Shown: one piece after another, positions 1-64,000 of the stretch
Layout of the letters: each line of letters begins with the position of its first letter
How positions within the stretch are numbered: position 1 is the stretch's first letter
Assembly: GCF_029866485.1 (NCBI RefSeq)
Contig: NZ_CP092332.1
Coordinates: forward strand, 1,984,001-2,048,000
From: Flavobacterium keumense
GTDB lineage: Bacteria; Bacteroidota; Bacteroidia; Flavobacteriales; Flavobacteriaceae
Reading direction: 5' to 3'
DNA length: 64,000 nt
Program-made: the position numbers and the translations under genes
The notes under the pieces: model-generated
What the model saw: the letters and a program-made list of their open reading frames with translations, nothing else
What the model was told of the DNA's origin: nothing
Database searches by the model: none

Positions 1-71
1 AGCATGCTACCTTGCGTGCTGTATTTATAGAAATGACTAAAAAGAAAAATATTTGGAATTATATAAGTTGA
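1..71 (+). CDS. 3' end of an unidentified gene (partial)
   Basis: An open frame entering from the left edge (codons from position 3) reads about 22 residues ending in IWNYIS and stops with TGA at 69-71. The gene lies on the same strand as the efflux operon about 100 bp downstream. In many Bacteroidota a TetR-type regulator sits just upstream of an RND operon, so a regulator C-terminus is plausible, but the visible residues do not prove it. Confidence 0.35.
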   Translation, partial: HATLRAVFIEMTKKKNIWNYIS

Positions 72-126
72 ACTAATCAACTCAAAATAATAACTCCAAG
101 TTAGTCTATTATTAAATTCAATACCC

Positions 127-134
127 TAAATTTG
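127..134 (+). promoter_or_regulatory. Bacteroidota -7 element for the efflux operon
   Basis: TAAATTTG matches the Bacteroidota -7 consensus TAnnTTTG exactly and lies 35 bp before the adaptor start codon. No convincing -33 TTTG is visible at the usual spacing, so the promoter may need an activator or be weak. Confidence 0.5.
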
Positions 135-169
135 TGAATTGCGTTAATATGACACTATAATAAACTCTT

Positions 170-1228
170 ATGAAAATAAAAACTCTTGTTTACTCCTTAT
201 TAATTATAGGATTAGTTGGTTTAATTGGTTACCGAATTACAAAAAATAGTGATTCCAAAGGGCCTAAAGACAAAGAAAAAGACAAACAGCCTATTACGGT
301 AAGCGGATCGGTAGTTCACTTACAAACATTTGATAATAATTTAGCCCTTTCGGGTTCTATTGAAGCCAATGAGCAAGTGGAGATTCGTTCTGAGGTTTCA
401 GGAATTGTAAAAAATATCTATTTCCAAGAAGGTAGTAATGTTACGAAAGGCCAAGTACTGTTCAAAGTGAATGATATTGAACTGAAAGCGCAATTGGCTC
501 AAGCCAAAACCAAAGAAAGTTTAGCTTCTGAAAATGAAAGGAGAGCTAAATTACTGTTACAAAAAGAAGCAATTAGTCAAGAAGAATACGATGTTGCACG
601 CGCTGACTATCAATCTGCGAAAGCGCAAAGTCAATTGATTCAAGCACAAATTGAGAAAACTTCGGTACGCGCGCCTTTTTCAGGAAAGATTGGTTTGCGT
701 TCTATTTCGCCTGGGACATATGTTACTCCTACCCTTTTAGTAGCAAAATTGGTCAATGTTAACCAACTGAAAATCACTTTTTCTATTCCTGAAAAATATG
801 CTTCGCAAGTAAAAAAGAATGCCATCATTACGTTTAAAGTAACAGGAGCTGAACAACAAACTTATTCGGCTACAATTTATGCTATTGAACCCGAAGTAGA
901 AATTGCGACACGAACTTTAAAAGTGCGTGCTTTGGCAGACAATAAAGACGGAAAATTATTACCAGGTACATTTGCAAACGTTCAATTGCCTTTGGATATT
1001 ATCAAAGATGCCGTGGTTATTCCAACAGAAGCGATAATTCCAGTTCAAGACGGAAAAAAAGTATTCGTTGCTAACAAAGGAATGGCGAAAGAAATAATGG
1101 TGGAGACAGCCACAAGAACTGATGCGTCTATTTTAGTACTTTCAGGTTTAAAAGCAGGAGATACGGTTTTGACTTCGGGAGTGATGTCTTTGAAAGACGA
1201 AGCACCAATTATCGTTAAAGTTAAATAA
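170..1228 (+). CDS. RND efflux periplasmic adaptor (membrane fusion protein)
   Basis: 352-residue adaptor that would connect the inner-membrane RND pump to the outer-membrane TolC channel. Residues 4-21 form one hydrophobic N-terminal anchor with no lipobox cysteine. A lipoyl/barrel-sandwich half follows (about 57-100, with EVSGIV and EGSNVTKGQ), then an alpha-helical hairpin rich in Ala, Gln, Lys and Glu (about 103-160), the second lipoyl half (VRAPFSGKIG) and beta-barrel/membrane-proximal domains. Length and domain order are typical of the HlyD/AcrA family. First gene of a same-strand operon; the pump starts 35 bp downstream. Substrate cannot be deduced. Confidence 0.93.
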   Translation: MKIKTLVYSLLIIGLVGLIGYRITKNSDSKGPKDKEKDKQPITVSGSVVHLQTFDNNLALSGSIEANEQVEIRSEVSGIVKNIYFQEGSNVTKGQVLFKVNDIELKAQLAQAKTKESLASENERRAKLLLQKEAISQEEYDVARADYQSAKAQSQLIQAQIEKTSVRAPFSGKIGLRSISPGTYVTPTLLVAKLVNVNQLKITFSIPEKYASQVKKNAIITFKVTGAEQQTYSATIYAIEPEVEIATRTLKVRALADNKDGKLLPGTFANVQLPLDIIKDAVVIPTEAIIPVQDGKKVFVANKGMAKEIMVETATRTDASILVLSGLKAGDTVLTSGVMSLKDEAPIIVKVK

Positions 1229-1263
1229 AACTAATCGATTCACTTTTATTTTAAAAAACAGTA

Positions 1264-4200
1264 ATGAGTTTATCTACTTTAAGCATAAAAAGACCCGTTT
1301 TTACTATTGTAATCAATTTGACTATTATATTATTTGGATTGATTGGTTACAGCTTTTTGGGAATCCGAGAATTTCCATCCATTGATCCTGCGCAGGTATC
1401 TATACGCACTAATTACACTGGAGCAAATTCTGATATTATTGAGTCGCAAATTACAGAACCTCTAGAAAAAGCGATTAATTCAATTGACGGAATCCGCAAT
1501 GTTACTTCTTCAAGTATTCAAGGAAGTAGTAATATTACAGTCGAGTTTAATTTGGACAAAAATTTAGAAGAAGCAGCTAATGACGTTCGAGACAAAGTAT
1601 CTCAAGCTACTCGAAATTTGCCACAAGATATTGATGCACCGCCAGTAGTTTCTAAGGCTGATGCTAATAGTGACGCCATCATTTCGATGACTATTCAGAG
1701 TGATTCGAGAAACGCATTAGAATTAAGTGATTTTGCCGAAAACGTAATTGGGCAACGTTTGGAAACTATTCCAGGTGTGAGTGGTATCCAAATTTGGGGA
1801 CAAAAACGATACGCAATGCGTTTGTGGATTGACCCCGTAAAATTGGCTTCGTACGGTTGCACCGTTTCTGAAGTTCGAAATGCGTTAAGCAAACAAAACG
1901 TAGAATTACCTTCAGGAAAAATCACCGGTGCCAATACCGAATTAACGGTGAGAACCATTGGAAATTTGTCCAAAGCGGAAGAATTTAACAATATTATCAT
2001 TCGTTCAGAAGGAGAAAAAATTGTTCGTTTTAGTGATATTGGCAAAGCCGAAATTGGCCCTGAAAATGTTGAAACTAACATGACACAATCCGGCGTTCCT
2101 TTGGTGGGTGTAGCTATTGTACCGCGCCCAGGTGCCAACTATTTGGATATAGCTACAGCGTTTTACAAAGAGTACCAACGATTTAAAAAGGATTTACCAA
2201 AAGATATTCATTTAAATATTGTAATTGACAATACCGTTTTTGTTAAACAATCCGTAATTGAAGTAGCGGAAACTCTGGGGATTTCAATTATTTTGGTTAT
2301 TTTAATTATTTATTTGTTTTTTAGAGACTGGGCTATTGCTTTCAGACCTTTAATTGATATTCCAGTATCACTAATTGCTACGTTTTTTATCATGTGGCTC
2401 TTTGGATTTTCTATTAATGTATTGACTTTATTGGCTATTGTTTTAGCCACGGGATTAGTAGTAGATGACGGAATTGTAGTTACTGAAAATATTTTCAAAA
2501 AAGTAGAAGAAGGCATGACGCCAATCGAAGCAGCTATCAAAGGATCTAACGAAATCTTTTTTGCGGTGATTTCAATTTCTATCACTCTGGCAGCGGTGTT
2601 CTTACCCGTAATTTTCTTGGAAGGGTTTGTTGGACGATTATTCCGAGAATTTGGAGTGGTTATTGGAGCCGCCGTATTGGTTTCGGCTTTTGTATCCCTT
2701 ACGCTTACGCCAATGCTGAATGCCTATTTAATGAAAGGCGGAAAACAGGAAAAATCTAAATTTTACCAGTTAACCGAGCCCTATTTCCAACAATTAAATG
2801 CTGGTTATGCTAATGCTTTGGAGCGTTTCATGAAAAAGAAATGGTTGAGTTTCCCAATTTTGATTGTGTGTTTTGGATTAATTTATCTGTTCTTTAATCT
2901 ATTAAAAAAAGAAACAGCTCCTTATGATGATCGAAGCGGAATGGTAGTAAGAACCACAACCCCTGAAGGAGCTTCTTATGAATACACCGATAAATTTATG
3001 CAAGAATTATCCCGATTGGTCGATGATTCTATTCCTGAGAAAAAAGTTGCTTTAGTAATTACATCACCTGGTTTCAACGCTTCTTCTGTTAATAGTGGAT
3101 TTGTTAGAATTTCATTAGTTGAACCTAATGAACGAAAGGTTTCTCAAAAAGAGATTGCTGAAAAAGTAACCAAGTGGACCAATAATTATTCTGAAGCAAA
3201 AACAGCCGTGATTGAACAACCAACTATTGCGGTAAATAGACGTGGGGGTTTGCCAATTCAGTACATTATTCAAGCGCCTAATTTTGAAAAATTACGAGAA
3301 AAAATTCCATTGTTTATGGAAGAAGCGGCTAAAAACGAAACCTTCTCTACTACCGATGTTAATTTGAAATTCAACAAGCCTGAAATCAATGTTAGTATTA
3401 ATAGAGAGAAAGCCGAAAGTCTAGGGGTTTCAGTACTAGATGTAGCACAAACATTACAACTATCATTAAGTGGGCAACGTTTTGGTTATTTCATTCGCAA
3501 TGGAAAACAATACCAAGTGATTGGTCAATTTGAGAAAAATGACCGTTCCAAACCTTTGGATTTGACTTCAATGTATGTCAAAAACAACAAAGGCGAATTA
3601 ATTCAAATGGACAACGTAATTACTATTGAAGAGCAAAGTAATCCTCCTCAATTGTACCATAATAATCGATACATGTCGGCTACTGTTTCTGCCGGATTAG
3701 CTCCTGGCAAAAGTATTAGCGATGGAATTGAGGCTATGGACGCAATCAAAGCCAAAGTTTTAGACGACACTTTTACTACTGATTTGGGTGGAGAATCTCG
3801 AGATTTTGTCGAAAGTAGCTCCAACACTTCGTTTGCCTTTGGATTAGCCTTACTATTAATATTTTTAATTCTTGCGGCTCAATTTGAAAGTTTTATCGAT
3901 CCATTTATTATTATTTTAACCGTACCAATGGCCGTTGCTGGAGCGTTATTTTCGTTGTGGTTATTCAATCAAACGTGGAATATTTTTAGCCAAATTGGAA
4001 CCATCATGTTAATTGGTTTGGTAACCAAAAATGGAATCCTAATTGTGGAATTTGCGAATCAATTACGCGAGCAAGGAAAACCTAAGCTAGAAGCTATTTT
4101 GGAAGCTTCAGAAGCACGCCTCCGCCCTATCTTAATGACGAGTTTAGCCATTGCTTTAGGTGCTTTACCAATTGCCTTATCATTAGGTGCCGCTTCTAAT

Positions 4201-4359
4201 AGTAGAATCGGTATGGGAGTTGTCATTGTTGGGGGAACCGTTTTCTCATTAATTTTGACTTTATTCGTTATTCCAGCCTTATATTTAATGTGGTCGAAAG
4301 CCAGAAAACATTATCCTGAATTTGATCATATTAACGAATACGAACAAGAAAGTAAATAA
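1264..4359 (+). CDS. RND efflux pump inner-membrane transporter (AcrB/MexF-like, HAE-1)
   Basis: 1031-residue proton-driven efflux pump. The N-terminus (SIKRPVFTIVINLTIILFG) is the usual first helix, followed by a large periplasmic porter loop, helices 2-6, a second loop and helices 8-12. The proton-relay Asp pair is present in GLVVDDGIVVTENI near residue 400, and the relay Lys in LIGLVTKNGILIVEFANQ near residue 920. Full length and undamaged. It would expel hydrophobic or amphiphilic compounds taken from the periplasm or membrane. TolC starts 2 bp after its stop codon, so the two are almost certainly cotranscribed. Confidence 0.95.
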   Translation: MSLSTLSIKRPVFTIVINLTIILFGLIGYSFLGIREFPSIDPAQVSIRTNYTGANSDIIESQITEPLEKAINSIDGIRNVTSSSIQGSSNITVEFNLDKNLEEAANDVRDKVSQATRNLPQDIDAPPVVSKADANSDAIISMTIQSDSRNALELSDFAENVIGQRLETIPGVSGIQIWGQKRYAMRLWIDPVKLASYGCTVSEVRNALSKQNVELPSGKITGANTELTVRTIGNLSKAEEFNNIIIRSEGEKIVRFSDIGKAEIGPENVETNMTQSGVPLVGVAIVPRPGANYLDIATAFYKEYQRFKKDLPKDIHLNIVIDNTVFVKQSVIEVAETLGISIILVILIIYLFFRDWAIAFRPLIDIPVSLIATFFIMWLFGFSINVLTLLAIVLATGLVVDDGIVVTENIFKKVEEGMTPIEAAIKGSNEIFFAVISISITLAAVFLPVIFLEGFVGRLFREFGVVIGAAVLVSAFVSLTLTPMLNAYLMKGGKQEKSKFYQLTEPYFQQLNAGYANALERFMKKKWLSFPILIVCFGLIYLFFNLLKKETAPYDDRSGMVVRTTTPEGASYEYTDKFMQELSRLVDDSIPEKKVALVITSPGFNASSVNSGFVRISLVEPNERKVSQKEIAEKVTKWTNNYSEAKTAVIEQPTIAVNRRGGLPIQYIIQAPNFEKLREKIPLFMEEAAKNETFSTTDVNLKFNKPEINVSINREKAESLGVSVLDVAQTLQLSLSGQRFGYFIRNGKQYQVIGQFEKNDRSKPLDLTSMYVKNNKGELIQMDNVITIEEQSNPPQLYHNNRYMSATVSAGLAPGKSISDGIEAMDAIKAKVLDDTFTTDLGGESRDFVESSSNTSFAFGLALLLIFLILAAQFESFIDPFIIILTVPMAVAGALFSLWLFNQTWNIFSQIGTIMLIGLVTKNGILIVEFANQLREQGKPKLEAILEASEARLRPILMTSLAIALGALPIALSLGAASNSRIGMGVVIVGGTVFSLILTLFVIPALYLMWSKARKHYPEFDHINEYEQESK

Positions 4360-4361
4360 GT

Positions 4362-5672
4362 ATGACAAAGTATCAATTCATCATAGCTAGTATTTTATTT
4401 TTTGCATTTAGCAATACAAATGCTCAAGAAATCATATCACTTGAAACTGCCGTAAAAGTAGCTTTAGAAAACAATTACGAAATAAAAATTGCTTCGAATA
4501 ATTCGCTAATCAATGCAACTAATGTAACTGTTGGTAATGCAGGAATGTTACCTACAGTAGCCGCTACAATAACAGATAACAATAGAGTACAAAATAGTTC
4601 GCAAACCTTACAAAATGGGACTACTAACTCATTAGACAATGCTAAAAATAATAGTTTGAATTATGGCGTTAATCTAGATTGGACGGTATTTGACGGATTC
4701 AAAATGTTTGCCAAATTGGACCAATTAAAAGAGTTACAAAAATTGGGAGAAGCACAGTTGAAACAAACAATTCTGACTAAAATTAGTGCTGTGACTAGTA
4801 CGTATTTTGATTTAGTACAACAACAACAGCAATTGAAAGCTTTAGATTCTACCATTGTAATTTCGAACCAACGCTTAGCATTGGCACAAAATCGTTTTAC
4901 AATTGGAAAAGCCTCTAAATTAGAAGTCTTAAATGCTCAAGTTGATTTAAATACTGATAAGGTCTCTCTATTAAGACAAAAGGATTTGTATGCCAATACT
5001 AAAATTCTTTTCAATCAAATTTTAGCTCGAGATACCAAAACCGATTTTAAAGTAATTGATACTATTAAAGTCGATGCTAATTTAGTTTTAAACGAATTAA
5101 CTTCTTTAGCTGAAAAACAAAACCCTCAATTAGAAGCCCAAATTATTGCTTTAAAAGTAGCTGAACTGCAACTAAAACAAGTTAGAGCCAATAGATATCC
5201 AAGTTTAAAACTGAGTACTGGTTACAATTTAGCCAATACACAAGCCAGTTTGGGATTTGCTACAGCCACATCTGCCAAAGGTTTTAATTATGGATTTAGT
5301 GCTGCTTTAAATATCTTTGACGGTTTGTCACAGAATAGAAATGAAAAAATAGCACATCTTCAAATTGATAATTCAAAGTTAATTCTTGAAGAGCAAAAAT
5401 TAGCCTTACAATCGCAATTAGCTACTTCATTTCAAACCTATACCACTAATTTAGAATTGATTAGTTTGGAAGAAAAAAATGAAGCGATAGCCAAACAAAA
5501 TTTAGCTATTACCTTAGACAAATTCAAAATTGGAACGATTACTACCCTAGAATTCAGAGCCGCACAATTGAATTATGTGAATGCGAAAGTGAGAAATAGT
5601 AATGCGCAATTCCAAGCTAAATTATCTGAAATTGCTTTGAAAGAATTGGCAGGAATTATTAACTTAAATTAA
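4362..5672 (+). CDS. TolC-family outer membrane efflux protein
   Basis: 436 residues. A cleavable signal peptide (about 1-21, ending NTNAQ) precedes two OEP repeats rich in Ala, Gln, Leu and Asn, which form the periplasmic coiled-coil tunnel and the outer-membrane barrel. Family hallmarks include SLETAVKVALENNYEIKIA at the start of the mature protein and LDWTVFDG/LNIFDG strands in the two repeats. It completes the tripartite pump with the two upstream genes; the 2-bp gap suggests tight translational linkage. Confidence 0.93.
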   Translation: MTKYQFIIASILFFAFSNTNAQEIISLETAVKVALENNYEIKIASNNSLINATNVTVGNAGMLPTVAATITDNNRVQNSSQTLQNGTTNSLDNAKNNSLNYGVNLDWTVFDGFKMFAKLDQLKELQKLGEAQLKQTILTKISAVTSTYFDLVQQQQQLKALDSTIVISNQRLALAQNRFTIGKASKLEVLNAQVDLNTDKVSLLRQKDLYANTKILFNQILARDTKTDFKVIDTIKVDANLVLNELTSLAEKQNPQLEAQIIALKVAELQLKQVRANRYPSLKLSTGYNLANTQASLGFATATSAKGFNYGFSAALNIFDGLSQNRNEKIAHLQIDNSKLILEEQKLALQSQLATSFQTYTTNLELISLEEKNEAIAKQNLAITLDKFKIGTITTLEFRAAQLNYVNAKVRNSNAQFQAKLSEIALKELAGIINLN

Positions 5673-5680
5673 TAATACAA

Positions 5681-6544
5681 ATGACATCTTATAACCCAAA
5701 AGACTGGATTAGTTTTATATTTTATTTTAGTAAGGCCGACACCTTTCGAAAGTTAATTCCGATAATGATTATTATCGGAATTTATTCAGGAATTATCGCT
5801 TATCTTGAAATTGAATATTGGCACTTACCGGAAGTTAGTCATGTGAAAAATATCTCAATGATGCATGGTATGTTGGGTTTCGTCATTTCATTATTGTTAG
5901 CTTACAGAACAAATACGGCTTATGATCGTTGGTGGGAAGGAAGAAAAATGTGGGGAAGTTTAGTAAATAGTTCTCGAAATCTAGCTATCAAGCTCAATGC
6001 TATGTTAATAGATGACAATGATCGTGATTTTTTTAAAAAAATGATTCCGCATTATGCTACTATTTTAAGAAAACATTTAAACGATAGCGAAACAGGAAAA
6101 CAATTATTTGATGATGTTGATTTAGAAGTTGATTACCACAAACACCGTCCGAATCAAGTTGCCAATAAATTATTCGTGAAAGTAAATAATTTGTACCTTT
6201 CAAAAAAATTGACTGGAGATCAACTAATCGTTATCAATAATGAATTACAATCTTTTACTGATATTTGTGGCGCATGTGAGCGAATTAAGAACACACCTAT
6301 ACCCTATTCTTACAGTGCATTCATAAAGAAATTTATTTTTATTTATGTTTTAACATTGCCTTTTGGTTATGTGTTTAGTTTAGGATACTATGTCATTCCT
6401 GTGGTTGTATTTATCTTTTACGTTCTTGCTAGTTTAGAACTAATTGCCGAAGAAATTGAAGATCCCTTTGGAGAGGATGCTAATGATTTACCTACAAAAA
6501 AAATAGCTGAAAATATTAAAAAGCATATTGAAGAAATATTATAA
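5681..6544 (+). CDS. Bestrophin-like (UPF0187) channel protein
   Basis: 287 residues with about four membrane segments (first near 25-45, second near 65-80, a C-terminal pair near 218-250). The bestrophin signature RTNTAYDRWWEGRKMWG sits near residue 75. Family members form pentameric ion channels; bacterial homologues studied conduct cations or anions. The gene starts 8 bp after the TolC stop and so appears to be the fourth gene of the efflux operon, an association with no obvious textbook explanation. Family assignment is strong; ion selectivity is unknown. Confidence 0.88.
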   Translation: MTSYNPKDWISFIFYFSKADTFRKLIPIMIIIGIYSGIIAYLEIEYWHLPEVSHVKNISMMHGMLGFVISLLLAYRTNTAYDRWWEGRKMWGSLVNSSRNLAIKLNAMLIDDNDRDFFKKMIPHYATILRKHLNDSETGKQLFDDVDLEVDYHKHRPNQVANKLFVKVNNLYLSKKLTGDQLIVINNELQSFTDICGACERIKNTPIPYSYSAFIKKFIFIYVLTLPFGYVFSLGYYVIPVVVFIFYVLASLELIAEEIEDPFGEDANDLPTKKIAENIKKHIEEIL

Positions 6545-6559
6545 ATCCTAATTAAATAT

Positions 6560-7576
6560 ATGAAAATTAGTACTAAAATTATTACAGTTGTAATTCTTTC
6601 TTTTATTGTCTCTTGTCAAAAAAGTACCACTGAAAATTCATCTGTGTATTTTGAGAAAACAACCGATAGTATTCAAAACGGTGGCGTAAAAGTAATCCCA
6701 ATTACTACTTCAAAGGGAACTTTTAACGTTTGGACCAAACGCATTGGAAATAATCCAAAAATCAAATTATTGCTTCTTAATGGTGGACCTGGGGCTACAC
6801 ACGAGTATTTTGAGTGTTTTGAAAATTTCCTACCGGCTGAAGGAATTGAATTTATTTATTATGACCAATTGGGTTGTGGGAACTCTGATAATCCAAATGA
6901 TGTTGCGCTTTGGGATTTAGGACGCTATGTAGAGGAAGTAGAACAAGTTAGAAAGGCATTGCATTTAGACGCATCTAATTTTTATTTGTTAGGACACTCT
7001 TGGGGAGGTATTTTAGCGATGGAGTATGCATTGAAATACCAACATAATATGAAAGGATTGATTATTTCTAACATGATGTCTAGCTGTCCTGAATATGGGA
7101 AATATGCCGATGAAGTGTTAGCCAAGCAAATGGATACAAAAGTATTGGCCGAACTCAACCAAATTGAAGCAACAAAAGATTTCTCAAATCCAAGATATAT
7201 GGAATTATTGATTCCAAACTTTTATGAAAAACACATTCTTCGTTTTCCTGCAAAAGATTGGCCAGAACCAGTGAATCGCTCTTTTGGTAAAATGAATCAA
7301 TCATTGTATGTCACTATGCAAGGTCCAAGTGAATTTGGAATTTCTGGAAAATTAGAAAAATGGGATAGAAAAGCCGATTTGAAAAATATCACTATTCCTA
7401 CTCTAGTGATTGGAGCTAAATACGACACTATGGATCCCAAACATATGGAAGAAATGTCAAAATTAGTTCAAAATGGAACTTATTTATTTTGTCCAAAAGG
7501 AAGTCACATGGATTTTTATGACGATCAAAAAGTATATTTTGGAGGTTTAATTCCATTTTTAAAAAAGAATAATTAA
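6560..7576 (+). CDS. Proline iminopeptidase-like alpha/beta hydrolase, lipoprotein
   Basis: 338 residues. The signal peptide ends in a lipobox (FIVSC, Cys19), so the enzyme should be lipid-anchored in the periplasm or outer membrane. The alpha/beta-hydrolase fold shows the oxyanion motif LNGGPG (73-78), nucleophile elbow GHSWGG (Ser147), an acid candidate in GAKYDTMDP and a catalytic His in KGSHMDF. NGGPG plus GHSWGG is the S33 (prolyl aminopeptidase) pattern. It probably trims N-terminal proline from peptides, but other S33 hydrolase activities are possible. It lies 15 bp after the bestrophin gene and may be cotranscribed. Confidence 0.85.
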   Translation: MKISTKIITVVILSFIVSCQKSTTENSSVYFEKTTDSIQNGGVKVIPITTSKGTFNVWTKRIGNNPKIKLLLLNGGPGATHEYFECFENFLPAEGIEFIYYDQLGCGNSDNPNDVALWDLGRYVEEVEQVRKALHLDASNFYLLGHSWGGILAMEYALKYQHNMKGLIISNMMSSCPEYGKYADEVLAKQMDTKVLAELNQIEATKDFSNPRYMELLIPNFYEKHILRFPAKDWPEPVNRSFGKMNQSLYVTMQGPSEFGISGKLEKWDRKADLKNITIPTLVIGAKYDTMDPKHMEEMSKLVQNGTYLFCPKGSHMDFYDDQKVYFGGLIPFLKKNN

Positions 7577-7656
7577 AATAAAAAAATAATTATTTCAAAT
7601 AATAATAAAGACTTTCAAAAATCAAAAAAATGTTTCCAACTCCAACACGCAATCCT

Positions 7657-7664
7657 TATATTTG
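7657..7664 (+). promoter_or_regulatory. Bacteroidota -7 element for pheT
   Basis: TATATTTG, a perfect TAnnTTTG match, lies 22 bp before the pheT start codon in the 109-bp gap after the hydrolase gene. This implies a very short leader, too short for a T-box or attenuator. Confidence 0.7.
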
Positions 7665-7685
7665 CAAACCTGAAAAAAAATCACA

Positions 7686-10106
7686 ATGAAAATATCATAC
7701 AACTGGCTTAAACAATTCATCAAAATCGATTGGCAATCTGAAGAAACTTCAGCTTTATTGACCGACTTAGGTTTGGAAGTAGAAGTGGTTGAAAAATACC
7801 AATCAGTAAAAGGAGGTTTAGAAGGAATTGTAGTGGGACACGTTTTAACTTGTGCACCTCACCCAGATGCTGACCGACTAAAAATCACAACAGTAGATTT
7901 AGGTGATGGCATTCCAGTTCAAATTGTATGTGGTGCTAACAATGTTGCCGCTGGACAAAAAGTACCTGTAGCCACAATTGGAACTATTTTATACGATAAA
8001 GTAGGAGAAGCATTTACAATCAAAAAAGGTAAAATTCGTGGACAAGAAAGTCACGGAATGATTTGTGCTGAAGATGAAATTGGTCTTGGTACTAGCCACG
8101 ACGGAATTATGGTACTAGACGAATCATTGCAACCCGGAACTCCCGCTGCTACCGTTTTTAAAATTGAAAATGACGAAGTATTCGAAATTGGATTAACTCC
8201 CAATCGCGCCGATGCCATGAGTCATCTTGGTACCGCTCGTGATTTACGAGCCGGAATGCTTCAAAAAGGGACTCATGTAGAATTGATTACTCCTTCTGTA
8301 AGTAAATTTAGAGTAGATAAACGTACACTAAAAATTGATATTGACGTAAAAGATAGTAAATTGGTTCCTAGGTATTGCGGAGTAACTATTTCTGGAATTA
8401 CAGTAAAACCATCTCCAACTTGGTTACAAAATCGTTTGAAAGCCATTGGATTAAATCCAAAAAATAATATTGTGGATGTTACTAATTATGTATTACACGA
8501 ATTGGGACAACCACTTCACGCCTTTGACGCTGCTAAAATTAGCGGTAAAGTGATTGTAAAAACAGTACCTTCTGGAACTAAATTCACAACTCTTGATGAT
8601 ATAGAACGAAGTTTGCACGAAGAAGACATTATGATTTGCGACGAAAAAGGACCTTTGTGTATTGCAGGAGTTTTTGGAGGAAAAGATTCAGGGGTTTCAG
8701 AAAGCACCAATGCCATTTTATTGGAAAGTGCCTATTTTAATCCAGTAAGTATTCGTAAAACTGCCAAAAGACACCAATTAAGTACAGATGCGTCGTTCCG
8801 TTTTGAAAGAGGAATAGATCCTTCGATTACCGAATATGCTTTAAAACGCGCAGCATTATTAATTCAAGAAGTAGCTGGTGGCGAAATCACATCCGATATA
8901 ATTGACGTATACCCAAAAAATGTAGAAGACTTTAGTGTTTTCTTAAACTTTAACAAAGTAACCAAGATCATTGGCCAAGAAATTCCAAAAGACACTATCA
9001 AAAAAATATTGGTCTCTCTTGATATTAAAGTAAATAGTGTTTCTGACTCAGGATTGGGTTTAACAATTCCAGCATACCGAGTTGATGTACAACGCGAAAT
9101 TGATGTTATTGAAGAGATTTTAAGAGTGTACGGTTACAACAATATCAAATTTTCCAACAAGGTTAACGCTACAGTTTCTAATTCTCCAAGAACGGAAGAT
9201 TACAAAATCCAAAATGTGGTAGCCACACAATTGAATTCACAAGGATTTCACGAAATGATGGCTAACTCATTGACAACAGCTAACTACATTCAACTTTCAG
9301 AAATGTTGAAAGAAGAACATAATGTTAGTATACTAAATCCTTTAAGTAGTGATTTGGCAACCATGCGTCAATCTTTACTATTTTCTGGATTAGAAGCAAT
9401 TTCGTATAATATCAATAGAAAAAATACCGATTTAAAATTATTTGAATTCGGAAAAACCTATCACAATTTCCCTTCAGGATATGAAGAGCAAAAACATTTA
9501 ACACTTTTCCTTACAGGAAATAGAAATCAAGAAACGTGGACAGCAAGTCAAAAACCGACAGATTTCTTTTTATTTAAAGGATATGTAAATGCTGTTTTAG
9601 AACGATTAGGAATTCAGAAAACACAAAACCAACCATTAACATCTGATGTATTTTCTGAAGGAATTGCAGTTAGCCTAGGAAAAGATACTATAGTAGAAAT
9701 AGGAGTCGTAAAGAAATCTATTTTAAAACACTTCGGAATCAAACAAGAAGTGTTCTTTGCTGATTTCAATTGGGCAGCTATTTTGAAATTAATTTCGAAT
9801 AAGATTAAATTCGTCGAAATTCCAAAATACCCTGAAGTTCGTAGAGATTTAGCATTGTTAATCGACCAAACTGTTACTTACGAAAGTATTTATACTATTG
9901 CAAAACAAACTGAAAAATCATTATTGAAAAACATTGATTTGTTTGATGTATACGAAGGACAAAACTTACCCGAAGGTAAAAAGTCATATGCATTAAGTTT
10001 TAGTATTCAAGACAGTTCGAAAACCTTAACTGATGAGCAAATTGACAAAATTATGACTAAGTTACAGAAGAATTTTGAATCAGAACTAGGTGCTGTTTTG
10101 AGATAA
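7686..10106 (+). CDS. pheT: Phenylalanyl-tRNA synthetase beta subunit
   Basis: 806 residues, the usual bacterial PheT length. In order: N-terminal start MKISYNWLKQF; tRNA-binding OB domain (about 40-150, GHVLTCAPHPDADRLKI); B3/B4 editing domain (SRNY-equivalent region and NNIVDVTNYVLHELGQPLHAFD); B5 domain; catalytic-like core (AILNPLSSDLATMRQSLL type segment); C-terminal FDX-ACB anticodon-binding domain (EIPKYPEVRRDLALLID onward). It pairs with PheS, not in this window, to charge tRNA-Phe. It ends at a strong bidirectional terminator. Confidence 0.98.
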   Translation: MKISYNWLKQFIKIDWQSEETSALLTDLGLEVEVVEKYQSVKGGLEGIVVGHVLTCAPHPDADRLKITTVDLGDGIPVQIVCGANNVAAGQKVPVATIGTILYDKVGEAFTIKKGKIRGQESHGMICAEDEIGLGTSHDGIMVLDESLQPGTPAATVFKIENDEVFEIGLTPNRADAMSHLGTARDLRAGMLQKGTHVELITPSVSKFRVDKRTLKIDIDVKDSKLVPRYCGVTISGITVKPSPTWLQNRLKAIGLNPKNNIVDVTNYVLHELGQPLHAFDAAKISGKVIVKTVPSGTKFTTLDDIERSLHEEDIMICDEKGPLCIAGVFGGKDSGVSESTNAILLESAYFNPVSIRKTAKRHQLSTDASFRFERGIDPSITEYALKRAALLIQEVAGGEITSDIIDVYPKNVEDFSVFLNFNKVTKIIGQEIPKDTIKKILVSLDIKVNSVSDSGLGLTIPAYRVDVQREIDVIEEILRVYGYNNIKFSNKVNATVSNSPRTEDYKIQNVVATQLNSQGFHEMMANSLTTANYIQLSEMLKEEHNVSILNPLSSDLATMRQSLLFSGLEAISYNINRKNTDLKLFEFGKTYHNFPSGYEEQKHLTLFLTGNRNQETWTASQKPTDFFLFKGYVNAVLERLGIQKTQNQPLTSDVFSEGIAVSLGKDTIVEIGVVKKSILKHFGIKQEVFFADFNWAAILKLISNKIKFVEIPKYPEVRRDLALLIDQTVTYESIYTIAKQTEKSLLKNIDLFDVYEGQNLPEGKKSYALSFSIQDSSKTLTDEQIDKIMTKLQKNFESELGAVLR

Positions 10107-10130
10107 TTTAATTTAACATCATAAAATTTA

Positions 10131-10160
10131 AAACCCCAAATCTAATTAGATTTGGGGTTT
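10131..10160. terminator. Bidirectional rho-independent terminator
   Basis: A perfect inverted repeat with arms AAACCCCAAATCTAA and its complement, flanked by A-runs on the left and T-runs on the right. It separates pheT (+) from the converging two-component operon (-) and can end both transcripts. Confidence 0.9.
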
Positions 10161-10193
10161 TTTATCAAAGCTGCTTAAAATTGAATTCGTAAT

Positions 10194-10898
10194 TTATTTT
10201 TTAATTACTAATCGAAATCCTTCTCCGTGGATATTTAAAATCTCAACATTTTCATCTGCTTTTAAATACTTTCTCAATTTGGCAATATACACATCCATAC
10301 TTCGCGATGTAAAATAGTTGTCATCCCTCCAAATTTTAGTCAAGGCTAATTCTCTCGGCATCAAATCATTTTCATGAAGAATCAACATTTTTAATAATTC
10401 ATTCTCTTTTGGAGACAATTTAATTGGTTCTTCATTTTGATAAGTCAAGAATCGCAATTTAGAATTCAAATGAAATTTACCCACATTAAATTCAAACTGA
10501 ACTTGTTCTGTTTTTACATCAGAAGATTTTCTCTGAATTATAGCTTTAATTTTCATTAACAAAACTTCTGAATCAAAAGGTTTATTCAAATAATCATCAG
10601 CACCGGCTTTATAACCTTTTAACACATCTTCTTTCATCGATTTGGCTGTTAAAAAGATAATAGGCACTTCTGCATTTTTCTCTCTTATTTCTTTGGCCAA
10701 AGTATACCCATCTTTATAAGGCATCATGACATCCAAAATACACAAATCATAATTATCTTTTTTAAACTTCTCAAAACCTTCCATTCCATTTTTGGCCAAG
10801 GTTACATCAAAATCATTTAATAATAAATAATCTTTAAGGATCGCACCAAAATTGAGATCATCCTCTACTAACAGTATTTTTTTATTGCTATTTTCCAT
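10194..10898 (-). CDS. OmpR-family response regulator
   Basis: 234 residues. Receiver domain (1-120) with acidic pair VEDD at 11-14, phosphoacceptor Asp56 (LCILDVMMP), conserved Thr/Ala region and Lys in YLNKPF. A C-terminal winged-helix DNA-binding domain (about 135-232) ends in DVYIAKLRKYLK and GEGFRLV. The start is 3 bp downstream of the sensor kinase stop, so they form one operon and very probably a cognate pair. It resembles the RprY type of Bacteroidota; target genes cannot be inferred. Confidence 0.92.
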   Translation of the reverse strand: MENSNKKILLVEDDLNFGAILKDYLLLNDFDVTLAKNGMEGFEKFKKDNYDLCILDVMMPYKDGYTLAKEIREKNAEVPIIFLTAKSMKEDVLKGYKAGADDYLNKPFDSEVLLMKIKAIIQRKSSDVKTEQVQFEFNVGKFHLNSKLRFLTYQNEEPIKLSPKENELLKMLILHENDLMPRELALTKIWRDDNYFTSRSMDVYIAKLRKYLKADENVEILNIHGEGFRLVIKK

Positions 10899-10901
10899 AG
10901 T

Positions 10902-12491
10902 CTAATTGATTAATGGTAATTTTATTATGAAGGTACTTCCTTTCCCTTTTTCACTTTCTACATATATTTGACCATTATGGTCTTCAACTATTCGTTTTAC
11001 ATAGGCTAATCCTAAGCCATGGCCTTTGACATTATGTATGTCACCTGTATGCTCGCGATAGAATTTTTCAAAAATTCTTTTTTGAGCCACCTTGCTCATT
11101 CCCAAACCTTTGTCTTGAACTTTAATCAATACCATATCCTTAATATTCTCGGTATAAATATCTATTTCAGGTGCTTCTGGCGAATATTTTATTGCATTCT
11201 CTAATATATTCACAATCACATTGGTAAAATGATTATCATTAATTAATACGGTAGTTCTGGTTGCATCAAAATGAGTTGTAATACTCCCTCCTCTATCTTC
11301 CAAAATTAAATTAACGTGTTCAATAGCATCGTTAATTACATCTTCAATTGGATTGGGCTCCTTGTCTATCTCCAATTCCTTTTTCTCTAATTTAGATATA
11401 CGTAACACATTCTCCACTTGAGCATGCATCCGTTTATTTTCATCTCTAATCATTTGAAGATAACGCAAAACTTTATTTTTATCTTCAATAATCTTTGGAT
11501 TACGAATAGCATCCAAAGCCAAATTAATTGTCGCTATTGGAGTTTTAAACTCATGCGTCATATTATTAATAAAATCTGTTTTAATTTCAGATATCTGACG
11601 TTGACGAATCAATTGGCTCAAAGCACTAGTATATGCAATAATGATAATCAACGTAAAAACAATTGAAAGTATTGTAATACTTACTAATTCCGATAATAAA
11701 AATCGTTTTTTATGTGGAAAAGTAACCATTAGTTTATACTTTTCGTTGCCTTCATTATCCGTCAAAATAGGAATAGAATAACTAGCATTTTTATCGTATC
11801 TAAACTCGTTCGATTTTACTTTAGTCGCTAAGCCGTTGTTGTAAACTCCAAACTCAAACTTCGTATTAACTCCGTATTCTTCTAATTCTTTTTTAATTAG
11901 TTTACGAATATTATCAGTAGAAACTCTTTCTTGAAGAGGCATAGCAGTAGCAATATCTTTGTAAAAAATTTCGAACTGAGCATTGTCTAATACATCTAAG
12001 CTTCCAGATTTTTCAATCCGCTCATCGGGAATTAAACTTTGACCTAACAAAGAATTATCCAAAGGCTTATTATTATAAATCTCTGTAACTCGTTTTGAAC
12101 TAAAGTTTTTAAACAACTTTGAACTATCTGTTTTTTTGTCAAAGAGCGAAGCATTAATATTAAAATCTTCTGCTATAATACTATTGGAATAGACTATAGT
12201 CTTATTTGTTTTTAAGTTTTTTTGAACATAGGTAAACTCTAATAAATCATCTTTTTTAGGTATTTTACCCGTACTGTCTTTTAAATGATTGTACTTATCA
12301 TAAAAACTATACGCCTCTTGTTTTTGTAATTTTTCAGCGACATTACCAAGTACTTGTTTTACATGAAATTTAAATTGTTCGTCATTATTTTGAAAAGAGG
12401 TATTGAACCAATACACCTGAACAAGAATTATCCCAATTAGGGACAAACTCATCAACAAAATCAACAATCTAAAAAATAGCTTACTCATCAA
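10902..12491 (-). CDS. Membrane sensor histidine kinase
   Basis: 529 residues. TM1 (about 7-28) and TM2 (about 268-292) enclose a 240-residue periplasmic sensor region with no recognised fold. A HisKA domain follows with the phosphorylated His313 in NNMTHEFKTPIATINLALDAI-like context, then a HATPase domain with N box (NILENAIKYSPE), G1 (DKGLGM) and G2 (GHGLGLAYV). It phosphorylates the response regulator encoded immediately downstream. The layout matches the RprX-type kinases of Bacteroidota; the signal is unknown. Confidence 0.92.
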   Translation of the reverse strand: MMSKLFFRLLILLMSLSLIGIILVQVYWFNTSFQNNDEQFKFHVKQVLGNVAEKLQKQEAYSFYDKYNHLKDSTGKIPKKDDLLEFTYVQKNLKTNKTIVYSNSIIAEDFNINASLFDKKTDSSKLFKNFSSKRVTEIYNNKPLDNSLLGQSLIPDERIEKSGSLDVLDNAQFEIFYKDIATAMPLQERVSTDNIRKLIKKELEEYGVNTKFEFGVYNNGLATKVKSNEFRYDKNASYSIPILTDNEGNEKYKLMVTFPHKKRFLLSELVSITILSIVFTLIIIIAYTSALSQLIRQRQISEIKTDFINNMTHEFKTPIATINLALDAIRNPKIIEDKNKVLRYLQMIRDENKRMHAQVENVLRISKLEKKELEIDKEPNPIEDVINDAIEHVNLILEDRGGSITTHFDATRTTVLINDNHFTNVIVNILENAIKYSPEAPEIDIYTENIKDMVLIKVQDKGLGMSKVAQKRIFEKFYREHTGDIHNVKGHGLGLAYVKRIVEDHNGQIYVESEKGKGSTFIIKLPLIN

Positions 12492-12547
12492 AACAAATTT
12501 AGTATTTTAACAATATAGTAAATGATACATTAACCAAATATTAACAT

Positions 12548-13144
12548 CTACCCTTCATTTTGCTGAATCTTTAAAATTTTAAGAATTTCGTCAAATTGTA
12601 ATTTTGCAATTTTAGGCTCTATATTTTCAATTACGAAGTTACTTTTAGCAGCCCGTTGTGCATCGGTCCATTGTGCATTAATTCGATTTAAAACCTGTTC
12701 TCTCGAACTGTTATCGCGTTGCATTACCCGCACAATTCTGTCTTCTAAAGGAGCTGTAATGGTTATAATAGCATCGCAGTTTTGATAGCTACCGCTTTCA
12801 AATAAAATAGCAGCTTCATAAACTACAAATGGCGCCGACTGATGTTGGTCCAGCCAAATTTTAAATTGCTTTTTGACTACAGGATGAATGATACCATTGA
12901 GTTGGTTCAACTTTTCGGGTTTAGCAAAAACAATTGAAGCCAATTCTTGTCGGTTCAGTTGCCCGTTTTTAAAAACAACTTCACCAAAAACAGCTTGAAT
13001 TTTTCTCAAAACTTCAGCAGATTGCATTAATTTTTTGGCTTCTTCATCGGCAATAAATACAGGTATTCCAAGCGATTGCATATATGTCGCAAGGGTAGTT
13101 TTACCACTACCAATTCCTCCAGTTAGGCCAATTATTTTAGACAT
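12548..13144 (-). CDS. coaE: Dephospho-CoA kinase
   Basis: 198 residues. P-loop GLTGGIGSGKTT at 6-17, the DEEAKKLM substrate-side motif near 33, and the conserved FVVYEAAILFESG and ITAPLEDRIVRVMQRDN segments. It phosphorylates dephospho-CoA at the 3'-ribose hydroxyl, the last step of CoA synthesis; coaBC of the same pathway lies at 20294-21535. It begins 3 bp after the glycosyltransferase stop, and the sensor kinase follows 56 bp downstream on the same strand. Confidence 0.95.
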   Translation of the reverse strand: MSKIIGLTGGIGSGKTTLATYMQSLGIPVFIADEEAKKLMQSAEVLRKIQAVFGEVVFKNGQLNRQELASIVFAKPEKLNQLNGIIHPVVKKQFKIWLDQHQSAPFVVYEAAILFESGSYQNCDAIITITAPLEDRIVRVMQRDNSSREQVLNRINAQWTDAQRAAKSNFVIENIEPKIAKLQFDEILKILKIQQNEG

Positions 13145-13147
13145 TTG

Positions 13148-14146
13148 CTATTTTTTAAAAAACAAATACGGAAAGGCGACTTGAGGTTGACGTTTTAAAA
13201 CAATCACTTTTATATACGATTCTAAAAATCCTAAACCGTATCCGTAAAATTGTTTCCAAACCGCAATTAACGACAAATACCCAATGCGCACACTTCTATT
13301 TTGAATACTTGAAGTTACAAACAAAATAAAGAAATACAACATATAGAGTTGTAAAAAATAATCAAATGTGAGTAGCAACAAGGCTACCGAAAGAAAGAAT
13401 CCTAAAATAAATGCCGTAGGGAAGAAAAAAGTCAACTTGTTATGTTCCGGATACCAACTGTTCAAAATAGGTCGGGCTTTACCAAATTTGCTTACTTGAA
13501 CAGAAAATTTATCCCAATCAATTCTACGTTTATGATATACAAAGGCTTTAGAAAAAAGTCGGGTTTCAAAACCTAAATTCCACAAACGAATAGATAAATC
13601 TGGATCTTCGCCTGGATGAATATTACCAAAACCTTTGGAAGCTTCGAAAGCTTTGCGAGACAATCCCATATTAAAACTTCTTGGTTGGAACTTCCCTATT
13701 TTCTCCGATCCTCCACGAATACCCCCTGTAGTTAAGAACGAGGTCATCGCAAAGTTGATGGCTTTTTGGATATCTGAAAAACTATCCAACGCTTTGTCTG
13801 GACCACCAAAACAATCTACATAATCCTGTTTCAAAGCTTTGTCCACTTCATCCAAATACTGAGCAGGAATAATACAATCCGAATCAAAAATGATAAAATA
13901 GTCTCCACTAGCCTTAGCCATACCATAATTACGAGAATCGCCAGGACCCGAATTTTCTTTATAAAAATAAGCAATGTTCAATTGTGCCATGTACTTCTGA
14001 ATCACTTCTCCGCACGGAACTGTAGAACCATCTTCTACAATAACAATTTCAAAATCATTTTGGTAGGTCGTTTTAGCTAAACTTTCTAACAACTCATCTA
14101 CTTCGTCAGGACGGTTGTACACTGGTATAATAAGAGAAAAATGCAT
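13148..14146 (-). CDS. Family 2 glycosyltransferase, membrane-associated
   Basis: 332 residues. The GT-A nucleotide-sugar domain starts at residue 3 (SLIIPVYNRPDEVDELLESL), with DxD in FIIFDSDCI near residue 93 and a GEDPDLSIRLW segment corresponding to the acceptor-side ED motif. Two or three hydrophobic helices follow (about 245-290) and a short basic tail. Probably transfers a sugar to a lipid or polysaccharide acceptor at the inner membrane; donor and acceptor are not evident. First gene of an operon with coaE. Confidence 0.88.
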   Translation of the reverse strand: MHFSLIIPVYNRPDEVDELLESLAKTTYQNDFEIVIVEDGSTVPCGEVIQKYMAQLNIAYFYKENSGPGDSRNYGMAKASGDYFIIFDSDCIIPAQYLDEVDKALKQDYVDCFGGPDKALDSFSDIQKAINFAMTSFLTTGGIRGGSEKIGKFQPRSFNMGLSRKAFEASKGFGNIHPGEDPDLSIRLWNLGFETRLFSKAFVYHKRRIDWDKFSVQVSKFGKARPILNSWYPEHNKLTFFFPTAFILGFFLSVALLLLTFDYFLQLYMLYFFILFVTSSIQNRSVRIGYLSLIAVWKQFYGYGLGFLESYIKVIVLKRQPQVAFPYLFFKK

Positions 14147-14456
14147 ATTTTAAATTAAAATAATGATTTGTTTTTGGATTGTGCCACAAATATAGTCTTT
14201 ATAGCCAATTGGTAGCAAAAAATAGTTTGGGTATAATAGTACTCCCATAATGAATTAAAAAAAAGTAAATCAAATCCTATTTATTAAAATAATTCTGCTA
14301 TTTTTGAGATTCAATAACACAATGTATTGCACTGCTGAACTCCCCCACCACAAGCAGCTGCACTACAGTGACTTTTCTGTCATTGTATTTTTCAAAAAGA
14401 GGTATAATAAATTAATCTAGCAATAGAAGGCTTTGGCTTTTTCATTCATTTAGAAA
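14147..14456. other. Intergenic region between glycosyltransferase and repeat array
   Basis: 310 bp without a credible gene. Its left end holds the minus-strand promoter for the glycosyltransferase. The middle (about 14325-14390) is less AT-rich, with a C-run and short imperfect palindromes such as TGAC-N-GTCA, but nothing identifiable. It could hold decayed repeat-array material. Confidence 0.5.
14187..14194 (-). promoter_or_regulatory. Promoter -7 element for glycosyltransferase-coaE
   Basis: Read on the minus strand the sequence is TATATTTG, a perfect -7 box. A TTTG lies about 21 bp upstream at the -33 position, giving a near-ideal Bacteroidota promoter about 40 bp before the glycosyltransferase start codon. 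Confidence 0.7.
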
Positions 14457-14998
14457 CGACTAGACCGAAGTCCAGCCTTAGGCAATCAATCGAGCCAATG
14501 GCTCTTGCACGTAATATGATAGTCCCGTAGGGACGACACATATTGTAGCAAAGGATATTAATCCGTTGCAAATATAAAATGTTATAAACAAGTCCCGTAG
14601 GGACGGTAGATTGGAAAATAACGGATTTCAATCCGTTGGATAGATGATATGATGTGATATACATAACGATAGCTATCGACTGGACTGAAGTCCAGCCTTA
14701 GGCAATCAATCGAGCCAATGGCTCTTGCACGTAATATGATAGTCCCGTAGGGACGACACATTTTGTAGCAAAGGATATTAATCCGTTGCAAATATAAAAT
14801 GTTATAAACAAGTCCCGTAGGGACGAAACATCTTGTAGTCCCGTAGGGACGGTAGATTGGGAAATAACGGATTTCAATCCGTTGGATTATGATGAAATAT
14901 AGCAACATCGACTGGACTGAAGTCCAGCCGTTCAAAATAACCGAGCCGATGGCTCTCACACGTAATGTAAAATTGAACAACAGATTTCAATCCGATGA
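14457..14998. repeat. REP/BIME-like palindrome array upstream of the RAYT gene
   Basis: Two near-identical direct units (starting 14457 and 14677, offset 220 bp) and a shorter, diverged third unit (from about 14909). Each unit strings together several short hairpins: CTGGACTGAAGTCCAG (14680-14695, 14912-14927, imperfect in unit 1), GAGCCAATGGCTC (14492, 14712, variant at 14943), GTCCCGTAGGGAC (five copies at 14522, 14592, 14742, 14812 and 14838) and AACGGATTTCAATCCGTT (14620 and 14866). Unit 2 carries one extra GTCCCGTAGGGAC. The array ends about 15 bp before a REP-associated transposase gene, the layout expected of RAYT-mobilised palindromes. Confidence 0.88.
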
Positions 14999-15012
14999 TA
15001 AAAATATAAATA

Positions 15013-15474
15013 ATGGCAAACACCTATCATCAAGTATATATACAGGCGGTTTTTGCAGTGAAATATAGAGCTGCAGTTCTAGATAAAGAATGGAGAGCTA
15101 ATGTTTTTAGTGTTATTGGAAACCTCATTAATGAAACAGGATGCAAAACGATAATCGTAAACGGCGTTGAGGATCACGTACATTGCTTTTTTGGCCTAAA
15201 ACCAACCGTTTCAATATCAGAATTGATGAAGGTAGTAAAAGCAAAATCTTCAAAATATATCAATGATAACCGATTGTTATTGAATCGCTTTGAATGGCAA
15301 GAGGGTTATGGTGCATTTTCATATAGCCATACGCAAGTAGGTACTATATTTAATTATATCAAAAATCAAGAAAAACACCATGCAAAAGCAACTTTTCATG
15401 AAGAGTATCAAGCTACATTGGAGGATTTTGCAGTTCCTTTTGAAGAAAAATATCTTTTTGAAGAATTAAAATAA
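15013..15474 (+). CDS. REP-associated tyrosine transposase (RAYT, IS200/Y1-like)
   Basis: 153 residues, the size of single-domain Y1 transposases. The HUH metal-binding motif is intact (His55-Val-His57 in GVEDHVHCFF), and the catalytic tyrosine is Tyr115 in NYIKNQEKHH. Such enzymes cut and rejoin single-stranded DNA at hairpins. No IS200/IS605 TnpB partner or classical IS ends are seen. Instead the gene directly follows an array of palindromes, which points to a domesticated RAYT rather than a free insertion sequence. The frame is undamaged, so the enzyme may be active. Confidence 0.88.
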   Translation: MANTYHQVYIQAVFAVKYRAAVLDKEWRANVFSVIGNLINETGCKTIIVNGVEDHVHCFFGLKPTVSISELMKVVKAKSSKYINDNRLLLNRFEWQEGYGAFSYSHTQVGTIFNYIKNQEKHHAKATFHEEYQATLEDFAVPFEEKYLFEELK

Positions 15475-15493
15475 GTATACAATCTCAAAAATT

Positions 15494-15919
15494 ATGAAAA
15501 TAAAATTCACGAAAAAAAGGTTGATTTATAATTTAGTGTTGAGTATACTTTATCTTACTATTGGATTAGAAGGAATAATCTATCAAGAAAATATTCGTTG
15601 GACAAAATACGGAATGTTATCGCTAGGTATACTCTATTTAACAAATTCTCTTTACGAATTGAAATACCAATACCTCTCAATTGAAAACGGAATTCTTAGA
15701 AAGAATATGATCTTAGGATTTACTAAAAAAATTAATCTCAATGATATCATTCAAATCAAAGTCTTTACTGATGAATATACTTTAATAACCAAAACCAATA
15801 AAATAAAGATTCATACTGAAATAATTGACCCAAAATCTCTTTCAGAATTAAAACGCATTTTATCTAAATTGGATTTACCTCCTGATAAAACGCCGTTTCA
15901 GAACACAACAATTGAATAA
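15494..15919 (+). CDS. Small membrane protein, PH-like domain (unrecognised)
   Basis: 141 residues. Two N-terminal hydrophobic segments (about 11-30 and 37-52) precede a beta-rich cytosolic part (YLSIENGILRKNMILGFTKKINLNDIIQIKVF) resembling the bacterial PH-like fold of small membrane proteins. No catalytic motif is visible. It starts 19 bp after the transposase gene and is followed by another PH-type gene. It may be an island passenger or resident gene; function unknown. Confidence 0.6.
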   Translation: MKIKFTKKRLIYNLVLSILYLTIGLEGIIYQENIRWTKYGMLSLGILYLTNSLYELKYQYLSIENGILRKNMILGFTKKINLNDIIQIKVFTDEYTLITKTNKIKIHTEIIDPKSLSELKRILSKLDLPPDKTPFQNTTIE

Positions 15920-15936
15920 ATAACCAATAACCATAA

Positions 15937-16056
15937 ATGTGGAGTCCAGAAACCACTATAAAAACGGGGCGTAACCGAAAAGCCTTACGATTAGGAAAAT
16001 TTAAAAAAACATTATGGGATTATTTTCTGCTATTCTTGGAAATGCCGGTGCAGTAA
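15937..16056 (+). CDS. Possible 39-residue basic peptide overlapping the PH gene start
   Basis: An ATG-initiated frame of 39 codons begins MWSPETTIKTGRNRK and is strongly basic in its first 25 residues. It then runs out of frame over the first 43 bp of the PH-domain gene and stops at 16054-16056. Basic composition within an otherwise AT-rich spacer is suggestive, but nothing confirms translation. It may be a decayed gene end or chance. Confidence 0.2.
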   Translation: MWSPETTIKTGRNRKALRLGKFKKTLWDYFLLFLEMPVQ

Positions 16057-16394
16057 GCCAAGAAGAATTAATTAAAAAATACGGACAACTCCTAACCGAG
16101 GGAGAAGAAATCGAATTAGGCTTTAAACTCCTAAGAGATACTTTCATCTTTACAAACAAAAGACTTATTTTAATCGATATTCAAGGTTTAACAGGTAGTA
16201 AAACTGAATACAAATCCATTACTTATAAAAGTATTTCTAGATTCAGTATTGAAACTGCGGGTACGTTTGACTTAGATGCTGAGTTAAAAATATGGATTTC
16301 AAGTGAAGTACAACCAAGTATTAGAAAGCAATTTAATAAATCGGTAAATGTGTATGATGTTCAAAAGGTTTTAGCACACCATGTTCTAAAATAA
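16014..16394 (+). CDS. PH domain-containing protein (bPH_1-like)
   Basis: 126 residues, the length of stand-alone bacterial PH-domain proteins. The motif series GEEIELGFKLLRDTFIFTNKRLILIDIQG, then TEYKSITYKSISRFSIETAGTFDLDAELKIW, fits the bPH_1 pattern (FTNKRLI strand, YKSI strand, DLDAELKIW strand). No signal peptide or membrane helix, so cytosolic. The family is widespread and its role poorly known. It follows the membrane PH-like gene on the same strand and is followed by hairpins and a terminator. Confidence 0.78.
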   Translation: MGLFSAILGNAGAVSQEELIKKYGQLLTEGEEIELGFKLLRDTFIFTNKRLILIDIQGLTGSKTEYKSITYKSISRFSIETAGTFDLDAELKIWISSEVQPSIRKQFNKSVNVYDVQKVLAHHVLK

Positions 16395-16407
16395 AATCTA
16401 GCACTCG

Positions 16408-16422
16408 AAGGTTTCGAACCTT
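16408..16422. repeat. Isolated REP-like hairpin
   Basis: AAGGTTTCGAACCTT is a compact palindrome (6-bp arms, 3-base loop) of the same size as those in the array at 14457-14998 but with a different sequence. It lies just after the PH-domain gene and before the terminator. Confidence 0.45.
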
Positions 16423-16440
16423 TCTAAGACAACAATAAAA

Positions 16441-16464
16441 AAATGCACCCAATTGGGTGCATTT
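16441..16464. terminator. Bidirectional terminator between PH gene and fabV
   Basis: Perfect inverted repeat with arms AAATGCACCCAA and its complement, flanked by A-runs and T-runs. It separates the rightward PH-domain gene from leftward fabV. Confidence 0.88.
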
Positions 16465-16485
16465 ATATTTCAATTGAATGAGATA

Positions 16486-17676
16486 TTAGGAGATACTTGG
16501 TATTTGTACCATTTCATCCACTTCAGCCAAATAATCTACTCCTTCAAAACCAAAACCAAATAAGTTCAAGAAATCTTGTTTGTATCCTGCTAAATCACCA
16601 ATTTCTGGTAATGACTCTGTTGTAGATTCTTTCCACAAAGCTGCTACTTTATCTTGTACATCTTCGCGCATTTCCCAGTCGTCAATACGAATTCTTCCTT
16701 GATCATCGGTTGGAACAGCTTTACCTGTGTACAAACGTTGTTGGTACAAACGTTGGATTTGTTCGATACAACCTTCGTGAATTCCTTCCGCTTTCATGAT
16801 TTTGTATAACAATGAAATGTATAATGGAATTACTGGAATAGCAGAACTCGCTTGAGTTACCAATGCTTTATTTACAGACACATACGCTTTACCATTCAAA
16901 GAAGCTAAATCTTTCGAAATTTCAAAAGCAGTCGCTTCCAAATGATCTTTGGCACGACCAATAGTTCCTTTTCTATATACCGCTTCTGTCACTTCTGGCC
17001 CAATATATGAATAGGCAACTGTTGTAGCTCCGTCAGCTAATACATTAGCCTCTTTCAAAGCATTCATCCACATTGCCCAATCTTCGCCACCCATAACCAC
17101 TACGGTATTATCGATATCTTCTTGATTCGCTGGTTCAATAGAAACCTGAGTTACATTTCCGGTATGGAAATCTACCGTTTTATTGGTAAATGTACCGCCA
17201 ATTGGTTTCAAAGTAGAACGATGCAATACTCCTGTTGTAGGGTGCATACGTACTGGCGATGCCAAACTGTATATTACTAAATCAATCTGACCCATATCCG
17301 CTTTGATTAAGTCAATAGCTTGTTGTTTTACTTCATTAGAAAAAGCATCTCCATTGATACTTTTGGCATACAAACCTGCTTTAGTCGCTTCTTTTTCAAA
17401 AGCAGCAGAATTGTACCAACCTGGTGAAGCTGTTTTTCCTTCCGCTGGTGCTTTTTCAAAAAACACACCAATGGTAGCAGCATTAGAACCAAAGGCACTT
17501 GTAATTCTTGATGCTAATCCAAATCCTGTTGAAGCTCCAATAACTAATACACGTTTAGGTCCATCAATAGCTCCTTTTGATTGTACATAAGCAATTTGAT
17601 TTTTTACATTTTGCTCGCATCCAGCTGGGTGAGCTGTCAAGCAAATAAATCCTCTCATTCTAGGTTCTATAATCAT
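16486..17676 (-). CDS. fabV: Enoyl-ACP/trans-2-enoyl-CoA reductase, FabV type
   Basis: 396 residues, typical FabV length. The N-terminus (MIIEPRMRGFICLTAHPAGC) and glycine-rich NADH site VLVIGASTGFGLASRI (about 42-57) are characteristic, as are YSLASPVR and the Tyr-x8-Lys catalytic signature within YIGPEVTEAVYRKGTIGRAK. It reduces the enoyl intermediate in fatty-acid elongation using NADH. Known FabV enzymes tolerate triclosan better than FabI. The gene has its own minus-strand promoter and ends at the terminator at 16441-16464. Confidence 0.95.
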   Translation of the reverse strand: MIIEPRMRGFICLTAHPAGCEQNVKNQIAYVQSKGAIDGPKRVLVIGASTGFGLASRITSAFGSNAATIGVFFEKAPAEGKTASPGWYNSAAFEKEATKAGLYAKSINGDAFSNEVKQQAIDLIKADMGQIDLVIYSLASPVRMHPTTGVLHRSTLKPIGGTFTNKTVDFHTGNVTQVSIEPANQEDIDNTVVVMGGEDWAMWMNALKEANVLADGATTVAYSYIGPEVTEAVYRKGTIGRAKDHLEATAFEISKDLASLNGKAYVSVNKALVTQASSAIPVIPLYISLLYKIMKAEGIHEGCIEQIQRLYQQRLYTGKAVPTDDQGRIRIDDWEMREDVQDKVAALWKESTTESLPEIGDLAGYKQDFLNLFGFGFEGVDYLAEVDEMVQIPSIS

Positions 17677-17721
17677 ATCTTAAATTCTAATTATTTACTG
17701 TTTGTGTTGTTTAATAGTGTG

Positions 17722-17729
17722 CAAATATA
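17722..17729 (-). promoter_or_regulatory. Promoter -7 element for fabV
   Basis: Minus-strand TATATTTG, a perfect TAnnTTTG match, 46 bp before the fabV start codon in the gap after recN. Confidence 0.6.
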
Positions 17730-17739
17730 AACCAAATCT

Positions 17740-19392
17740 TTAGTTCAGCAAGGATTTGGCGTGATTTAGAGCCGAATCAGAAACGACTGCTCCTGATAAC
17801 ATTTGAGCAATTTCTAGGACTCTTTCTTCTTCATTTAATAATTGCAATTCGGATTGTGTGTCCTCGCCAACGGTAGATTTGAACACTTTGAAATGTGCGT
17901 TTCCTTTAGCCGCAATTTGTGGCAAATGCGTAATGGCAAAAATTTGCATGGTCTGGCTCATCTCTTTCATAATCTCCCCCATTCGGATAGCAATTTCCCC
18001 AGAAACTCCCGTATCAATTTCGTCAAAAATCAAAGTTGGTAATTTGGAATACTGTGCCAAAATCGCTTTGACAGCCAACATAATTCGAGACATCTCTCCT
18101 CCCGACGCTACTTTTTTCAATAAGCCAAAATCGGTTCCTTTATTCGCCGAAAACAAAAACTGAATTTCATCTTTTCCGTTTTGATAATAGTTGTCAGCCG
18201 CTTTAATTTCAATAGTAAAGCGTACGTTAGGCATTCCCAAAGTAGCTAAAATGCTAATTAATTTGTCTGATAAAACCGGAACTGCTTTCGTTCTTTTTTC
18301 ATGAATGACCAAGGCTAACGCATCCAATTGACTCGTTTTATCTTGAATTGATTGAGTTAAAGTAGCAATATCGCTTTCTAAATTACCAAGTTCAAATAAG
18401 GTATTTTCTAAGTTCGTTTGGATAGCCAATAATTCATCAACTGTAGTGACTTGGTGTTTCTTTTGCAAATTGAAAATCAATTGTAGTTTTTGACTAATCA
18501 AATCCAATTGCTCTGGATCATTGATTAGTTTTTCTGAACAATTCGTCAATTCATCCGAAATATCATCTAATTCAATAACCAAACTTGTAATACGTTCTGA
18601 CAACGAAGCATATTCTGGAGCAAAAGAAGCTATTTTTTGTAAGGCAATTTTAATTTCTTTCAAAGTAGACAATGCTCCTATTTGCTCTTCGTTGGCCAAA
18701 GCCAAAGACTTATCCACCGCTTCTTTAATGGTTTCTACATTATTCAGTTTTTCAAAATCAGCTTCGAGCTGTTCTTGTTCACCTGATTTCAGTTGAGCAG
18801 CAACTAATTCGTTCAGTAAAAAAGTATTATATTCTTGTTCCTTAATGGATTCGGCCTGCTTTTTTAAAAGTAAATTCAAATTGGATTTATCTTCTTTGTA
18901 ACTTTTTAAAAGCGTTTGATAGTTCGCAATTTCTTGTTGATCATTGGCAATCGCATCAATAATTTTAAATTGAACCCCTTCGTTTGACAATTCTTGGGTT
19001 TGCTGTTGCGAATGAATATCAATCAAAAACAAACTCAAATCTTGTAATTCTTGTAAATTTACTGGGCTATCATTAATAAAAGCTCTTGATTTCCCCGAAG
19101 GAAGAATTTCTCTTCGAATAATAGTTTCATCTTCGTAATCCAAATCATTTGCTTCAAAAAAGGACTTTAAATTGTATTTCGAAATATCAAAATACGCCTC
19201 AATGACACACTTTTCTTCTTTATTTTTAAGCGATGTTAAATCGGCTCGTCTTCCTAAAACCAATCCCATAGCTCCCAAAATTATCGACTTACCAGCACCC
19301 GTTTCTCCTGTAATAATTGAGAATCCTTTTGAAAAATCGATAGCCAATTTTTCAATTAATGCATAGTTTTTTATCGATAGCGATGTAATCAT
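17740..19392 (-). CDS. recN: DNA repair ATPase RecN
   Basis: 550 residues, SMC-like. Walker A GETGAGKS lies near residue 30. A long central coiled coil (about 150-370) is split by a hinge. The ABC signature is VASGGEMSRIMLAVKA and Walker B is LPTLIFDEIDTGVSGEIA, both near the C-terminal head. It participates in recombinational repair of double-strand breaks. Its neighbours (porD, coaBC, rpoZ, bamD) are on the same strand with small gaps. Confidence 0.95.
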   Translation of the reverse strand: MITSLSIKNYALIEKLAIDFSKGFSIITGETGAGKSIILGAMGLVLGRRADLTSLKNKEEKCVIEAYFDISKYNLKSFFEANDLDYEDETIIRREILPSGKSRAFINDSPVNLQELQDLSLFLIDIHSQQQTQELSNEGVQFKIIDAIANDQQEIANYQTLLKSYKEDKSNLNLLLKKQAESIKEQEYNTFLLNELVAAQLKSGEQEQLEADFEKLNNVETIKEAVDKSLALANEEQIGALSTLKEIKIALQKIASFAPEYASLSERITSLVIELDDISDELTNCSEKLINDPEQLDLISQKLQLIFNLQKKHQVTTVDELLAIQTNLENTLFELGNLESDIATLTQSIQDKTSQLDALALVIHEKRTKAVPVLSDKLISILATLGMPNVRFTIEIKAADNYYQNGKDEIQFLFSANKGTDFGLLKKVASGGEMSRIMLAVKAILAQYSKLPTLIFDEIDTGVSGEIAIRMGEIMKEMSQTMQIFAITHLPQIAAKGNAHFKVFKSTVGEDTQSELQLLNEEERVLEIAQMLSGAVVSDSALNHAKSLLN

Positions 19393-19416
19393 TTTGGTAA
19401 TTTACCTTGGGTTAGT

Positions 19417-20301
19417 TTAGTATTTGATTGTGCTCCATTTACTGGAATTCATCGGCGACACTCTATTTAAACTATCTATTAAATCTGTCACAGAAATACT
19501 AGGCCCTCCAGAAAAAATTGAAACTATTTCGTCTGATTTAGCATCAAAAAACACTCGAGTTAAAAAAGCATTTGGACGTAATGAATGCATTTTATTCAAC
19601 CCCAATAATGCTGATTTTATTTTTTCTTTGGATGCTTTCAAATCTTTGTTCATACCATCCAAAGCTGAATTATAATAAAAAGAAGCTAAACGTACTTCAT
19701 TATATGTTGGCGATAACAAATCGTTAATCAAGAAATATCGGTTTTGATTACCATCTGCCTGAGACCATCCTTTGTAACCACTTTGTTGGGCTAAATTTGC
19801 AATATTTTGAGCCGCTTCTAAATAAACAGTACCTGATTGCTCTACAAATGAATCGGCATCCAATCCAATAATCACGTTACAATAAAAAGCAATAATCGCT
19901 ACCAAATTAGAATCAAAAGTGGTGGGGTTATATTGCAAATTTTCAAATTCTACATATTTGAAATTAAAATCTTTATCATTAAAGTTAAATATTGGACTAG
20001 TATAAGAAGAATCGAATATAGGTCGGGAGGATTGTATTTGAATTGTTCCGGAAAATTGATCCGCATTACCTGTAAGCAAAGTAATGTACATCGAACAATT
20101 GATTCTTTCATTTTGATTCAAATTTTGTCCTGTCCAATCGGTTTTATTAATAAAATCAGTCAACGAACTCTGTAATGTTTTAAAAACTTGTTGATTGGGA
20201 TTTGCCATCCTTTGAGCATTCACTGTTACAGTGCAATTCAATTGTTGTGAATGAACAATTGAACCCACAAAAAACAAGAATAAAACAATTAATTTATGCA
20301 T
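19417..20301 (-). CDS. porD: PorD/DUF4835 family protein, type IX secretion-associated
   Basis: 294 residues with an N-terminal signal peptide (about 1-18, ending VHSQ). The body shows the DUF4835 pattern, including LNCTVTVNAQRM at the mature N-terminus, central SGTIQIQSSRPI and FKYVEFENLQYNP, and a C-terminal NAFLTRVFFDAKSDEI. In Porphyromonas gingivalis PorD is required for the type IX secretion system; its biochemical role is undefined. The start overlaps the end of coaBC by 8 bp, indicating translational coupling. Confidence 0.88.
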   Translation of the reverse strand: MHKLIVLFLFFVGSIVHSQQLNCTVTVNAQRMANPNQQVFKTLQSSLTDFINKTDWTGQNLNQNERINCSMYITLLTGNADQFSGTIQIQSSRPIFDSSYTSPIFNFNDKDFNFKYVEFENLQYNPTTFDSNLVAIIAFYCNVIIGLDADSFVEQSGTVYLEAAQNIANLAQQSGYKGWSQADGNQNRYFLINDLLSPTYNEVRLASFYYNSALDGMNKDLKASKEKIKSALLGLNKMHSLRPNAFLTRVFFDAKSDEIVSIFSGGPSISVTDLIDSLNRVSPMNSSKWSTIKY

Positions 20302-21535
20302 TGAAATAAGTTATTACTTTATTAATAATGTCATTTGCAACAGCTTCTTTAGATTTCAATTCCATTGACTCAATAGTAAAATTTTTATCAATAAAAGTGA
20401 CTTTATTAGTATCTTTTTGGAAACCAGCACCTTCATCTTGAAGTGAATTTAAAACAATCAAATCTAAGTTTTTTTTCTGAATTTTCAACTTTGCATTCTC
20501 AATTTCATTTTCGGTTTCCAATGCAAAACCAATTAAAAATTGTGTTGTTTTAACAGCACCTAATGAAGCCAATATATCTTTAGTCTTTTCTAATTCAATC
20601 GAGAATTCAGTATCTGATTTTTTAATCTTTTGCGAAGCAATTGTTTTAGGTTTATAATCGGCAACAGCTGCAGCTGCAATAGCTACATCTACTTGCGAAT
20701 AATAGGTATGACAGGCCTCATACATTTCTTGAGCAGCAACAACAGAAACCAATTGTATACCAGAGTGATTTACTTTGCAATGGGAAGGTCCCGAAACTAA
20801 AACTACCGAAGCACCTAATTGTGCTGCGCGCAAAGCAATATCGTAACCCATTTTTCCAGAAGAATGATTGCCTATAAAACGGACAGGATCAATTGCTTCA
20901 TACGTTGGTCCCGCAGTAATTAATATCCTTTTCCCTCTAAGTGGTAATTTATTAACTATATCCGCTTCGATAAAAGCAACGATGTTTTCGGGTTCTGCCA
21001 TTCGCCCTTCTCCAGATAAACCACTTGCTAATTCACCGCTTTCTGCAGGAATTATGATATTGCCAAATTCATATAAGGTTTTAAAATTAGCTATTGTACT
21101 TGGATGTTTGTACATATCCAAATCCATGGCTGGAGCAAAATACACAGGACATTTTGACGACAAATAAGTAGCTAAAAGTAAATTATCACAGGTTCCCGAA
21201 GCCATTTTGGATAACGTATTTGCCGTAGCCGGAGCAATAACCATCAAATCAGCCCAAAGTGCCAACTCAACATGATTATTCCAAACACCTTCTTCAATGA
21301 GTTGAGGAATTTCAGAAACAATGGAATCCTTTGTATCGTAAAAAGTAGAATAAACAGGATTCTTGGATAATGTTGCAAGAGTAAGTGGGGTAACAAAATC
21401 CTTAGAAGCAGGTGTCATGACCACTTGAACATGCGCACCTGCTTTTATAAATAATCGTACCAATGAGGCTGTTTTATAGGCAGCAATTCCACCAGAAACT
21501 CCTAGTAAAATTTTCTTACCGTTTAAAACTGACAT
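20294..21535 (-). CDS. coaBC: Bifunctional phosphopantothenoylcysteine decarboxylase/synthase
   Basis: 413 residues. The N-terminal CoaC flavodoxin-like domain (1-185) has GVSGGIAAYKTASLVR, the active-site His in NHVELALWADLMVIAPATANTLSKMA, the PAMD motif and a Cys/Gly-rich lid (SGLSGEGRMAEP). The C-terminal CoaB domain (about 190-410) has RILITAGPTYEAIDPVRFIGNHSSGKMG and the KKSD region. It converts 4'-phosphopantothenate plus cysteine to phosphopantetheine, upstream of coaE in CoA synthesis. Confidence 0.96.
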   Translation of the reverse strand: MSVLNGKKILLGVSGGIAAYKTASLVRLFIKAGAHVQVVMTPASKDFVTPLTLATLSKNPVYSTFYDTKDSIVSEIPQLIEEGVWNNHVELALWADLMVIAPATANTLSKMASGTCDNLLLATYLSSKCPVYFAPAMDLDMYKHPSTIANFKTLYEFGNIIIPAESGELASGLSGEGRMAEPENIVAFIEADIVNKLPLRGKRILITAGPTYEAIDPVRFIGNHSSGKMGYDIALRAAQLGASVVLVSGPSHCKVNHSGIQLVSVVAAQEMYEACHTYYSQVDVAIAAAAVADYKPKTIASQKIKKSDTEFSIELEKTKDILASLGAVKTTQFLIGFALETENEIENAKLKIQKKNLDLIVLNSLQDEGAGFQKDTNKVTFIDKNFTIESMELKSKEAVANDIINKVITYFNA

Positions 21536-21545
21536 GGTAATTATA

Positions 21546-21863
21546 TTATTTGTTGGAGTCTCTGTGGTAGATTTTTCCGTCTAACCATTCTTGAACTGCT
21601 AAAGCGTGTGGCTTAGGCAATTTCTCATAAAATTTTGAAACTTCAATTTGTTCTTTATTTTCAAAAACTTCTTCTAAACTGTCGTTGTAAGTAGCAAACT
21701 CTTCTAATTTTTCAGTCAATTCTTTTTTGATTTCAGAATTAATTTGATTTGCTCTTTTGGCCATAATGGTTATTGCCTCATACACATTTCCTGTTGGCTC
21801 TTCAATAAGTGACTTATTGTAAGTAATTGTGTTTACTGGAGCATTCGTCTTTTTTAAATCCAT
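21546..21863 (-). CDS. rpoZ: RNA polymerase omega subunit (RpoZ-like)
   Basis: 105 residues. The central NVYEAITIMAKRANQINSEIKKELTEKLEEFAT segment fits the omega fold (family motif with ANQI). It sits between coaBC (10 bp) and bamD (4 bp), the standard position of the divergent Bacteroidota omega gene. Sequence conservation with proteobacterial omega is low, so context carries much of the weight. Confidence 0.85.
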   Translation of the reverse strand: MDLKKTNAPVNTITYNKSLIEEPTGNVYEAITIMAKRANQINSEIKKELTEKLEEFATYNDSLEEVFENKEQIEVSKFYEKLPKPHALAVQEWLDGKIYHRDSNK

Positions 21864-21867
21864 GACT

Positions 21868-22665
21868 TTATTTATTTAATAAATTTTGTAAATCTTTTTC
21901 AATGCGTACTAACATTTCATCCGCTTTTTGTCTGTATTTAGTATCGCTTTTAAATTTAATTAAATTAGCATAGGCTACCTTTGCTACATTCAATCGCTCT
22001 TCCATTTTAGAAGGAATACTGTTAATTCCTAACTGGTAGGCAGAATCTAATTTATAATACAATGCATCTTCCTTAAAAGGCGTTCCAGGATAATCAGCAA
22101 TAAAATTATCAAGTGCTACTAATGCTGCTTTGTAATCTGAGATAGTATTATACCCTTTTGCGTTTTCAAAAACTTTTTGCTCTAATTTTTCATTTAGCTT
22201 TTTCATTATACCATTAGCTTCAGCTAAATATTCTGAATTTGGATAGGTATCAATAAAAGCTTGTAATTTTTCAATCGCTTTGGTGGTATCTGTTTGATCC
22301 AAACTATATGATGGAGACAACATCGAATAGCTCTTTGCTCCTAAAAAAGAAGCTTCTTGTATTTTTTCGCTTTTAGGGTAACTTGAAGCAAAATTTTCAA
22401 ATTGGTATCCTGCTAAATAATATTGTTTTGTGTTGTAATACGATTGGGAAAACATATAAAACAATTTTTCTGCCTGTGGTTTACCTCTGTAAGAAGAGGC
22501 TATTTGTTCAAATAAACGGATGGCTTTGTTGTATTTTTTTTCCTCATACATTTTTGTAGCCATAGTATATTTTACAGCCACATCTTCGGACTTTAATGCT
22601 TTTTGATACTCATTACAAGAAACCAAAAAAACAACAATAAGTAACAGAGATACTATTTTTTTCAT
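21868..22665 (-). CDS. bamD: Outer membrane assembly lipoprotein BamD
   Basis: 265 residues. Signal peptide with lipobox FLVSC (Cys17), then five TPR-like helix pairs (about 25-260) of the YfiO type, including KYNKAIRLFEQIASSYRGKPQAEKLFY and QLFYMFSQSYYNTKQYYLAGYQFENF-type repeats. It belongs to the BAM complex that folds outer-membrane beta-barrel proteins. Start of the bamD-rpoZ-coaBC-porD-recN string. Confidence 0.93.
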   Translation of the reverse strand: MKKIVSLLLIVVFLVSCNEYQKALKSEDVAVKYTMATKMYEEKKYNKAIRLFEQIASSYRGKPQAEKLFYMFSQSYYNTKQYYLAGYQFENFASSYPKSEKIQEASFLGAKSYSMLSPSYSLDQTDTTKAIEKLQAFIDTYPNSEYLAEANGIMKKLNEKLEQKVFENAKGYNTISDYKAALVALDNFIADYPGTPFKEDALYYKLDSAYQLGINSIPSKMEERLNVAKVAYANLIKFKSDTKYRQKADEMLVRIEKDLQNLLNK

Positions 22666-22798
22666 TTTTCTACTTTATTCTTATTTGCTCGAATTTTTGA
22701 TTCGATGCAAAACATACCGAAGTTAAGGTGGCAAATTTAGCTATTAATTTGCCGACTACAAAATATTTTTTTGGTAAAAAAATGTGAAAAGATTGAGC

Positions 22799-23680
22799 TT
22801 ATCTATTGCTTTTTTGAACAAATAAATCAATTCTGTTAGCTAAAGAATCATCTACTGTAACCAATGGCAATCGCACTGTATTTCTTGCTATTCCTAAGGA
22901 CTGAAACACTTGTTTGATTCCTGCCGGATTTCCTTGTTCAAAAATCATATCAATACAATCAGACAGTTCATATTGAATTTGGAACGCCTGATCTACTTTA
23001 CGATTTAACCCCAAACGAATCATTTCTGAAAAAGCAGCTGGAAAACCTTGCCCAATAACTGAAATAACCCCAGAACCACCTGCTAAAATTAAAGATAAAG
23101 CTGTCATGTCGTCTCCTGAAATCACTAAAAAATCTTTTGGTTTTGTTTTCAATAACTGAAATCCTTGTACTAAATCTCCTGAAGCTTCTTTAATAGCTAC
23201 AACATTTTTAAAATCGTTAGCTAGACGTACTACTGTTGCTGGTAACATATTACTTGAAGTTCTACCCGGAACATTATATAAAATAACTGGCAATGGAGAT
23301 GCTTCAGCAACCGCTTTAAAATGCTGATAAATTCCTTCTTGAGTTGGTTTGTTATAATATGGAGATACTGAAAGAATTGCGCTAAATGCAGATAAATCTC
23401 TAGTTTGTAGTTCTGCAACCACTTCCATGGTATTATTACCCCCTACCCCTAAAACTAAAGGCAATCTTCCTTTATTAGCTTCGATGACAGTTGCAATAAC
23501 TACTTCTTTTTCAGCTGCTGACAATGTAGCATTTTCAGCCGTTGTTCCCAAAACTACAAGATATTCTACTCCTCCATCAACGGAAAAATTAACAATGCGA
23601 CTTAAAGCCTCTATATCTATTGAAAAATCTTCTTTAAAAGGCGTTACAAGTGCAACACCAGTTCCTATTAATGATTGCAT
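22799..23680 (-). CDS. dapA: 4-hydroxy-tetrahydrodipicolinate synthase
   Basis: 293 residues from the preferred start ([15 protein letters not shown]). A start four codons upstream would overlap the next gene. The TIM-barrel aldolase shows GTTAEN, the Tyr pair (SVSPYYNKP and LYNVPGRT), Schiff-base Lys in VAIKEASGD and the [11 protein letters not shown] segment. It condenses pyruvate with aspartate semialdehyde in lysine/diaminopimelate synthesis. Confidence 0.96.
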
Positions 23681-23681
23681 A

Positions 23682-24206
23682 TTACAATTCAATTTTGTTT
23701 AATATTTTTAAATATTTACATAACTCATGAACGAAAATCGTATAATTTTCGATTCCTGTAGTAATCGTCAAATGGTGTAATCTTTTATCTATTGACGAAA
23801 ACCCCACTTTAAATTTAGCCTTCGAATTATTTGTTATGAGTAGTAAAATTGCTTTTTCTGTTTCATAATAACTAACCAACAAATCAAATTCTGTTTGAAT
23901 AAATTGACTAACAACTGTGTCTGCAATCTCTCCATTCCAACTCAAAACAGCCGTATTAAAAGTGTACCTAGATTGAGTTTCTTTTTTATTTATTACCTCT
24001 TTATAAACAATAACCGTGATGTTGCTCTCAAGAAAACCACTTGAAATTAATTCTTGAATTAAGCTCTCTTTTTTAAAAAAATTAGTTTCGTCTAGTAATA
24101 AACCAACTGTTTTTATAGTGTTTGTAGTGGCTAAGCTACTTACTTCCTGCCATTTATTTTTTAATGTATATTTTAAAAAAAAATTCTTTATATAATTTAA
24201 AAACAT
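23682..24206 (-). CDS. DUF6913 family protein
   Basis: 174 residues, no signal peptide or catalytic motif. The segment [26 protein letters not shown] followed by ITVIVYKE, and the C-terminal [18 protein letters not shown], match a small conserved family seen beside dapA in Flavobacteriia. Function unknown. It lies immediately before dapA on the same strand and is probably cotranscribed. Confidence 0.65.
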
Positions 24207-24253
24207 AGTACATTTACCTGATTACAAAACTAATTAATAAAGTGGCATTTGAA

Positions 24254-25033
24254 ATGGTAAAACTAAAAAAGTATAATCAATTTTTCAAACTTTTTGTTAT
24301 ATTTATAACATTTGTACTAACTGTTTCTTGTGGAAAACCTAATTATCAATTAACTAGAATTGAAGGGAAACGCATTCCAATTAAAGAAACAATACAAAAA
24401 ACTCCTGAAATTGAACAATTTGTAAATCCGTATCGCGAACATATCGATGCCGATTTAAGTGCTGTTTTGGCCTACAGCCCTGAAACTTTAGATAAAAGTG
24501 GCAGCAAATGGCAATCTTCATTAGGTAATTTATTAGCTGATGTAGCATTCAAAGCAGGTGATAAAGTTTTTCAATTAAGAGAAAAAAAATCGGTCAATAT
24601 CTGTTTGTTAAATAGTGGCGGAATTCGTTCTATACTTCCTAAAGGAAATGTAACTGCTCGTACCGCATTTGAAATCATGCCGTTTGAAAACAGCTTGGTG
24701 GTAATTGCTTTGAAAGGCGAACAGGTACAAGAATTAGTAGATTATTTCATAGCCACTAAAAAAGCCCATCCAATTGCCGGAATCACTTTTACCATTCAAA
24801 AAAATAATATTCCTAAAAATATTCTAGTTCAAGGAAAACCTATCGATTTGAATACTATTTATTATGTGGCTACCAATGATTATTTGGCAAACGGTGGAGA
24901 CAATATGAATTTTTTCAAAAAAGGTATTGAAAAATTTGATTTAGAATACAAACTACGCAATATTCTAATTGATTATTTTAAAGAAGTAGATACTATTCCC
25001 GTAATCAATGACATCCGAATTACTGAAGAATAA
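24254..25033 (+). CDS. 5'-nucleotidase C-terminal domain lipoprotein
   Basis: 259 residues from ATG (a GTG four codons upstream is possible). The lipobox TVSC near residue 26 predicts a lipid anchor. The rest is the substrate-binding C-terminal half of a UshA-like 5'-nucleotidase: LGNLLADVAF, LNSGGIRSILPKGNVT, FEIMPFENSLVVI, and YYVATNDYLANGGDNMNFF. It has no metallophosphoesterase half; that is the next gene, 18 bp downstream. The two products presumably cooperate to hydrolyse nucleotides in the periplasm. Confidence 0.9.
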   Translation: MVKLKKYNQFFKLFVIFITFVLTVSCGKPNYQLTRIEGKRIPIKETIQKTPEIEQFVNPYREHIDADLSAVLAYSPETLDKSGSKWQSSLGNLLADVAFKAGDKVFQLREKKSVNICLLNSGGIRSILPKGNVTARTAFEIMPFENSLVVIALKGEQVQELVDYFIATKKAHPIAGITFTIQKNNIPKNILVQGKPIDLNTIYYVATNDYLANGGDNMNFFKKGIEKFDLEYKLRNILIDYFKEVDTIPVINDIRITEE

Positions 25034-25051
25034 ATTCCAAAAAACAGAAAA

Positions 25052-25966
25052 ATGAAAAGAAGAGATTTTATAGAAAAAACCGCAGCAGGTTCTGCTTTTG
25101 TAGGATTAGGATTATCATTGAGCAGTTTCAAATCGGACGATATTAAGAAAATTACCATTTTACATACTAACGATGTGCATAGTCATATCGACCCATTTCC
25201 TGCCGATGATCCTCGCAATGCCAATATGGGCGGTGTGAGTCGAAGAGCAGCATTAATAGAGAGTATTCGCCAGGAAAATCCCAATGTATTGCTTTTGGAC
25301 GCAGGTGATATTTTCCAAGGAACACCTTATTTTAACTATTATGGTGGCGAATTGGAATTCAAATTAATGAGCATGATGCAATACGATGTTTCTGCTATTG
25401 GAAATCACGACTTTGACAATGGTATAGAGGGTTTACACGCACAAATGCCTCATGCTACTTTTGAATTTGTCTCAGCCAATTATGATTTTAAAAATACTGT
25501 AATGGACGGGTTGGTAAAACCGTACAAAATTTTCATCAAAGACGGAATTAAAATTGGGGTGTTTGGATTGGGAATTGAGTTTGACGGACTTGTAGATAAA
25601 AAATTATACAAAGAAACGGTGTACTACGACCCTGTAGAAGTTAGTCAAGATATGGTGCGCATTTTGAAAAAGGAACAAAAATGCGATTTAGTAATTTGTC
25701 TGTCTCACCTTGGTTACAAATACACAAAAGAAGATGCCGACAAGATTAGTGATTTAAAACTGGCTGCTCTAACCGAAGATATTGATTTAATTATTGGAGG
25801 ACACACCCATACTTTCTTGGATAAACCAACTGTAGTTAAAAACAAAGCTGGAAAAGAAGTGCTAGTCAACCAGGTAGGGTGCTACGGTATTAACTTAGGA
25901 CGCATTGATTTTTACTTTGACAGCAATAAACAAAATATTGCGAAAGGCAAATCGATTGTTGTCTAA
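25052..25966 (+). CDS. Periplasmic metallophosphatase (5'-nucleotidase N-terminal half)
   Basis: 304 residues. The N-terminus KRRDFIEKTAAGSAFVGLGLS is a twin-arginine-type signal, implying export after folding with metals. Metallophosphoesterase metal ligands are complete: HTNDVHSHID, LLDAGDIFQGTP, AIGNHDFDNG, CLSHLG and IIGGHTHTF. This is the catalytic half of a UshA-like enzyme, separated from and placed after its substrate-specificity half (24254-25033). Confidence 0.92.
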   Translation: MKRRDFIEKTAAGSAFVGLGLSLSSFKSDDIKKITILHTNDVHSHIDPFPADDPRNANMGGVSRRAALIESIRQENPNVLLLDAGDIFQGTPYFNYYGGELEFKLMSMMQYDVSAIGNHDFDNGIEGLHAQMPHATFEFVSANYDFKNTVMDGLVKPYKIFIKDGIKIGVFGLGIEFDGLVDKKLYKETVYYDPVEVSQDMVRILKKEQKCDLVICLSHLGYKYTKEDADKISDLKLAALTEDIDLIIGGHTHTFLDKPTVVKNKAGKEVLVNQVGCYGINLGRIDFYFDSNKQNIAKGKSIVV

Positions 25967-25981
25967 TTTATATACTGCTTT

Positions 25982-28233
<2,252 letters not shown>

Positions 28234-28255
28234 ATTAATAGAAAAACCAATACAA

Positions 28256-28729
28256 TTATGATTCAATAATCGAATTTATTTGTTGGTACAGTTGTCCGTC
28301 GCTCAAGAAAGCACCTTGTTGAATTAGTCCAAATATAGAGGCATTTCGCTCTTCGGTAAATACTTTTTTACCTATTTTCATTTCAATAGTTTCTGTAAAC
28401 ATATTATCACTCAACCATTGTAAACCTTCTTTGGTTAAAAAATCTACGTCTGGAACCAATGATTTTAAAACAATTGAATTTACATAGGTATCAAAACATT
28501 GAAAAAGAAAAATATGATTCTTAGAAAAATGTTCCAAATATTCCGCTTTGGTCAAAACCCCTTCCCAAATCAAATCAGAAAAAACGTCTAATTCTTGTTC
28601 CGCGACTTCGGGTTTATTTTCTTTGATTATATCCCATTCGGCTTTATCAATGGATTGGCTTGCCAAAAAATTAATAAACTCGGGATGTAATTCTTCAAAT
28701 TGTTCTTTGGTTAATCTTGAGTATTTCAT
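28256..28729 (-). CDS. DUF6495 family protein
   Basis: 157 residues, no signal peptide or membrane helix. It begins MKYSRLTKEQFEELHPEFINFLA, is largely helical and acidic, and carries a VFSDLIWEGVLTKAEYLEHFS segment conserved in flavobacterial homologues next to ligA. Function unknown. Its transcript should end at the hairpin before ligA. Confidence 0.65.
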   Translation of the reverse strand: MKYSRLTKEQFEELHPEFINFLASQSIDKAEWDIIKENKPEVAEQELDVFSDLIWEGVLTKAEYLEHFSKNHIFLFQCFDTYVNSIVLKSLVPDVDFLTKEGLQWLSDNMFTETIEMKIGKKVFTEERNASIFGLIQQGAFLSDGQLYQQINSIIES

Positions 28730-28818
28730 ATCGTTGAGGGAACATTCTAAACTAGTTCCAAATAGTTAAAAATAATAAAATGAGATTGCTTCGTTCCTTA
28801 CAATGACATTAAACAAAA

Positions 28819-28842
28819 AAATCCCGATTTACATCGGGATTT
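28819..28842. terminator. Terminator after rplI
   Basis: AAATCCCGAT and its complement enclose a 4-base loop. On the minus strand the stem is followed by a T-run. It closes the rpsF-rpsR-rplI operon. Confidence 0.85.
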
Positions 28843-28861
28843 AAAGGTATAGTTTTAGAAA

Positions 28862-29305
28862 TTAAGCTTTTTCAGCAACAATTTCGTAAGCTAATTCTAC
28901 GATAACATCTCTGTGTAAACGAACAGTAGCATTGTATTTACCGATACGTTTTACGATTCCACTAGTGATAAATTTTCTATCAATCTCGTGACCCGCAGAA
29001 GCTAAAGCGGCTGCAATATCAATATTAGTAATAGAACCAAATAATTTTTCACCACCTGCTTTTGCAGTGATTTTAATTTCAAGAGCTTTCAATGATTCAG
29101 CTAGAGCTTTAGCATCATTAACCATTTTAGCTTCTTTGTGCGCTCTTTGTTTCAAGTTTTCAGCTAATACTTTCTTTGCAGAAGGAGTTGCTAATTGTGC
29201 GAAACCTTGTGGGATTAAATAATTACGACCGTAACCGTTTTTTACAGTAACTACGTCATCTTTAAAGCCTAAATTTTGAACGTCTTGTTTAAGAATCAAT
29301 TCCAT
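28862..29305 (-). CDS. rplI: Ribosomal protein L9
   Basis: 147 residues from the ATG that gives MELILKQDVQNLGFKDDVV. An upstream in-frame ATG would add 16 non-family residues and is rejected. The N-terminal RNA-binding domain includes VKNGYGRNYLIPQGFAQLAT, then the long connecting helix and the C-terminal domain. Last gene of the rpsF-rpsR-rplI operon. Confidence 0.97.
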   Translation of the reverse strand: MELILKQDVQNLGFKDDVVTVKNGYGRNYLIPQGFAQLATPSAKKVLAENLKQRAHKEAKMVNDAKALAESLKALEIKITAKAGGEKLFGSITNIDIAAALASAGHEIDRKFITSGIVKRIGKYNATVRLHRDVIVELAYEIVAEKA

Positions 29306-29364
29306 GTTGTTGTCCTTGTTATAGAAGTTAGGTTCTCCGAGAGAAACCAACAACTGAGTTTAAA

Positions 29365-29661
29365 TTATTTTAATAAATCGGCCACGTATGGCATTAAAGC
29401 TAAGTGACGTGCTCTTTTTACAGCAACAGACACTTTTCTTTGAAATTTCAATGAAGTTCCTGTTAAACGACGAGGAAGAATTTTTCCTTGCTCATTCACA
29501 AATTTTAGTAAGAAATCAGGATCTTTATAATCAACATATTTGATACCTGATTTTTTGAAACGACAATACTTTTTAGTTTTGTTAGTTTCTATGTTCAAAG
29601 GCGTAAGATATCTGATATCTCCGTCTTTTTTTCCTGAAGCAGATTGTTGTAATGTAGCCAT
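29365..29661 (-). CDS. rpsR: Ribosomal protein S18
   Basis: 98 residues. The core [38 protein letters not shown] and [35 protein letters not shown] is standard S18. The N-terminal extension is typical of Bacteroidota. It sits 5 bp after rpsF; S6 and S18 dimerise on the small subunit. Confidence 0.97.
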
Positions 29662-29666
29662 GATAA

Positions 29667-30008
29667 TTACGCTTTTTGAGATTTAAGTTTAGTTCTTCTT
29701 CTTTCAGCCCAAGAAATTGCGTGTTTGTCTAAACTTACAGTTAAGAAACGCATTACTCTCTCGTCACGTCTAAATTCAGTTTCAAAAGCAAGCAATACTT
29801 CACCAGCAACTTTGAATTCGAATAAATGGTAAAAACCACTTTTCTTGTTTTGAATTTCGTAAGCCATTTTTTTAAGACCCCAGTCTTCTTTAGCTACCAT
29901 TTCAGCACCACGACTAGTAAGAAATTCTTCAAATTTGCTTACTGTTTCCTTTACCTGAACTTCAGATAAAACGGGATTTAAAATGAAAACAGTTTCATAA
30001 TGATTCAT
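29667..30008 (-). CDS. rpsF: Ribosomal protein S6
   Basis: 113 residues. [16 protein letters not shown] start, [20 protein letters not shown] central strand and [15 protein letters not shown] near the end are S6 hallmarks. First gene of the operon; a minus-strand promoter lies about 32 bp upstream. The leader looks too short for the S6:S18-binding motif found upstream of rpsF in some other bacteria. Confidence 0.97.
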
Positions 30009-30039
30009 AAATAATACTTTTATTTGTTAAAATTGGGTG

Positions 30040-30047
30040 CAAAAATA
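30040..30047 (-). promoter_or_regulatory. Promoter -7 element for rpsF operon
   Basis: Minus-strand TATTTTTG matches TAnnTTTG, with a TTGAC-like sequence just upstream. Distance to the rpsF start codon is 32 bp. Confidence 0.6.
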
Positions 30048-30175
30048 GTCAATTCTTTTAAATATACAAGCTATAATTAGATTTATTATTACTTATGTAA
30101 ATATTTACTTTCATTTGTGATTTCTATTTTAATTTTCACTAACTTTAATACTGATAATCAACAATTTAAATCACT

Positions 30176-30871
30176 ATGAAATTAAACTGCTTAATAATTG
30201 AGGACAGTGCTGTCCAAAGAATGATTATAACACGACTGGTTAACAATCATACTCAATTAAACCTAATAGGTGACTTCTCCAATGCTATAGAAGCAAGAAG
30301 CTACATGAATATTCATCCAGTAGATTTAGTATTTTTAGATATTGAAATGCCTGTAATCAATGGATTTTCTTTCCTAGAAGGTTTAAAAACAAAACCTCAA
30401 ATCATTTTTGTTACCGCTAAAGCAGAATACGCTTTAAAAGCATTTGATTACGACGCTACTGACTACCTTCAGAAACCAGTTACTCAAAATCGATTTGAAA
30501 CTGCCGTAAAACGCGCCTTGCATTTACATTCTCTCGAACATGAAATCAAAGAAGATTCTGGCGAATATATTTTTATTAAAAGTAATCTCAAAAAATTAAA
30601 AATATTCACTTCTAAGATAAAGTGGATTGAGGCTTTTGGAGATTATGTAAAAGTAGTTACCGAGGAAGGGAATAATCTTGTACTTTCTACAATGAAATCA
30701 TTTGAAGGCAACCTAAGCAAAGAGAAATTTGTAAGAGTACACAAATCCTACATCATTAATATTGACAAAGTAGAGCGCTACAATAGCAAGTTTGCCGAGA
30801 TTGGTTCTTCTAAAATTCCTTTAAGTAGACATAAAAAAGAAGACTTAATTAAAGCACTCTCCTTTGCGTAG
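30176..30871 (+). CDS. LytTR-family response regulator
   Basis: 231 residues. CheY-like receiver (1-120) with acidic residues IIEDS at 8-11, phosphoacceptor Asp55 (LVFLDIEMP), and KP in YLQKPVT. A C-terminal LytTR DNA-binding domain (about 130-230) has FIKSNLKKLKIF, WIEAFGDYVKVVTEEG and the FVRVHKSYIINI motif. No histidine kinase of the LytS type is adjacent. Convergent with priA, stop codons 1 bp apart. Confidence 0.92.
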   Translation: MKLNCLIIEDSAVQRMIITRLVNNHTQLNLIGDFSNAIEARSYMNIHPVDLVFLDIEMPVINGFSFLEGLKTKPQIIFVTAKAEYALKAFDYDATDYLQKPVTQNRFETAVKRALHLHSLEHEIKEDSGEYIFIKSNLKKLKIFTSKIKWIEAFGDYVKVVTEEGNNLVLSTMKSFEGNLSKEKFVRVHKSYIINIDKVERYNSKFAEIGSSKIPLSRHKKEDLIKALSFA

Positions 30872-30872
30872 C

Positions 30873-33323
30873 TCAATAATAATCTACATTGATTGCCCCT
30901 TTTATTGCCCTATATTGCGGAACTGCTTCAAAACTATTAAGCATTTTTTGAATTGTTTTTTTAGCACTACCCATTGAACTACTTTGAGGAATTTTAATCA
31001 AAATAGTTCGAATATATTCATTTCTTATCCTACTAATAGGTGGTTCTTCGGGACCCAAAACAGGTAATGCTAAATTTTGACTCATTACCTGATACAACCA
31101 CATCGCCCCTTCTTTTAATTTATCAAAATCACGATGCTTCAATGTTAGTTTAACTAGTCTGAAATAAGGTGGGTATTTATATATTTGGCGGTCATACAAC
31201 TGCTCTTTATACATTCCAATATAATCATTATTAGTTACTTGCTGTATCGTATTATGATTCGGGTTATAGGTTTGAATCACCACTTTTCCTCGTTTTTCTG
31301 AACGCCCTGAACGACCCGAAACCTGAGTCATCATTTGAAAACTCCTTTCAAAAGCTCTAAAATCAGGATGATACAACATAGTGTCAGCATTCATTATACC
31401 TACCAAACTCACGTTATTAAAATCCAAACCTTTAGCAAGCATTTGAGTTCCAACTAAAATCTCTATTTCTTGATTTTTAAAACTATCAATGATTTTTTCA
31501 AACCCAAACTTAGCTCTGGTGGTATCTTGATCCATTCTTCCTATTTTGGCATTCGGAAAAATAGTAAGCAATTCTTGTTCGATTTGTTCCGTACCAAAGC
31601 CTTTTGTAGCCAAATCAATACTCGAACAACTGTGACAATGCGTTGGCTTTGCCATTGAATAGCCACAATAATGACAACGCAACTGATTTTTGTGCTTATG
31701 ATAGGTCAAACTCACATCACATTGCTGACATTGCGGTACGTTACCACAACTAAGACATTCCATTATAGGCGAATAGCCTCTTCTATTTTGAAATAAAATC
31801 ACTTGTTCTCCTAATGACAAAGCGGTAGTGATGGCTTCGATTAATGAATCACTAAAATGTCCGGTCATTTTTTTACGGAAGTAGCTGTCTTTTAAATCAA
31901 CTAACTCAATTTCTGGCAACTGAACATTTCCGTAACGTTCCGTAATTTCGACCAAACCATATTTATCTGATTGCGCATTAAAATACGATTCAATACTTGG
32001 CGTTGCCGACCCCAGAAGCACTTTAGCTTTATGCATATTTGCTAAAACTATAGCAGCATCTCGAGCGTGGTACCTTGGCGCAGGATCTACTTGTTTAAAA
32101 GTTTGTTCGTGTTCTTCATCCACAATAACCAAACTCAAATTAGAAAAAGGTAAAAACAAGGCCGACCTCGCTCCTATTACTATTTGTGCTTTTGGGGATT
32201 GTTCTAAAACTTGTTTCCACAATTCAATACGTTCATTATTGCTGTATTTGGAATGATACACCCCTACTTTATCTCCAAAATAGGCTCGTAAACGACTGAC
32301 TAACTGCGTAGTTAAAGCAATTTCAGGCAAAAGATACACTACTTGCTTTCCCGTCGCTATTTGTTCTTCGATTAGCTTAATGTAAATTTCCGTCTTTCCA
32401 CTTGAAGTGACTCCGTGTAATAAGCAAACCTCTTTTGATTCAAAACGTTCATTAATCTGATCATAAGCTTGCTGTTGTGCTACACTCAATTGCAAAGCTG
32501 CTTCTTGAGCATTGCCGCTAAAATTAATCCTGTCTTCTTGAATAAAGTATTCTTCTAGTATTTCTTTTTCAATCAATGCTTTTACGATTGACGATGTTGA
32601 ATTTGCAGCTTCCACTAATTGCTTAACCGAAATTGGCTTTTTCTCTGCTGCGTTCAAATGAAAATAAGTCAACACAATTTCTCTTTGTTTGGAGGCACTT
32701 TTTAGTGTTTCTAACAATTCACTTAAGCCCGAATTAGAATCATATTGGGAATGCAGTCGCACATAGCGAACTAATTTAGGCTTGTACAATTCTTGAACTT
32801 CTTCATGAAGCACCAAAATATTTTTGTTAATCAATTTCTGAACAACTGGAAAAATATTTTTCTTGTTCAAAATAGCCGTAATATCTTGAATACGTAACGA
32901 ACTTTGTTGTTGTAAGGCTTGATAGATTAAAAACTCCTCATCCGAAAGCAAACTTTCGTCTATCACCACAGATTGTTTTTGCGAAATAATCGTTTCACTT
33001 TCTAATAACAAAGCACTCGGCATAGCGCCTCGATACACATCTCCAATTGCGCACATATAGTAGCTCGCAATCCATTGCCAATGTGCAATTTGAAACTCAG
33101 TTACAATCGGTTTTTCATCTAGTATTTGATCAATTTCTTTGGCTTCATACAGCGATGGCTCATTTTGATGCTTATCGATAATCAAAGCCGTGTACATTTT
33201 ACTTTTGCCAAAAGGCACCACCACCCGCATCCCGTTTTTTACAAAATGAAATTCAGCTTCTGAAACCTTATACGTAAAGGTTTTAGCAAGTGATAACGGT
33301 AAAATTACTTCGACAAAATACAT
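30873..33323 (-). CDS. priA: Primosomal helicase PriA
   Basis: 816 residues. N-terminal 3'-DNA-end-binding region (MYFVEVILPLSLAKTFTYKV), Walker A LHGVTSSGKTEIY, DEEH box (VIVDEEHEQTFKQ), GSATPS motif, eight zinc-binding Cys (CLSCGNVPQCQQC then CHYCGY...CHSC) and motifs V/VI (VGTQMLAKGLDF, QVSGRSGR). Restarts stalled replication forks. Complete. Confidence 0.97.
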   Translation of the reverse strand: MYFVEVILPLSLAKTFTYKVSEAEFHFVKNGMRVVVPFGKSKMYTALIIDKHQNEPSLYEAKEIDQILDEKPIVTEFQIAHWQWIASYYMCAIGDVYRGAMPSALLLESETIISQKQSVVIDESLLSDEEFLIYQALQQQSSLRIQDITAILNKKNIFPVVQKLINKNILVLHEEVQELYKPKLVRYVRLHSQYDSNSGLSELLETLKSASKQREIVLTYFHLNAAEKKPISVKQLVEAANSTSSIVKALIEKEILEEYFIQEDRINFSGNAQEAALQLSVAQQQAYDQINERFESKEVCLLHGVTSSGKTEIYIKLIEEQIATGKQVVYLLPEIALTTQLVSRLRAYFGDKVGVYHSKYSNNERIELWKQVLEQSPKAQIVIGARSALFLPFSNLSLVIVDEEHEQTFKQVDPAPRYHARDAAIVLANMHKAKVLLGSATPSIESYFNAQSDKYGLVEITERYGNVQLPEIELVDLKDSYFRKKMTGHFSDSLIEAITTALSLGEQVILFQNRRGYSPIMECLSCGNVPQCQQCDVSLTYHKHKNQLRCHYCGYSMAKPTHCHSCSSIDLATKGFGTEQIEQELLTIFPNAKIGRMDQDTTRAKFGFEKIIDSFKNQEIEILVGTQMLAKGLDFNNVSLVGIMNADTMLYHPDFRAFERSFQMMTQVSGRSGRSEKRGKVVIQTYNPNHNTIQQVTNNDYIGMYKEQLYDRQIYKYPPYFRLVKLTLKHRDFDKLKEGAMWLYQVMSQNLALPVLGPEEPPISRIRNEYIRTILIKIPQSSSMGSAKKTIQKMLNSFEAVPQYRAIKGAINVDYY

Positions 33324-33337
33324 GTACTAATTATAAA

Positions 33338-33763
33338 TTAATTCACTCGATGCCAATATTGTGTTCTTCCCAATAACGAAAAACCAATATAACCACGAAC
33401 CTTAAGTTTATCTTTTGATTCCAAAGAAAGTGCGCATTTGTACAACTTCCCATTTTTAGGATCCAAGATTTCACCTGAATTGTATTCAGAACCGTCTTTT
33501 GACAATCCTTTGATAATGGTTAAGCCCAAAATGGGTTTATTTTTGTCTTCGCCAGCACACTTTTGGCACAAACTATTTTTATGAGCCAAATCCAACACTT
33601 CAACTACTTTTGCATATATCTTTCCTGACTTAGAAAATACTTCAACGATAGACTTAGCTTCTCCAGTTTCATCATCAATAGTTTTCCATTTCCCAAGAAT
33701 AGATTGAGAATTCACATTAATTGAGAAGAGCACAAACAATAAAAGAACACAAAATTTATACAT
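33338..33763 (-). CDS. DUF2147 family exported protein
   Basis: 141 residues with a signal peptide (about 1-19). The family pattern SILGKWKTIDDETGEAKSIVEVF opens the mature protein, followed by YAKVVEV, a CQKC cysteine pair, GLTIIKGLSKDGSEYNSGEILDPKNGKLYKCAL and VRGYIGFSLLGRTQYWHR. Predicted lipocalin-like beta barrel in the periplasm. Molecular role unknown. Confidence 0.87.
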   Translation of the reverse strand: MYKFCVLLLFVLFSINVNSQSILGKWKTIDDETGEAKSIVEVFSKSGKIYAKVVEVLDLAHKNSLCQKCAGEDKNKPILGLTIIKGLSKDGSEYNSGEILDPKNGKLYKCALSLESKDKLKVRGYIGFSLLGRTQYWHRVN

Positions 33764-33780
33764 ATTAAAATTGGATTGAG

Positions 33781-34713
33781 TTATGATAATTGGGTTGCGT
33801 TTTGTTTTTTTAATTTGGCTATGGTGGCATTCAATTCAAAACCTAACAAAAGAATCATACAGTTAATCCAAATGTAAAACATCAAAATTAACAAGGTTCC
33901 AATGGAACCGTATAGCTCGTTGTATTTAGAAAATTTAATTACCCAAATTCCGAAGAAATAAGACGAAATAATAATTAAAATAGTGGTAAATACAGAACCA
34001 ATACTTACAAATCGCGGTTTATGAAATTGCTTCGTCCCATAACGTAAAAGAATAGAACTTGTAATTAATATCATCAAAATTACGAACGCATAACGTCCCA
34101 TTTCTATTAAAGGCACTTGGTCACTTAGCACATCTTGAATAATCGTTTGTTGGATAATAACCTCAAATATTACGATGGCAGCCACTGTTACAATCAACAA
34201 AATAGACAATACCATTGAAATACCCAAAGCCACAACATATTGTCGTAAAAATCCATGTTTTACTATAACGTGTTTAGAAGATTCAAAACCGCTTATGATT
34301 CCCGAAATTCCATTGGCCATTAAAAAAATAGACAATACAAATCCTGAAGACAACAAGCCCGAATGACTGTTATTCAAGATATCATTAATAATTTTATAAA
34401 TCGCATCATAGGTATTAGGAGGCACCCCTTCCTTAACAAATTCCAAAAAATCAGATTGAAACCCTTCAATCGGAATATACGGAATCAAGTTCAAGATAAA
34501 TAAGGCAAAAGGAAACAAAGCCATAAAGAAACTAAAAGCGACCGCACTAGCGTGATAGGTCAAACCACCCTCAACTATTCCAAGAAGATACAATTCCATC
34601 AAATCATACAACGACAAACCTTCTAACCAAGGTAATTTGATTCGTTGTAACACCTGAACTAAATTTCTTAGTATTGGCACTTTTAAAAGCCTACTTTCTA
34701 TCGCCTTCGACAT
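33781..34713 (-). CDS. YihY/BrkB family membrane protein
   Basis: 310 residues, about six transmembrane helices between residues 50 and 295. Family motifs: GGLTYHASAVAFSFFMALFPFALF near the first helix, ANGISGIISGF, and LYGSIGTLLILMFYIWINCMILLLGFELNA near the end. Older annotations call it ribonuclease BN, which is not supported for this family. Function uncertain. It ends 1 bp after nadC on the same strand. Confidence 0.88.
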   Translation of the reverse strand: MSKAIESRLLKVPILRNLVQVLQRIKLPWLEGLSLYDLMELYLLGIVEGGLTYHASAVAFSFFMALFPFALFILNLIPYIPIEGFQSDFLEFVKEGVPPNTYDAIYKIINDILNNSHSGLLSSGFVLSIFLMANGISGIISGFESSKHVIVKHGFLRQYVVALGISMVLSILLIVTVAAIVIFEVIIQQTIIQDVLSDQVPLIEMGRYAFVILMILITSSILLRYGTKQFHKPRFVSIGSVFTTILIIISSYFFGIWVIKFSKYNELYGSIGTLLILMFYIWINCMILLLGFELNATIAKLKKQNATQLS

Positions 34714-34714
34714 A

Positions 34715-35572
34715 TTAAAATGCTTTTAAACTTAAATCCATATTAACAACTGAATGTGTCAAAGCCCCTGAGGAAATATAATCCACACCACAATCCGCAT
34801 AGTGTCGAATGGTAGTTTCATCTATATTTCCTGACGATTCTGTTTGGCATTGATCTCCAATTAAAGCAACAGCTTTTCGAGTATCTTCGTAATTAAAATT
34901 ATCTATCAAGATACGATCTACCCCATCGCTTTCTAAAATTTCTTTAATTTCATCTAAATCCCGAGCTTCTACTATAATTTTTAAATCTAAATTATTCGCT
35001 TTAAGATAGTCTTTGGTTTTGGCTATAGCCAAAGTAATTCCGCCTGCAAAATCAATATGATTGTCTTTCAACATAATCATATCATACAAGGCAAAACGAT
35101 GATTTTCGCCTCCGCCTATTTTTACTGCCCATTTTTCTGGAGCGCGAAACCCTGGAGTAGTTTTACGAGTATCTAGAATTTTGGTTTGAGTTCCTTTTAA
35201 TAATTGAACATACTCATTTGTTTTTGTAGCAATAGCCGACATGCGTTGCATAGAATTCAGCACCACGCGTTCGGCTTTCAAAATAGATTGTGAACTTCCC
35301 GAAACATGAAAAACTACATCACCTTTCTTCACCACTGAACCATCTTCAATAAAAATTTCCAACTGTAAACTAGCATCTACATAATCGAATATCATTTTGG
35401 CAAATGCAACTCCTGCAATAATCCCGTCCTCCTTCACTAATAATTTAGCTTTTCCTTTGGCCGAAGCAGGAACACAAGCTAAAGAGCTATAATCACCCGC
35501 ACCCACATCTTCACGTATCGCATTGGCAATCAAAAGTTCTAACTCCTTTTTGAATTGGGAATCACTAATCAT
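34715..35572 (-). CDS. nadC: Nicotinate-nucleotide pyrophosphorylase (carboxylating)
   Basis: 285 residues. N-terminal quinolinate phosphoribosyltransferase domain (REDVGAGDYSSLACVP), core with LNSMQRMSAIATKT, LDTRKTTPGFRAPEKWAVKIGGGENHRFALYDMIMLKDNHI and the C-terminal ESSGNIDETTIRHYADCGVDYISSGALTHS. Converts quinolinate and PRPP to nicotinate mononucleotide in NAD synthesis. Downstream genes BrkB and DUF2147 follow with small gaps. Confidence 0.96.
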   Translation of the reverse strand: MISDSQFKKELELLIANAIREDVGAGDYSSLACVPASAKGKAKLLVKEDGIIAGVAFAKMIFDYVDASLQLEIFIEDGSVVKKGDVVFHVSGSSQSILKAERVVLNSMQRMSAIATKTNEYVQLLKGTQTKILDTRKTTPGFRAPEKWAVKIGGGENHRFALYDMIMLKDNHIDFAGGITLAIAKTKDYLKANNLDLKIIVEARDLDEIKEILESDGVDRILIDNFNYEDTRKAVALIGDQCQTESSGNIDETTIRHYADCGVDYISSGALTHSVVNMDLSLKAF

Positions 35573-35653
35573 TTTCTACTTTTTTTAGGAATTGCTAAAG
35601 TAGGATATATTTTGGGGATTAAAAACTTAGTCTTACTCTTTTTCATAAATCTC

Positions 35654-35661
35654 TATATTTG
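35654..35661 (+). promoter_or_regulatory. Promoter -7 element for rlmH
   Basis: TATATTTG lies 22 bp before the rlmH ATG at 35684, supporting that start. An upstream open extension of 43 codons overlapping nadC would begin before this promoter. Confidence 0.65.
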
Positions 35662-35683
35662 CAGTTCAAATTTAGTCCAAATT

Positions 35684-36157
35684 ATGAATATTAAACTCAT
35701 CGCAATTGGCAAAACAGACAACAAGGCATTGCAATCGTTAATTGACGATTACACCAAACGATTGTCTTTTTATATCAAATTTGAGTTGGATATTATTCCT
35801 GATATTAAAAACGTAAAAAACTTATCTGAAAGTCAACAAAAGGAAAAAGAAGGCGAGTTGATTTTAGCTAAAATAAGTCCGACAGACCAGCTAATTTTAT
35901 TGGATGAAAATGGAAAGAATTTTTCAAGCGTGGGATTTTCAGAAGAATTACAAAAGAAAATGAACTCTGGCATCAAAACTTTGGTTTTTGTAATTGGTGG
36001 CCCTTACGGATTTTCGGATACGGTATACGCTAAAGCGCAAGGAAAAATAGCACTTTCACTAATGACCTTTTCACATCAAATGGTGCGTTTATTCTTTATT
36101 GAGCAGCTCTACCGCGGATTTACAATTTTAAGAAACGAACCGTATCATCATCAGTAA
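35684..36157 (+). CDS. rlmH: 23S rRNA pseudouridine-1915 N3-methyltransferase
   Basis: 157 residues from MNIKLIAIGKTDNKALQ, the normal RlmH length. SPOUT fold with knot residues in LILLDENGKNFSS, FVIGGPYGFSDTVY, and the C-terminal LSLMTFSHQMVRLFFIEQLYR and RNEPYHHQ signature. It methylates pseudouridine 1915 in helix 69 of 23S rRNA. Confidence 0.96.
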   Translation: MNIKLIAIGKTDNKALQSLIDDYTKRLSFYIKFELDIIPDIKNVKNLSESQQKEKEGELILAKISPTDQLILLDENGKNFSSVGFSEELQKKMNSGIKTLVFVIGGPYGFSDTVYAKAQGKIALSLMTFSHQMVRLFFIEQLYRGFTILRNEPYHHQ

Positions 36158-36200
36158 ATTTACGATATACGATTTAAGATGTACTATCTTGAGCAGAGTA

Positions 36201-36770
36201 CTAGTAGACGAATTCTTCTTGTGAAACGTTAGACAAATGTGAATTTTGAATAGCAATTTTACATTGAAGATAGTCTCCAAAACTTAAATTCTTATCAAAC
36301 CCCAAAGTAATTTTACCTGAAATACTTTTTAACTTTTGAAGCGAAAAATCATTTTTTGAAAAATACGCAATGGCTCCCGACTTTGGATTTGTGAATTGGT
36401 ATTTTACTCTCGTAAAAGATAAGAAGGCTAAATTCTTTTGAATACTATCTGAATACGAAAAATAATTTTCTGAAGTTTCGCTTTTATGCATACTTCCCTC
36501 CTTTTTAGCTTGCAATTTTATAATTTCTGGAACCACCAATCGCAACGGCAACCGTTTGTCAATATGAAAAATCCAATTGGTCGAACTAATTGAATTTTTT
36601 CTGTTTACTTCTACCAAAGTGTCTTTTCCCTTGGTTTTAAAAAACAAATAAATTGGCGAATAATCCTGAACCTCCTTAATAAGAGTTACGTTTGATTTTG
36701 ACAACAATATCGTTTCTTGATTTCCACAAGAAAATAGAACAAAAAACAACAACACACTTAGGTTTTTCAT
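36201..36770 (-). CDS. Lipoprotein of unknown function
   Basis: 189 residues. Signal peptide with lipobox LFSC (Cys15). The mature part is beta-rich with few conserved-looking motifs (YSPIYLFFKTKGKDTLVEVNRKNSIS, NWIFHIDKRLPLRLVVPEI). Its start overlaps the folP stop by 4 bp, so it is probably translated with folP. No family recognised with confidence. Confidence 0.7.
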   Translation of the reverse strand: MKNLSVLLFFVLFSCGNQETILLSKSNVTLIKEVQDYSPIYLFFKTKGKDTLVEVNRKNSISSTNWIFHIDKRLPLRLVVPEIIKLQAKKEGSMHKSETSENYFSYSDSIQKNLAFLSFTRVKYQFTNPKSGAIAYFSKNDFSLQKLKSISGKITLGFDKNLSFGDYLQCKIAIQNSHLSNVSQEEFVY

Positions 36771-37591
36771 GAATTCATTTTATTAAATAAAGTGATACAC
36801 TCCACCGCTTCTTTTACATCATGAACACGAAGAATATTCGCTCCCTTCAACAATGAAATTGTGTTTAAAGTTGTGGTTCCATTAAGAGATTCAGATGCAT
36901 TATTATTCAATGTTTTATAAATCATTGATTTTCTTGAAATACCAACTAAAACTGGCAATTTTAATTGCTGAAATAATTCCATCTTCTGAAGCACTTCATA
37001 ATTCTGTTCTAGTGTTTTGGCAAAACCAAATCCAGGATCAACAATCAAATCATTGATACCTAAACTTCGCGCTACAGCTATTCGTTCTGAGAAATACAAA
37101 AGCACTTCTTTAACCACATCTTCATATTGCGTGAGTGTTGACATTGTTTGGGGAGTTCCTCGCATGTGCATCATAATGTAAGGCAGATTGTACCTGGCAA
37201 CAACACCCAACATTGCATCGTCTAATTTTCCTGCTGAAATATCATTGATTAATGCGGCTCCTTTTTGAATACAAGCTTCAGCCACTTGAGAGCGAAACGT
37301 ATCAATTGAAATCAAGATATTTGGAAATCGTTGCACCAACAAGTCAACTATAGGAACAATTCGTGCCATTTCCTCTTCTGTAGACACAAATTCTGCATTG
37401 GGTTTACTAGAATAGGCACCAATATCAATAAAAGTAGCCCCTTCTGAAAGCATTTTTTGAACTTGCGCTATAATTTCAGTTTCGTTTTTATACTTTCCAC
37501 CATCAAAAAAAGAATTGGGAGTTAGATTCAGAATTCCCATTACTTTAGGGTTTGATAAATCGATGAGCTGTCCTTTACAATTAATCGTCAT
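36767..37591 (-). CDS. folP: Dihydropteroate synthase
   Basis: 274 residues. TIM-barrel with MGILNLTPNSFFDGG, IDIGAYSSKPNA, SIDTFRSQVAEACIQKGAALINDISAG, MMHMRGTPQTM, DPGFGFAKT and LVGISRKSMI. These are all expected pterin- and PABA-site segments. It joins 6-hydroxymethyl-dihydropterin pyrophosphate to p-aminobenzoate; sulfonamide target. The GAYS variant in place of the more common GGES is normal in Bacteroidota. Confidence 0.95.
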   Translation of the reverse strand: MTINCKGQLIDLSNPKVMGILNLTPNSFFDGGKYKNETEIIAQVQKMLSEGATFIDIGAYSSKPNAEFVSTEEEMARIVPIVDLLVQRFPNILISIDTFRSQVAEACIQKGAALINDISAGKLDDAMLGVVARYNLPYIMMHMRGTPQTMSTLTQYEDVVKEVLLYFSERIAVARSLGINDLIVDPGFGFAKTLEQNYEVLQKMELFQQLKLPVLVGISRKSMIYKTLNNNASESLNGTTTLNTISLLKGANILRVHDVKEAVECITLFNKMNS

Positions 37592-37642
37592 TTCAATCTG
37601 GTTTTAAAGACCTTGTTTTTCTTCTTTCAGAAAAATTATTCT

Positions 37643-37650
37643 TATTTTTG
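37643..37650 (+). promoter_or_regulatory. Promoter -7 element for the DUF1599 gene
   Basis: TATTTTTG, a TAnnTTTG match, overlaps the earliest in-frame ATG (37648) and lies 30 bp before the ATG at 37681, which favours the downstream start. Confidence 0.6.
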
Positions 37651-37680
37651 AAAAATTTTGAATACAAATATACATCAATA

Positions 37681-38214
37681 ATGAAGAATACTTCACAAGA
37701 ATATGATGCCGTTGTTGCGGTATGCCGCTCTTTATTTATCAATAAAATGAAAGATTACGGAAGTGCTTGGCGCATTTTACGCTTACCATCACTTACTGAC
37801 CAAATATTTATCAAAGCCCAACGCATCCGAAGTTTACAAGAGAATGAAGTTCGAAAAGTAAACGAAGATGAGTCGGGAGAATTCATCGGAATCATCAACT
37901 ATTCTATTATGGCATTAATTCAACTGGAATTAGGAATTGCTGACCAACCTGATTTGGATGTCACTAAAGCCAGTGAATTGTACGATGCCAAAATCAAGGA
38001 AACTAAAAAATTAATGGAAAATAAAAACCATGATTATGGCGAGGCTTGGCGCGATATGCGAGTGAGTTCCTTGACGGATTTGATTTTGCAAAAATTACTT
38101 CGCGTAAAGCAAATTGAAGACAACAAGGGAAAAACATTAGTATCAGAAGGTATTGACGCCAATTATCAAGACATGATCAATTATGCCGTTTTTGCATTGA
38201 TTTTAATGAAATAA
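37681..38214 (+). CDS. DUF1599 protein with internal duplication
   Basis: 177 residues from the preferred ATG. Two homologous halves are visible: MKDYGSAWRILRLPSLTDQIFIKAQRI in the first and NHDYGEAWRDMRVSSLTDLILQKLLRV in the second, each followed by an INYSIMALIQL/INYAVFALIL helix. All-alpha, resembling MazG-like nucleotide-binding folds, but function is not established. It follows folP divergently and precedes the DoxX gene by 28 bp. Confidence 0.85.
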   Translation: MKNTSQEYDAVVAVCRSLFINKMKDYGSAWRILRLPSLTDQIFIKAQRIRSLQENEVRKVNEDESGEFIGIINYSIMALIQLELGIADQPDLDVTKASELYDAKIKETKKLMENKNHDYGEAWRDMRVSSLTDLILQKLLRVKQIEDNKGKTLVSEGIDANYQDMINYAVFALILMK

Positions 38215-38242
38215 AAACAACCGGTATCTCAAATTCTACATT

Positions 38243-39352
38243 ATGACAAAGCTGAAAAACATACTCACCCAATTTTCTCGAATTTTCGTAGGGATTCTTT
38301 TTATTATTTCGGGATTAATCAAATTAAATGATCCTTTAGGCTTCTCTTATAAATTAGCGGAATATTTTGGAGAACCTGTATTTAATTTACCTTTCTTTGT
38401 GCGATTTTCATTAGCAATAGCTATCTTTTTAGTCATTCTTGAAGTTGTTTTGGGAATTATGCTTTTGTTAGGCTTCAAATCAAAACTAACCGTTTGGCTT
38501 TTGCTAATTCTTATCATTAAATTTACTTTCCTAACTTTCTATTCGGCTTATTTTAATGTGGTGAAAGATTGTGGATGTTTTGGAGATGCTTTGCATTTAA
38601 CCCCTTGGGAATCCTTTACAAAAGATGTGGTTTTATTATTTTTTATTTTGATTTTATTTTTCAATGTCAAATTAATTCAACCTTTATTTAAAGCCAAAAT
38701 CCAGAATATTTTAGTTCTTATTAGTATTGGACTATGTAGTTTTATAGCGTATTGGGTATTGCATCACCTACCAATTATTGACTTCAGACCTTTTAAAGTA
38801 GGCAACAATATCCAAAAAGGAATGGAAATTCCAGAAGGAGCACCACAATCTGTTGTAGAAATGACTTTTATCTACAAAGTAAACGGAGTGGATACTGAAT
38901 TTACAGAAAAGGATTTAATGAAAATACCTGCAGGAGCTACTTTTGTAGATAGAAAAGATAAAGTCATTGTAGAAGGTTATGTACCTCCTATTCACGATTT
39001 TACAATGGAAAAAGACGGTGCTGACTATAAAGACGAGTTGTTGCAAAATCCAAAACTAATGCTATTTGTTGCTTATGATTTGGCTATTGCCAACAAAGAA
39101 GGGTTAACCCAACTAGAACGTCTCAAACAACAAGCTGACGCGAAAGGATATACTGTTATCGGTATGACAGGTTCGGCACCTGAACAAATAGAAAAAACAA
39201 AGAAAGAATTTGGATTCACATTTGATTTTTACTTCTGTGATGCCACCGCTTTAAAAACCATTGAAAGAGCCAATCCGAGTATTGTAATTCTTGAAAAAGG
39301 TACTGTAAAACAAAAAGTACATTATAATGATATTGAAGATTTGAAATTATAA
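38243..39352 (+). CDS. DoxX/MauE-like membrane protein with thioredoxin-like domain (BT_3928 family)
   Basis: 369 residues. N-terminal four-helix DoxX/MauE module (about 8-150), with KLNDPLGFSYKLAEYF and the CGCFGDAL cysteine motif between helices 3 and 4, then one further helix (about 155-173). A C-terminal extracytoplasmic domain (about 250-369) has a thioredoxin-like order but no CxxC. The CGCFG motif suggests a role in disulfide or redox delivery. A TlpA-type thioredoxin is the next gene. Confidence 0.83.
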   Translation: MTKLKNILTQFSRIFVGILFIISGLIKLNDPLGFSYKLAEYFGEPVFNLPFFVRFSLAIAIFLVILEVVLGIMLLLGFKSKLTVWLLLILIIKFTFLTFYSAYFNVVKDCGCFGDALHLTPWESFTKDVVLLFFILILFFNVKLIQPLFKAKIQNILVLISIGLCSFIAYWVLHHLPIIDFRPFKVGNNIQKGMEIPEGAPQSVVEMTFIYKVNGVDTEFTEKDLMKIPAGATFVDRKDKVIVEGYVPPIHDFTMEKDGADYKDELLQNPKLMLFVAYDLAIANKEGLTQLERLKQQADAKGYTVIGMTGSAPEQIEKTKKEFGFTFDFYFCDATALKTIERANPSIVILEKGTVKQKVHYNDIEDLKL

Positions 39353-39450
39353 CTTCATTTCATCGTTAATAAGTTGCTTATTTATTAACTATAACGATAT
39401 TGAAATCAAGTGGTATTCAAACAAAAACAAACTTTCTATTGCGTTTAAAT

Positions 39451-39458
39451 TAACTTTG
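39451..39458 (+). promoter_or_regulatory. Promoter -7 element for the TlpA-like gene
   Basis: TAACTTTG, matching TAnnTTTG, lies 15 bp before the start codon in a 121-bp gap, so the thioredoxin gene likely has its own promoter. Confidence 0.6.
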
Positions 39459-39473
39459 TAAATATTTATCAAG

Positions 39474-39971
39474 ATGAAAAAACTAATTGCTATATTAATT
39501 GCTTTCGCTTCTTTTTCGTGTACAAGCAATGCACAGAAAAAAACATTTTCAGAAACTGCTTTGTCTGAAACGCTATTATCGACTGATGGGAGTCAGGTAG
39601 CTTTTAAAGATATTATCAAGAAACAAAAAGGTAAAACTACCGTAATTGAAGTTTGGGCGTCATGGTGCGGAGACTGTGTCAAAGCAATGCCTAAGGTAAA
39701 AGAATTACAAGCCAATCATCCAAAAGTAGCTTTTACATTTATCTCGATGGATAAAACTTCCGACAAATGGTTAGCCGGAATTGAAAAACACGAATTAAAA
39801 GGAGACCATTATATGGCGAATGACCAGATGAAAGGTATTTTTGGTAAAGCGATAGATTTGGATTGGATTCCGAGATATATTATTTTAGATAAATCAGGAA
39901 AAATTGTACTATATCGAGCTATCGAAACTGATTTCGATCTAATTAATGAGACATTAAACAAATTAAAATAA
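39474..39971 (+). CDS. TlpA/ResA-type periplasmic thioredoxin
   Basis: 165 residues. Signal peptide (about 1-20) with a cysteine in SFSCTSN that could act as a lipobox. Redox site VWASWCGDCVKAMPK (CGDC) near residue 65, and the cis-Pro region in LDWIPRYIILDKSGK. A membrane-exposed disulfide reductase or oxidoreductase; partner proteins are not evident, though the upstream DoxX/CGCFG protein is a candidate. Confidence 0.88.
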   Translation: MKKLIAILIAFASFSCTSNAQKKTFSETALSETLLSTDGSQVAFKDIIKKQKGKTTVIEVWASWCGDCVKAMPKVKELQANHPKVAFTFISMDKTSDKWLAGIEKHELKGDHYMANDQMKGIFGKAIDLDWIPRYIILDKSGKIVLYRAIETDFDLINETLNKLK

Positions 39972-40002
39972 ACTAAAAACTATTAAAATAAATACAACTA
40001 AA

Positions 40003-40755
40003 ATGAGAAAAAAGATTGTTGCAGGAAACTGGAAAATGCATAAGAACGCAGAGCAAACAGAAGATTTATTGAATGATTTAATTGCTAAAGTACCTACAGA
40101 TAGTACTGCACAAGTTATTGTAGCACCTACTTTTGTAAACCTAGCTTCGGCGGTGGATCATTTAGAATTTACCAATATTGATGTAGCTGCTCAAAACGTT
40201 CACCAAGCTGAAAGTGGAGCATTTACTGGAGAAATATCTGCTGATATGTTAAAAAGTGTTGGTGTAAACACAGTAATCCTTGGACATTCTGAGCGTAGAT
40301 CTATTTTTCACGAAACAGATGCTTTAATCGCAAGCAAAGTAGATGCAGCTTTAGAACACGATATGACTGTTATTTTCTGTTTTGGTGAAGAATTAAAAGA
40401 CCGTCAATCTAACACTCATTTTAACGTTGTAGAGAATCAATTGAAAGATGGTTTATTCCACATTAGTGCTAACGATTGGAAAAATGTTGTTTTAGCTTAC
40501 GAGCCTGTTTGGGCTATCGGAACTGGAGAAACTGCTTCTCCAGAACAAGCACAAGAAATGCACGAATTCATTAGAGAAACGGTACGTAAATCTTTTGGAA
40601 GTGATGTAGCTGAGAATGTTTCTATCCTTTACGGAGGAAGTGTGAAACCTGAAAATGCAAAAGAAATTTTCTCTAAACCAGATGTTGACGGAGGTCTTAT
40701 CGGTGGAGCGGCTTTAAAAGCAGATGATTTCGTTGCGATTATCAACGCTATCTAA
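40003..40755 (+). CDS. tpiA: Triosephosphate isomerase
   Basis: 250 residues, full TIM barrel. Catalytic Lys in NWKMHKN, His in LGHSERR, Glu in AYEPVWAIGTG and phosphate loop in YGGSVKPEN and GGLIGGAAL. Interconverts dihydroxyacetone phosphate and glyceraldehyde 3-phosphate. It follows the thioredoxin gene by 31 bp and ends at a strong terminator. Confidence 0.98.
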   Translation: MRKKIVAGNWKMHKNAEQTEDLLNDLIAKVPTDSTAQVIVAPTFVNLASAVDHLEFTNIDVAAQNVHQAESGAFTGEISADMLKSVGVNTVILGHSERRSIFHETDALIASKVDAALEHDMTVIFCFGEELKDRQSNTHFNVVENQLKDGLFHISANDWKNVVLAYEPVWAIGTGETASPEQAQEMHEFIRETVRKSFGSDVAENVSILYGGSVKPENAKEIFSKPDVDGGLIGGAALKADDFVAIINAI

Positions 40756-40775
40756 ATTTTACAATTCTAAATTAT

Positions 40776-40810
40776 AAAAAGAGGTTGGTTCATTCAAACC
40801 TCTTTTTTTT
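40776..40810 (+). terminator. Terminator after tpiA
   Basis: AAAGAGGTT and its complement enclose a short loop, followed by a T-run of eight or more. A canonical rho-independent terminator. Confidence 0.85.
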
Positions 40811-40844
40811 GTTTTGATTGGTCTCAATAAATAAAGAGAAACTG

Positions 40845-40852
40845 TACCTTTG
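40845..40852 (+). promoter_or_regulatory. Promoter -7 element for prmA
   Basis: TACCTTTG, a TAnnTTTG match, 14 bp before the prmA ATG and shortly after the tpiA terminator. A TTTTG/TTGG sequence lies upstream in the -33 area. Confidence 0.6.
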
Positions 40853-40866
40853 CAAAAAAAATAAAC

Positions 40867-41700
40867 ATGTCAAATAGTTATATCGGATACCATTTTACAA
40901 TCGAGCCAAAAGAACTAGGGTCAGAAATTCTAATTGCCGAATTAGGAGAAAAAGCATTTGAGAGTTTCACGGAAACGGAAACAGGAATTGATGCTTTTGT
41001 TCAAAAAGAATTGTGGGACGATACCATTCTTGATGATGTTTACATTTTACAATCGGAAGAATTTACCATTGACTACACCTACGAAGAAATAGAACAAATC
41101 AATTGGAATGAAGAATGGGAAAAAAACTTCGAACCTATTGAGGTAGACGGTAAATGCCATGTTCGCGCTCCTTTTCACCCTAAGACAGAAGCTGAGTTTG
41201 ATATCGTTATTGAACCTAAAATGAGTTTTGGTACTGGACACCACGAAACTACACACATGATGATTCAGCATCTTTTAGAAATGGAGGTAAAAGGTTTAAA
41301 AACCTTAGATATGGGATGCGGAACTGCAATTTTAGCAATTTTAGCGGAGATGAAAGGCGCCCAACCTATTGATGCTATCGATATTGATAATTGGTGTTAT
41401 TTGAATTCTATAGAAAATGCAGAGCGTAACTATTGCCAACACATTAGCGTGTATGAAGGAGATGCAACTTTGCTTAAAGGCAAGAAATACGACTTGATCA
41501 TTGCGAATATCAACCGAAATATTCTATTAAATGACATGCAATCGTATGTGGATTGTTTGAACCCTGGCGGAACGATTTTATTTAGTGGATTCTACGAAGA
41601 AGACATTCCCTTTATAGATAGTTCTTGTACCGAAAAAGGTTTGACTTACGTTAAAAAGTTTCAAAGAAACAACTGGGTTTCATTAAAATATGTAAATTAG
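40867..41700 (+). CDS. prmA: Ribosomal protein L11 methyltransferase
   Basis: 277 residues. The N-terminal L11-recognition domain (1-95) ends in NWNEEWEKNFEPIEV. The C-terminal class I methyltransferase has MSFGTGHHETT, LDMGCGTAILAILAEMKGA (SAM loop I), DIDNW and LIIANINRNILL (NPPF-like). Methylates ribosomal protein L11. clpS follows after 33 bp. Confidence 0.94.
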   Translation: MSNSYIGYHFTIEPKELGSEILIAELGEKAFESFTETETGIDAFVQKELWDDTILDDVYILQSEEFTIDYTYEEIEQINWNEEWEKNFEPIEVDGKCHVRAPFHPKTEAEFDIVIEPKMSFGTGHHETTHMMIQHLLEMEVKGLKTLDMGCGTAILAILAEMKGAQPIDAIDIDNWCYLNSIENAERNYCQHISVYEGDATLLKGKKYDLIIANINRNILLNDMQSYVDCLNPGGTILFSGFYEEDIPFIDSSCTEKGLTYVKKFQRNNWVSLKYVN

Positions 41701-41733
41701 TTTTGTAATACCAAAGTACAAACCTACCTTCAA

Positions 41734-42009
41734 ATGAGTACTAAAGAAAAAGTAAAAGAAAGAGTCCGTTTTCAAGAAACAACAATAGCAAATAACGAAA
41801 TTGTTGTTTATAATGATGATGTCAATACTTTTGATCACGTAATTGACACCTTGGTTCGCGTGTGCGACCATACTCCTGAACAAGCTGAACAATGTTCGCT
41901 AATTATTCATTACAACGGGAAATGTACTGTCAAAACTGACGTGTATGACAAACTCAAACCACAATGTATTCAATTATTGGAAGCTGGATTGAGTGCCGAA
42001 ATTATCTAG
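41734..42009 (+). CDS. clpS: ATP-dependent Clp protease adaptor ClpS
   Basis: 91 residues. Core VVYNDDVNTFDHVIDTLVRVCDHTPEQAEQCSLIIHYNGKC matches the ClpS fold, with the N-degron pocket Asn/Asp residues (YNDDVNTFDHV) and His in IIHYNG. Delivers N-end-rule substrates to ClpAP-type proteases. The N-terminal extension is lysine- and glutamate-rich. Confidence 0.93.
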   Translation: MSTKEKVKERVRFQETTIANNEIVVYNDDVNTFDHVIDTLVRVCDHTPEQAEQCSLIIHYNGKCTVKTDVYDKLKPQCIQLLEAGLSAEII

Positions 42010-42056
42010 TACTTTACATTTTTTATCATTTCTTCATAAATTTTATAGTTTTATTC

Positions 42057-42064
42057 TATATTTG
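42057..42064 (+). promoter_or_regulatory. Promoter -7 element for the sterol desaturase-like gene
   Basis: TATATTTG, perfect TAnnTTTG, 20 bp before the ATG. Confidence 0.6.
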
Positions 42065-42083
42065 ATTAAAGTTATAGGTATTT

Positions 42084-43349
42084 ATGAAAGAATATGCTAC
42101 AGTATTATTATTGGCTATGCCCTTGTTTTTGGTATTAATAATTATCGAAAAAGTATACGGCTATTATAAAGGAGAGGACACAGCTCCCATTATGGATTCT
42201 GTATCAAGTATCAGTTCTGGAATTATTAATTCTTTAAAAGATGTACTCGGTCTAAGCGTCACCTTACTTTCTTATGAATGGATGGCAACCAAAATTGCCT
42301 TGTTTCATCAAGACGCTTCGATTCTTACGTACTTAATTGGATTTATTGTTATTGATTTTTATGGTTACTGGTCGCATCGATGGTCACACCAAATTAATTT
42401 TTTTTGGAACAAACATGCCATACATCATAGTAGCGAAGAATTCAATTTGTCGTGTGCTTTACGCCAAAGTGTATCTAGTTTTGTCAACCTATTTACTTTC
42501 CTATTAATCCCAGCAGCTTTACTTGGTGTTCCTGCCAAAGTTATAGCCATCACCTTACCTATTCATTTGTTTTTACAATTTTGGTATCATACCAAACACA
42601 TTAAAAAAATGGGGATTTTGGAACAAATACTAGTTACCCCTTCGCATCATCGAGTGCATCATGCCATCAATCCCGAATACATTGATAAAAATCACAGTCA
42701 AATTTTTATTTTTTGGGACAAATTATTCGGAACCTATCAAGAAGAACTAGATACCGTACCTCCCGTTTTCGGAATAACAAGACCCGCTCAAACTTGGAAT
42801 CCGTTCCGAATTAACTTTCAACATCTTTGGCTGTTAATTTGCGATGCTTGGCGAGCGGAGAATTGGAAAGACAAATTGACCATTTGGTTTAAACCAACCG
42901 GTTGGCGTCCAGAAAATTTTGAAGAAAAATATCCTGTAACCAAAATTTCGAACGTCTATAGTTTTGATAAATATGGTACACATTATTCTAAAAAATTAAT
43001 GTATTGGTCTGTGGTACAATTGTTTGTTACTTTAGGATTAGTAAGCTATTTATACCTTTCTATTGCAAGAATAGACATTCAACATGTTTTCGTTTACGGA
43101 ACTTTTATTTTTATTAGTGTGTATAGTTACACCGAATTAATGGACACCAACAATTATTCGTTGTTCTGGGAAAGTATCCGATTTGTTTTTGGAATTGGGA
43201 TAATTACTTATTTCGGAAATTGGTTTGAAATTGACACTCTGATTCCTTTTGGAACCTACTTAGTAATGGGATATTTAACTCTTTCGTTAATTATCAACAT
43301 CTATTTTGTAAGCTCGGGGTTCAAATCTAAAAAATTGGCTCTAACCTAA
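42084..43349 (+). CDS. Sterol desaturase/fatty acid hydroxylase superfamily membrane protein
   Basis: 421 residues. Membrane helices at about 5-22, 50-65 and 85-100 flank the di-iron His boxes: WSHRWSHQINFFWNKHAIHHSSEEFN and HHRVHHAINPEYIDKNH. Three or more helices follow in an extra C-terminal part (about 305-415). The His-box family includes sterol, lipid and alkylglycerol oxidases, so a lipid-modifying hydroxylase is likely. The next gene is a lysoplasmalogenase-like protein; together they suggest ether-lipid metabolism. Confidence 0.86.
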   Translation: MKEYATVLLLAMPLFLVLIIIEKVYGYYKGEDTAPIMDSVSSISSGIINSLKDVLGLSVTLLSYEWMATKIALFHQDASILTYLIGFIVIDFYGYWSHRWSHQINFFWNKHAIHHSSEEFNLSCALRQSVSSFVNLFTFLLIPAALLGVPAKVIAITLPIHLFLQFWYHTKHIKKMGILEQILVTPSHHRVHHAINPEYIDKNHSQIFIFWDKLFGTYQEELDTVPPVFGITRPAQTWNPFRINFQHLWLLICDAWRAENWKDKLTIWFKPTGWRPENFEEKYPVTKISNVYSFDKYGTHYSKKLMYWSVVQLFVTLGLVSYLYLSIARIDIQHVFVYGTFIFISVYSYTELMDTNNYSLFWESIRFVFGIGIITYFGNWFEIDTLIPFGTYLVMGYLTLSLIINIYFVSSGFKSKKLALT

Positions 43350-43362
43350 ATTCTAAAACGAC

Positions 43363-44034
43363 ATGAAAAACAAATTATTCTTATTCATCTACTTAGGTTG
43401 TAGTGTTTTTTACTTATTCATTACCGCATTTAACCAAGAAGAAATTGCCCGAGTAGTAAAACCTTTTCTACTTCCTATTTTATTAATTGCAGTGTATTTT
43501 TCAGAAAGCTTTAGAACCAAAAAAATCTTAATAACGGCATTAATCTTCTCTTGGATAGGCGATGTAATTTTGCTTTTTGCAAATAAAGGCGAAATCTATT
43601 TTATACTAGGACTAGTAGCATTCTTAATTTCCCATCTCTTTTATATTGTACTATTTAACAAACAAACTAGGAGTAAGTCTATAAGCAACAAATTAAGTTT
43701 TGGAGCCGGAGTTGGATTGATTCTAATGTATTTTTCAGTGATGATTGGAACGCTAGGTCCTAAACTAGGTTCGCTTACTCTGCCAGTAGTAATTTATGCA
43801 ATAGTAATCAGTACCATGTTATTTTTTGCTCTAAAAGGAAGTTATCAATGGAATGCCATTCCGTATCACTCCGTTTTGATAGGAGCTATATTTTTTATCA
43901 GTTCAGACAGTATTTTGGCTTTTAACAAATTCTACCAGCCCATTTCTCAAGCTTCCTTCTTAATAATGCTTACTTATTTACTAGCGCAGTATAGCATTGT
44001 TTGGGGTATTTTAGATTTGAATCAAAAAAAATAG
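43363..44034 (+). CDS. Lysoplasmalogenase family (YhhN/TMEM86-like) membrane protein
   Basis: 223 residues, about eight membrane helices. Family motifs: KPFLLPILLIAVYF in helix 2, WIGDVILLF with a conserved Asp, FLISHLFYIVLF with a conserved His, and FFISSDSILAFNKF near the end. Mammalian homologues hydrolyse the vinyl-ether bond of lysoplasmalogens; activity in Bacteroidota is not shown. 13 bp after the His-box hydroxylase. Confidence 0.85.
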   Translation: MKNKLFLFIYLGCSVFYLFITAFNQEEIARVVKPFLLPILLIAVYFSESFRTKKILITALIFSWIGDVILLFANKGEIYFILGLVAFLISHLFYIVLFNKQTRSKSISNKLSFGAGVGLILMYFSVMIGTLGPKLGSLTLPVVIYAIVISTMLFFALKGSYQWNAIPYHSVLIGAIFFISSDSILAFNKFYQPISQASFLIMLTYLLAQYSIVWGILDLNQKK

Positions 44035-44061
44035 CATCTCCTTTTATAAGAAAATGCTATT
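44030..44061. terminator. Hairpin terminator for the YeeE/YedE pair
   Basis: AATAGCAT (44030-44037) and its complement (44054-44061) enclose a 16-base loop. On the minus strand the stem is followed by a T-run, so it should end the leftward transcript. It overlaps the stop of the rightward gene. Confidence 0.6.
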
Positions 44062-44082
44062 CTAAAAATTGTATTTATCTTT

Positions 44083-44496
44083 TTAGTGAGGTAATTTATC
44101 TTTTAAAACACCATACAAAATAGTACCTAACAAAGCCCCCAAAAGCACTATAACAACTGGTAAAATTCCAGCACCTAACAATATAAATATTGGTCCAGGA
44201 CAAGAACCAACTAATCCCCAACCTAAACCAAAAAAGATGCCCCCAATCCAATAACGAGCCGAACCTTTTTCTTTAGCTTTAATAACAATTGGAGTACCAT
44301 CAATTGCTTTTAATTGATACTTTTTGATGATTTGAATTCCAATTACACCTGTTGCAATAGCTACCGAAATAATGCCGTACATATGAAACGATTGAAATTG
44401 AAACATTTCGTAAATACGATACCAAGACACCGCTTCTGATTTGGTTAAAACGATTCCGAAAACAAACCCTACGATTAGAAATTTAATGAATTTCAT
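44083..44496 (-). CDS. YeeE/YedE (DUF6691-type) transporter half, subunit B
   Basis: 137 residues, about four membrane helices. The conserved motif GLGWGLVGSCPGPIFILLGAG contains the pathway cysteine. This is half the size of full YeeE/YedE thiosulfate transporters; the partner half is the upstream gene 3 bp away. Probably moves a small sulfur compound. The specific substrate is not evident. Confidence 0.85.
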   Translation of the reverse strand: MKFIKFLIVGFVFGIVLTKSEAVSWYRIYEMFQFQSFHMYGIISVAIATGVIGIQIIKKYQLKAIDGTPIVIKAKEKGSARYWIGGIFFGLGWGLVGSCPGPIFILLGAGILPVVIVLLGALLGTILYGVLKDKLPH

Positions 44497-44499
44497 GTT

Positions 44500-45057
44500 T
44501 TAAAAAATTAGAGGTAAAACAAAATGTACCATAATGAGTCCGCCAATAAAAAATCCTATAACCGCTTTTAAAGATGGTAATTGTAAATTACTCAAGCCCG
44601 AAATAGCATGACCAGAAGTACAACCTCCAGCATAGCGAGTACCAAAACCAATTAAAATTCCTCCAATGAGTAAAATAAAAATACTTTTAGGCGATGTAAA
44701 GATTTGATTTCCAAAAAGAACCTCTGGAGCCAACTTTCCGTTAGGTGCATCGATTCCAAGTACTGCTAATTGTTCAATAGTCTTTGGATTAATCGATACA
44801 TTACTTGGATCACTCATAAAATGTACAGCAACAAATCCGCCAAGCATTGCACCCAATACCACTATCAAATTCCACTTATTAGCCTTCCAATCAAAGTCAA
44901 AATAAGCTACTTTTTTACCTAACCCTGACATTGAACACAGCGACTCTAAATTTGAGGACATTCCAAAATGTTTCCCAAAGTAGATCAAACAAAGCATAAT
45001 CATACCTATTATAAATCCGGAGATATACCAAGGCCAAGTCTCAAAAAACGCATTCAT
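44500..45057 (-). CDS. YeeE/YedE transporter half, subunit A
   Basis: 185 residues from ATG at 45057 (MNAFFETWPWYISGFIIG). A longer frame back to 45159 adds 34 residues unlike the family and runs up to the opposite-strand promoter. Membrane helices and the conserved GFGTRYAGGCTSGHAISG motif with its cysteine match YeeE/YedE. It pairs with the B half encoded 3 bp downstream; the two together equal one full-length thiosulfate-transporter-like protein. Confidence 0.86.
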   Translation of the reverse strand: MNAFFETWPWYISGFIIGMIMLCLIYFGKHFGMSSNLESLCSMSGLGKKVAYFDFDWKANKWNLIVVLGAMLGGFVAVHFMSDPSNVSINPKTIEQLAVLGIDAPNGKLAPEVLFGNQIFTSPKSIFILLIGGILIGFGTRYAGGCTSGHAISGLSNLQLPSLKAVIGFFIGGLIMVHFVLPLIF

Positions 45058-45159
45058 AAATTTTATTTTTTGTAAAAATAAGGAATCCAATTTTGCAATC
45101 AAAACATTTAATTTAGGCATAATTCTTGTCTGAAAGAATAAAGCATTTGAAGTTCTCAT

Positions 45160-45167
45160 TATATTTG
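45160..45167 (+). promoter_or_regulatory. Promoter -7 element for the small lipoprotein gene
   Basis: TATATTTG, perfect TAnnTTTG, about 49 bp before the start codon at 45216. Confidence 0.55.
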
Positions 45168-45215
45168 TATTCAGTTTGTATTTAAAATTAAGTTCAACAA
45201 AACATTAATACGGTC

Positions 45216-45665
45216 ATGAAGAAAAATATTCTCTATATAGCACTTAGTATACTTATAAGTTCCTGCGTTAGTACTAAATCTACTTTAAAAAATGTAGATG
45301 ATACAGCACCTGATTTAGTAGTAAATAGTAACAATACCTTTGAAATAAAACTATTTAGTACCGACAAAAAATATGGGTACGACAAAGATTATCCTATTAA
45401 TATTTTTTATCAAACCAGTAAATCCGATGCTAATCAAGAACGTTTTTTAAATGCTTTGGCTGGGCCAAAAGGAGAAAAAATAAGCTATACAAAATTAGAA
45501 AGCTGCTGTCCCTTTCCTACTAAAAGAAGTGATATGGGTGCTGGTTTTTTAGATGTTTACGAGCTTAAATGGGAGGGACAAAAAAAACCTGTCGTATTGT
45601 ATCTAAACATTTACGAAAAAGGAGTATTGATGGTTCCTTTTGGTTTGCGACTAAAAGACAAATAA
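45216..45665 (+). CDS. Small lipoprotein of unknown function
   Basis: 149 residues. Signal peptide with lipobox LISSC (Cys17). The mature part is beta-rich, with KLESCCPFPTKRSDMGAGFLDVYELKWEG and YLNIYEKGVLMVPFGLRL. From memory, similar flavobacterial proteins sometimes carry the label 2-dehydro-3-deoxyphosphooctonate aldolase, which this sequence does not support: it lacks a TIM barrel and is exported. Function unknown. Confidence 0.75.
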   Translation: MKKNILYIALSILISSCVSTKSTLKNVDDTAPDLVVNSNNTFEIKLFSTDKKYGYDKDYPINIFYQTSKSDANQERFLNALAGPKGEKISYTKLESCCPFPTKRSDMGAGFLDVYELKWEGQKKPVVLYLNIYEKGVLMVPFGLRLKDK

Positions 45666-45710
45666 TTCATCATTGCTATTCCTTATTAATTCCAATTAAA
45701 AAACGATTCT

Positions 45711-47138
45711 ATGGAAGAATGTATATCAGTATTTGATATGTTAAAAATTGGAGTTGGTCCATCAAGTTCGCATACTTTAGGCCCTTGGCGTGCTGCCGAA
45801 CGATTTTTATCAGAGCTTAGAGGAAATAATTTATTGGCTAAAACTGAAAAAATTCAAGTCGATTTGTATGGCTCATTATCATTAACAGGCAAAGGTCATG
45901 CTACTGACTTAGCTATTTTATTAGGCTTAAGTGGACAAGACCCTGAAACAATTCCAGTAGATAGCATTTCTAAAATAACTACTCAAATTCATACAGATAA
46001 TGTAATTCATTTAGGAAATGAAAAGACAATTCCGTTTTTTCCTAAAAGCGAAATTATTTTCAACAAAAATTTTCTAGCATTCCATTCTAACGGTCTACAA
46101 TTCACTGCTTTTGTTGGAGATAAAAAAACATTTAAAGCTACCTATTATTCTATTGGAGGAGGATTTGTAGTCAAAGAAGAACGAATTAATGCCAAAAAGA
46201 AACAAGTACTAAAATGTGCTTTTCCGTTTCCTATTACTAAAGCCACCGAACTGCTAAATTATTCTATCCAAGAAAACAAGTCGATTTCAGAAATTGTATA
46301 TGAAAACGAAAAATCAATGCGTTCTGAAGATCAAATTCATAATGAATTGCTGCGTATTTGGAATACTATGTTAGAATGCATGTACATTGGCTGTCATTCT
46401 GAAGGAATATTACCTGGGGGATTGCATGTTAGACGAAGAGCTTTCGATATGCACCAAGATTTGATTGGATTATCCAATTACAATTCACCTCAAACTTGGT
46501 TAGAACAAATCCGAAAAACAGAGGTGAAATTTCGCCAAATTTTAAAATGGGTAAGTTGTTTTGCTTTGGCAGTTAATGAAGTAAATGCTTCACTAGGCAG
46601 AGTTGTTACAGCGCCTACCAATGGTAGTGCTGGAGTAATTCCTGCAGTATTAATGTACTATTTAGTAATCGAAAATCATCAAGCTGGAGAAAAAGAAATC
46701 AAACAATTTTTGATGGTAGCCGGTGAGATTGGAAGTATTTTCAAAAAAGGAGCTACTATATCAGCTGCCATGGGAGGCTGTCAAGCCGAAATAGGCGTTT
46801 CGTCAGCAATGGCTGCAGCAGCACTCTGTGAAGTAATGGGAGGAACTCCTAGTCAAGTTTTAATAGCAGCAGAAATTGCTATGGAACATCATTTAGGTCT
46901 TACTTGTGACCCTGTAGAAGGATTAGTTCAAATTCCGTGTATTGAACGAAATAGCATGGGAGCTATCAAAGCAATAAACGCAGCTGAACTAGCATTGGCT
47001 ACCGATCCCAAAAATGCAAAAGTACCTTTAGATAAAGTAGTCGATACCATGTGGCAAACCGCCAAAGATATGAACTCAAAATACAAAGAAACCTCTCAAG
47101 GAGGATTAGCAATAGCTGTAAATATGGCTGATTGTTAA
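45711..47138 (+). CDS. sdaA: L-serine ammonia-lyase, iron-sulfur type
   Basis: 475 residues, single-chain type. The N-terminal beta domain starts [27 protein letters not shown]. The C-terminal alpha domain has [49 protein letters not shown] and [18 protein letters not shown], which supply the Fe-S-cluster cysteines. Deaminates serine to pyruvate and ammonia. Confidence 0.95.
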
Positions 47139-47139
47139 A

Positions 47140-47571
47140 TTATTTTCGTCTGGTATCAATAATATAAACAATCTTCCAATTTTCATTTTCTTTATACATT
47201 GTAAATGCATTAACACCTCGATGGCTAAATTTTCCATTAATAAAAAACTCATACGGTGTCCAAACATGGGCCATTGCTCCATCAACTTGAATCGTATAAT
47301 CTAATAGCTTTTCTTCGAAAAGAGTAGCAACTGGAATAGTTGCAATGGAACGATAAAAATCTTTCGAATTCTCATTGATTAATTTAGTCCCTTTTACATT
47401 CGAAATAATAGATTGCAAAATCAACTTATCTGAACAAACCGATTTCATAACAATAGAATCTTTAGCATGAAACCCTTGAAAAAAAGTTTCAATAACATTT
47501 TTGACTTCTTGATTTTGCGAGTAGAGAGATCCTGTTATGAACAACAAAAACCCCAATAGTATTTTTTTCAT
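47140..47571 (-). CDS. Exported NTF2-like (SnoaL/DUF4440-type) protein
   Basis: 143 residues. Signal peptide (about 1-18, ending GSLYSQ), then a cone-shaped NTF2-like fold: VKNVIETFFQGFHAKDSIVMKSVCSD, and the late VWTPYEFFINGKFSHRGVNAFTMYKENENWKIVYIIDTRR strands. No obvious catalytic residues, so a binding role or unknown. Convergent with sdaA, 1-bp gap. Confidence 0.83.
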   Translation of the reverse strand: MKKILLGFLLFITGSLYSQNQEVKNVIETFFQGFHAKDSIVMKSVCSDKLILQSIISNVKGTKLINENSKDFYRSIATIPVATLFEEKLLDYTIQVDGAMAHVWTPYEFFINGKFSHRGVNAFTMYKENENWKIVYIIDTRRK

Positions 47572-47674
47572 GTTACGAATTTAAATAAACTTATTGTTAC
47601 AAATAATATTAATCAGCGATTTTGAGTTAAAAAAATTACATTTTATTACCTTTACCGCAATTAAATACATTACT

Positions 47675-48493
47675 ATGTCAGTCGCAAAAAAAGATTACAA
47701 AAGAATTACTACCAAGTCATTGATTGAGATGAAAGCAAATGGCGAAAAAATTTCAATGCTTACTGCCTATGATTATACTATGGCAAAAATAGTAGATTCT
47801 GCTGGGGTAGATGTAATTCTTGTGGGAGATTCTGCATCTAATGTTATGGCAGGACACGAAACTACTTTACCTATCACGCTGGACCAAATGATATACCACG
47901 CTTCGTCAGTAGTTCGTGCTATTGAACGCGCATTAGTTGTGGTCGATTTACCTTTTGGAAGTTACCAATCAGATTCAAAAGAAGCCTTGCGTTCTGCTAT
48001 CCGAATTATGAAAGAAAGTGGTGGACATGCTGTAAAATTAGAAGGTGGTAGCGAAATAAAAGATTCTATCAAAAAAATATTAAACGCAGGGATTCCGGTT
48101 ATGGGACATTTGGGTTTAACTCCTCAATCCATTTATAAATTTGGAACATACACTGTTCGTGCCAAAGAAGATGCAGAAGCAGAACAATTAATGGAAGATG
48201 CAAAACTTTTGGAAAGTTTAGGTTGTTTTGCAATTGTTTTAGAAAAAATTCCAGCCCATTTAGCCGAAAAAGTAGCCAAAAGCATTGCTATTCCTGTAAT
48301 TGGAATTGGAGCTGGTGGAGGTGTTGACGGACAAGTATTAGTTATCCATGATATGTTAGGAATGAACAATGAATTCAGCCCTCGTTTCTTAAGACGCTAT
48401 ATGAATTTGTACGAAGGAATGACTTCGGCTATAAGCCAATATGTAGAAGATGTAAAATCAACTGATTTCCCTAATGCCAATGAACAATATTAG
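47675..48493 (+). CDS. panB: 3-methyl-2-oxobutanoate hydroxymethyltransferase
   Basis: 272 residues from [13 protein letters not shown]. An open extension of 27 codons upstream lacks family similarity. TIM-barrel motifs: [55 protein letters not shown] and [23 protein letters not shown]. First committed step of pantothenate synthesis, the start of the CoA pathway represented here by coaBC and coaE. A TACCTTTA -7-like element lies about 20 bp upstream. Confidence 0.95.
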
Positions 48494-48554
48494 TGACTCG
48501 TAAATAGTGATTAGTGTGTTCAATTAATAATATTTGTTTTATTACTATTTTATT

Positions 48555-49247
48555 TTGGGAAAAATTATTTCTAATAAGGATAATCTACAGGTACTTCACG
48601 AAGACAATCATCTCATCGTAGTCAATAAACGCGTTGGTGATATCGTTCAAGGAGATAAAACGAAAGACAAACCACTTAGCGAAATTGTCAAAGAATACAT
48701 CAAAGCAAAATACAACAAACCAGGAGAAGTGTTTCTAGGAGTAGTGCATCGTTTGGATAGACCCACAACTGGCATTGTCCTTTTTGCAAGAACGAGTAAA
48801 GCGTTGTCCAGAATGAACGAGCTTTTTAGTAATCGAGAAACTCAAAAAACCTATTGGGCTGTTGTAAAAAATAAACCTAAAAAACCGCACGACAAATTAG
48901 TTCATTACCTCAAAAGGAATGAAAAAAACAATACTTCTAAAGCACACTTAAAAGAAGTACCTGATAGTAAATTAGCTAGTTTGGATTACCAAATTATTAA
49001 AGAATTAACCAACTATACCGCTTTAGAAATTCATCTTCATACAGGAAGACACCACCAAATTAGAGCGCAATTGGCTGCAATTGGTTCTCCCATTAAAGGG
49101 GATTTGAAATACGGTTTTGACCGAAGTAATCCTGACGGCGGAATTCATTTACATGCCAGAAAACTGAGTTTTACTCACCCTGTTTCCAAAGAAGCTTTAA
49201 CTATAATTGCCCCTACTCCTGATGATGTAATTTGGAATTTTATTTGA
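48555..49247 (+). CDS. RluA-family pseudouridine synthase
   Basis: 230 residues if initiated at TTG 48555 (GKIISNKDNLQVLHEDNHLIVVNKR). An alternative TTG lies at 48534, and no ATG precedes the conserved core. Catalytic Asp in VHRLDRPTTGIVLFARTSKAL, followed by TYWAVVKNKP, HTGRHHQIRAQLAAIGSPIKGDLKYG and the LHARKLSFTHP ending. No S4 domain. Probably modifies a specific uridine in rRNA or tRNA. It follows panB by about 60 bp, an arrangement common in Flavobacteriia. Confidence 0.9.
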   Translation: MGKIISNKDNLQVLHEDNHLIVVNKRVGDIVQGDKTKDKPLSEIVKEYIKAKYNKPGEVFLGVVHRLDRPTTGIVLFARTSKALSRMNELFSNRETQKTYWAVVKNKPKKPHDKLVHYLKRNEKNNTSKAHLKEVPDSKLASLDYQIIKELTNYTALEIHLHTGRHHQIRAQLAAIGSPIKGDLKYGFDRSNPDGGIHLHARKLSFTHPVSKEALTIIAPTPDDVIWNFI

Positions 49248-49319
49248 TTTTAATTAATGAATGGTATTTTATTCCATTTTAAAATTTATATTGCATAGCA
49301 TTTTAAGCAGTATGGATAT

Positions 49320-50648
49320 ATGAATTACAAAACCGACATTGGTTACCGAAAGGAAATTCTGACTCGTTTGTTAAGCAATATCATTTCGTATGAAAATGAA
49401 ATTGTAAAGGCATTACAAGAGGATTTTAGCAAGCCTGCTTTTGAATCTGTAGTTACCGAAACGAGTTATGTTATCTCTGATTTAAAATACACTATTAAAA
49501 ATTTATCCCGTTGGGCAAAACCAAAAAAAGTTTTCCCTTTTGTATTAAACATTCCTTCTTCAGATACCATTTACAAAGAACCCTACGGAAAAGTATTAGT
49601 AATTGCACCTTGGAATTACCCTTTTCAATTGGCACTTTGTCCTGTAATAGCAGCTGTTGCAGCAGGAAATCAAGTAGTTTTAAAACCTTCGGAGTTAACA
49701 CCCAAAACCGCCGAAATTATCGAAACTATCCTTAGTAAAACGTTCCCAACCAATCATGTGGAAGTAGTACAAGGTGGTGTTGAAATAACAAGTCGTTTAC
49801 TAGAACAACGTTGGGATTATATTTTCTTTACGGGTAGCGTAGCAGTTGGTAAAATCATTGCGAAAGCCGCTGCGAAAAACTTAACTCCCGTAACTTTAGA
49901 ATTAGGAGGTAAAAATCCTTGTATTGTTGATGAAACCGCTAATTTAAGATTGGCAGCCAAACGAATCGTTTGGGGGAAATTCATCAATGCTGGACAAACT
50001 TGTATAGCTCCCGATTATATTTTGGTTCATAAAAATAGTAAATCGTATTTTATACAGTTCTTAAAAGAGGAGATTACCAAAGCTTATGGTGAAAATCCTG
50101 AACTTTCTCCAGATTTTGCTCGAATAATCAATACTAAAAACTGGTCCCGTTTAGTCGAAATGATTGAGGATACTAAAGTTCTTTTTGGTGGTAAATACAC
50201 TAGTGAAACCCATTACATCTCTCCTACTCTAATTGAGGAAAATAATCTTGATAGTTTAATTATGCAGGATGAGATATTTGGTCCGTTATTACCCATTCTG
50301 ACCTATGAAGAGGAAACCGAAATCGATAGTATTATTTCAAAATACGAAAAACCGTTGGCTTTGTATATTTTCAGCGAGAGAAGATCATTTTGTAACAAGA
50401 TAATTGCTACACATTCTTTTGGAGGAGGTTGTATTAACGATACTATGATTCATTTCTCTAATAAGCAATTGCCTTTTGGAGGAGTTGGAAATAGTGGCAT
50501 TGGGGCCTACCATGGAAAATTAAGTTTTGATGTTTTTTCGCACCATAAGGGAGTGGTCAAAAAAGCAACTTGGATAGACTTACCGTTACGATATGCACCT
50601 TATAAAGACAAATTAGCATCAGTAAAAAAAATATTAAATTGGCTATAA
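49320..50648 (+). CDS. Aldehyde dehydrogenase (class 3-like)
   Basis: 442 residues. Cofactor segment VLVIAPWNYPFQLALCPVIAAVAAGNQVVLKPSE, FTGSVAVGKIIAKAAAKNLTPVTLELGGKNP (catalytic Glu), WGKFINAGQTCIAPDYILV (catalytic Cys) and IMQDEIFGPLLPIL. A C-terminal hydrophobic tail is lacking. The N-terminus looks 10-15 residues shorter than usual; the reading frame continues upstream to 49299 without a standard start. Oxidises medium- or long-chain aldehydes to acids. Confidence 0.92.
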   Translation: MNYKTDIGYRKEILTRLLSNIISYENEIVKALQEDFSKPAFESVVTETSYVISDLKYTIKNLSRWAKPKKVFPFVLNIPSSDTIYKEPYGKVLVIAPWNYPFQLALCPVIAAVAAGNQVVLKPSELTPKTAEIIETILSKTFPTNHVEVVQGGVEITSRLLEQRWDYIFFTGSVAVGKIIAKAAAKNLTPVTLELGGKNPCIVDETANLRLAAKRIVWGKFINAGQTCIAPDYILVHKNSKSYFIQFLKEEITKAYGENPELSPDFARIINTKNWSRLVEMIEDTKVLFGGKYTSETHYISPTLIEENNLDSLIMQDEIFGPLLPILTYEEETEIDSIISKYEKPLALYIFSERRSFCNKIIATHSFGGGCINDTMIHFSNKQLPFGGVGNSGIGAYHGKLSFDVFSHHKGVVKKATWIDLPLRYAPYKDKLASVKKILNWL

Positions 50649-50679
50649 GCCAAAAAACAATCAATGAATTAATTAAAGA

Positions 50680-51465
50680 ATGGAAACAATCAATCAAAAA
50701 ATTGCACACTTACAAGCAAATGGGTACGAATTGAAATTTGAAGAGGTATTCAATAAAGCATTCGAAAACTATAAAAAAATAGCACTTTATGCAGGTTTAG
50801 CTATTTTGGTTTTTGGTTTTCTTTTCATTTTTCTTGCGGCTATTGGAGTAGTTAGTTTTGTAGGCGCGGAGCATTTAAATGAAAATGTGATAAAACAACT
50901 TGAAGCTAAAATGCTAAAACAAGAATACCTTGATTACCAATTTATAGCTGTATTAGCTATCAATAGTCTTTTTAGTCCAATTAGTGCGGGCTTTTTAAAA
51001 ATGGCTGAATCTGCTGATAAAGATGTGGAATTTAAAATGCGTCAATTTTTCTCTTTTTACAAATGGACGTATTTCAAAGAATTATTTGTTGCTACTTTTA
51101 TCATTACTCTTTTGAGTACTGGCATCGATAGTGCATTAACTTTCTACAAAATTCCTGTATTAGGAGGAATTATTTCTTTTGCAATCGGAATAGTTACTGT
51201 TTTGAGTACGCCACTAATTATTTTTGGCAAACAAAAAGCGATTGCAGCTATAAAAGCAAGTATCAGTTTAACTAGCTCACAATTTCTAACGCTATTTCTA
51301 CTTTTATTCGTTGCTTTTTTAGGTTCTTTAGTCGGTTTGATTGGTTTTTGTATCGGTGTTCTTTTTACTATACCTTTCAATATGTCAATGCAATACGCTA
51401 TCTATGATACAGTTATTGGTATCGAAAATGAAGAAATTGTTGTTCCCGAATCAGAAGAAAACTAA
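50680..51465 (+). CDS. Multi-pass membrane protein, unknown
   Basis: 261 residues. Amphipathic N-terminus (METINQKIAHLQANGYELKFEEVFNKAFENYKK), then about five or six membrane helices (35-65, 90-110, 140-155, 165-190, 205-235). Resembles the GDPD-membrane-domain type of integral proteins with an acidic C-terminal tail. No catalytic signature. Converges on the 3' fragment of comM; stops overlap by 4 bp. Confidence 0.7.
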   Translation: METINQKIAHLQANGYELKFEEVFNKAFENYKKIALYAGLAILVFGFLFIFLAAIGVVSFVGAEHLNENVIKQLEAKMLKQEYLDYQFIAVLAINSLFSPISAGFLKMAESADKDVEFKMRQFFSFYKWTYFKELFVATFIITLLSTGIDSALTFYKIPVLGGIISFAIGIVTVLSTPLIIFGKQKAIAAIKASISLTSSQFLTLFLLLFVAFLGSLVGLIGFCIGVLFTIPFNMSMQYAIYDTVIGIENEEIVVPESEEN

Positions 51466-52160
51466 CCCAACCAACCGTCTCTGTCTAAACTTCGGTATTG
51501 TATCGCTTCGGCAATATGATGGGATGCTACTTTTTCAGCAGCTTCTAAATCGGCAATTGTTCGTGCTACTTTCAAAATTCGGTCATACGCTCGAGCGGAA
51601 AGATTCAATCGTTCCATTGCGTTTTTCAGTAATTCTTTAGAAGGTTCATCCAATGCACAAAATTCTCTAATCTGTTTGGTACTCATTTGAGCATTGTAAT
51701 GAATGGTTGGTATCAATTCAAAACGAGACGACTGGATTTCGCGAGCATTAGTTACTCTTTTCCGAATATCGACACTACTTTCTGCTTTTCTATCGTCTGA
51801 TAATTTATCAAATGGAACGGGTGTTACTTCAATATGAATGTCAATTCGGTCTAATAATGGTCCGGATATTTTATTCATATACCGTTGCATTTCGTGGGGA
51901 GAAGAAGTTTGAGGAGCATCCGGATCATTGAAAAAACCACTCGGACTCGGGTTCATACTCGCTACCAACATAAACGAAGATGGATAGGTAACCGTGAATT
52001 TAGCTCGTGAAATAGTCACTTCTCTATCTTCTAAAGGTTGTCGCATTACTTCGAGTACATCGCGCTTAAACTCTGGCAATTCATCCAAGAAAAGAATCCC
52101 ATTATGTGCCATCGAAATCTCTCCAGGCTGTGGATAACTCCCCCCGCCGACGAGAGCCAC
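51462..52160 (-). pseudogene. comM: comM (YifB-type AAA+ helicase), 3' fragment cut off by the insertion
   Basis: Continues the gene broken at 58433-59278. The first codon of the fragment is GTG, and its product would begin ALVGGGSYPQPGEI, which in intact ComM directly follows HHTIS(N/D)V. Walker B and sensor regions are here (NGILFLDELPEFKRDVLEVM; FMLVASMNPSPSGF), plus the C-terminal Mg-chelatase helical domain. 232 residues. Alone it lacks Walker A and any known start context, so it is probably not a working protein. Excision of the element would restore the frame with the 5' part. Confidence 0.93.
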
Positions 52161-52166
52161 GTTTGA
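52159..52166 (+). repeat. Left junction (attL) core repeat
   Basis: ACGTTTGA; its partner at 58440-58447 is ACATTTGA, differing at one base. Left of it is comM, right of it the element. The single mismatch narrows the crossover to either the AC or the TTTGA segment. Confidence 0.75.
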
Positions 52167-52182
52167 TAAATGTTATAATGTG
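52161..52182 (+). repeat. Left terminal inverted repeat
   Basis: The end begins GTTTG and contains TATAATGTG, matching (in inverted orientation, with a 4-base length difference between the two blocks) the right end at 58424-58441. Likely recombinase arm site. Confidence 0.55.
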
Positions 52183-52335
52183 GCGGATAAATTTATAATA
52201 CTTATTAACAGAATAATTCTTTTAAAATCAACGATTTAAGCATAATTAAGCTACTATATTGTTAATAAACTACTTAAACAGTTATACCGAAATTCTCTCT
52301 TTATCTAAACGATGTTTAACATAACAGTAGTAAAA

Positions 52336-52485
52336 ATGGAAGTAAAAAACAAACGCAAGGTAAAAGAAAAATTAATCGCTTTCAGATTAGCTGAAGCCGA
52401 ATTAAAGCAATTAAAAGATTATGCGAGTAAAACTAAATTGAACGTTAGTCAGTTCATAAGACTGATGACTATTGGACAAGCGTAA
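52336..52485 (+). CDS. Small ribbon-helix-helix DNA-binding protein
   Basis: 49 residues (or 57 if started at ATG 52312). A beta strand KLIAFRLAEAELKQLKDYA, then helix ASKTKLNVSQFIRLM, gives a typical RHH/CopG-MobC pattern. Such proteins act as repressors or as relaxosome accessory factors; no relaxase is present here, so a regulatory role is more likely. First gene after the left end of the element. Confidence 0.65.
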   Translation: MEVKNKRKVKEKLIAFRLAEAELKQLKDYASKTKLNVSQFIRLMTIGQA

Positions 52486-52489
52486 ATAA

Positions 52490-52567
52490 ATGGTTTTAGT
52501 ACTATTAGTATTAGTTTTCTTAATTCAAGAGCTAATAGAAATTAATAATAAAAAAAATAACAAATAA
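52490..52567 (+). CDS. Possible 25-residue membrane peptide
   Basis: ATG frame giving MVLVLLVLVFLIQELIEI followed by an Asn/Lys tail: a single hydrophobic helix and charged end. It lies between the RHH gene and the 166-residue gene with 4- and 9-bp gaps. Toxin-like small membrane peptides look similar, but length alone makes chance possible. Confidence 0.3.
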   Translation: MVLVLLVLVFLIQELIEINNKKNNK

Positions 52568-52576
52568 ATAGAAAAT

Positions 52577-53077
52577 ATGAAAAATCAAGTAGAAGTAAGT
52601 TTCAATCAAACAGCTTATGAGATTGACGCACAAGCATTAAAAGACAATTTGAATAAGTTGATTAAATCTTTAGATTATATAGAATTAATAACGTCTAAAC
52701 GAGAGCTATTAACTCTTGAACAAGTTGAACAAGTTATCATATCTAAAACAGGATTTAAGAATATTTTAATGTCTGCTACACTTCTTGGAGTTGAAACAGA
52801 GTATGCTTACTTACAACGCAATTTAGACGCTATTAGATTAGATGTTATTGAATTTAAGGATAACATACCAACTTTAAAAGATAGTGCTTTAGAAGAGCTC
52901 AAATCAATTCATACAACCTATTTAAAAGATGAATTAGTAAAAGACTATAATATTCTAAATGAAGCTTGTACAATTCTTAACAAACTGTCAAATCCAAGTT
53001 TCACAGATTGCTTAAATAGGAATTATCTCGGTCAGTGGAGCGTGAATATTTTAAAATTGAATAACTCAAATTTTTAA
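52577..53077 (+). CDS. Hypothetical element protein, 166 residues
   Basis: Unrecognised. Mostly helical, with heptad-like stretches (DAQALKDNLNKLIKSLDYIELI; KDSALEELKSIHTTYLKDELVKDYNIL). Acidic, no signal peptide, no catalytic motif. Part of the tightly packed rightward array of the element. Confidence 0.7.
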   Translation: MKNQVEVSFNQTAYEIDAQALKDNLNKLIKSLDYIELITSKRELLTLEQVEQVIISKTGFKNILMSATLLGVETEYAYLQRNLDAIRLDVIEFKDNIPTLKDSALEELKSIHTTYLKDELVKDYNILNEACTILNKLSNPSFTDCLNRNYLGQWSVNILKLNNSNF

Positions 53078-53081
53078 TAGA

Positions 53082-53336
53082 ATGGATAAGTACACACATA
53101 AAGCAGTGAACAAGACTTATATCTCAAGTGAGGAAATAAAAAGTAGGTTGGAGAAAATGAAACAATTAGATATAGAAGCTAAAGAGCCTGAATTTAATTT
53201 GATTATAATTCAAACTCCAAATGGCAATTTAAAAATAAAAACCAAGCTCACTAAAGAGCAATGGTTGGAGAAATATAAAAGTCAAGCCAAGAAAAAAGAT
53301 ATTGTGAAATTTAATTTAGATGAAAATGTTTTTTAA
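53082..53336 (+). CDS. Hypothetical element protein, 84 residues
   Basis: Unrecognised, lysine-rich, with a beta hairpin NLIIIQTPNGNLKIKTKLTKEQW in the middle. Starts 4 bp after the previous gene; its end overlaps the next gene by up to 17 bp, suggesting coupled translation. Confidence 0.65.
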   Translation: MDKYTHKAVNKTYISSEEIKSRLEKMKQLDIEAKEPEFNLIIIQTPNGNLKIKTKLTKEQWLEKYKSQAKKKDIVKFNLDENVF

Positions 53337-53526
53337 GAATAAAAAAAAGAAACCTCAACAAATGCAGGTTAGATTTACTCCAACACAGAGGATTGAAATA
53401 GCCAAGAAGTTAAAAATTGCAAGGTTCAATAGATTGACTACTGCACTACTAAAAGAAAAAGGAGTTTCCGCAGATGAAAAAGCAAGGTTGATAGTTCAGA
53501 TTAAAAAGAAATTACAAATTAAATAA
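53320..53526 (+). CDS. Hypothetical basic element protein, 68 residues
   Basis: Unrecognised and strongly basic. The segment QMQVRFTPTQRIEIAKKLKIARFNRLTTALL could be a strand plus two helices of the RHH type, but the match is weak. It overlaps the preceding gene by 17 bp (11 bp if ATG 53326 is used). Confidence 0.55.
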   Translation: MKMFFKNKKKKPQQMQVRFTPTQRIEIAKKLKIARFNRLTTALLKEKGVSADEKARLIVQIKKKLQIK

Positions 53527-53537
53527 AAAAAATATAG

Positions 53538-53855
53538 ATGAACATTTCAGAATATAACGCGGTGAACGGAAATAGCTATTACATAGATGTTAATAGTCCA
53601 GGAACGGAACCTGGAATAAAGGACATTGTTATTAGCTCACAGGATGCTACTAAAAGGAGTTGTTTGATTAGTTTCACTTTTACTAATAAACTTGGAGAAG
53701 AGGTTAAGACTTCTAGATACGTGCCATTTGGAGCCAAACAATTCGCTAAAGGTTGGTTTAGCTATAACACTAATACAACTGCTTGTTTAGTTTTTATTGA
53801 ATCGCTCTTAAACGCTCAAACTGCTTACGAGCAGGCTAATAATGTGACTTGGTAA
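53538..53855 (+). CDS. Hypothetical element protein, 105 residues
   Basis: Unrecognised. Beta-rich with an aromatic C-terminal third (PFGAKQFAKGWFSYNTNTTACLVFIESLLNAQTAYEQANN). A cysteine pair (SCLIS, TACLV) is separated by about 40 residues. No signal peptide. Base composition resembles its neighbours in the element. Confidence 0.65.
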   Translation: MNISEYNAVNGNSYYIDVNSPGTEPGIKDIVISSQDATKRSCLISFTFTNKLGEEVKTSRYVPFGAKQFAKGWFSYNTNTTACLVFIESLLNAQTAYEQANNVTW

Positions 53856-53903
53856 AAAATATAATAAAATAATAATAACAATAAATTAATAAAAAAAAAT
53901 ACA

Positions 53904-54377
53904 ATGACAGCACTAGTAAATCAAATGATAGTATCTCACATAAAGAGTTCTTTAAAACCAAATGACAAATTTTTTACAGCTCTTCAGTTCAGAAGCCTAT
54001 TAGAAGAGTTGACAGCAACAGAGTTGAAACAAGTAATATCACAACTTGAAAATAAATTAGATACAATTCACTTCTCACAATCACAAATCATTATAGACAG
54101 AGAGCAATTAATTGCACTCTATGACAGTATTTTTCTGAATGATAGTGAAAGGTACTTCACTTTCAATATATGCCTTCACGGAGCTTCTATTGATGTTAGA
54201 GAGGTTAGAATTGCAAGTAAAAAGAAATTCCAATTGAAGCAGGAAAAAACTGCTGAAAGTGTGAGAAGGTTCTACCGTTATGAGATGATTGAAGAGATTG
54301 AATCTATTTCTTTTTTCAATAGATTAAAGTACTTATTTAATCCAAACAGCTTGAGTAAAAAATTAAAAAATAAATAA
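53904..54377 (+). CDS. Hypothetical element protein, 157 residues
   Basis: Unrecognised. The N-terminal half looks helical (FRSLLEELTATELKQVISQLENKLD). The second half has mixed strands and a basic tail (RLKYLFNPNSLSKKLKNK). It follows a 48-bp A-rich gap, which may hold a ribosome-binding region; the next gene starts 2 bp after its stop. Confidence 0.65.
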   Translation: MTALVNQMIVSHIKSSLKPNDKFFTALQFRSLLEELTATELKQVISQLENKLDTIHFSQSQIIIDREQLIALYDSIFLNDSERYFTFNICLHGASIDVREVRIASKKKFQLKQEKTAESVRRFYRYEMIEEIESISFFNRLKYLFNPNSLSKKLKNK

Positions 54378-54379
54378 AA

Positions 54380-54649
54380 ATGGAACTACAAATAAATAAT
54401 ATAACTGATTTAGAGCAATTAGTAATTAAAGACAAGATAACACCATTACAAGCTGAAAAAATATTAATTAAGTCGTTAAATCTTTTAGCTGTTGATTTCG
54501 GTATTAAGACAGTGACGAAAGAACGTATTTTAAATACAATTGATGTATTGAAAAATAGTTTAGAAAATAACGAAGTACCTCTATTTAGTTTAAGTCAAAT
54601 TAGAGATGAAGCAATTCAGGAATATAGTATTAAAAATGTTTTTAAATAA
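54380..54649 (+). CDS. Hypothetical element protein, 89 residues
   Basis: Unrecognised, all-helical and acidic (NITDLEQLVIKDKITPLQAEKILIKSLNLLAVDFG). Starts 2 bp after the preceding stop. No motif. Confidence 0.6.
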   Translation: MELQINNITDLEQLVIKDKITPLQAEKILIKSLNLLAVDFGIKTVTKERILNTIDVLKNSLENNEVPLFSLSQIRDEAIQEYSIKNVFK

Positions 54650-54664
54650 TTAAAATAAAATAAA

Positions 54665-54934
54665 ATGGCATTCAAACAAGGTAATAATTTCGGTAGTAAA
54701 AGTAAAAGAGGTAAAGCTAAAATCAATAAAGAGTTAAAAGACTTTTTAGAAGTTTTAACATTTGAAGCATTAGAACAAATAGAGATAGATAAGCTGACTA
54801 ATAGTGAGAAACTTAAGTTTATTAATTACTCTTTACCGTATCTTTTAAATAGATTACAAGCGGTTGATTTAAACAGTGATACAGAGAATAATTTATTTAA
54901 GCCTGTTGTGATTAATATGGCTGATTGGAAATAA
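54665..54934 (+). CDS. Possible phage small-terminase-like or DNA-binding protein
   Basis: 89 residues. The N-terminus MAFKQGNNFGSKSKRGKAKINKEL is basic and glycine-rich, and is followed by helices (FLEVLTFEALEQIEIDKLTNSEKLKFINYSLPYLLNRL) and an FKPVVINM ending. This order recalls small proteins next to terminase genes in Bacteroidota phages. The resemblance is from memory and unproven. If correct it would point to a phage satellite, because no large terminase is present. Confidence 0.4.
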   Translation: MAFKQGNNFGSKSKRGKAKINKELKDFLEVLTFEALEQIEIDKLTNSEKLKFINYSLPYLLNRLQAVDLNSDTENNLFKPVVINMADWK

Positions 54935-54983
54935 CAAGTAATAATAACACAGAATAACGTAGAACGATATAAAACTGATATTT

Positions 54984-55394
54984 ATGCCTTTTAGTTTGAA
55001 AGATTTAGAGCAACTATCACAATATAAAAATCATACTATTAAATTTGATGGTTACGATTATTGGTGGTATAGTAAGATAGATAATAAATGGTCATTACAT
55101 TGTATTAAACCATTTAAGAGCTATCAACAAGGTTTAGAATATATTAAATATTGGTTGGTTAAATATGCTCAAGAAGTAATTAATAACGAAGCTATATTTG
55201 AAAGAATTACTGACAACGTCATAAAAGACGTTAATATATATGAAATAGCTAATAGTAATCTTAAGCCTTTAAATAAAGTAATTAAGATATTAGAAATTAG
55301 ACCTAATCTTAATCAAACAGAAATAAGCGAATATCTAAATATAACTAAAATGGCTGTTTCTAAACATTTTAAAAAGCTGAAATATGTCAGATAA
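54984..55394 (+). CDS. Winged-helix-like regulatory protein
   Basis: 136 residues. The N-terminal aromatic, beta-rich part (FDGYDYWWYSKIDNKWSLHCIKPF) is unrecognised. The C-terminus LNKVIKILEIRPNLNQTEISEYLNITKMAVSKHFKKL is a clear helix-turn-helix/winged-helix of the MarR/ArsR type. Its last 11 bp overlap the next gene, implying coupled expression. Possible controller of the element. Confidence 0.7.
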   Translation: MPFSLKDLEQLSQYKNHTIKFDGYDYWWYSKIDNKWSLHCIKPFKSYQQGLEYIKYWLVKYAQEVINNEAIFERITDNVIKDVNIYEIANSNLKPLNKVIKILEIRPNLNQTEISEYLNITKMAVSKHFKKLKYVR

Positions 55395-55935
55395 AAACAG
55401 AGGTGGCTTTAATTTAGATTATAGTGATGGATTTAATATTGAAGCTGAAAATTTCATTAAATACAAGTCAATCTTACAGCGTTTACTAACCGCTTCTAAT
55501 ATAGAATTAGTTACAAGAGGAATGATGGATAAAGAGTGTGGAATTGATGCGATAGCTAAAATAGAAAGTCAACATTACTTTATTGGTTTAAGATTTAGGA
55601 AAACTAAAAGAGATTTTAATTCTATAACACTTTCACGTCATATAAACGATTCAGCAAGTGAAGTAAAGAAGTTTTTAAGGAATAGATTAAGACCTGACTT
55701 TTTTATTCAAATAACAGAATTAATAAATCATATTAGAATTACTGAAGTGAATATTGATGCGTTTAATTTATTTTTAGAAAAAGCTTTTAAGGATGGTATT
55801 TTAGAGAAGTATTATAATAAAAAACTATTAGCTTATGAGTTTCCTTTAAATGATTTAGATAGCAATAAAAATAAAGTAATAGGCAATTATGGAATAAGGA
55901 ATTATTTAATAGAAAAAGACAAACTGTTTACTTAA
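55384..55935 (+). CDS. Nuclease-like hypothetical protein, 183 residues
   Basis: Unrecognised. The segment NIELVTRGMMDKECGIDAIAKIESQHYFIGLRFRKTKRDFNSITL has the order of a PD-(D/E)xK core: an early acidic turn, GID followed by a strand, then GLRFRK where the E/Q-x-K/R strand would be. The second acidic residue is replaced by Gly/Leu, so it may be degenerate or a different fold. It overlaps the upstream winged-helix gene. Confidence 0.5.
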   Translation: MSDKNRGGFNLDYSDGFNIEAENFIKYKSILQRLLTASNIELVTRGMMDKECGIDAIAKIESQHYFIGLRFRKTKRDFNSITLSRHINDSASEVKKFLRNRLRPDFFIQITELINHIRITEVNIDAFNLFLEKAFKDGILEKYYNKKLLAYEFPLNDLDSNKNKVIGNYGIRNYLIEKDKLFT

Positions 55936-56019
55936 TATACATTTTATAAATAGTTTAAAAATATTAAATAGTTTATTTTCAATAAGTTAACTTAATTTAG
56001 CTAATATTTTATATAAAAG

Positions 56020-56049
56020 TGTTTACATTTTATTATTATTATGTAAACA
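56020..56049. promoter_or_regulatory. Palindrome upstream of the tyrosine recombinase gene
   Basis: TGTTTACAT (56020-56028) and ATGTAAACA (56041-56049) form a perfect 9-bp inverted repeat with a 12-base AT spacer. The inner GTTTAC and GTAAAC are 22 bp apart, start to start. It overlaps the -33 region of the recombinase promoter and may be an operator, a recombination site or a weak terminator. A T-run follows. Confidence 0.6.
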
Positions 56050-56055
56050 TTTTTT

Positions 56056-56063
56056 TATATTTG
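56056..56063 (+). promoter_or_regulatory. Promoter -7 element for the tyrosine recombinase
   Basis: TATATTTG, perfect TAnnTTTG, 19 bp before the ATG. The palindrome at 56020-56049 sits directly upstream, where -33 would be. Confidence 0.6.
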
Positions 56064-56082
56064 TACTTTAAATTTATCTAAT

Positions 56083-56712
56083 ATGAAAACTAAACCACTA
56101 CCTATTCAAGAAGTAAAAGATTTTTATACAAACGAATTTTATTCAGTATTAGAAAGTAATATAGGATACAAGTATGAGAGATTAACAGAATGCTTATTAT
56201 TCACACTACAAGCTAAAACAGGATTAAGAATAAGTGATATTTTAGAATTAAAATATAGTAATCTAATTGATAAAGGTTTAGAAACTTATTTGGAATTAGT
56301 ACTAAAGAAAACTAAAAATACATTAACATTACCAATAGACAGAATAATGTTAAAGATGTTACAAGACTATAAAGAATATTGTAATTTAGTTTTTAATGTG
56401 GCTACTTCAGGAAATTCAAGTCAAGAAAGAATTTTTTATAATTACAAGTCTAATAATGGAAAGATTTTCTCTTATATGTGGTGTAATAAGAGAATTAACA
56501 AATTAAATAATTCAGGTGTATTAGGTAAAGTTTATGATAATGTAGGAACACACTCAATAAGAAAAGGATTAGCTGAATATCTATATACTAAAAAAGGATT
56601 AAGAACTACTCAATATTTATTAGGTCATAAAAGTATGTTAACCACTGAAATTTATTTAGAATTAGATAAGGAACAACATTTAAAAGATATTAAAGAAGCA
56701 TTAAGCATATAG
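56083..56712 (+). CDS. Compact tyrosine recombinase (Xer/phage integrase type)
   Basis: 209 residues, essentially only a catalytic domain with a short N-terminus. All catalytic positions are visible: Arg49 (TGLRISDI), Lys near 75-78 (KKTKN), His157 and Arg160 (THSIRKG), His182 (LLGHKS) and the nucleophile Tyr191 (TEIYLEL). Lacks the full N-terminal core-binding domain of most integrases. It is placed convergently to a serine recombinase inside the same element. It may invert or resolve DNA rather than mediate integration. Confidence 0.9.
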   Translation: MKTKPLPIQEVKDFYTNEFYSVLESNIGYKYERLTECLLFTLQAKTGLRISDILELKYSNLIDKGLETYLELVLKKTKNTLTLPIDRIMLKMLQDYKEYCNLVFNVATSGNSSQERIFYNYKSNNGKIFSYMWCNKRINKLNNSGVLGKVYDNVGTHSIRKGLAEYLYTKKGLRTTQYLLGHKSMLTTEIYLELDKEQHLKDIKEALSI

Positions 56713-56851
56713 GTGTTTTTTATTTATTTTTTAAAAAGGTTTACAAATTAATTTTTAAAAGTAAACTTTTTTACTTCTTAAGTATTGATTTTATTGACTT
56801 TTTAATTTCTATTATATAAAATTATTTCAATATTTAAACTAAAATACTTTA
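56713..56851. other. Region between the two convergent recombinase genes
   Basis: 139 bp, extremely AT-rich. Includes the second GTTTAC-16-GTAAAC palindrome and T-runs. No coding potential seen. Confidence 0.6.
56739..56766. repeat. Palindrome downstream of the tyrosine recombinase
   Basis: GTTTAC (56739-56744) and GTAAAC (56761-56766) are 22 bp apart start to start, the same spacing as in the palindrome upstream of the gene. An A-run precedes and a T-run follows. Consistent with a bidirectional terminator or with a recombinase/regulator site matched to the upstream copy. Confidence 0.55.
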
Positions 56852-58390
56852 TCACTTCTTATAAAAGTATCTATTATTAATTAAATATTCATTAGGAACG
56901 TCAATAATGTTTAGGTTTACACTTCCATATTCTATTAATTCATTATTTGACACATAACTTTCAATAAACTTATACATCTTATCAAACACATAAGTAAATA
57001 AAACCTTATCATTGAATGAAGTTATGTAGGAAATACAATATACATTATATGTATAATTAAACTCTATTCTTATATTGCTTATAATATTCTTGTAAGTAGT
57101 TTTATTTTCAGAGTTTAAAATGAACTTAATTTTAGATTGTATTTCTTCCTCTAATAGATTAATTGATTGTAATTTAATTTTAGCATCATTTTTACTTATA
57201 ATTCCATCAGCTATAAAATCTAATAAATTACTTCTTTTATTTTCCAATTCAATTAATTTGTCTTTTAAAGTATTAATTTCTAAAACGTCGTTATCGGTTT
57301 CTTTAATCAAATAAGAAGCGTTATCTATTATGTATTGATATTGTTTTTCATTTATGAAGTAATCAGTCAAACTTTCTAAAAAAGGAATATTAATACCTCT
57401 GTTATTACAATTAAGATGCTTATAACGTTTAGAACTACATATATAAGCGTTATCACGTTTATTTACTCTTGTTCTTCCGTAGTAGTTTCTTCCGCATTTA
57501 GAACACGTTAAAAAGCCTTTTAGTTTATAATTATGCGTTACTTTTTTTCCACTGTTATTTCTATTCCTTACTAGATTATCGTTTACCAACTGCCAATAAT
57601 CAGCAGATACAATTTCAGGAACTTTATAATCAATACCTTGAAAAACTCTAATACCTTTATAGATAGGATTTTTAATGATATGAAGTACAGTTGTACCGCT
57701 CCAACGTATCTCTTTTTTATTAATTGTTTTTAATTGTTTTAAGACATTATTTCTATTAGTAGTAGTTAGTGTTCCATTTAGCTTATTATAAGCTGTTAAT
57801 ACGCCTCTATTCGTTAATATTTCAGCAATGGAATTAGTGCCTTTACCACTTAAAGACAAACTAAAAATTTCTTTTATTATTTCAGCCTCTTCAGTATTAA
57901 TTTGAAATTTATTATTAACGTCTTTATTATATCCGTACGGTGGTAATGCGTGTACCTTTCCGTTTTCAGCATTAATTTGAATAGCGTTAACTATTTTCTC
58001 TTTAGTCAAATCTACAAACATACCATTAACAATACTTAATATGTTCATTAAGCCTTCAGTTTGCACATCTACATCTAAAAGCGTATTGAAAATATGAACG
58101 CTTATATTGAATTTTTTAAATTTAGTAAACAGGAATAACTTAACCTCAATACTTCTTTCTAAACGTGATTGGTCATATATCCAAACGTCTGTTATTATTT
58201 TACTTTCAATGTCTTTTAATAACTGAATTAATGACGGCCTATTGCTTGTAGTACCGCTGAAACCTTTATCGGTATATATCTTATATTCTTTACCTATTGA
58301 ATTAGCGTACTCGATTCCTTTTTTAGTTTGAGCATCAATAGAAATCTGTTTCTTTCTGTCTTTAGATATACGGCAATATATAGCTATCAT
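56852..58390 (-). CDS. Large serine recombinase (integrase)
   Basis: 512 residues from ATG at 58390, chosen because a promoter lies between it and an upstream in-frame ATG at 58426. N-terminal resolvase domain with nucleophile Ser9 (IAIYCRISKDR) and the SRLERS arginine region. A recombinase domain follows (HALPPYGYN ... INKKEIRWSGTTVLHIIKNPIYKG), then a zinc ribbon (FLTCSKCGRNYYG ... YICSSKRYKHLNC) and a coiled coil (about 395-440). Domain order fits phage/ICE integrases acting on short attP/attB. Located at the right end of the element next to the junction. Confidence 0.95.
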   Translation of the reverse strand: MIAIYCRISKDRKKQISIDAQTKKGIEYANSIGKEYKIYTDKGFSGTTSNRPSLIQLLKDIESKIITDVWIYDQSRLERSIEVKLFLFTKFKKFNISVHIFNTLLDVDVQTEGLMNILSIVNGMFVDLTKEKIVNAIQINAENGKVHALPPYGYNKDVNNKFQINTEEAEIIKEIFSLSLSGKGTNSIAEILTNRGVLTAYNKLNGTLTTTNRNNVLKQLKTINKKEIRWSGTTVLHIIKNPIYKGIRVFQGIDYKVPEIVSADYWQLVNDNLVRNRNNSGKKVTHNYKLKGFLTCSKCGRNYYGRTRVNKRDNAYICSSKRYKHLNCNNRGINIPFLESLTDYFINEKQYQYIIDNASYLIKETDNDVLEINTLKDKLIELENKRSNLLDFIADGIISKNDAKIKLQSINLLEEEIQSKIKFILNSENKTTYKNIISNIRIEFNYTYNVYCISYITSFNDKVLFTYVFDKMYKFIESYVSNNELIEYGSVNLNIIDVPNEYLINNRYFYKK

Positions 58391-58409
58391 AATTATACTT
58401 TTAGAGCTA

Positions 58410-58417
58410 CAAATATA
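58410..58417 (-). promoter_or_regulatory. Serine recombinase promoter inside the right end
   Basis: Minus-strand TATATTTG, with a TTTG at 58437-58440 exactly 19 bp upstream as the -33. The -33 is within the GTTTG of the terminal repeat next to the junction core, so promoter and att site are physically joined. Confidence 0.65.
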
Positions 58418-58423
58418 AATAAA

Positions 58424-58441
58424 CACATTATATCAACAAAC
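58424..58441 (-). repeat. Right terminal inverted repeat
   Basis: Read inward on the minus strand it starts GTTTG, then TTGA, then TATAATGTG. The left end holds GTTTG and TATAATGTG in the same order. Imperfect inverted pair. Confidence 0.55.
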
Positions 58442-59278
58442 ATTTGAGATCGTATGGTGCGGACTACGAAATGGACGCTGATTCATCAACCCCACTTCTT
58501 TTAATTTTCCTGCAACGCTATGAATTTTAGTAGTTTCTAAAGCTTCACGCAAAGTCATGGGAGGCAAAATACTTGGTAATCGTTTGGCTAACATGGTCTT
58601 TCCAGCTCCAGGTGGACCAATCAAAATAATATTATGCCCACCGGCTGCGGCGATTTCCATACAACGCTTAATGCTTTCCTGACCTTTGACATCCGAAAAA
58701 TCAAACTCTGGAAAATCTAAAGTTTTATAAAATTCGGCTCTAGTATCAATTGTAGTGGGTTCTATAGTTCCTTTGCCTTCAAAAAAATCAATTACTTCTT
58801 GGAGATTTTCCACACCATACACGTCTAAGTCAGAGACAATAGCGGCTTCTTTTACATTTTGCTTGGGCAAAAAGAATCCTTTAAATCCTTCTTCCTTGGC
58901 TTTTATTGCTATAGGCAGGGCACCTCGAATAGGCTGTAAACTTCCATCAAGAGACAATTCGCCCATAATTATGTACCGCTCAATTTCATCTCCTTTAATT
59001 TGAGAGGAGGCGATTAGAATCCCAATAGCTAAAGTCAAATCATAAGCCGAACCTTCTTTTCGTAAATCAGCGGGAGCCATATTAATAGTAATTTTTTTTC
59101 CTGGTAAAGCATAGCCATTATTCTTCAACGCAGCGGCAATTCGATAACTACTTTCTTTAATGGCATTATCAGGTAAACCTACTAAATGATAACCTATTCC
59201 TTTGTCTATATTTACTTCAACTGTAATCGTAGTCGCTTCAACTCCAAAAACAGCACTTCCAAAAACTTTAGTCAGCAT
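58433..59278 (-). pseudogene. comM: comM (YifB-type AAA+ helicase), 5' fragment
   Basis: 281 codons ending after HHTISNVC where the element begins; the final Cys and TGA are element-derived. Contains the N-terminal Lon-like fold (EVNIDKGIGYHLVGLPDNAIKESSYRIAAAL), the MAPADLRKEGSAYDLTLA region and Walker A GPPGAGKT (221-228). It lacks Walker B. ComM is a branch-migration helicase for natural transformation in other bacteria. The fragment could be expressed as a truncated protein, probably inactive. Confidence 0.94.
58440..58447 (+). repeat. Right junction (attR) core repeat
   Basis: ACATTTGA, matching ACGTTTGA at 52159-52166 with one mismatch. Left is the element, right is comM. Confidence 0.75.
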
Positions 59279-59458
59279 ATTTTTTATTCTTTTTTTAAAA
59301 ATAACTAAAAAGCTGATATGTTTTGTAAAATTTGTAGTTTATATTTTAAAATTTACTTATAATTTAAAATTTTTAAGATGAGACAAATGTTAAAATTTAG
59401 AGTATAGAGAAATGAAAATTAAATTTTTATACATTTAAAAAAATTTTAAACCTAAATT

Positions 59459-62446
59459 ATGAAAAAAGTACTGCTATTTGTTTTTGCAATGTTACTAACT
59501 ACAAGGGTACAATCGCAAAATTACTTTCCTAATAATGAAAGTGTTCAAAGTAAAAATGAAAATTATACCGCATTTATCAATGCAAAAATCTATGTTACAC
59601 CCACTCAAATAATCAATAAAGGAACACTTTTAATTCAGAAGGGTAAAGTAATTAGTGCTGGTACAACAATTCCTATTCCTAAAAACACAATTGTGGTTAA
59701 TTTGGACGGTAAAACAATTTATCCTTCATTTATAGATTTATACACCAGTTTTGGTATTGAAAAACCAAAAAGCACTTCTCCAATGTCAAGAGGCCAATTG
59801 TATGATACAAAACGAGCAGGGTATTATTGGAATGAAAATATTCGTTCTGAAGTGAATGCTTTTGAGAATTACAAATACGACACATCAAAAGCCGAAGAAT
59901 TTCTAAAATCTGGATTTGGTGTTGTAGGTACACACGTTCAAGATGGTATCGCAAGAGGTACAGGAACTTTAATAGCTTTAAACAATTTTGACAATAGCAA
60001 ACGTCTATTAGCTAATAAAATTACCAATCATTTTGGATTTACACGAAGTGCATTAACTACACAATCATATCCAAGTTCATTGATGGGAATGATGGCACTA
60101 ATTCGTCAAATGTATTTTGATATGGATTGGTACAAAAAAGGAAATTCAGAAACCAAAGACATTTCTCTTGAAGCTTTAATTGAAAATCAAAATTTAGTTC
60201 AGTTATTTGCCTCTGAAGACAAATTAAATAGTTTACGTGCTTCAAAAATTGCAAAAGAATTTGGCATCAACTATATTCTAAAAGGAAGCGGAAATGAATT
60301 CGAACGAATAGACGAAATTAAAAAAACGAATGCTAAATTTATCATTCCTATCAACTTCCCTGAAGCTTATGATGTATCTGATCCAATTCAGGCCAATCAA
60401 ATGGAATTGAAAGATCTTCGTTTTTGGAATCAAGCACCTACTAACCCAAAAGTATTAGCTGAAAACGGAATCGTATTTGCTTTAACCACTGATAATTTAA
60501 AAAAGTTAGAAAATTTCAGAACCAATTTATTGAAAGCGGTTCAATATGGTTTTGATGCAACAAAAGCTTTAGAAGCATTGACAACAATTCCTGCTTCAAT
60601 TATTGGTAAAAACAATGAAATTGGAACATTAAGCAATGGTAGCTACGCCAATTTTATCATTACTTCTGGTGATTATTTTGACAAAAAAACGGTTATCTAT
60701 GAAAACTGGGTACAAGGAAATCGCTTTGTGGTCAATGATATGACTATAAAAGACATTCGCGGCAACTATGATTTAGTCATTAATAATGAAACTTTTAAAT
60801 GGAAGATTAGTGGCGAAATGACGAGTCCAAAGTCAGAGATTACAACTGCTGATAATAAAAAATTAAATTCCAAAATCACAATTGCAAATCAATGGTTGAC
60901 TACTATTATTAAACCATCCGATTCATTAAAAACTAATTTTACTAGACTTAGTACTTATTTAGGATCAACACCTATTTTAGGAGGAAAAGCGATTGTTAAA
61001 GATGGAAAAGAAGTGAGCTGGATAGCAACTAAAACATCCGAATTCAAAGCCGATCCAGAAGATAAAAAAGAAGAAAAATTAAATCCAGTTCAACCTGTCA
61101 CTTTCCCGAATGTAGCTTTTGGTAACGAACAAAAATTAGTAACTCAAAATTTATTGTTTAAAAATGCTACTATCTGGACTAATGAAAAGGAAGGCATTTT
61201 AGAAAATACCGATGTATTAATTAAAGAAGGAAAAATAGCGGCTATTGGAAAAAATCTTTCTGACCCAAAAGCAACAGTTATTGATGCTAAAGGCAAACAT
61301 CTTACTAGTGGTATTATTGATGAACATTCGCATATTGCTATTTCTAGAGGAGTTAACGAAGGAGGACACAATTCAAGTGCAGAGGTAACTATACAAGATG
61401 TAGTCAATTCAGAAGATCCTAATATTTATAGAGATTTAGCAGGAGGAGTAACAATTTCTCAATTGTTACACGGTTCAGCAAACCCTATCGGGGGACGTTC
61501 GGCTATCGTAAAATGGAAATGGGGGCTTTCGCCAGAAGAGATGTTATACAAAAACCAACCAAAATTCATCAAATTTGCTTTGGGAGAAAATGTAAAACAA
61601 TCGAATTGGGGCAATATCAACCCTATCCGATTCCCTCAAACTAGAATGGGTGTCGAACAAGTTTTTACCGATTACTTCCAACGCGCAAAAGAATACGATT
61701 TGGCTTGGAAAAACTACAACAGTTCTAAAAAAGGAAAAACACCAAGAGTAGACCTAGAATTACAAACTTTGGCTGAAATATTGAATAAAGAACGTTTTAT
61801 CACGTGTCACTCTTATGTACAATCTGAAATTTTAATGCTAATGAATGTAGCCGAAAAATTTAATTTTAGAGTCAACACTTTTACCCATATTTTAGAAGGA
61901 TACAAAGTAGCTGATAAAATGAAAGAACACGGTGTAGGTGCGTCTACATTTTCGGATTGGTGGGCATATAAATTCGAAGTAAATGACGCTATCCCATTCA
62001 ATGGACCTATTATGCATAATAAAGGTATTGTTGTAGCGTATAATTCAGACGATGCCGAAATGTCAAGACGATTGAATCAAGAAGCTGCTAAAGCGGTAAA
62101 ATATGGTGATGTCTCTGAAGAAGAAGCTTGGAAATTTGTCACATTAAATCCAGCTAAACTATTGCATATCGATGACAAAGTAGGAAGTATCAAAATTGGT
62201 AAGGATGCCGATGTCGTACTTTGGAATACCAATCCTTTATCTATTTATGCTAAAGCTGAAAAAACAATTATTGAAGGTGTAGTTTACTTTGATTCACAAA
62301 GAGATGAAGAACAACGAAAAGCGATTGCCAAAGAAAGAAGTGTATTAATTGGTCAATTATTAGAAGAAAAAAACAAAGGAATGATTACACAAGAACCTAA
62401 GAAAGCAGAACGAACAGAATACCATTGTGACACAATGGAATACTAA
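59459..62446 (+). CDS. Exported two-module amidohydrolase-family protein
   Basis: 995 residues with a signal peptide (about 1-20). The first amidohydrolase-like module (about 40-440) has YPSFIDLYTSFG where HxH would be, so it lacks the metal-binding His pair. The second (about 555-960) has GIIDEHSHIAIS with HSH, later His in ITCHSYVQSEI and FTHILEG, and a catalytic-type Asp in YNSDDAEMSRRLN. Imidazolonepropionase-like hydrolase of the periplasm or outer membrane. A homologous but apparently inactive partner follows. Confidence 0.85.
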   Translation: MKKVLLFVFAMLLTTRVQSQNYFPNNESVQSKNENYTAFINAKIYVTPTQIINKGTLLIQKGKVISAGTTIPIPKNTIVVNLDGKTIYPSFIDLYTSFGIEKPKSTSPMSRGQLYDTKRAGYYWNENIRSEVNAFENYKYDTSKAEEFLKSGFGVVGTHVQDGIARGTGTLIALNNFDNSKRLLANKITNHFGFTRSALTTQSYPSSLMGMMALIRQMYFDMDWYKKGNSETKDISLEALIENQNLVQLFASEDKLNSLRASKIAKEFGINYILKGSGNEFERIDEIKKTNAKFIIPINFPEAYDVSDPIQANQMELKDLRFWNQAPTNPKVLAENGIVFALTTDNLKKLENFRTNLLKAVQYGFDATKALEALTTIPASIIGKNNEIGTLSNGSYANFIITSGDYFDKKTVIYENWVQGNRFVVNDMTIKDIRGNYDLVINNETFKWKISGEMTSPKSEITTADNKKLNSKITIANQWLTTIIKPSDSLKTNFTRLSTYLGSTPILGGKAIVKDGKEVSWIATKTSEFKADPEDKKEEKLNPVQPVTFPNVAFGNEQKLVTQNLLFKNATIWTNEKEGILENTDVLIKEGKIAAIGKNLSDPKATVIDAKGKHLTSGIIDEHSHIAISRGVNEGGHNSSAEVTIQDVVNSEDPNIYRDLAGGVTISQLLHGSANPIGGRSAIVKWKWGLSPEEMLYKNQPKFIKFALGENVKQSNWGNINPIRFPQTRMGVEQVFTDYFQRAKEYDLAWKNYNSSKKGKTPRVDLELQTLAEILNKERFITCHSYVQSEILMLMNVAEKFNFRVNTFTHILEGYKVADKMKEHGVGASTFSDWWAYKFEVNDAIPFNGPIMHNKGIVVAYNSDDAEMSRRLNQEAAKAVKYGDVSEEEAWKFVTLNPAKLLHIDDKVGSIKIGKDADVVLWNTNPLSIYAKAEKTIIEGVVYFDSQRDEEQRKAIAKERSVLIGQLLEEKNKGMITQEPKKAERTEYHCDTMEY

Positions 62447-62485
62447 TTTAGGTTCATTTATTCATTTAAATTAATTATTACAATT

Positions 62486-63787
62486 ATGATACATAAAAAA
62501 ATAGTTTACTTAACAATAGCCCTAGCCCTATCATTGGTGAGTACAGCACAACAAACTCCAGCACCAAAACAACAAAAATCCGTATTGATTATAAATGCGA
62601 AAGCACACATTGGAAACGGAACCGTTTTAGACAATAGTGCTATTGGTTTTAAAAACGGAAAAATTGATTTGGTATCTAATGATAAAAATATTGCCGTTTC
62701 AAACTACGAAACCGTAATTGATGCCAAAGGCAAGGAAGTCTATCCTGGATTTATTGCGCCTAACTCAACTCTTGGATTAGTCGAAATAGATGCTGTAAAA
62801 TCGTCTGACGACGAATCTGAAATAGGAACCTATAATCCACATGTTAGAAGTTTGATTGCTTATACAGCTGATTCAAAAGTTATTGAAACGGTAAGACCTA
62901 ACGGAATTTTAATGGCACAAATTACTCCTAGAGGTGGAATAATTTCTGGAACTTCATCAATTGTACAATTAGATGCTTGGCATTGGAGTGATGCTGTTAT
63001 AAAAGAAAATGATGGAATTCATATGGAATTTCCTTCTAGTTTTAAACGAAGTGGCTCTTGGTTTGAACCTGGCACTATTGAAGCTAATAAAGAATATACA
63101 AACCAAATTCAAGAAATAAATACTTTTTTTACTAATGCAAAAGCATACAATACTACTCCCGCTAAAGAGCGAAATTTAATTTTTGAAGCTACTAAAGGAC
63201 TATTTAATGGTGAACAAACTTTATTTATTCATGCTGGCGAAGAAAAACAAATGATAGATGCAATTCAACTAGCTAAAAACAATGGAATTGAAAAAATTGT
63301 AATTGTTGGCGGCTATGAAGCTCATAAAATTGGAAATTATCTTAAAAACAATCACATAGGAGTTTTACTAAAACGAGTTCATGAAATGCCTGAAAATGAT
63401 GATGACGACATTGACTTGCCTTTTAAACTAGCAAAATTACTTACAGATCAAGGAGTCTTAGTTGGATTAGAAAATAGCGGTTCACACGAAAGAATGGGAA
63501 CAAGAAACCTACCCTTTCTTGCTGGCACTTGCGTGGCTTATGGATTAGGAAAGGAACAAGCTTTACAATTGATTACTTCAAATACTGCTAAAATACTAGG
63601 TATTGACACTTTTTGCGGAACATTAGAAGTTGGGAAAGATGCTACCTTATTTATTTCAGAAGGAGATGCTTTGGATATGAGAACTAACAAACTCACCACT
63701 GCTTTCATTCAAGGGAGATCAATTAGTTTAGAAACACATCAAACAAAATTAAATGATCGTTATAAAACCAAATTCAACCAAAAATAA
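62486..63787 (+). CDS. Exported amidohydrolase-like protein lacking HxH
   Basis: 433 residues with a signal peptide (about 1-21, ending VSTAQQ). Amidohydrolase fold: KGKEVYPGFIAPNSTLGLVEI (HxH missing), LIAYTADSKVIETVRPNGILMAQITPRGGIISGTSSIVQLDAW, and the late TANTAKILGID/GTLEVGKDATLFISEG segments. Probably a non-catalytic or partner subunit for the preceding gene, 39 bp upstream. It aligns best with the N-terminal module of that protein. Confidence 0.8.
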   Translation: MIHKKIVYLTIALALSLVSTAQQTPAPKQQKSVLIINAKAHIGNGTVLDNSAIGFKNGKIDLVSNDKNIAVSNYETVIDAKGKEVYPGFIAPNSTLGLVEIDAVKSSDDESEIGTYNPHVRSLIAYTADSKVIETVRPNGILMAQITPRGGIISGTSSIVQLDAWHWSDAVIKENDGIHMEFPSSFKRSGSWFEPGTIEANKEYTNQIQEINTFFTNAKAYNTTPAKERNLIFEATKGLFNGEQTLFIHAGEEKQMIDAIQLAKNNGIEKIVIVGGYEAHKIGNYLKNNHIGVLLKRVHEMPENDDDDIDLPFKLAKLLTDQGVLVGLENSGSHERMGTRNLPFLAGTCVAYGLGKEQALQLITSNTAKILGIDTFCGTLEVGKDATLFISEGDALDMRTNKLTTAFIQGRSISLETHQTKLNDRYKTKFNQK

Positions 63788-64000
63788 TCTTCTTTAATTA
63801 CTAATAAAAATTAAAAAAGGCCAATTACAATTAGTATTTGGCCTTTTTGATTTATAAAAACACTAAAAACTTCTTTATTTACTACTAAATTTGATAGCAT
63901 TAGATTATCAAATTCAAAAAAACAATTTAAAATTAAATCAAACCCTAAAAAATTATAGGCATAATTTAATTATTTAACAAAAATACATATTTACCCCCTA
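63788..64000. other. Intergenic tail of the window
   Basis: Terminator plus AT-rich DNA with no gene. A TAAATTTG near 63884-63891 resembles a -7 box for a gene beyond the window. Confidence 0.5.
63814..63848 (+). terminator. Terminator after the amidohydrolase pair
   Basis: AAAAGGCCAA and its complement with a loop of about 13 bases, followed by T-run. Canonical terminator. Confidence 0.85.

What the first reader, a model, noticed from the sequence alone, without database searches (positions are those of the whole stretch)
52159..58439. Small integrative element splits comM between Walker A and Walker B
Seen: the two comM parts (58433-59278 and 51462-52160) join in frame into about 511 codons if 52159-58439 is removed. 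The break falls at the conserved HHTIS(N)V-ALVGGG, between Walker A (5' part) and Walker B (3' part), so neither part can be an ATPase. Known: comM (YifB) is a branch-migration helicase in natural transformation, and comM is also an insertion target for resistance islands in Acinetobacter. In Listeria, phage A118 sits in comK and can leave reversibly. Inference: integration in a competence gene by a serine recombinase could switch a DNA-uptake trait on or off in Flavobacterium.
Basis: partly seen in the sequence, partly recalled or inferred. Interest (0 to 1): 0.85.

Follow-up and report, generated by a model that had tools for sequence, protein, structure and literature searches.

The report
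Mobile element inside transformation gene comM
A small piece of mobile DNA has cut itself into comM, a gene that helps bacteria build incoming DNA into their chromosome; several unrelated kinds of mobile element hit this same gene in related bacteria, which suggests that breaking it may suit them.

Summary
In a single-contig Flavobacterium-type genome a 6,281-bp element splits comM at codon 279, between Walker A and Walker B; near relatives have the intact gene there. The element encodes an intact-looking large serine recombinase (LSR) and mostly ORFs without known relatives. comM is hit repeatedly in the genus: 23 firm insertions among about 353 genomes read, at six or more positions, 18 with an LSR beside the break, others with tyrosine-type integrases or Tn7-like genes; recN, dprA and comEC were almost never broken in the samples checked. 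LSRs in comM are already known (Durrant 2022), as are Tn7-like and tyrosine elements in comM (Faure 2023) and the idea that this protects elements from removal by transformation (Croucher 2016). Deleting the Riemerella comM cut transformation about 130-fold (PMC8459023). New member of a known kind; the many-site convergence of several machineries on one gene in one genus is the interesting part.

The parts
58433..59278 (-). comM 5' part (codons 1-279, ChlI/Lon-like domain and Walker A)
51462..52160 (-). comM 3' part (codons 280-511, Walker B and C-terminal domain)
58440..58447 (-). 5' junction, shared block TCAAATGT; proposed core AA at 58443-58444
52159..52166 (-). 3' junction, shared block TCAAACGT; proposed core AA at 52162-52163
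58424..58432 (.). att inverted-repeat arm (CACATTATA on +), partner at 52174-52182
   Evidence: sequence
52174..52182 (.). att inverted-repeat arm (TATAATGTG on +)
   Evidence: sequence
56852..58390 (-). large serine recombinase, 512 aa from the ATG of MIAIYCRIS (frame open to a GTG at 58426): Resolvase, Recombinase, Zn_ribbon_recom
58410..58439 (-). promoter-like TTG-N-TATATTTG (Bacteroidota consensus recalled) a few bases from the crossover, reading into the recombinase
   Evidence: consensus from memory
56083..56712 (+). short tyrosine recombinase (XerC-like catalytic part, 209 aa)
52312..52485 (+). 57-aa ribbon-helix-helix protein (NikA-like just over the Pfam cut-off; MbpA below cut-off; phage repressor PHROG 876, E 1e-5); candidate directionality factor or repressor (inference)
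52577..53077 (+). 166-aa ORF without family match
53082..53336 (+). 84-aa ORF (weak PADLOC NsnC match, E 0.001)
53320..53526 (+). 68-aa ORF, weak NikA-like match (E 0.019, below cut-off)
53538..53855 (+). 105-aa ORF without family match
53904..54377 (+). 157-aa ORF, absent from the other 397 genus genomes searched and from IMG/VR by the scan used
54380..54649 (+). 89-aa ORF without family match
54665..54934 (+). 89-aa ORF (weak likeness to an ORF in G303, E 0.002)
54984..55394 (+). 136-aa ORF with C-terminal winged HTH
55384..55935 (+). 183-aa ORF (Pfam only a below-cut-off chance-like match; weak likeness to an ORF fragment in G047, E 0.004)

Best explanation
A 6.3-kb integrative element, moved by its own large serine recombinase, has integrated site-specifically at codon 279 of comM and leaves two dead pieces of the gene. 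The break is shown by sequence; integration by this recombinase is inferred from anatomy and from nine other genomes of the genus with the same site. Loss of ComM should leave DNA uptake in place (comEC and dprA are intact here) but strongly lower the building-in of incoming DNA, above all of DNA that differs from the resident copy (inference from other species). The element belongs to a recurrent pattern in this genus, in which different mobile elements settle in comM at many positions; the likeliest reason is that a host without ComM cannot easily delete the element by recombining with DNA from element-free neighbours (inference, proposed before by others).
For: Clean split and empty sites in relatives. 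LSR domains. Ten genus genomes, window included, are broken at site 279, with an LSR beside comM in all ten. Of nine att sites compared, the best dyad centre is at the same position in 7 and tied for best in 2. Other comM sites with LSRs: 16/17, about 145, about 216, 476; other machineries: tyrosine integrase in G037 (about 206), an integrase-like gene in G310 (389), TnsA/TnsB-like/TniB/TniQ in G056 and G306 (about 282). One LSR clade holds three comM sites. Controls: recN one short frame in 150 printed rows of 157 matching genomes; dprA and comEC no insertion seen in 108 and 110 matching genomes; comM 10 of 140 readable in G000-G159. None of six sites lies in the top tenth of conserved comM DNA; site 279 is at the 19th percentile. 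comM deletion in Riemerella: 5.4e-5 to 4.2e-7 (PMC8459023).
Against: No functional test; F. johnsoniae was not transformable under the conditions of PMC7965970, so competence of the host is unproven. Only 8 of 125 Recombinase-domain matches in 160 genus genomes sit in comM, so most LSRs do not need it. Taken alone, the dyad of the window att site is no better than in shuffles (335 of 500 as high), nor are those of G395, G210 and G317. The window LSR's clade has 92/89 support and long branches; it is not in the clade of most site-279 LSRs. comM is also lost or decayed without a visible element in some genomes.
Confidence: 0.72

Rival explanations
1. Neutral safe harbour: comM is dispensable and codes for conserved stretches, so recombinases that happen to fit it survive; loss of ComM brings the element nothing.
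For: comM is absent or decayed without a visible element in some genomes (no match in G338, G373, G041, G020; stops, frameshifts or deletions in G052, G158, G239, G270, G279, G331). Faure 2023 itself suggests that the Walker B motif is a natural conserved anchor (passage).
Against: recN, dprA and comEC are hardly ever split, though only three genes were compared and two of them are competence genes; the sites used are not unusually conserved; several machineries and several LSR sites in one gene.
Confidence: 0.3
2. Regulated switch: the element leaves precisely under some condition and restores comM, like phage A118 in Listeria comK or developmental excision elements.
For: The frame would rejoin exactly; the recombinase looks intact; whole-gene dN/dS 0.022 shows no clear decay; a possible directionality factor (RHH protein).
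Against: No phage genes, no excised copy and no known directionality factor found. In G150 the halves are inverted 723 kb apart, and in G056, G306 and G228 codons of comM appear lost, so those breaks cannot be undone by simple excision.
Confidence: 0.1
3. The split is an assembly error or a contaminating contig.
For: None found.
Against: Single contig of 2.54 Mb, syntenic flanks on both sides, the same site in nine other genomes of the genus and in Salegentibacter.
Confidence: 0.01
4. The two ComM pieces still work together, or one alone.
For: Both frames stay open without stops.
Against: Walker A and Walker B lie on different pieces; the 3' piece begins in mid-domain; start signals for it were not searched for.
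Confidence: 0.03

Closest known systems
Large serine recombinases that target the magnesium chelatase-like gene (Durrant et al. 2022, PMC10083194; passages)
   Same: LSR, site-specific, same target gene family; the paper says homologs of this gene are targeted by 12.4% of predicted site-specific integrases and that competence genes are enriched among targets
   Different: Its main text has no word beginning Flavobacteri or Bacteroid, and the passages read describe no set of several sites in this gene; its supplement was not readable here
Tn6022 (Tn7-like, TnsF) and Tsy in comM (Faure et al. 2023, PMC10293859; passages); AbaR and other MGEs in Acinetobacter comM (Mazzamurro et al. 2024, PMC11472951; passages)
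   Same: Same target gene and same expected loss of ComM; Tn7-like TnsA/TnsB-like/TniB/TniQ genes also lie in comM of G056 and G306
   Different: The window element has no Tns genes; TnsF sites overlap Walker B, this break lies upstream of it
Phage WO sr1WO in the Wolbachia magnesium chelatase gene (PMC9203015; passages)
   Same: Serine recombinase, same gene family split
   Different: A full prophage; no phage structural match in the ten window ORFs scanned
Prophages in comYC, comFA and comK, and MGEs in comM (Croucher et al. 2016, PMC4774983; passages)
   Same: Intragenomic-conflict reading, convergent hits on competence genes
   Different: The comM cases with a known integrase in the passage share one integrase type and an orthologous location; here several machineries and sites occur in one genus
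XisF and CcrB/CcrA recombinases (NCBIfam)
   Same: Best named relatives of the window recombinase by profile
   Different: Scores far below the curated cut-offs (90 against 375; 66 against 900), so not members

Membership tests
LSR-borne element in comM/Mg-chelatase gene | LSR with resolvase, recombinase and zinc-ribbon domains | tested here: met
LSR-borne element in comM/Mg-chelatase gene | Target gene split cleanly with a short shared core; empty site in relatives | tested here: met
LSR-borne element in comM/Mg-chelatase gene | Same recombinase lineage recurs at the same site | tested here: inconclusive
   The site recurs in nine other genus genomes, but the window LSR groups with that of G395 (92/89), apart from the seven other site-279 LSRs in the tree; G202's LSR was not in the tree
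LSR-borne element in comM/Mg-chelatase gene | Recombinase shown to integrate attP into attB | not testable with these tools
   needs an assay
Reversible comK/A118-type switch | Prophage genes | tested here: not met
   no structural PHROG for 10 ORFs (the two recombinases were not scanned there); no phage DNA match; no IMG/VR relative
Reversible comK/A118-type switch | Regulated precise excision | not testable with these tools
   no reads
Tn6022/AbaR-type Tn7-like transposon | TnsA/TnsB/TnsC/TniQ genes | tested here: not met
   none in the window element
ICE or mobilisable element | Relaxase or conjugation genes | tested here: not met
   only a 57-aa NikA/MbpA-like RHH protein, no relaxase

The most novel reading that the evidence does not exclude
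In Flavobacterium the function of comM, not its DNA sequence, is what mobile elements are selected to remove: LSRs of one clade have changed their site within the gene, other LSR lineages, tyrosine recombinases and Tn7-like transposons reached it on their own, and very small elements such as this one (6.3 kb, cargo without known relatives) persist mainly because they disarm transformational curing.
Probability: 0.4. Interest if true: 0.7.

Novelty: new member of a known kind. Interest (0 to 1): 0.5.

Why it matters
Whether mobile elements break competence genes for their own good is an open question. One genus with 23 firm natural breaks in one gene, at six or more places, by several unrelated machineries, with intact sister species, makes it testable by comparing the loss of elements with and without ComM. 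It also supplies several new recombinases with inferred att sites.

Tried and rejected
Phage, satellite or ICE origin of the cargo: beyond HTH/RHH proteins and the two recombinases no match over a cut-off in Pfam or NCBIfam, none in PADLOC but one weak one, only weak ones in PHROGs (not every ORF was given to every library). Whole element as DNA: none in phage records; one 149-base 71% match in a Candidatus Stammera record, AT-rich, taken as chance. IMG/VR scans with the LSR, the 183-aa and 157-aa ORFs and the tyrosine recombinase: no relative; with the clade A LSR alignment: two contigs. Against ORFs of the fetched loci only two weak matches besides the integrase likeness. Rfam at gathering scores: nothing.

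'Conserved DNA explains the choice of site': percentiles of the six sites 16/17, 145, 216, 279, 389, 476 were 74, 33, 72, 19, 87, 43 (36 ungapped intact genes kept of the 48 loci given; G092, G303 and G104 are held twice among the 48). Not supported, but recombinases may read only a few bases.

Denominators of the Fisher tests are hand counts: 140 of G000-G159 and 100 of G000-G111 had a readable comM. 10/140 against recN 1/150 gives p 0.004 (0/150: 0.0006); 8/100 against dprA 0/108 p 0.002. The 23 firm breaks are among about 353 genomes with an open-frame reading (hand count); six more with only one half or contig-end evidence (G001, G028, G055, G131, G169, G227) and the pseudogenes were left out. 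About 45 of 398 genomes were not read or had no match. G325 was seen only from the 3' side, G202 from the two sides in two records of the same contig.

Structure prediction of two cargo ORFs never ran: machine busy.
Full report
Observation. Pfam Mg_chelatase is cut between positions 88 and 89 of 207. G092, G303 and G104 carry an unbroken comM; window flanks align up to the site from both sides without insert. The comM parts are 98-99% (5' part) and 96-97% (3' part) identical to those of G092 and G303. Of 21 genomes in the relatives search (window included), 19 matched: 17 had frames over 500, the window 236, and G001 329 at a contig end.

Element. 6,281 bp, G+C 25.7% against 33-34% in the flanks. 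The recombinase starts about 50 bp from the junction on the comM 5' side and reads in the direction of comM, as in G210; in seven of the nine others at this site it lies beside the 3' part and reads away from it, and in G395 it lies beside the 3' part and reads towards it. A short tyrosine recombinase and about ten small ORFs complete the element. The 157-aa ORF was sought in 398 genomes and found only here; it, the 183-aa ORF and the tyrosine recombinase found no relative in IMG/VR. The other ORFs were compared only with family libraries and the loci fetched.

Site. One search shows the junctions of ten genomes at codon 279 (G202 from the 5' side only). The two ends of each element share at least the first two letters of that codon: AA in eight of the nine with both ends, AG in G317, whose comM has AGT there. 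In Salegentibacter (L177) the shared codon is GAT. The best dyad centre of the joined element ends falls between those two letters in 7 of 9 (G000, G249, G150, G102, G265, G154, G317) and ties for best in G210 and G395. Taken singly, five of the nine dyads are rarely matched by shuffles (0 to 24 of 500) and four often are (147 to 477), the window among the latter (335); what counts for the window is the shared centre. Its arms CACATTATA/TATAATGTG resemble the TATAATGTGTGG arm of G150 and G102.

Spread in the genus. comM 3' part: match in 377 of 398 genomes; open frames were read for about 353. Firm breaks: site 279 in G000, G249, G210, G150, G102, G265, G154, G317, G395, G202; about 145 in G188, G166, G106; about 216 in G047, G267, G038; about 206 in G037; 218/282 in G056; 207/282 in G306; 389 in G310; 476 in G091; 211/461 in G228; 16 in G325: 23 genomes. 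Where both halves lie on one contig in one orientation they are 3.6 to 58 kb apart; in G150 they lie 723 kb apart on opposite strands. G395 and G106 are mixed assemblies with a second comM copy. An LSR lies at the break in 18 of the 23. G037 has a tyrosine integrase beside the break; G310 a gene with a Phage_int_SAM_5 match exactly at that model's cut-off; G056 and G306 TnsA, TnsB-like, TniB and TniQ genes, although the 5' end of G056 looks like a site-216 LSR end; in G228 a toxin-like AHH protein and an Imm11 immunity protein stand in place of the middle of comM (two genes scanned, no recombinase seen).

Named genomes. A scan of species genomes with ten clade-A LSRs gave 20 loci. Thirteen have comM beside the LSR and one more (L168) matches only its first 26 codons: among them F. 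panici, F. hibisci, F. notoginsengisoli, F. aquaticum, F. chilense, F. aquicola, F. nitrogenifigens and, outside the genus, Salegentibacter lacus at site 279 with an element of about 6.4 kb. Nine of the 13 are genomes of the genus set under their own names. In F. nitrogenifigens comM also breaks off at codon 476-477, so it is probably hit twice. Six show no comM: L167 (beside a YbaB-like gene), L170 (Lutibacter), L173, L174, L175 and the weak L178.

Tree. In a tree of 45 LSRs a clade of 13 (100/100) holds sites 16, 145 and 279 plus two LSRs not seen in comM; the three site-216 LSRs form their own clade (100/100); site 476 stands alone on a long branch; the window LSR groups with that of G395 and with one not in comM (92/89), inside a group otherwise not in comM. 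The well-supported branches force four changes of the label 'site 279'; the simplest reading is two gains and two losses, but fewer gains with more losses are not excluded. Since clade A holds three comM sites, its site has changed at least twice, within comM or by way of other targets. Long branches make the deepest joins unsure.

Controls. recN (157 of 160 genomes matched, 150 rows printed): one short frame, in a 450-contig genome, not looked into. dprA: 108 of 112 matched, one copy in two overlapping frames in a 590-contig genome. comEC: 110 of 112, one with two stops (G026) and two shorter frames in fragmentary genomes, not looked into. The eight genomes of G000-G111 with a firm comM break all keep dprA and comEC in long open frames; the window genome is one of them. 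G041 lacks all three genes. Over 160 genomes 8 of 125 Recombinase-domain matches (73 genomes) lie in comM: far more than one gene in thousands would draw by chance, yet most are elsewhere.

Age. dN/dS of comM between window and G092 is 0.022 over the whole gene, against 0.018-0.023 between intact pairs; by halves it is 0.007 (5') and 0.063 (3'), the latter above the 0.023-0.035 of intact pairs, on few changes. So there is no clear decay, perhaps a slight loosening of the 3' half; the insertion is young or reversible, and the data do not tell which.

Mechanism. Shown: the break, the LSR, the recurrent site. From literature: ComM is a helicase that helps recombination of heterologous DNA after uptake (PMC11472951, passages); deleting the Riemerella gene RA0C_RS07335 (YifB family; called ComM in PMC7965970) lowers transformation from 5.4e-5 to 4.2e-7 (PMC8459023, passages). 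Inferred: the window strain would take up DNA but recombine it poorly, and the element gains by not being replaced. F. johnsoniae could not be transformed in one study although it has many of the genes (PMC7965970, passages).

Known or new. LSRs in this gene family are a known and common theme (PMC10083194); so are TnsF/Tsy elements in comM (PMC10293859), AbaR and others (PMC11472951), sr1WO (PMC9203015) and the conflict model (PMC4774983). The listings of searches for comM with Flavobacterium and natural transformation, comM with Flavobacterium and genomic island, and Mg chelatase with competence, integrase, insertion and Bacteroidetes showed no report of this pattern in Flavobacterium (open-access library only). 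The element is therefore a new member of a known kind.

Noticed in passing
L121:1046-3639 (G228): The middle of comM (codons about 212-460) is replaced by an AHH-nuclease toxin-like gene and an Imm11 immunity gene.
   Followed up: partly
G150:C1:2693765-2694604 and 3416675-3417367: The two comM halves lie 723 kb apart on opposite strands: a large inversion with an end in an LSR element.
   Followed up: no
L163 (F. nitrogenifigens): comM appears to be broken at two sites, 279 and 476/477.
   Followed up: partly
L102:1747-3258 (G056): A 504-aa protein with an N-terminal Hcp (TssD) domain sits just inside the element in comM.
   Followed up: no
G041: Genome listed as 99% complete without a match for comM, dprA or comEC: competence apparently lost as a whole.
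   Followed up: no
L127 and L167: Clade-A-like LSRs beside the same YbaB-like gene (name recalled from the sequence): perhaps the same genome held twice, perhaps another target.
   Followed up: no
G000:C1:85169, 99803, 627745, 2186720: Four further Recombinase-domain matches in the window's own genome, outside the window.
   Followed up: no
G032:C1:127433-127666: Intact comM with a second copy of its last 78 codons about 1.2 kb downstream, like an integration that rebuilds the gene end.
   Followed up: no
L177:4950-11380 (Salegentibacter lacus): A second very small comM element of about 6.4 kb with an LSR and a separate resolvase.
   Followed up: partly
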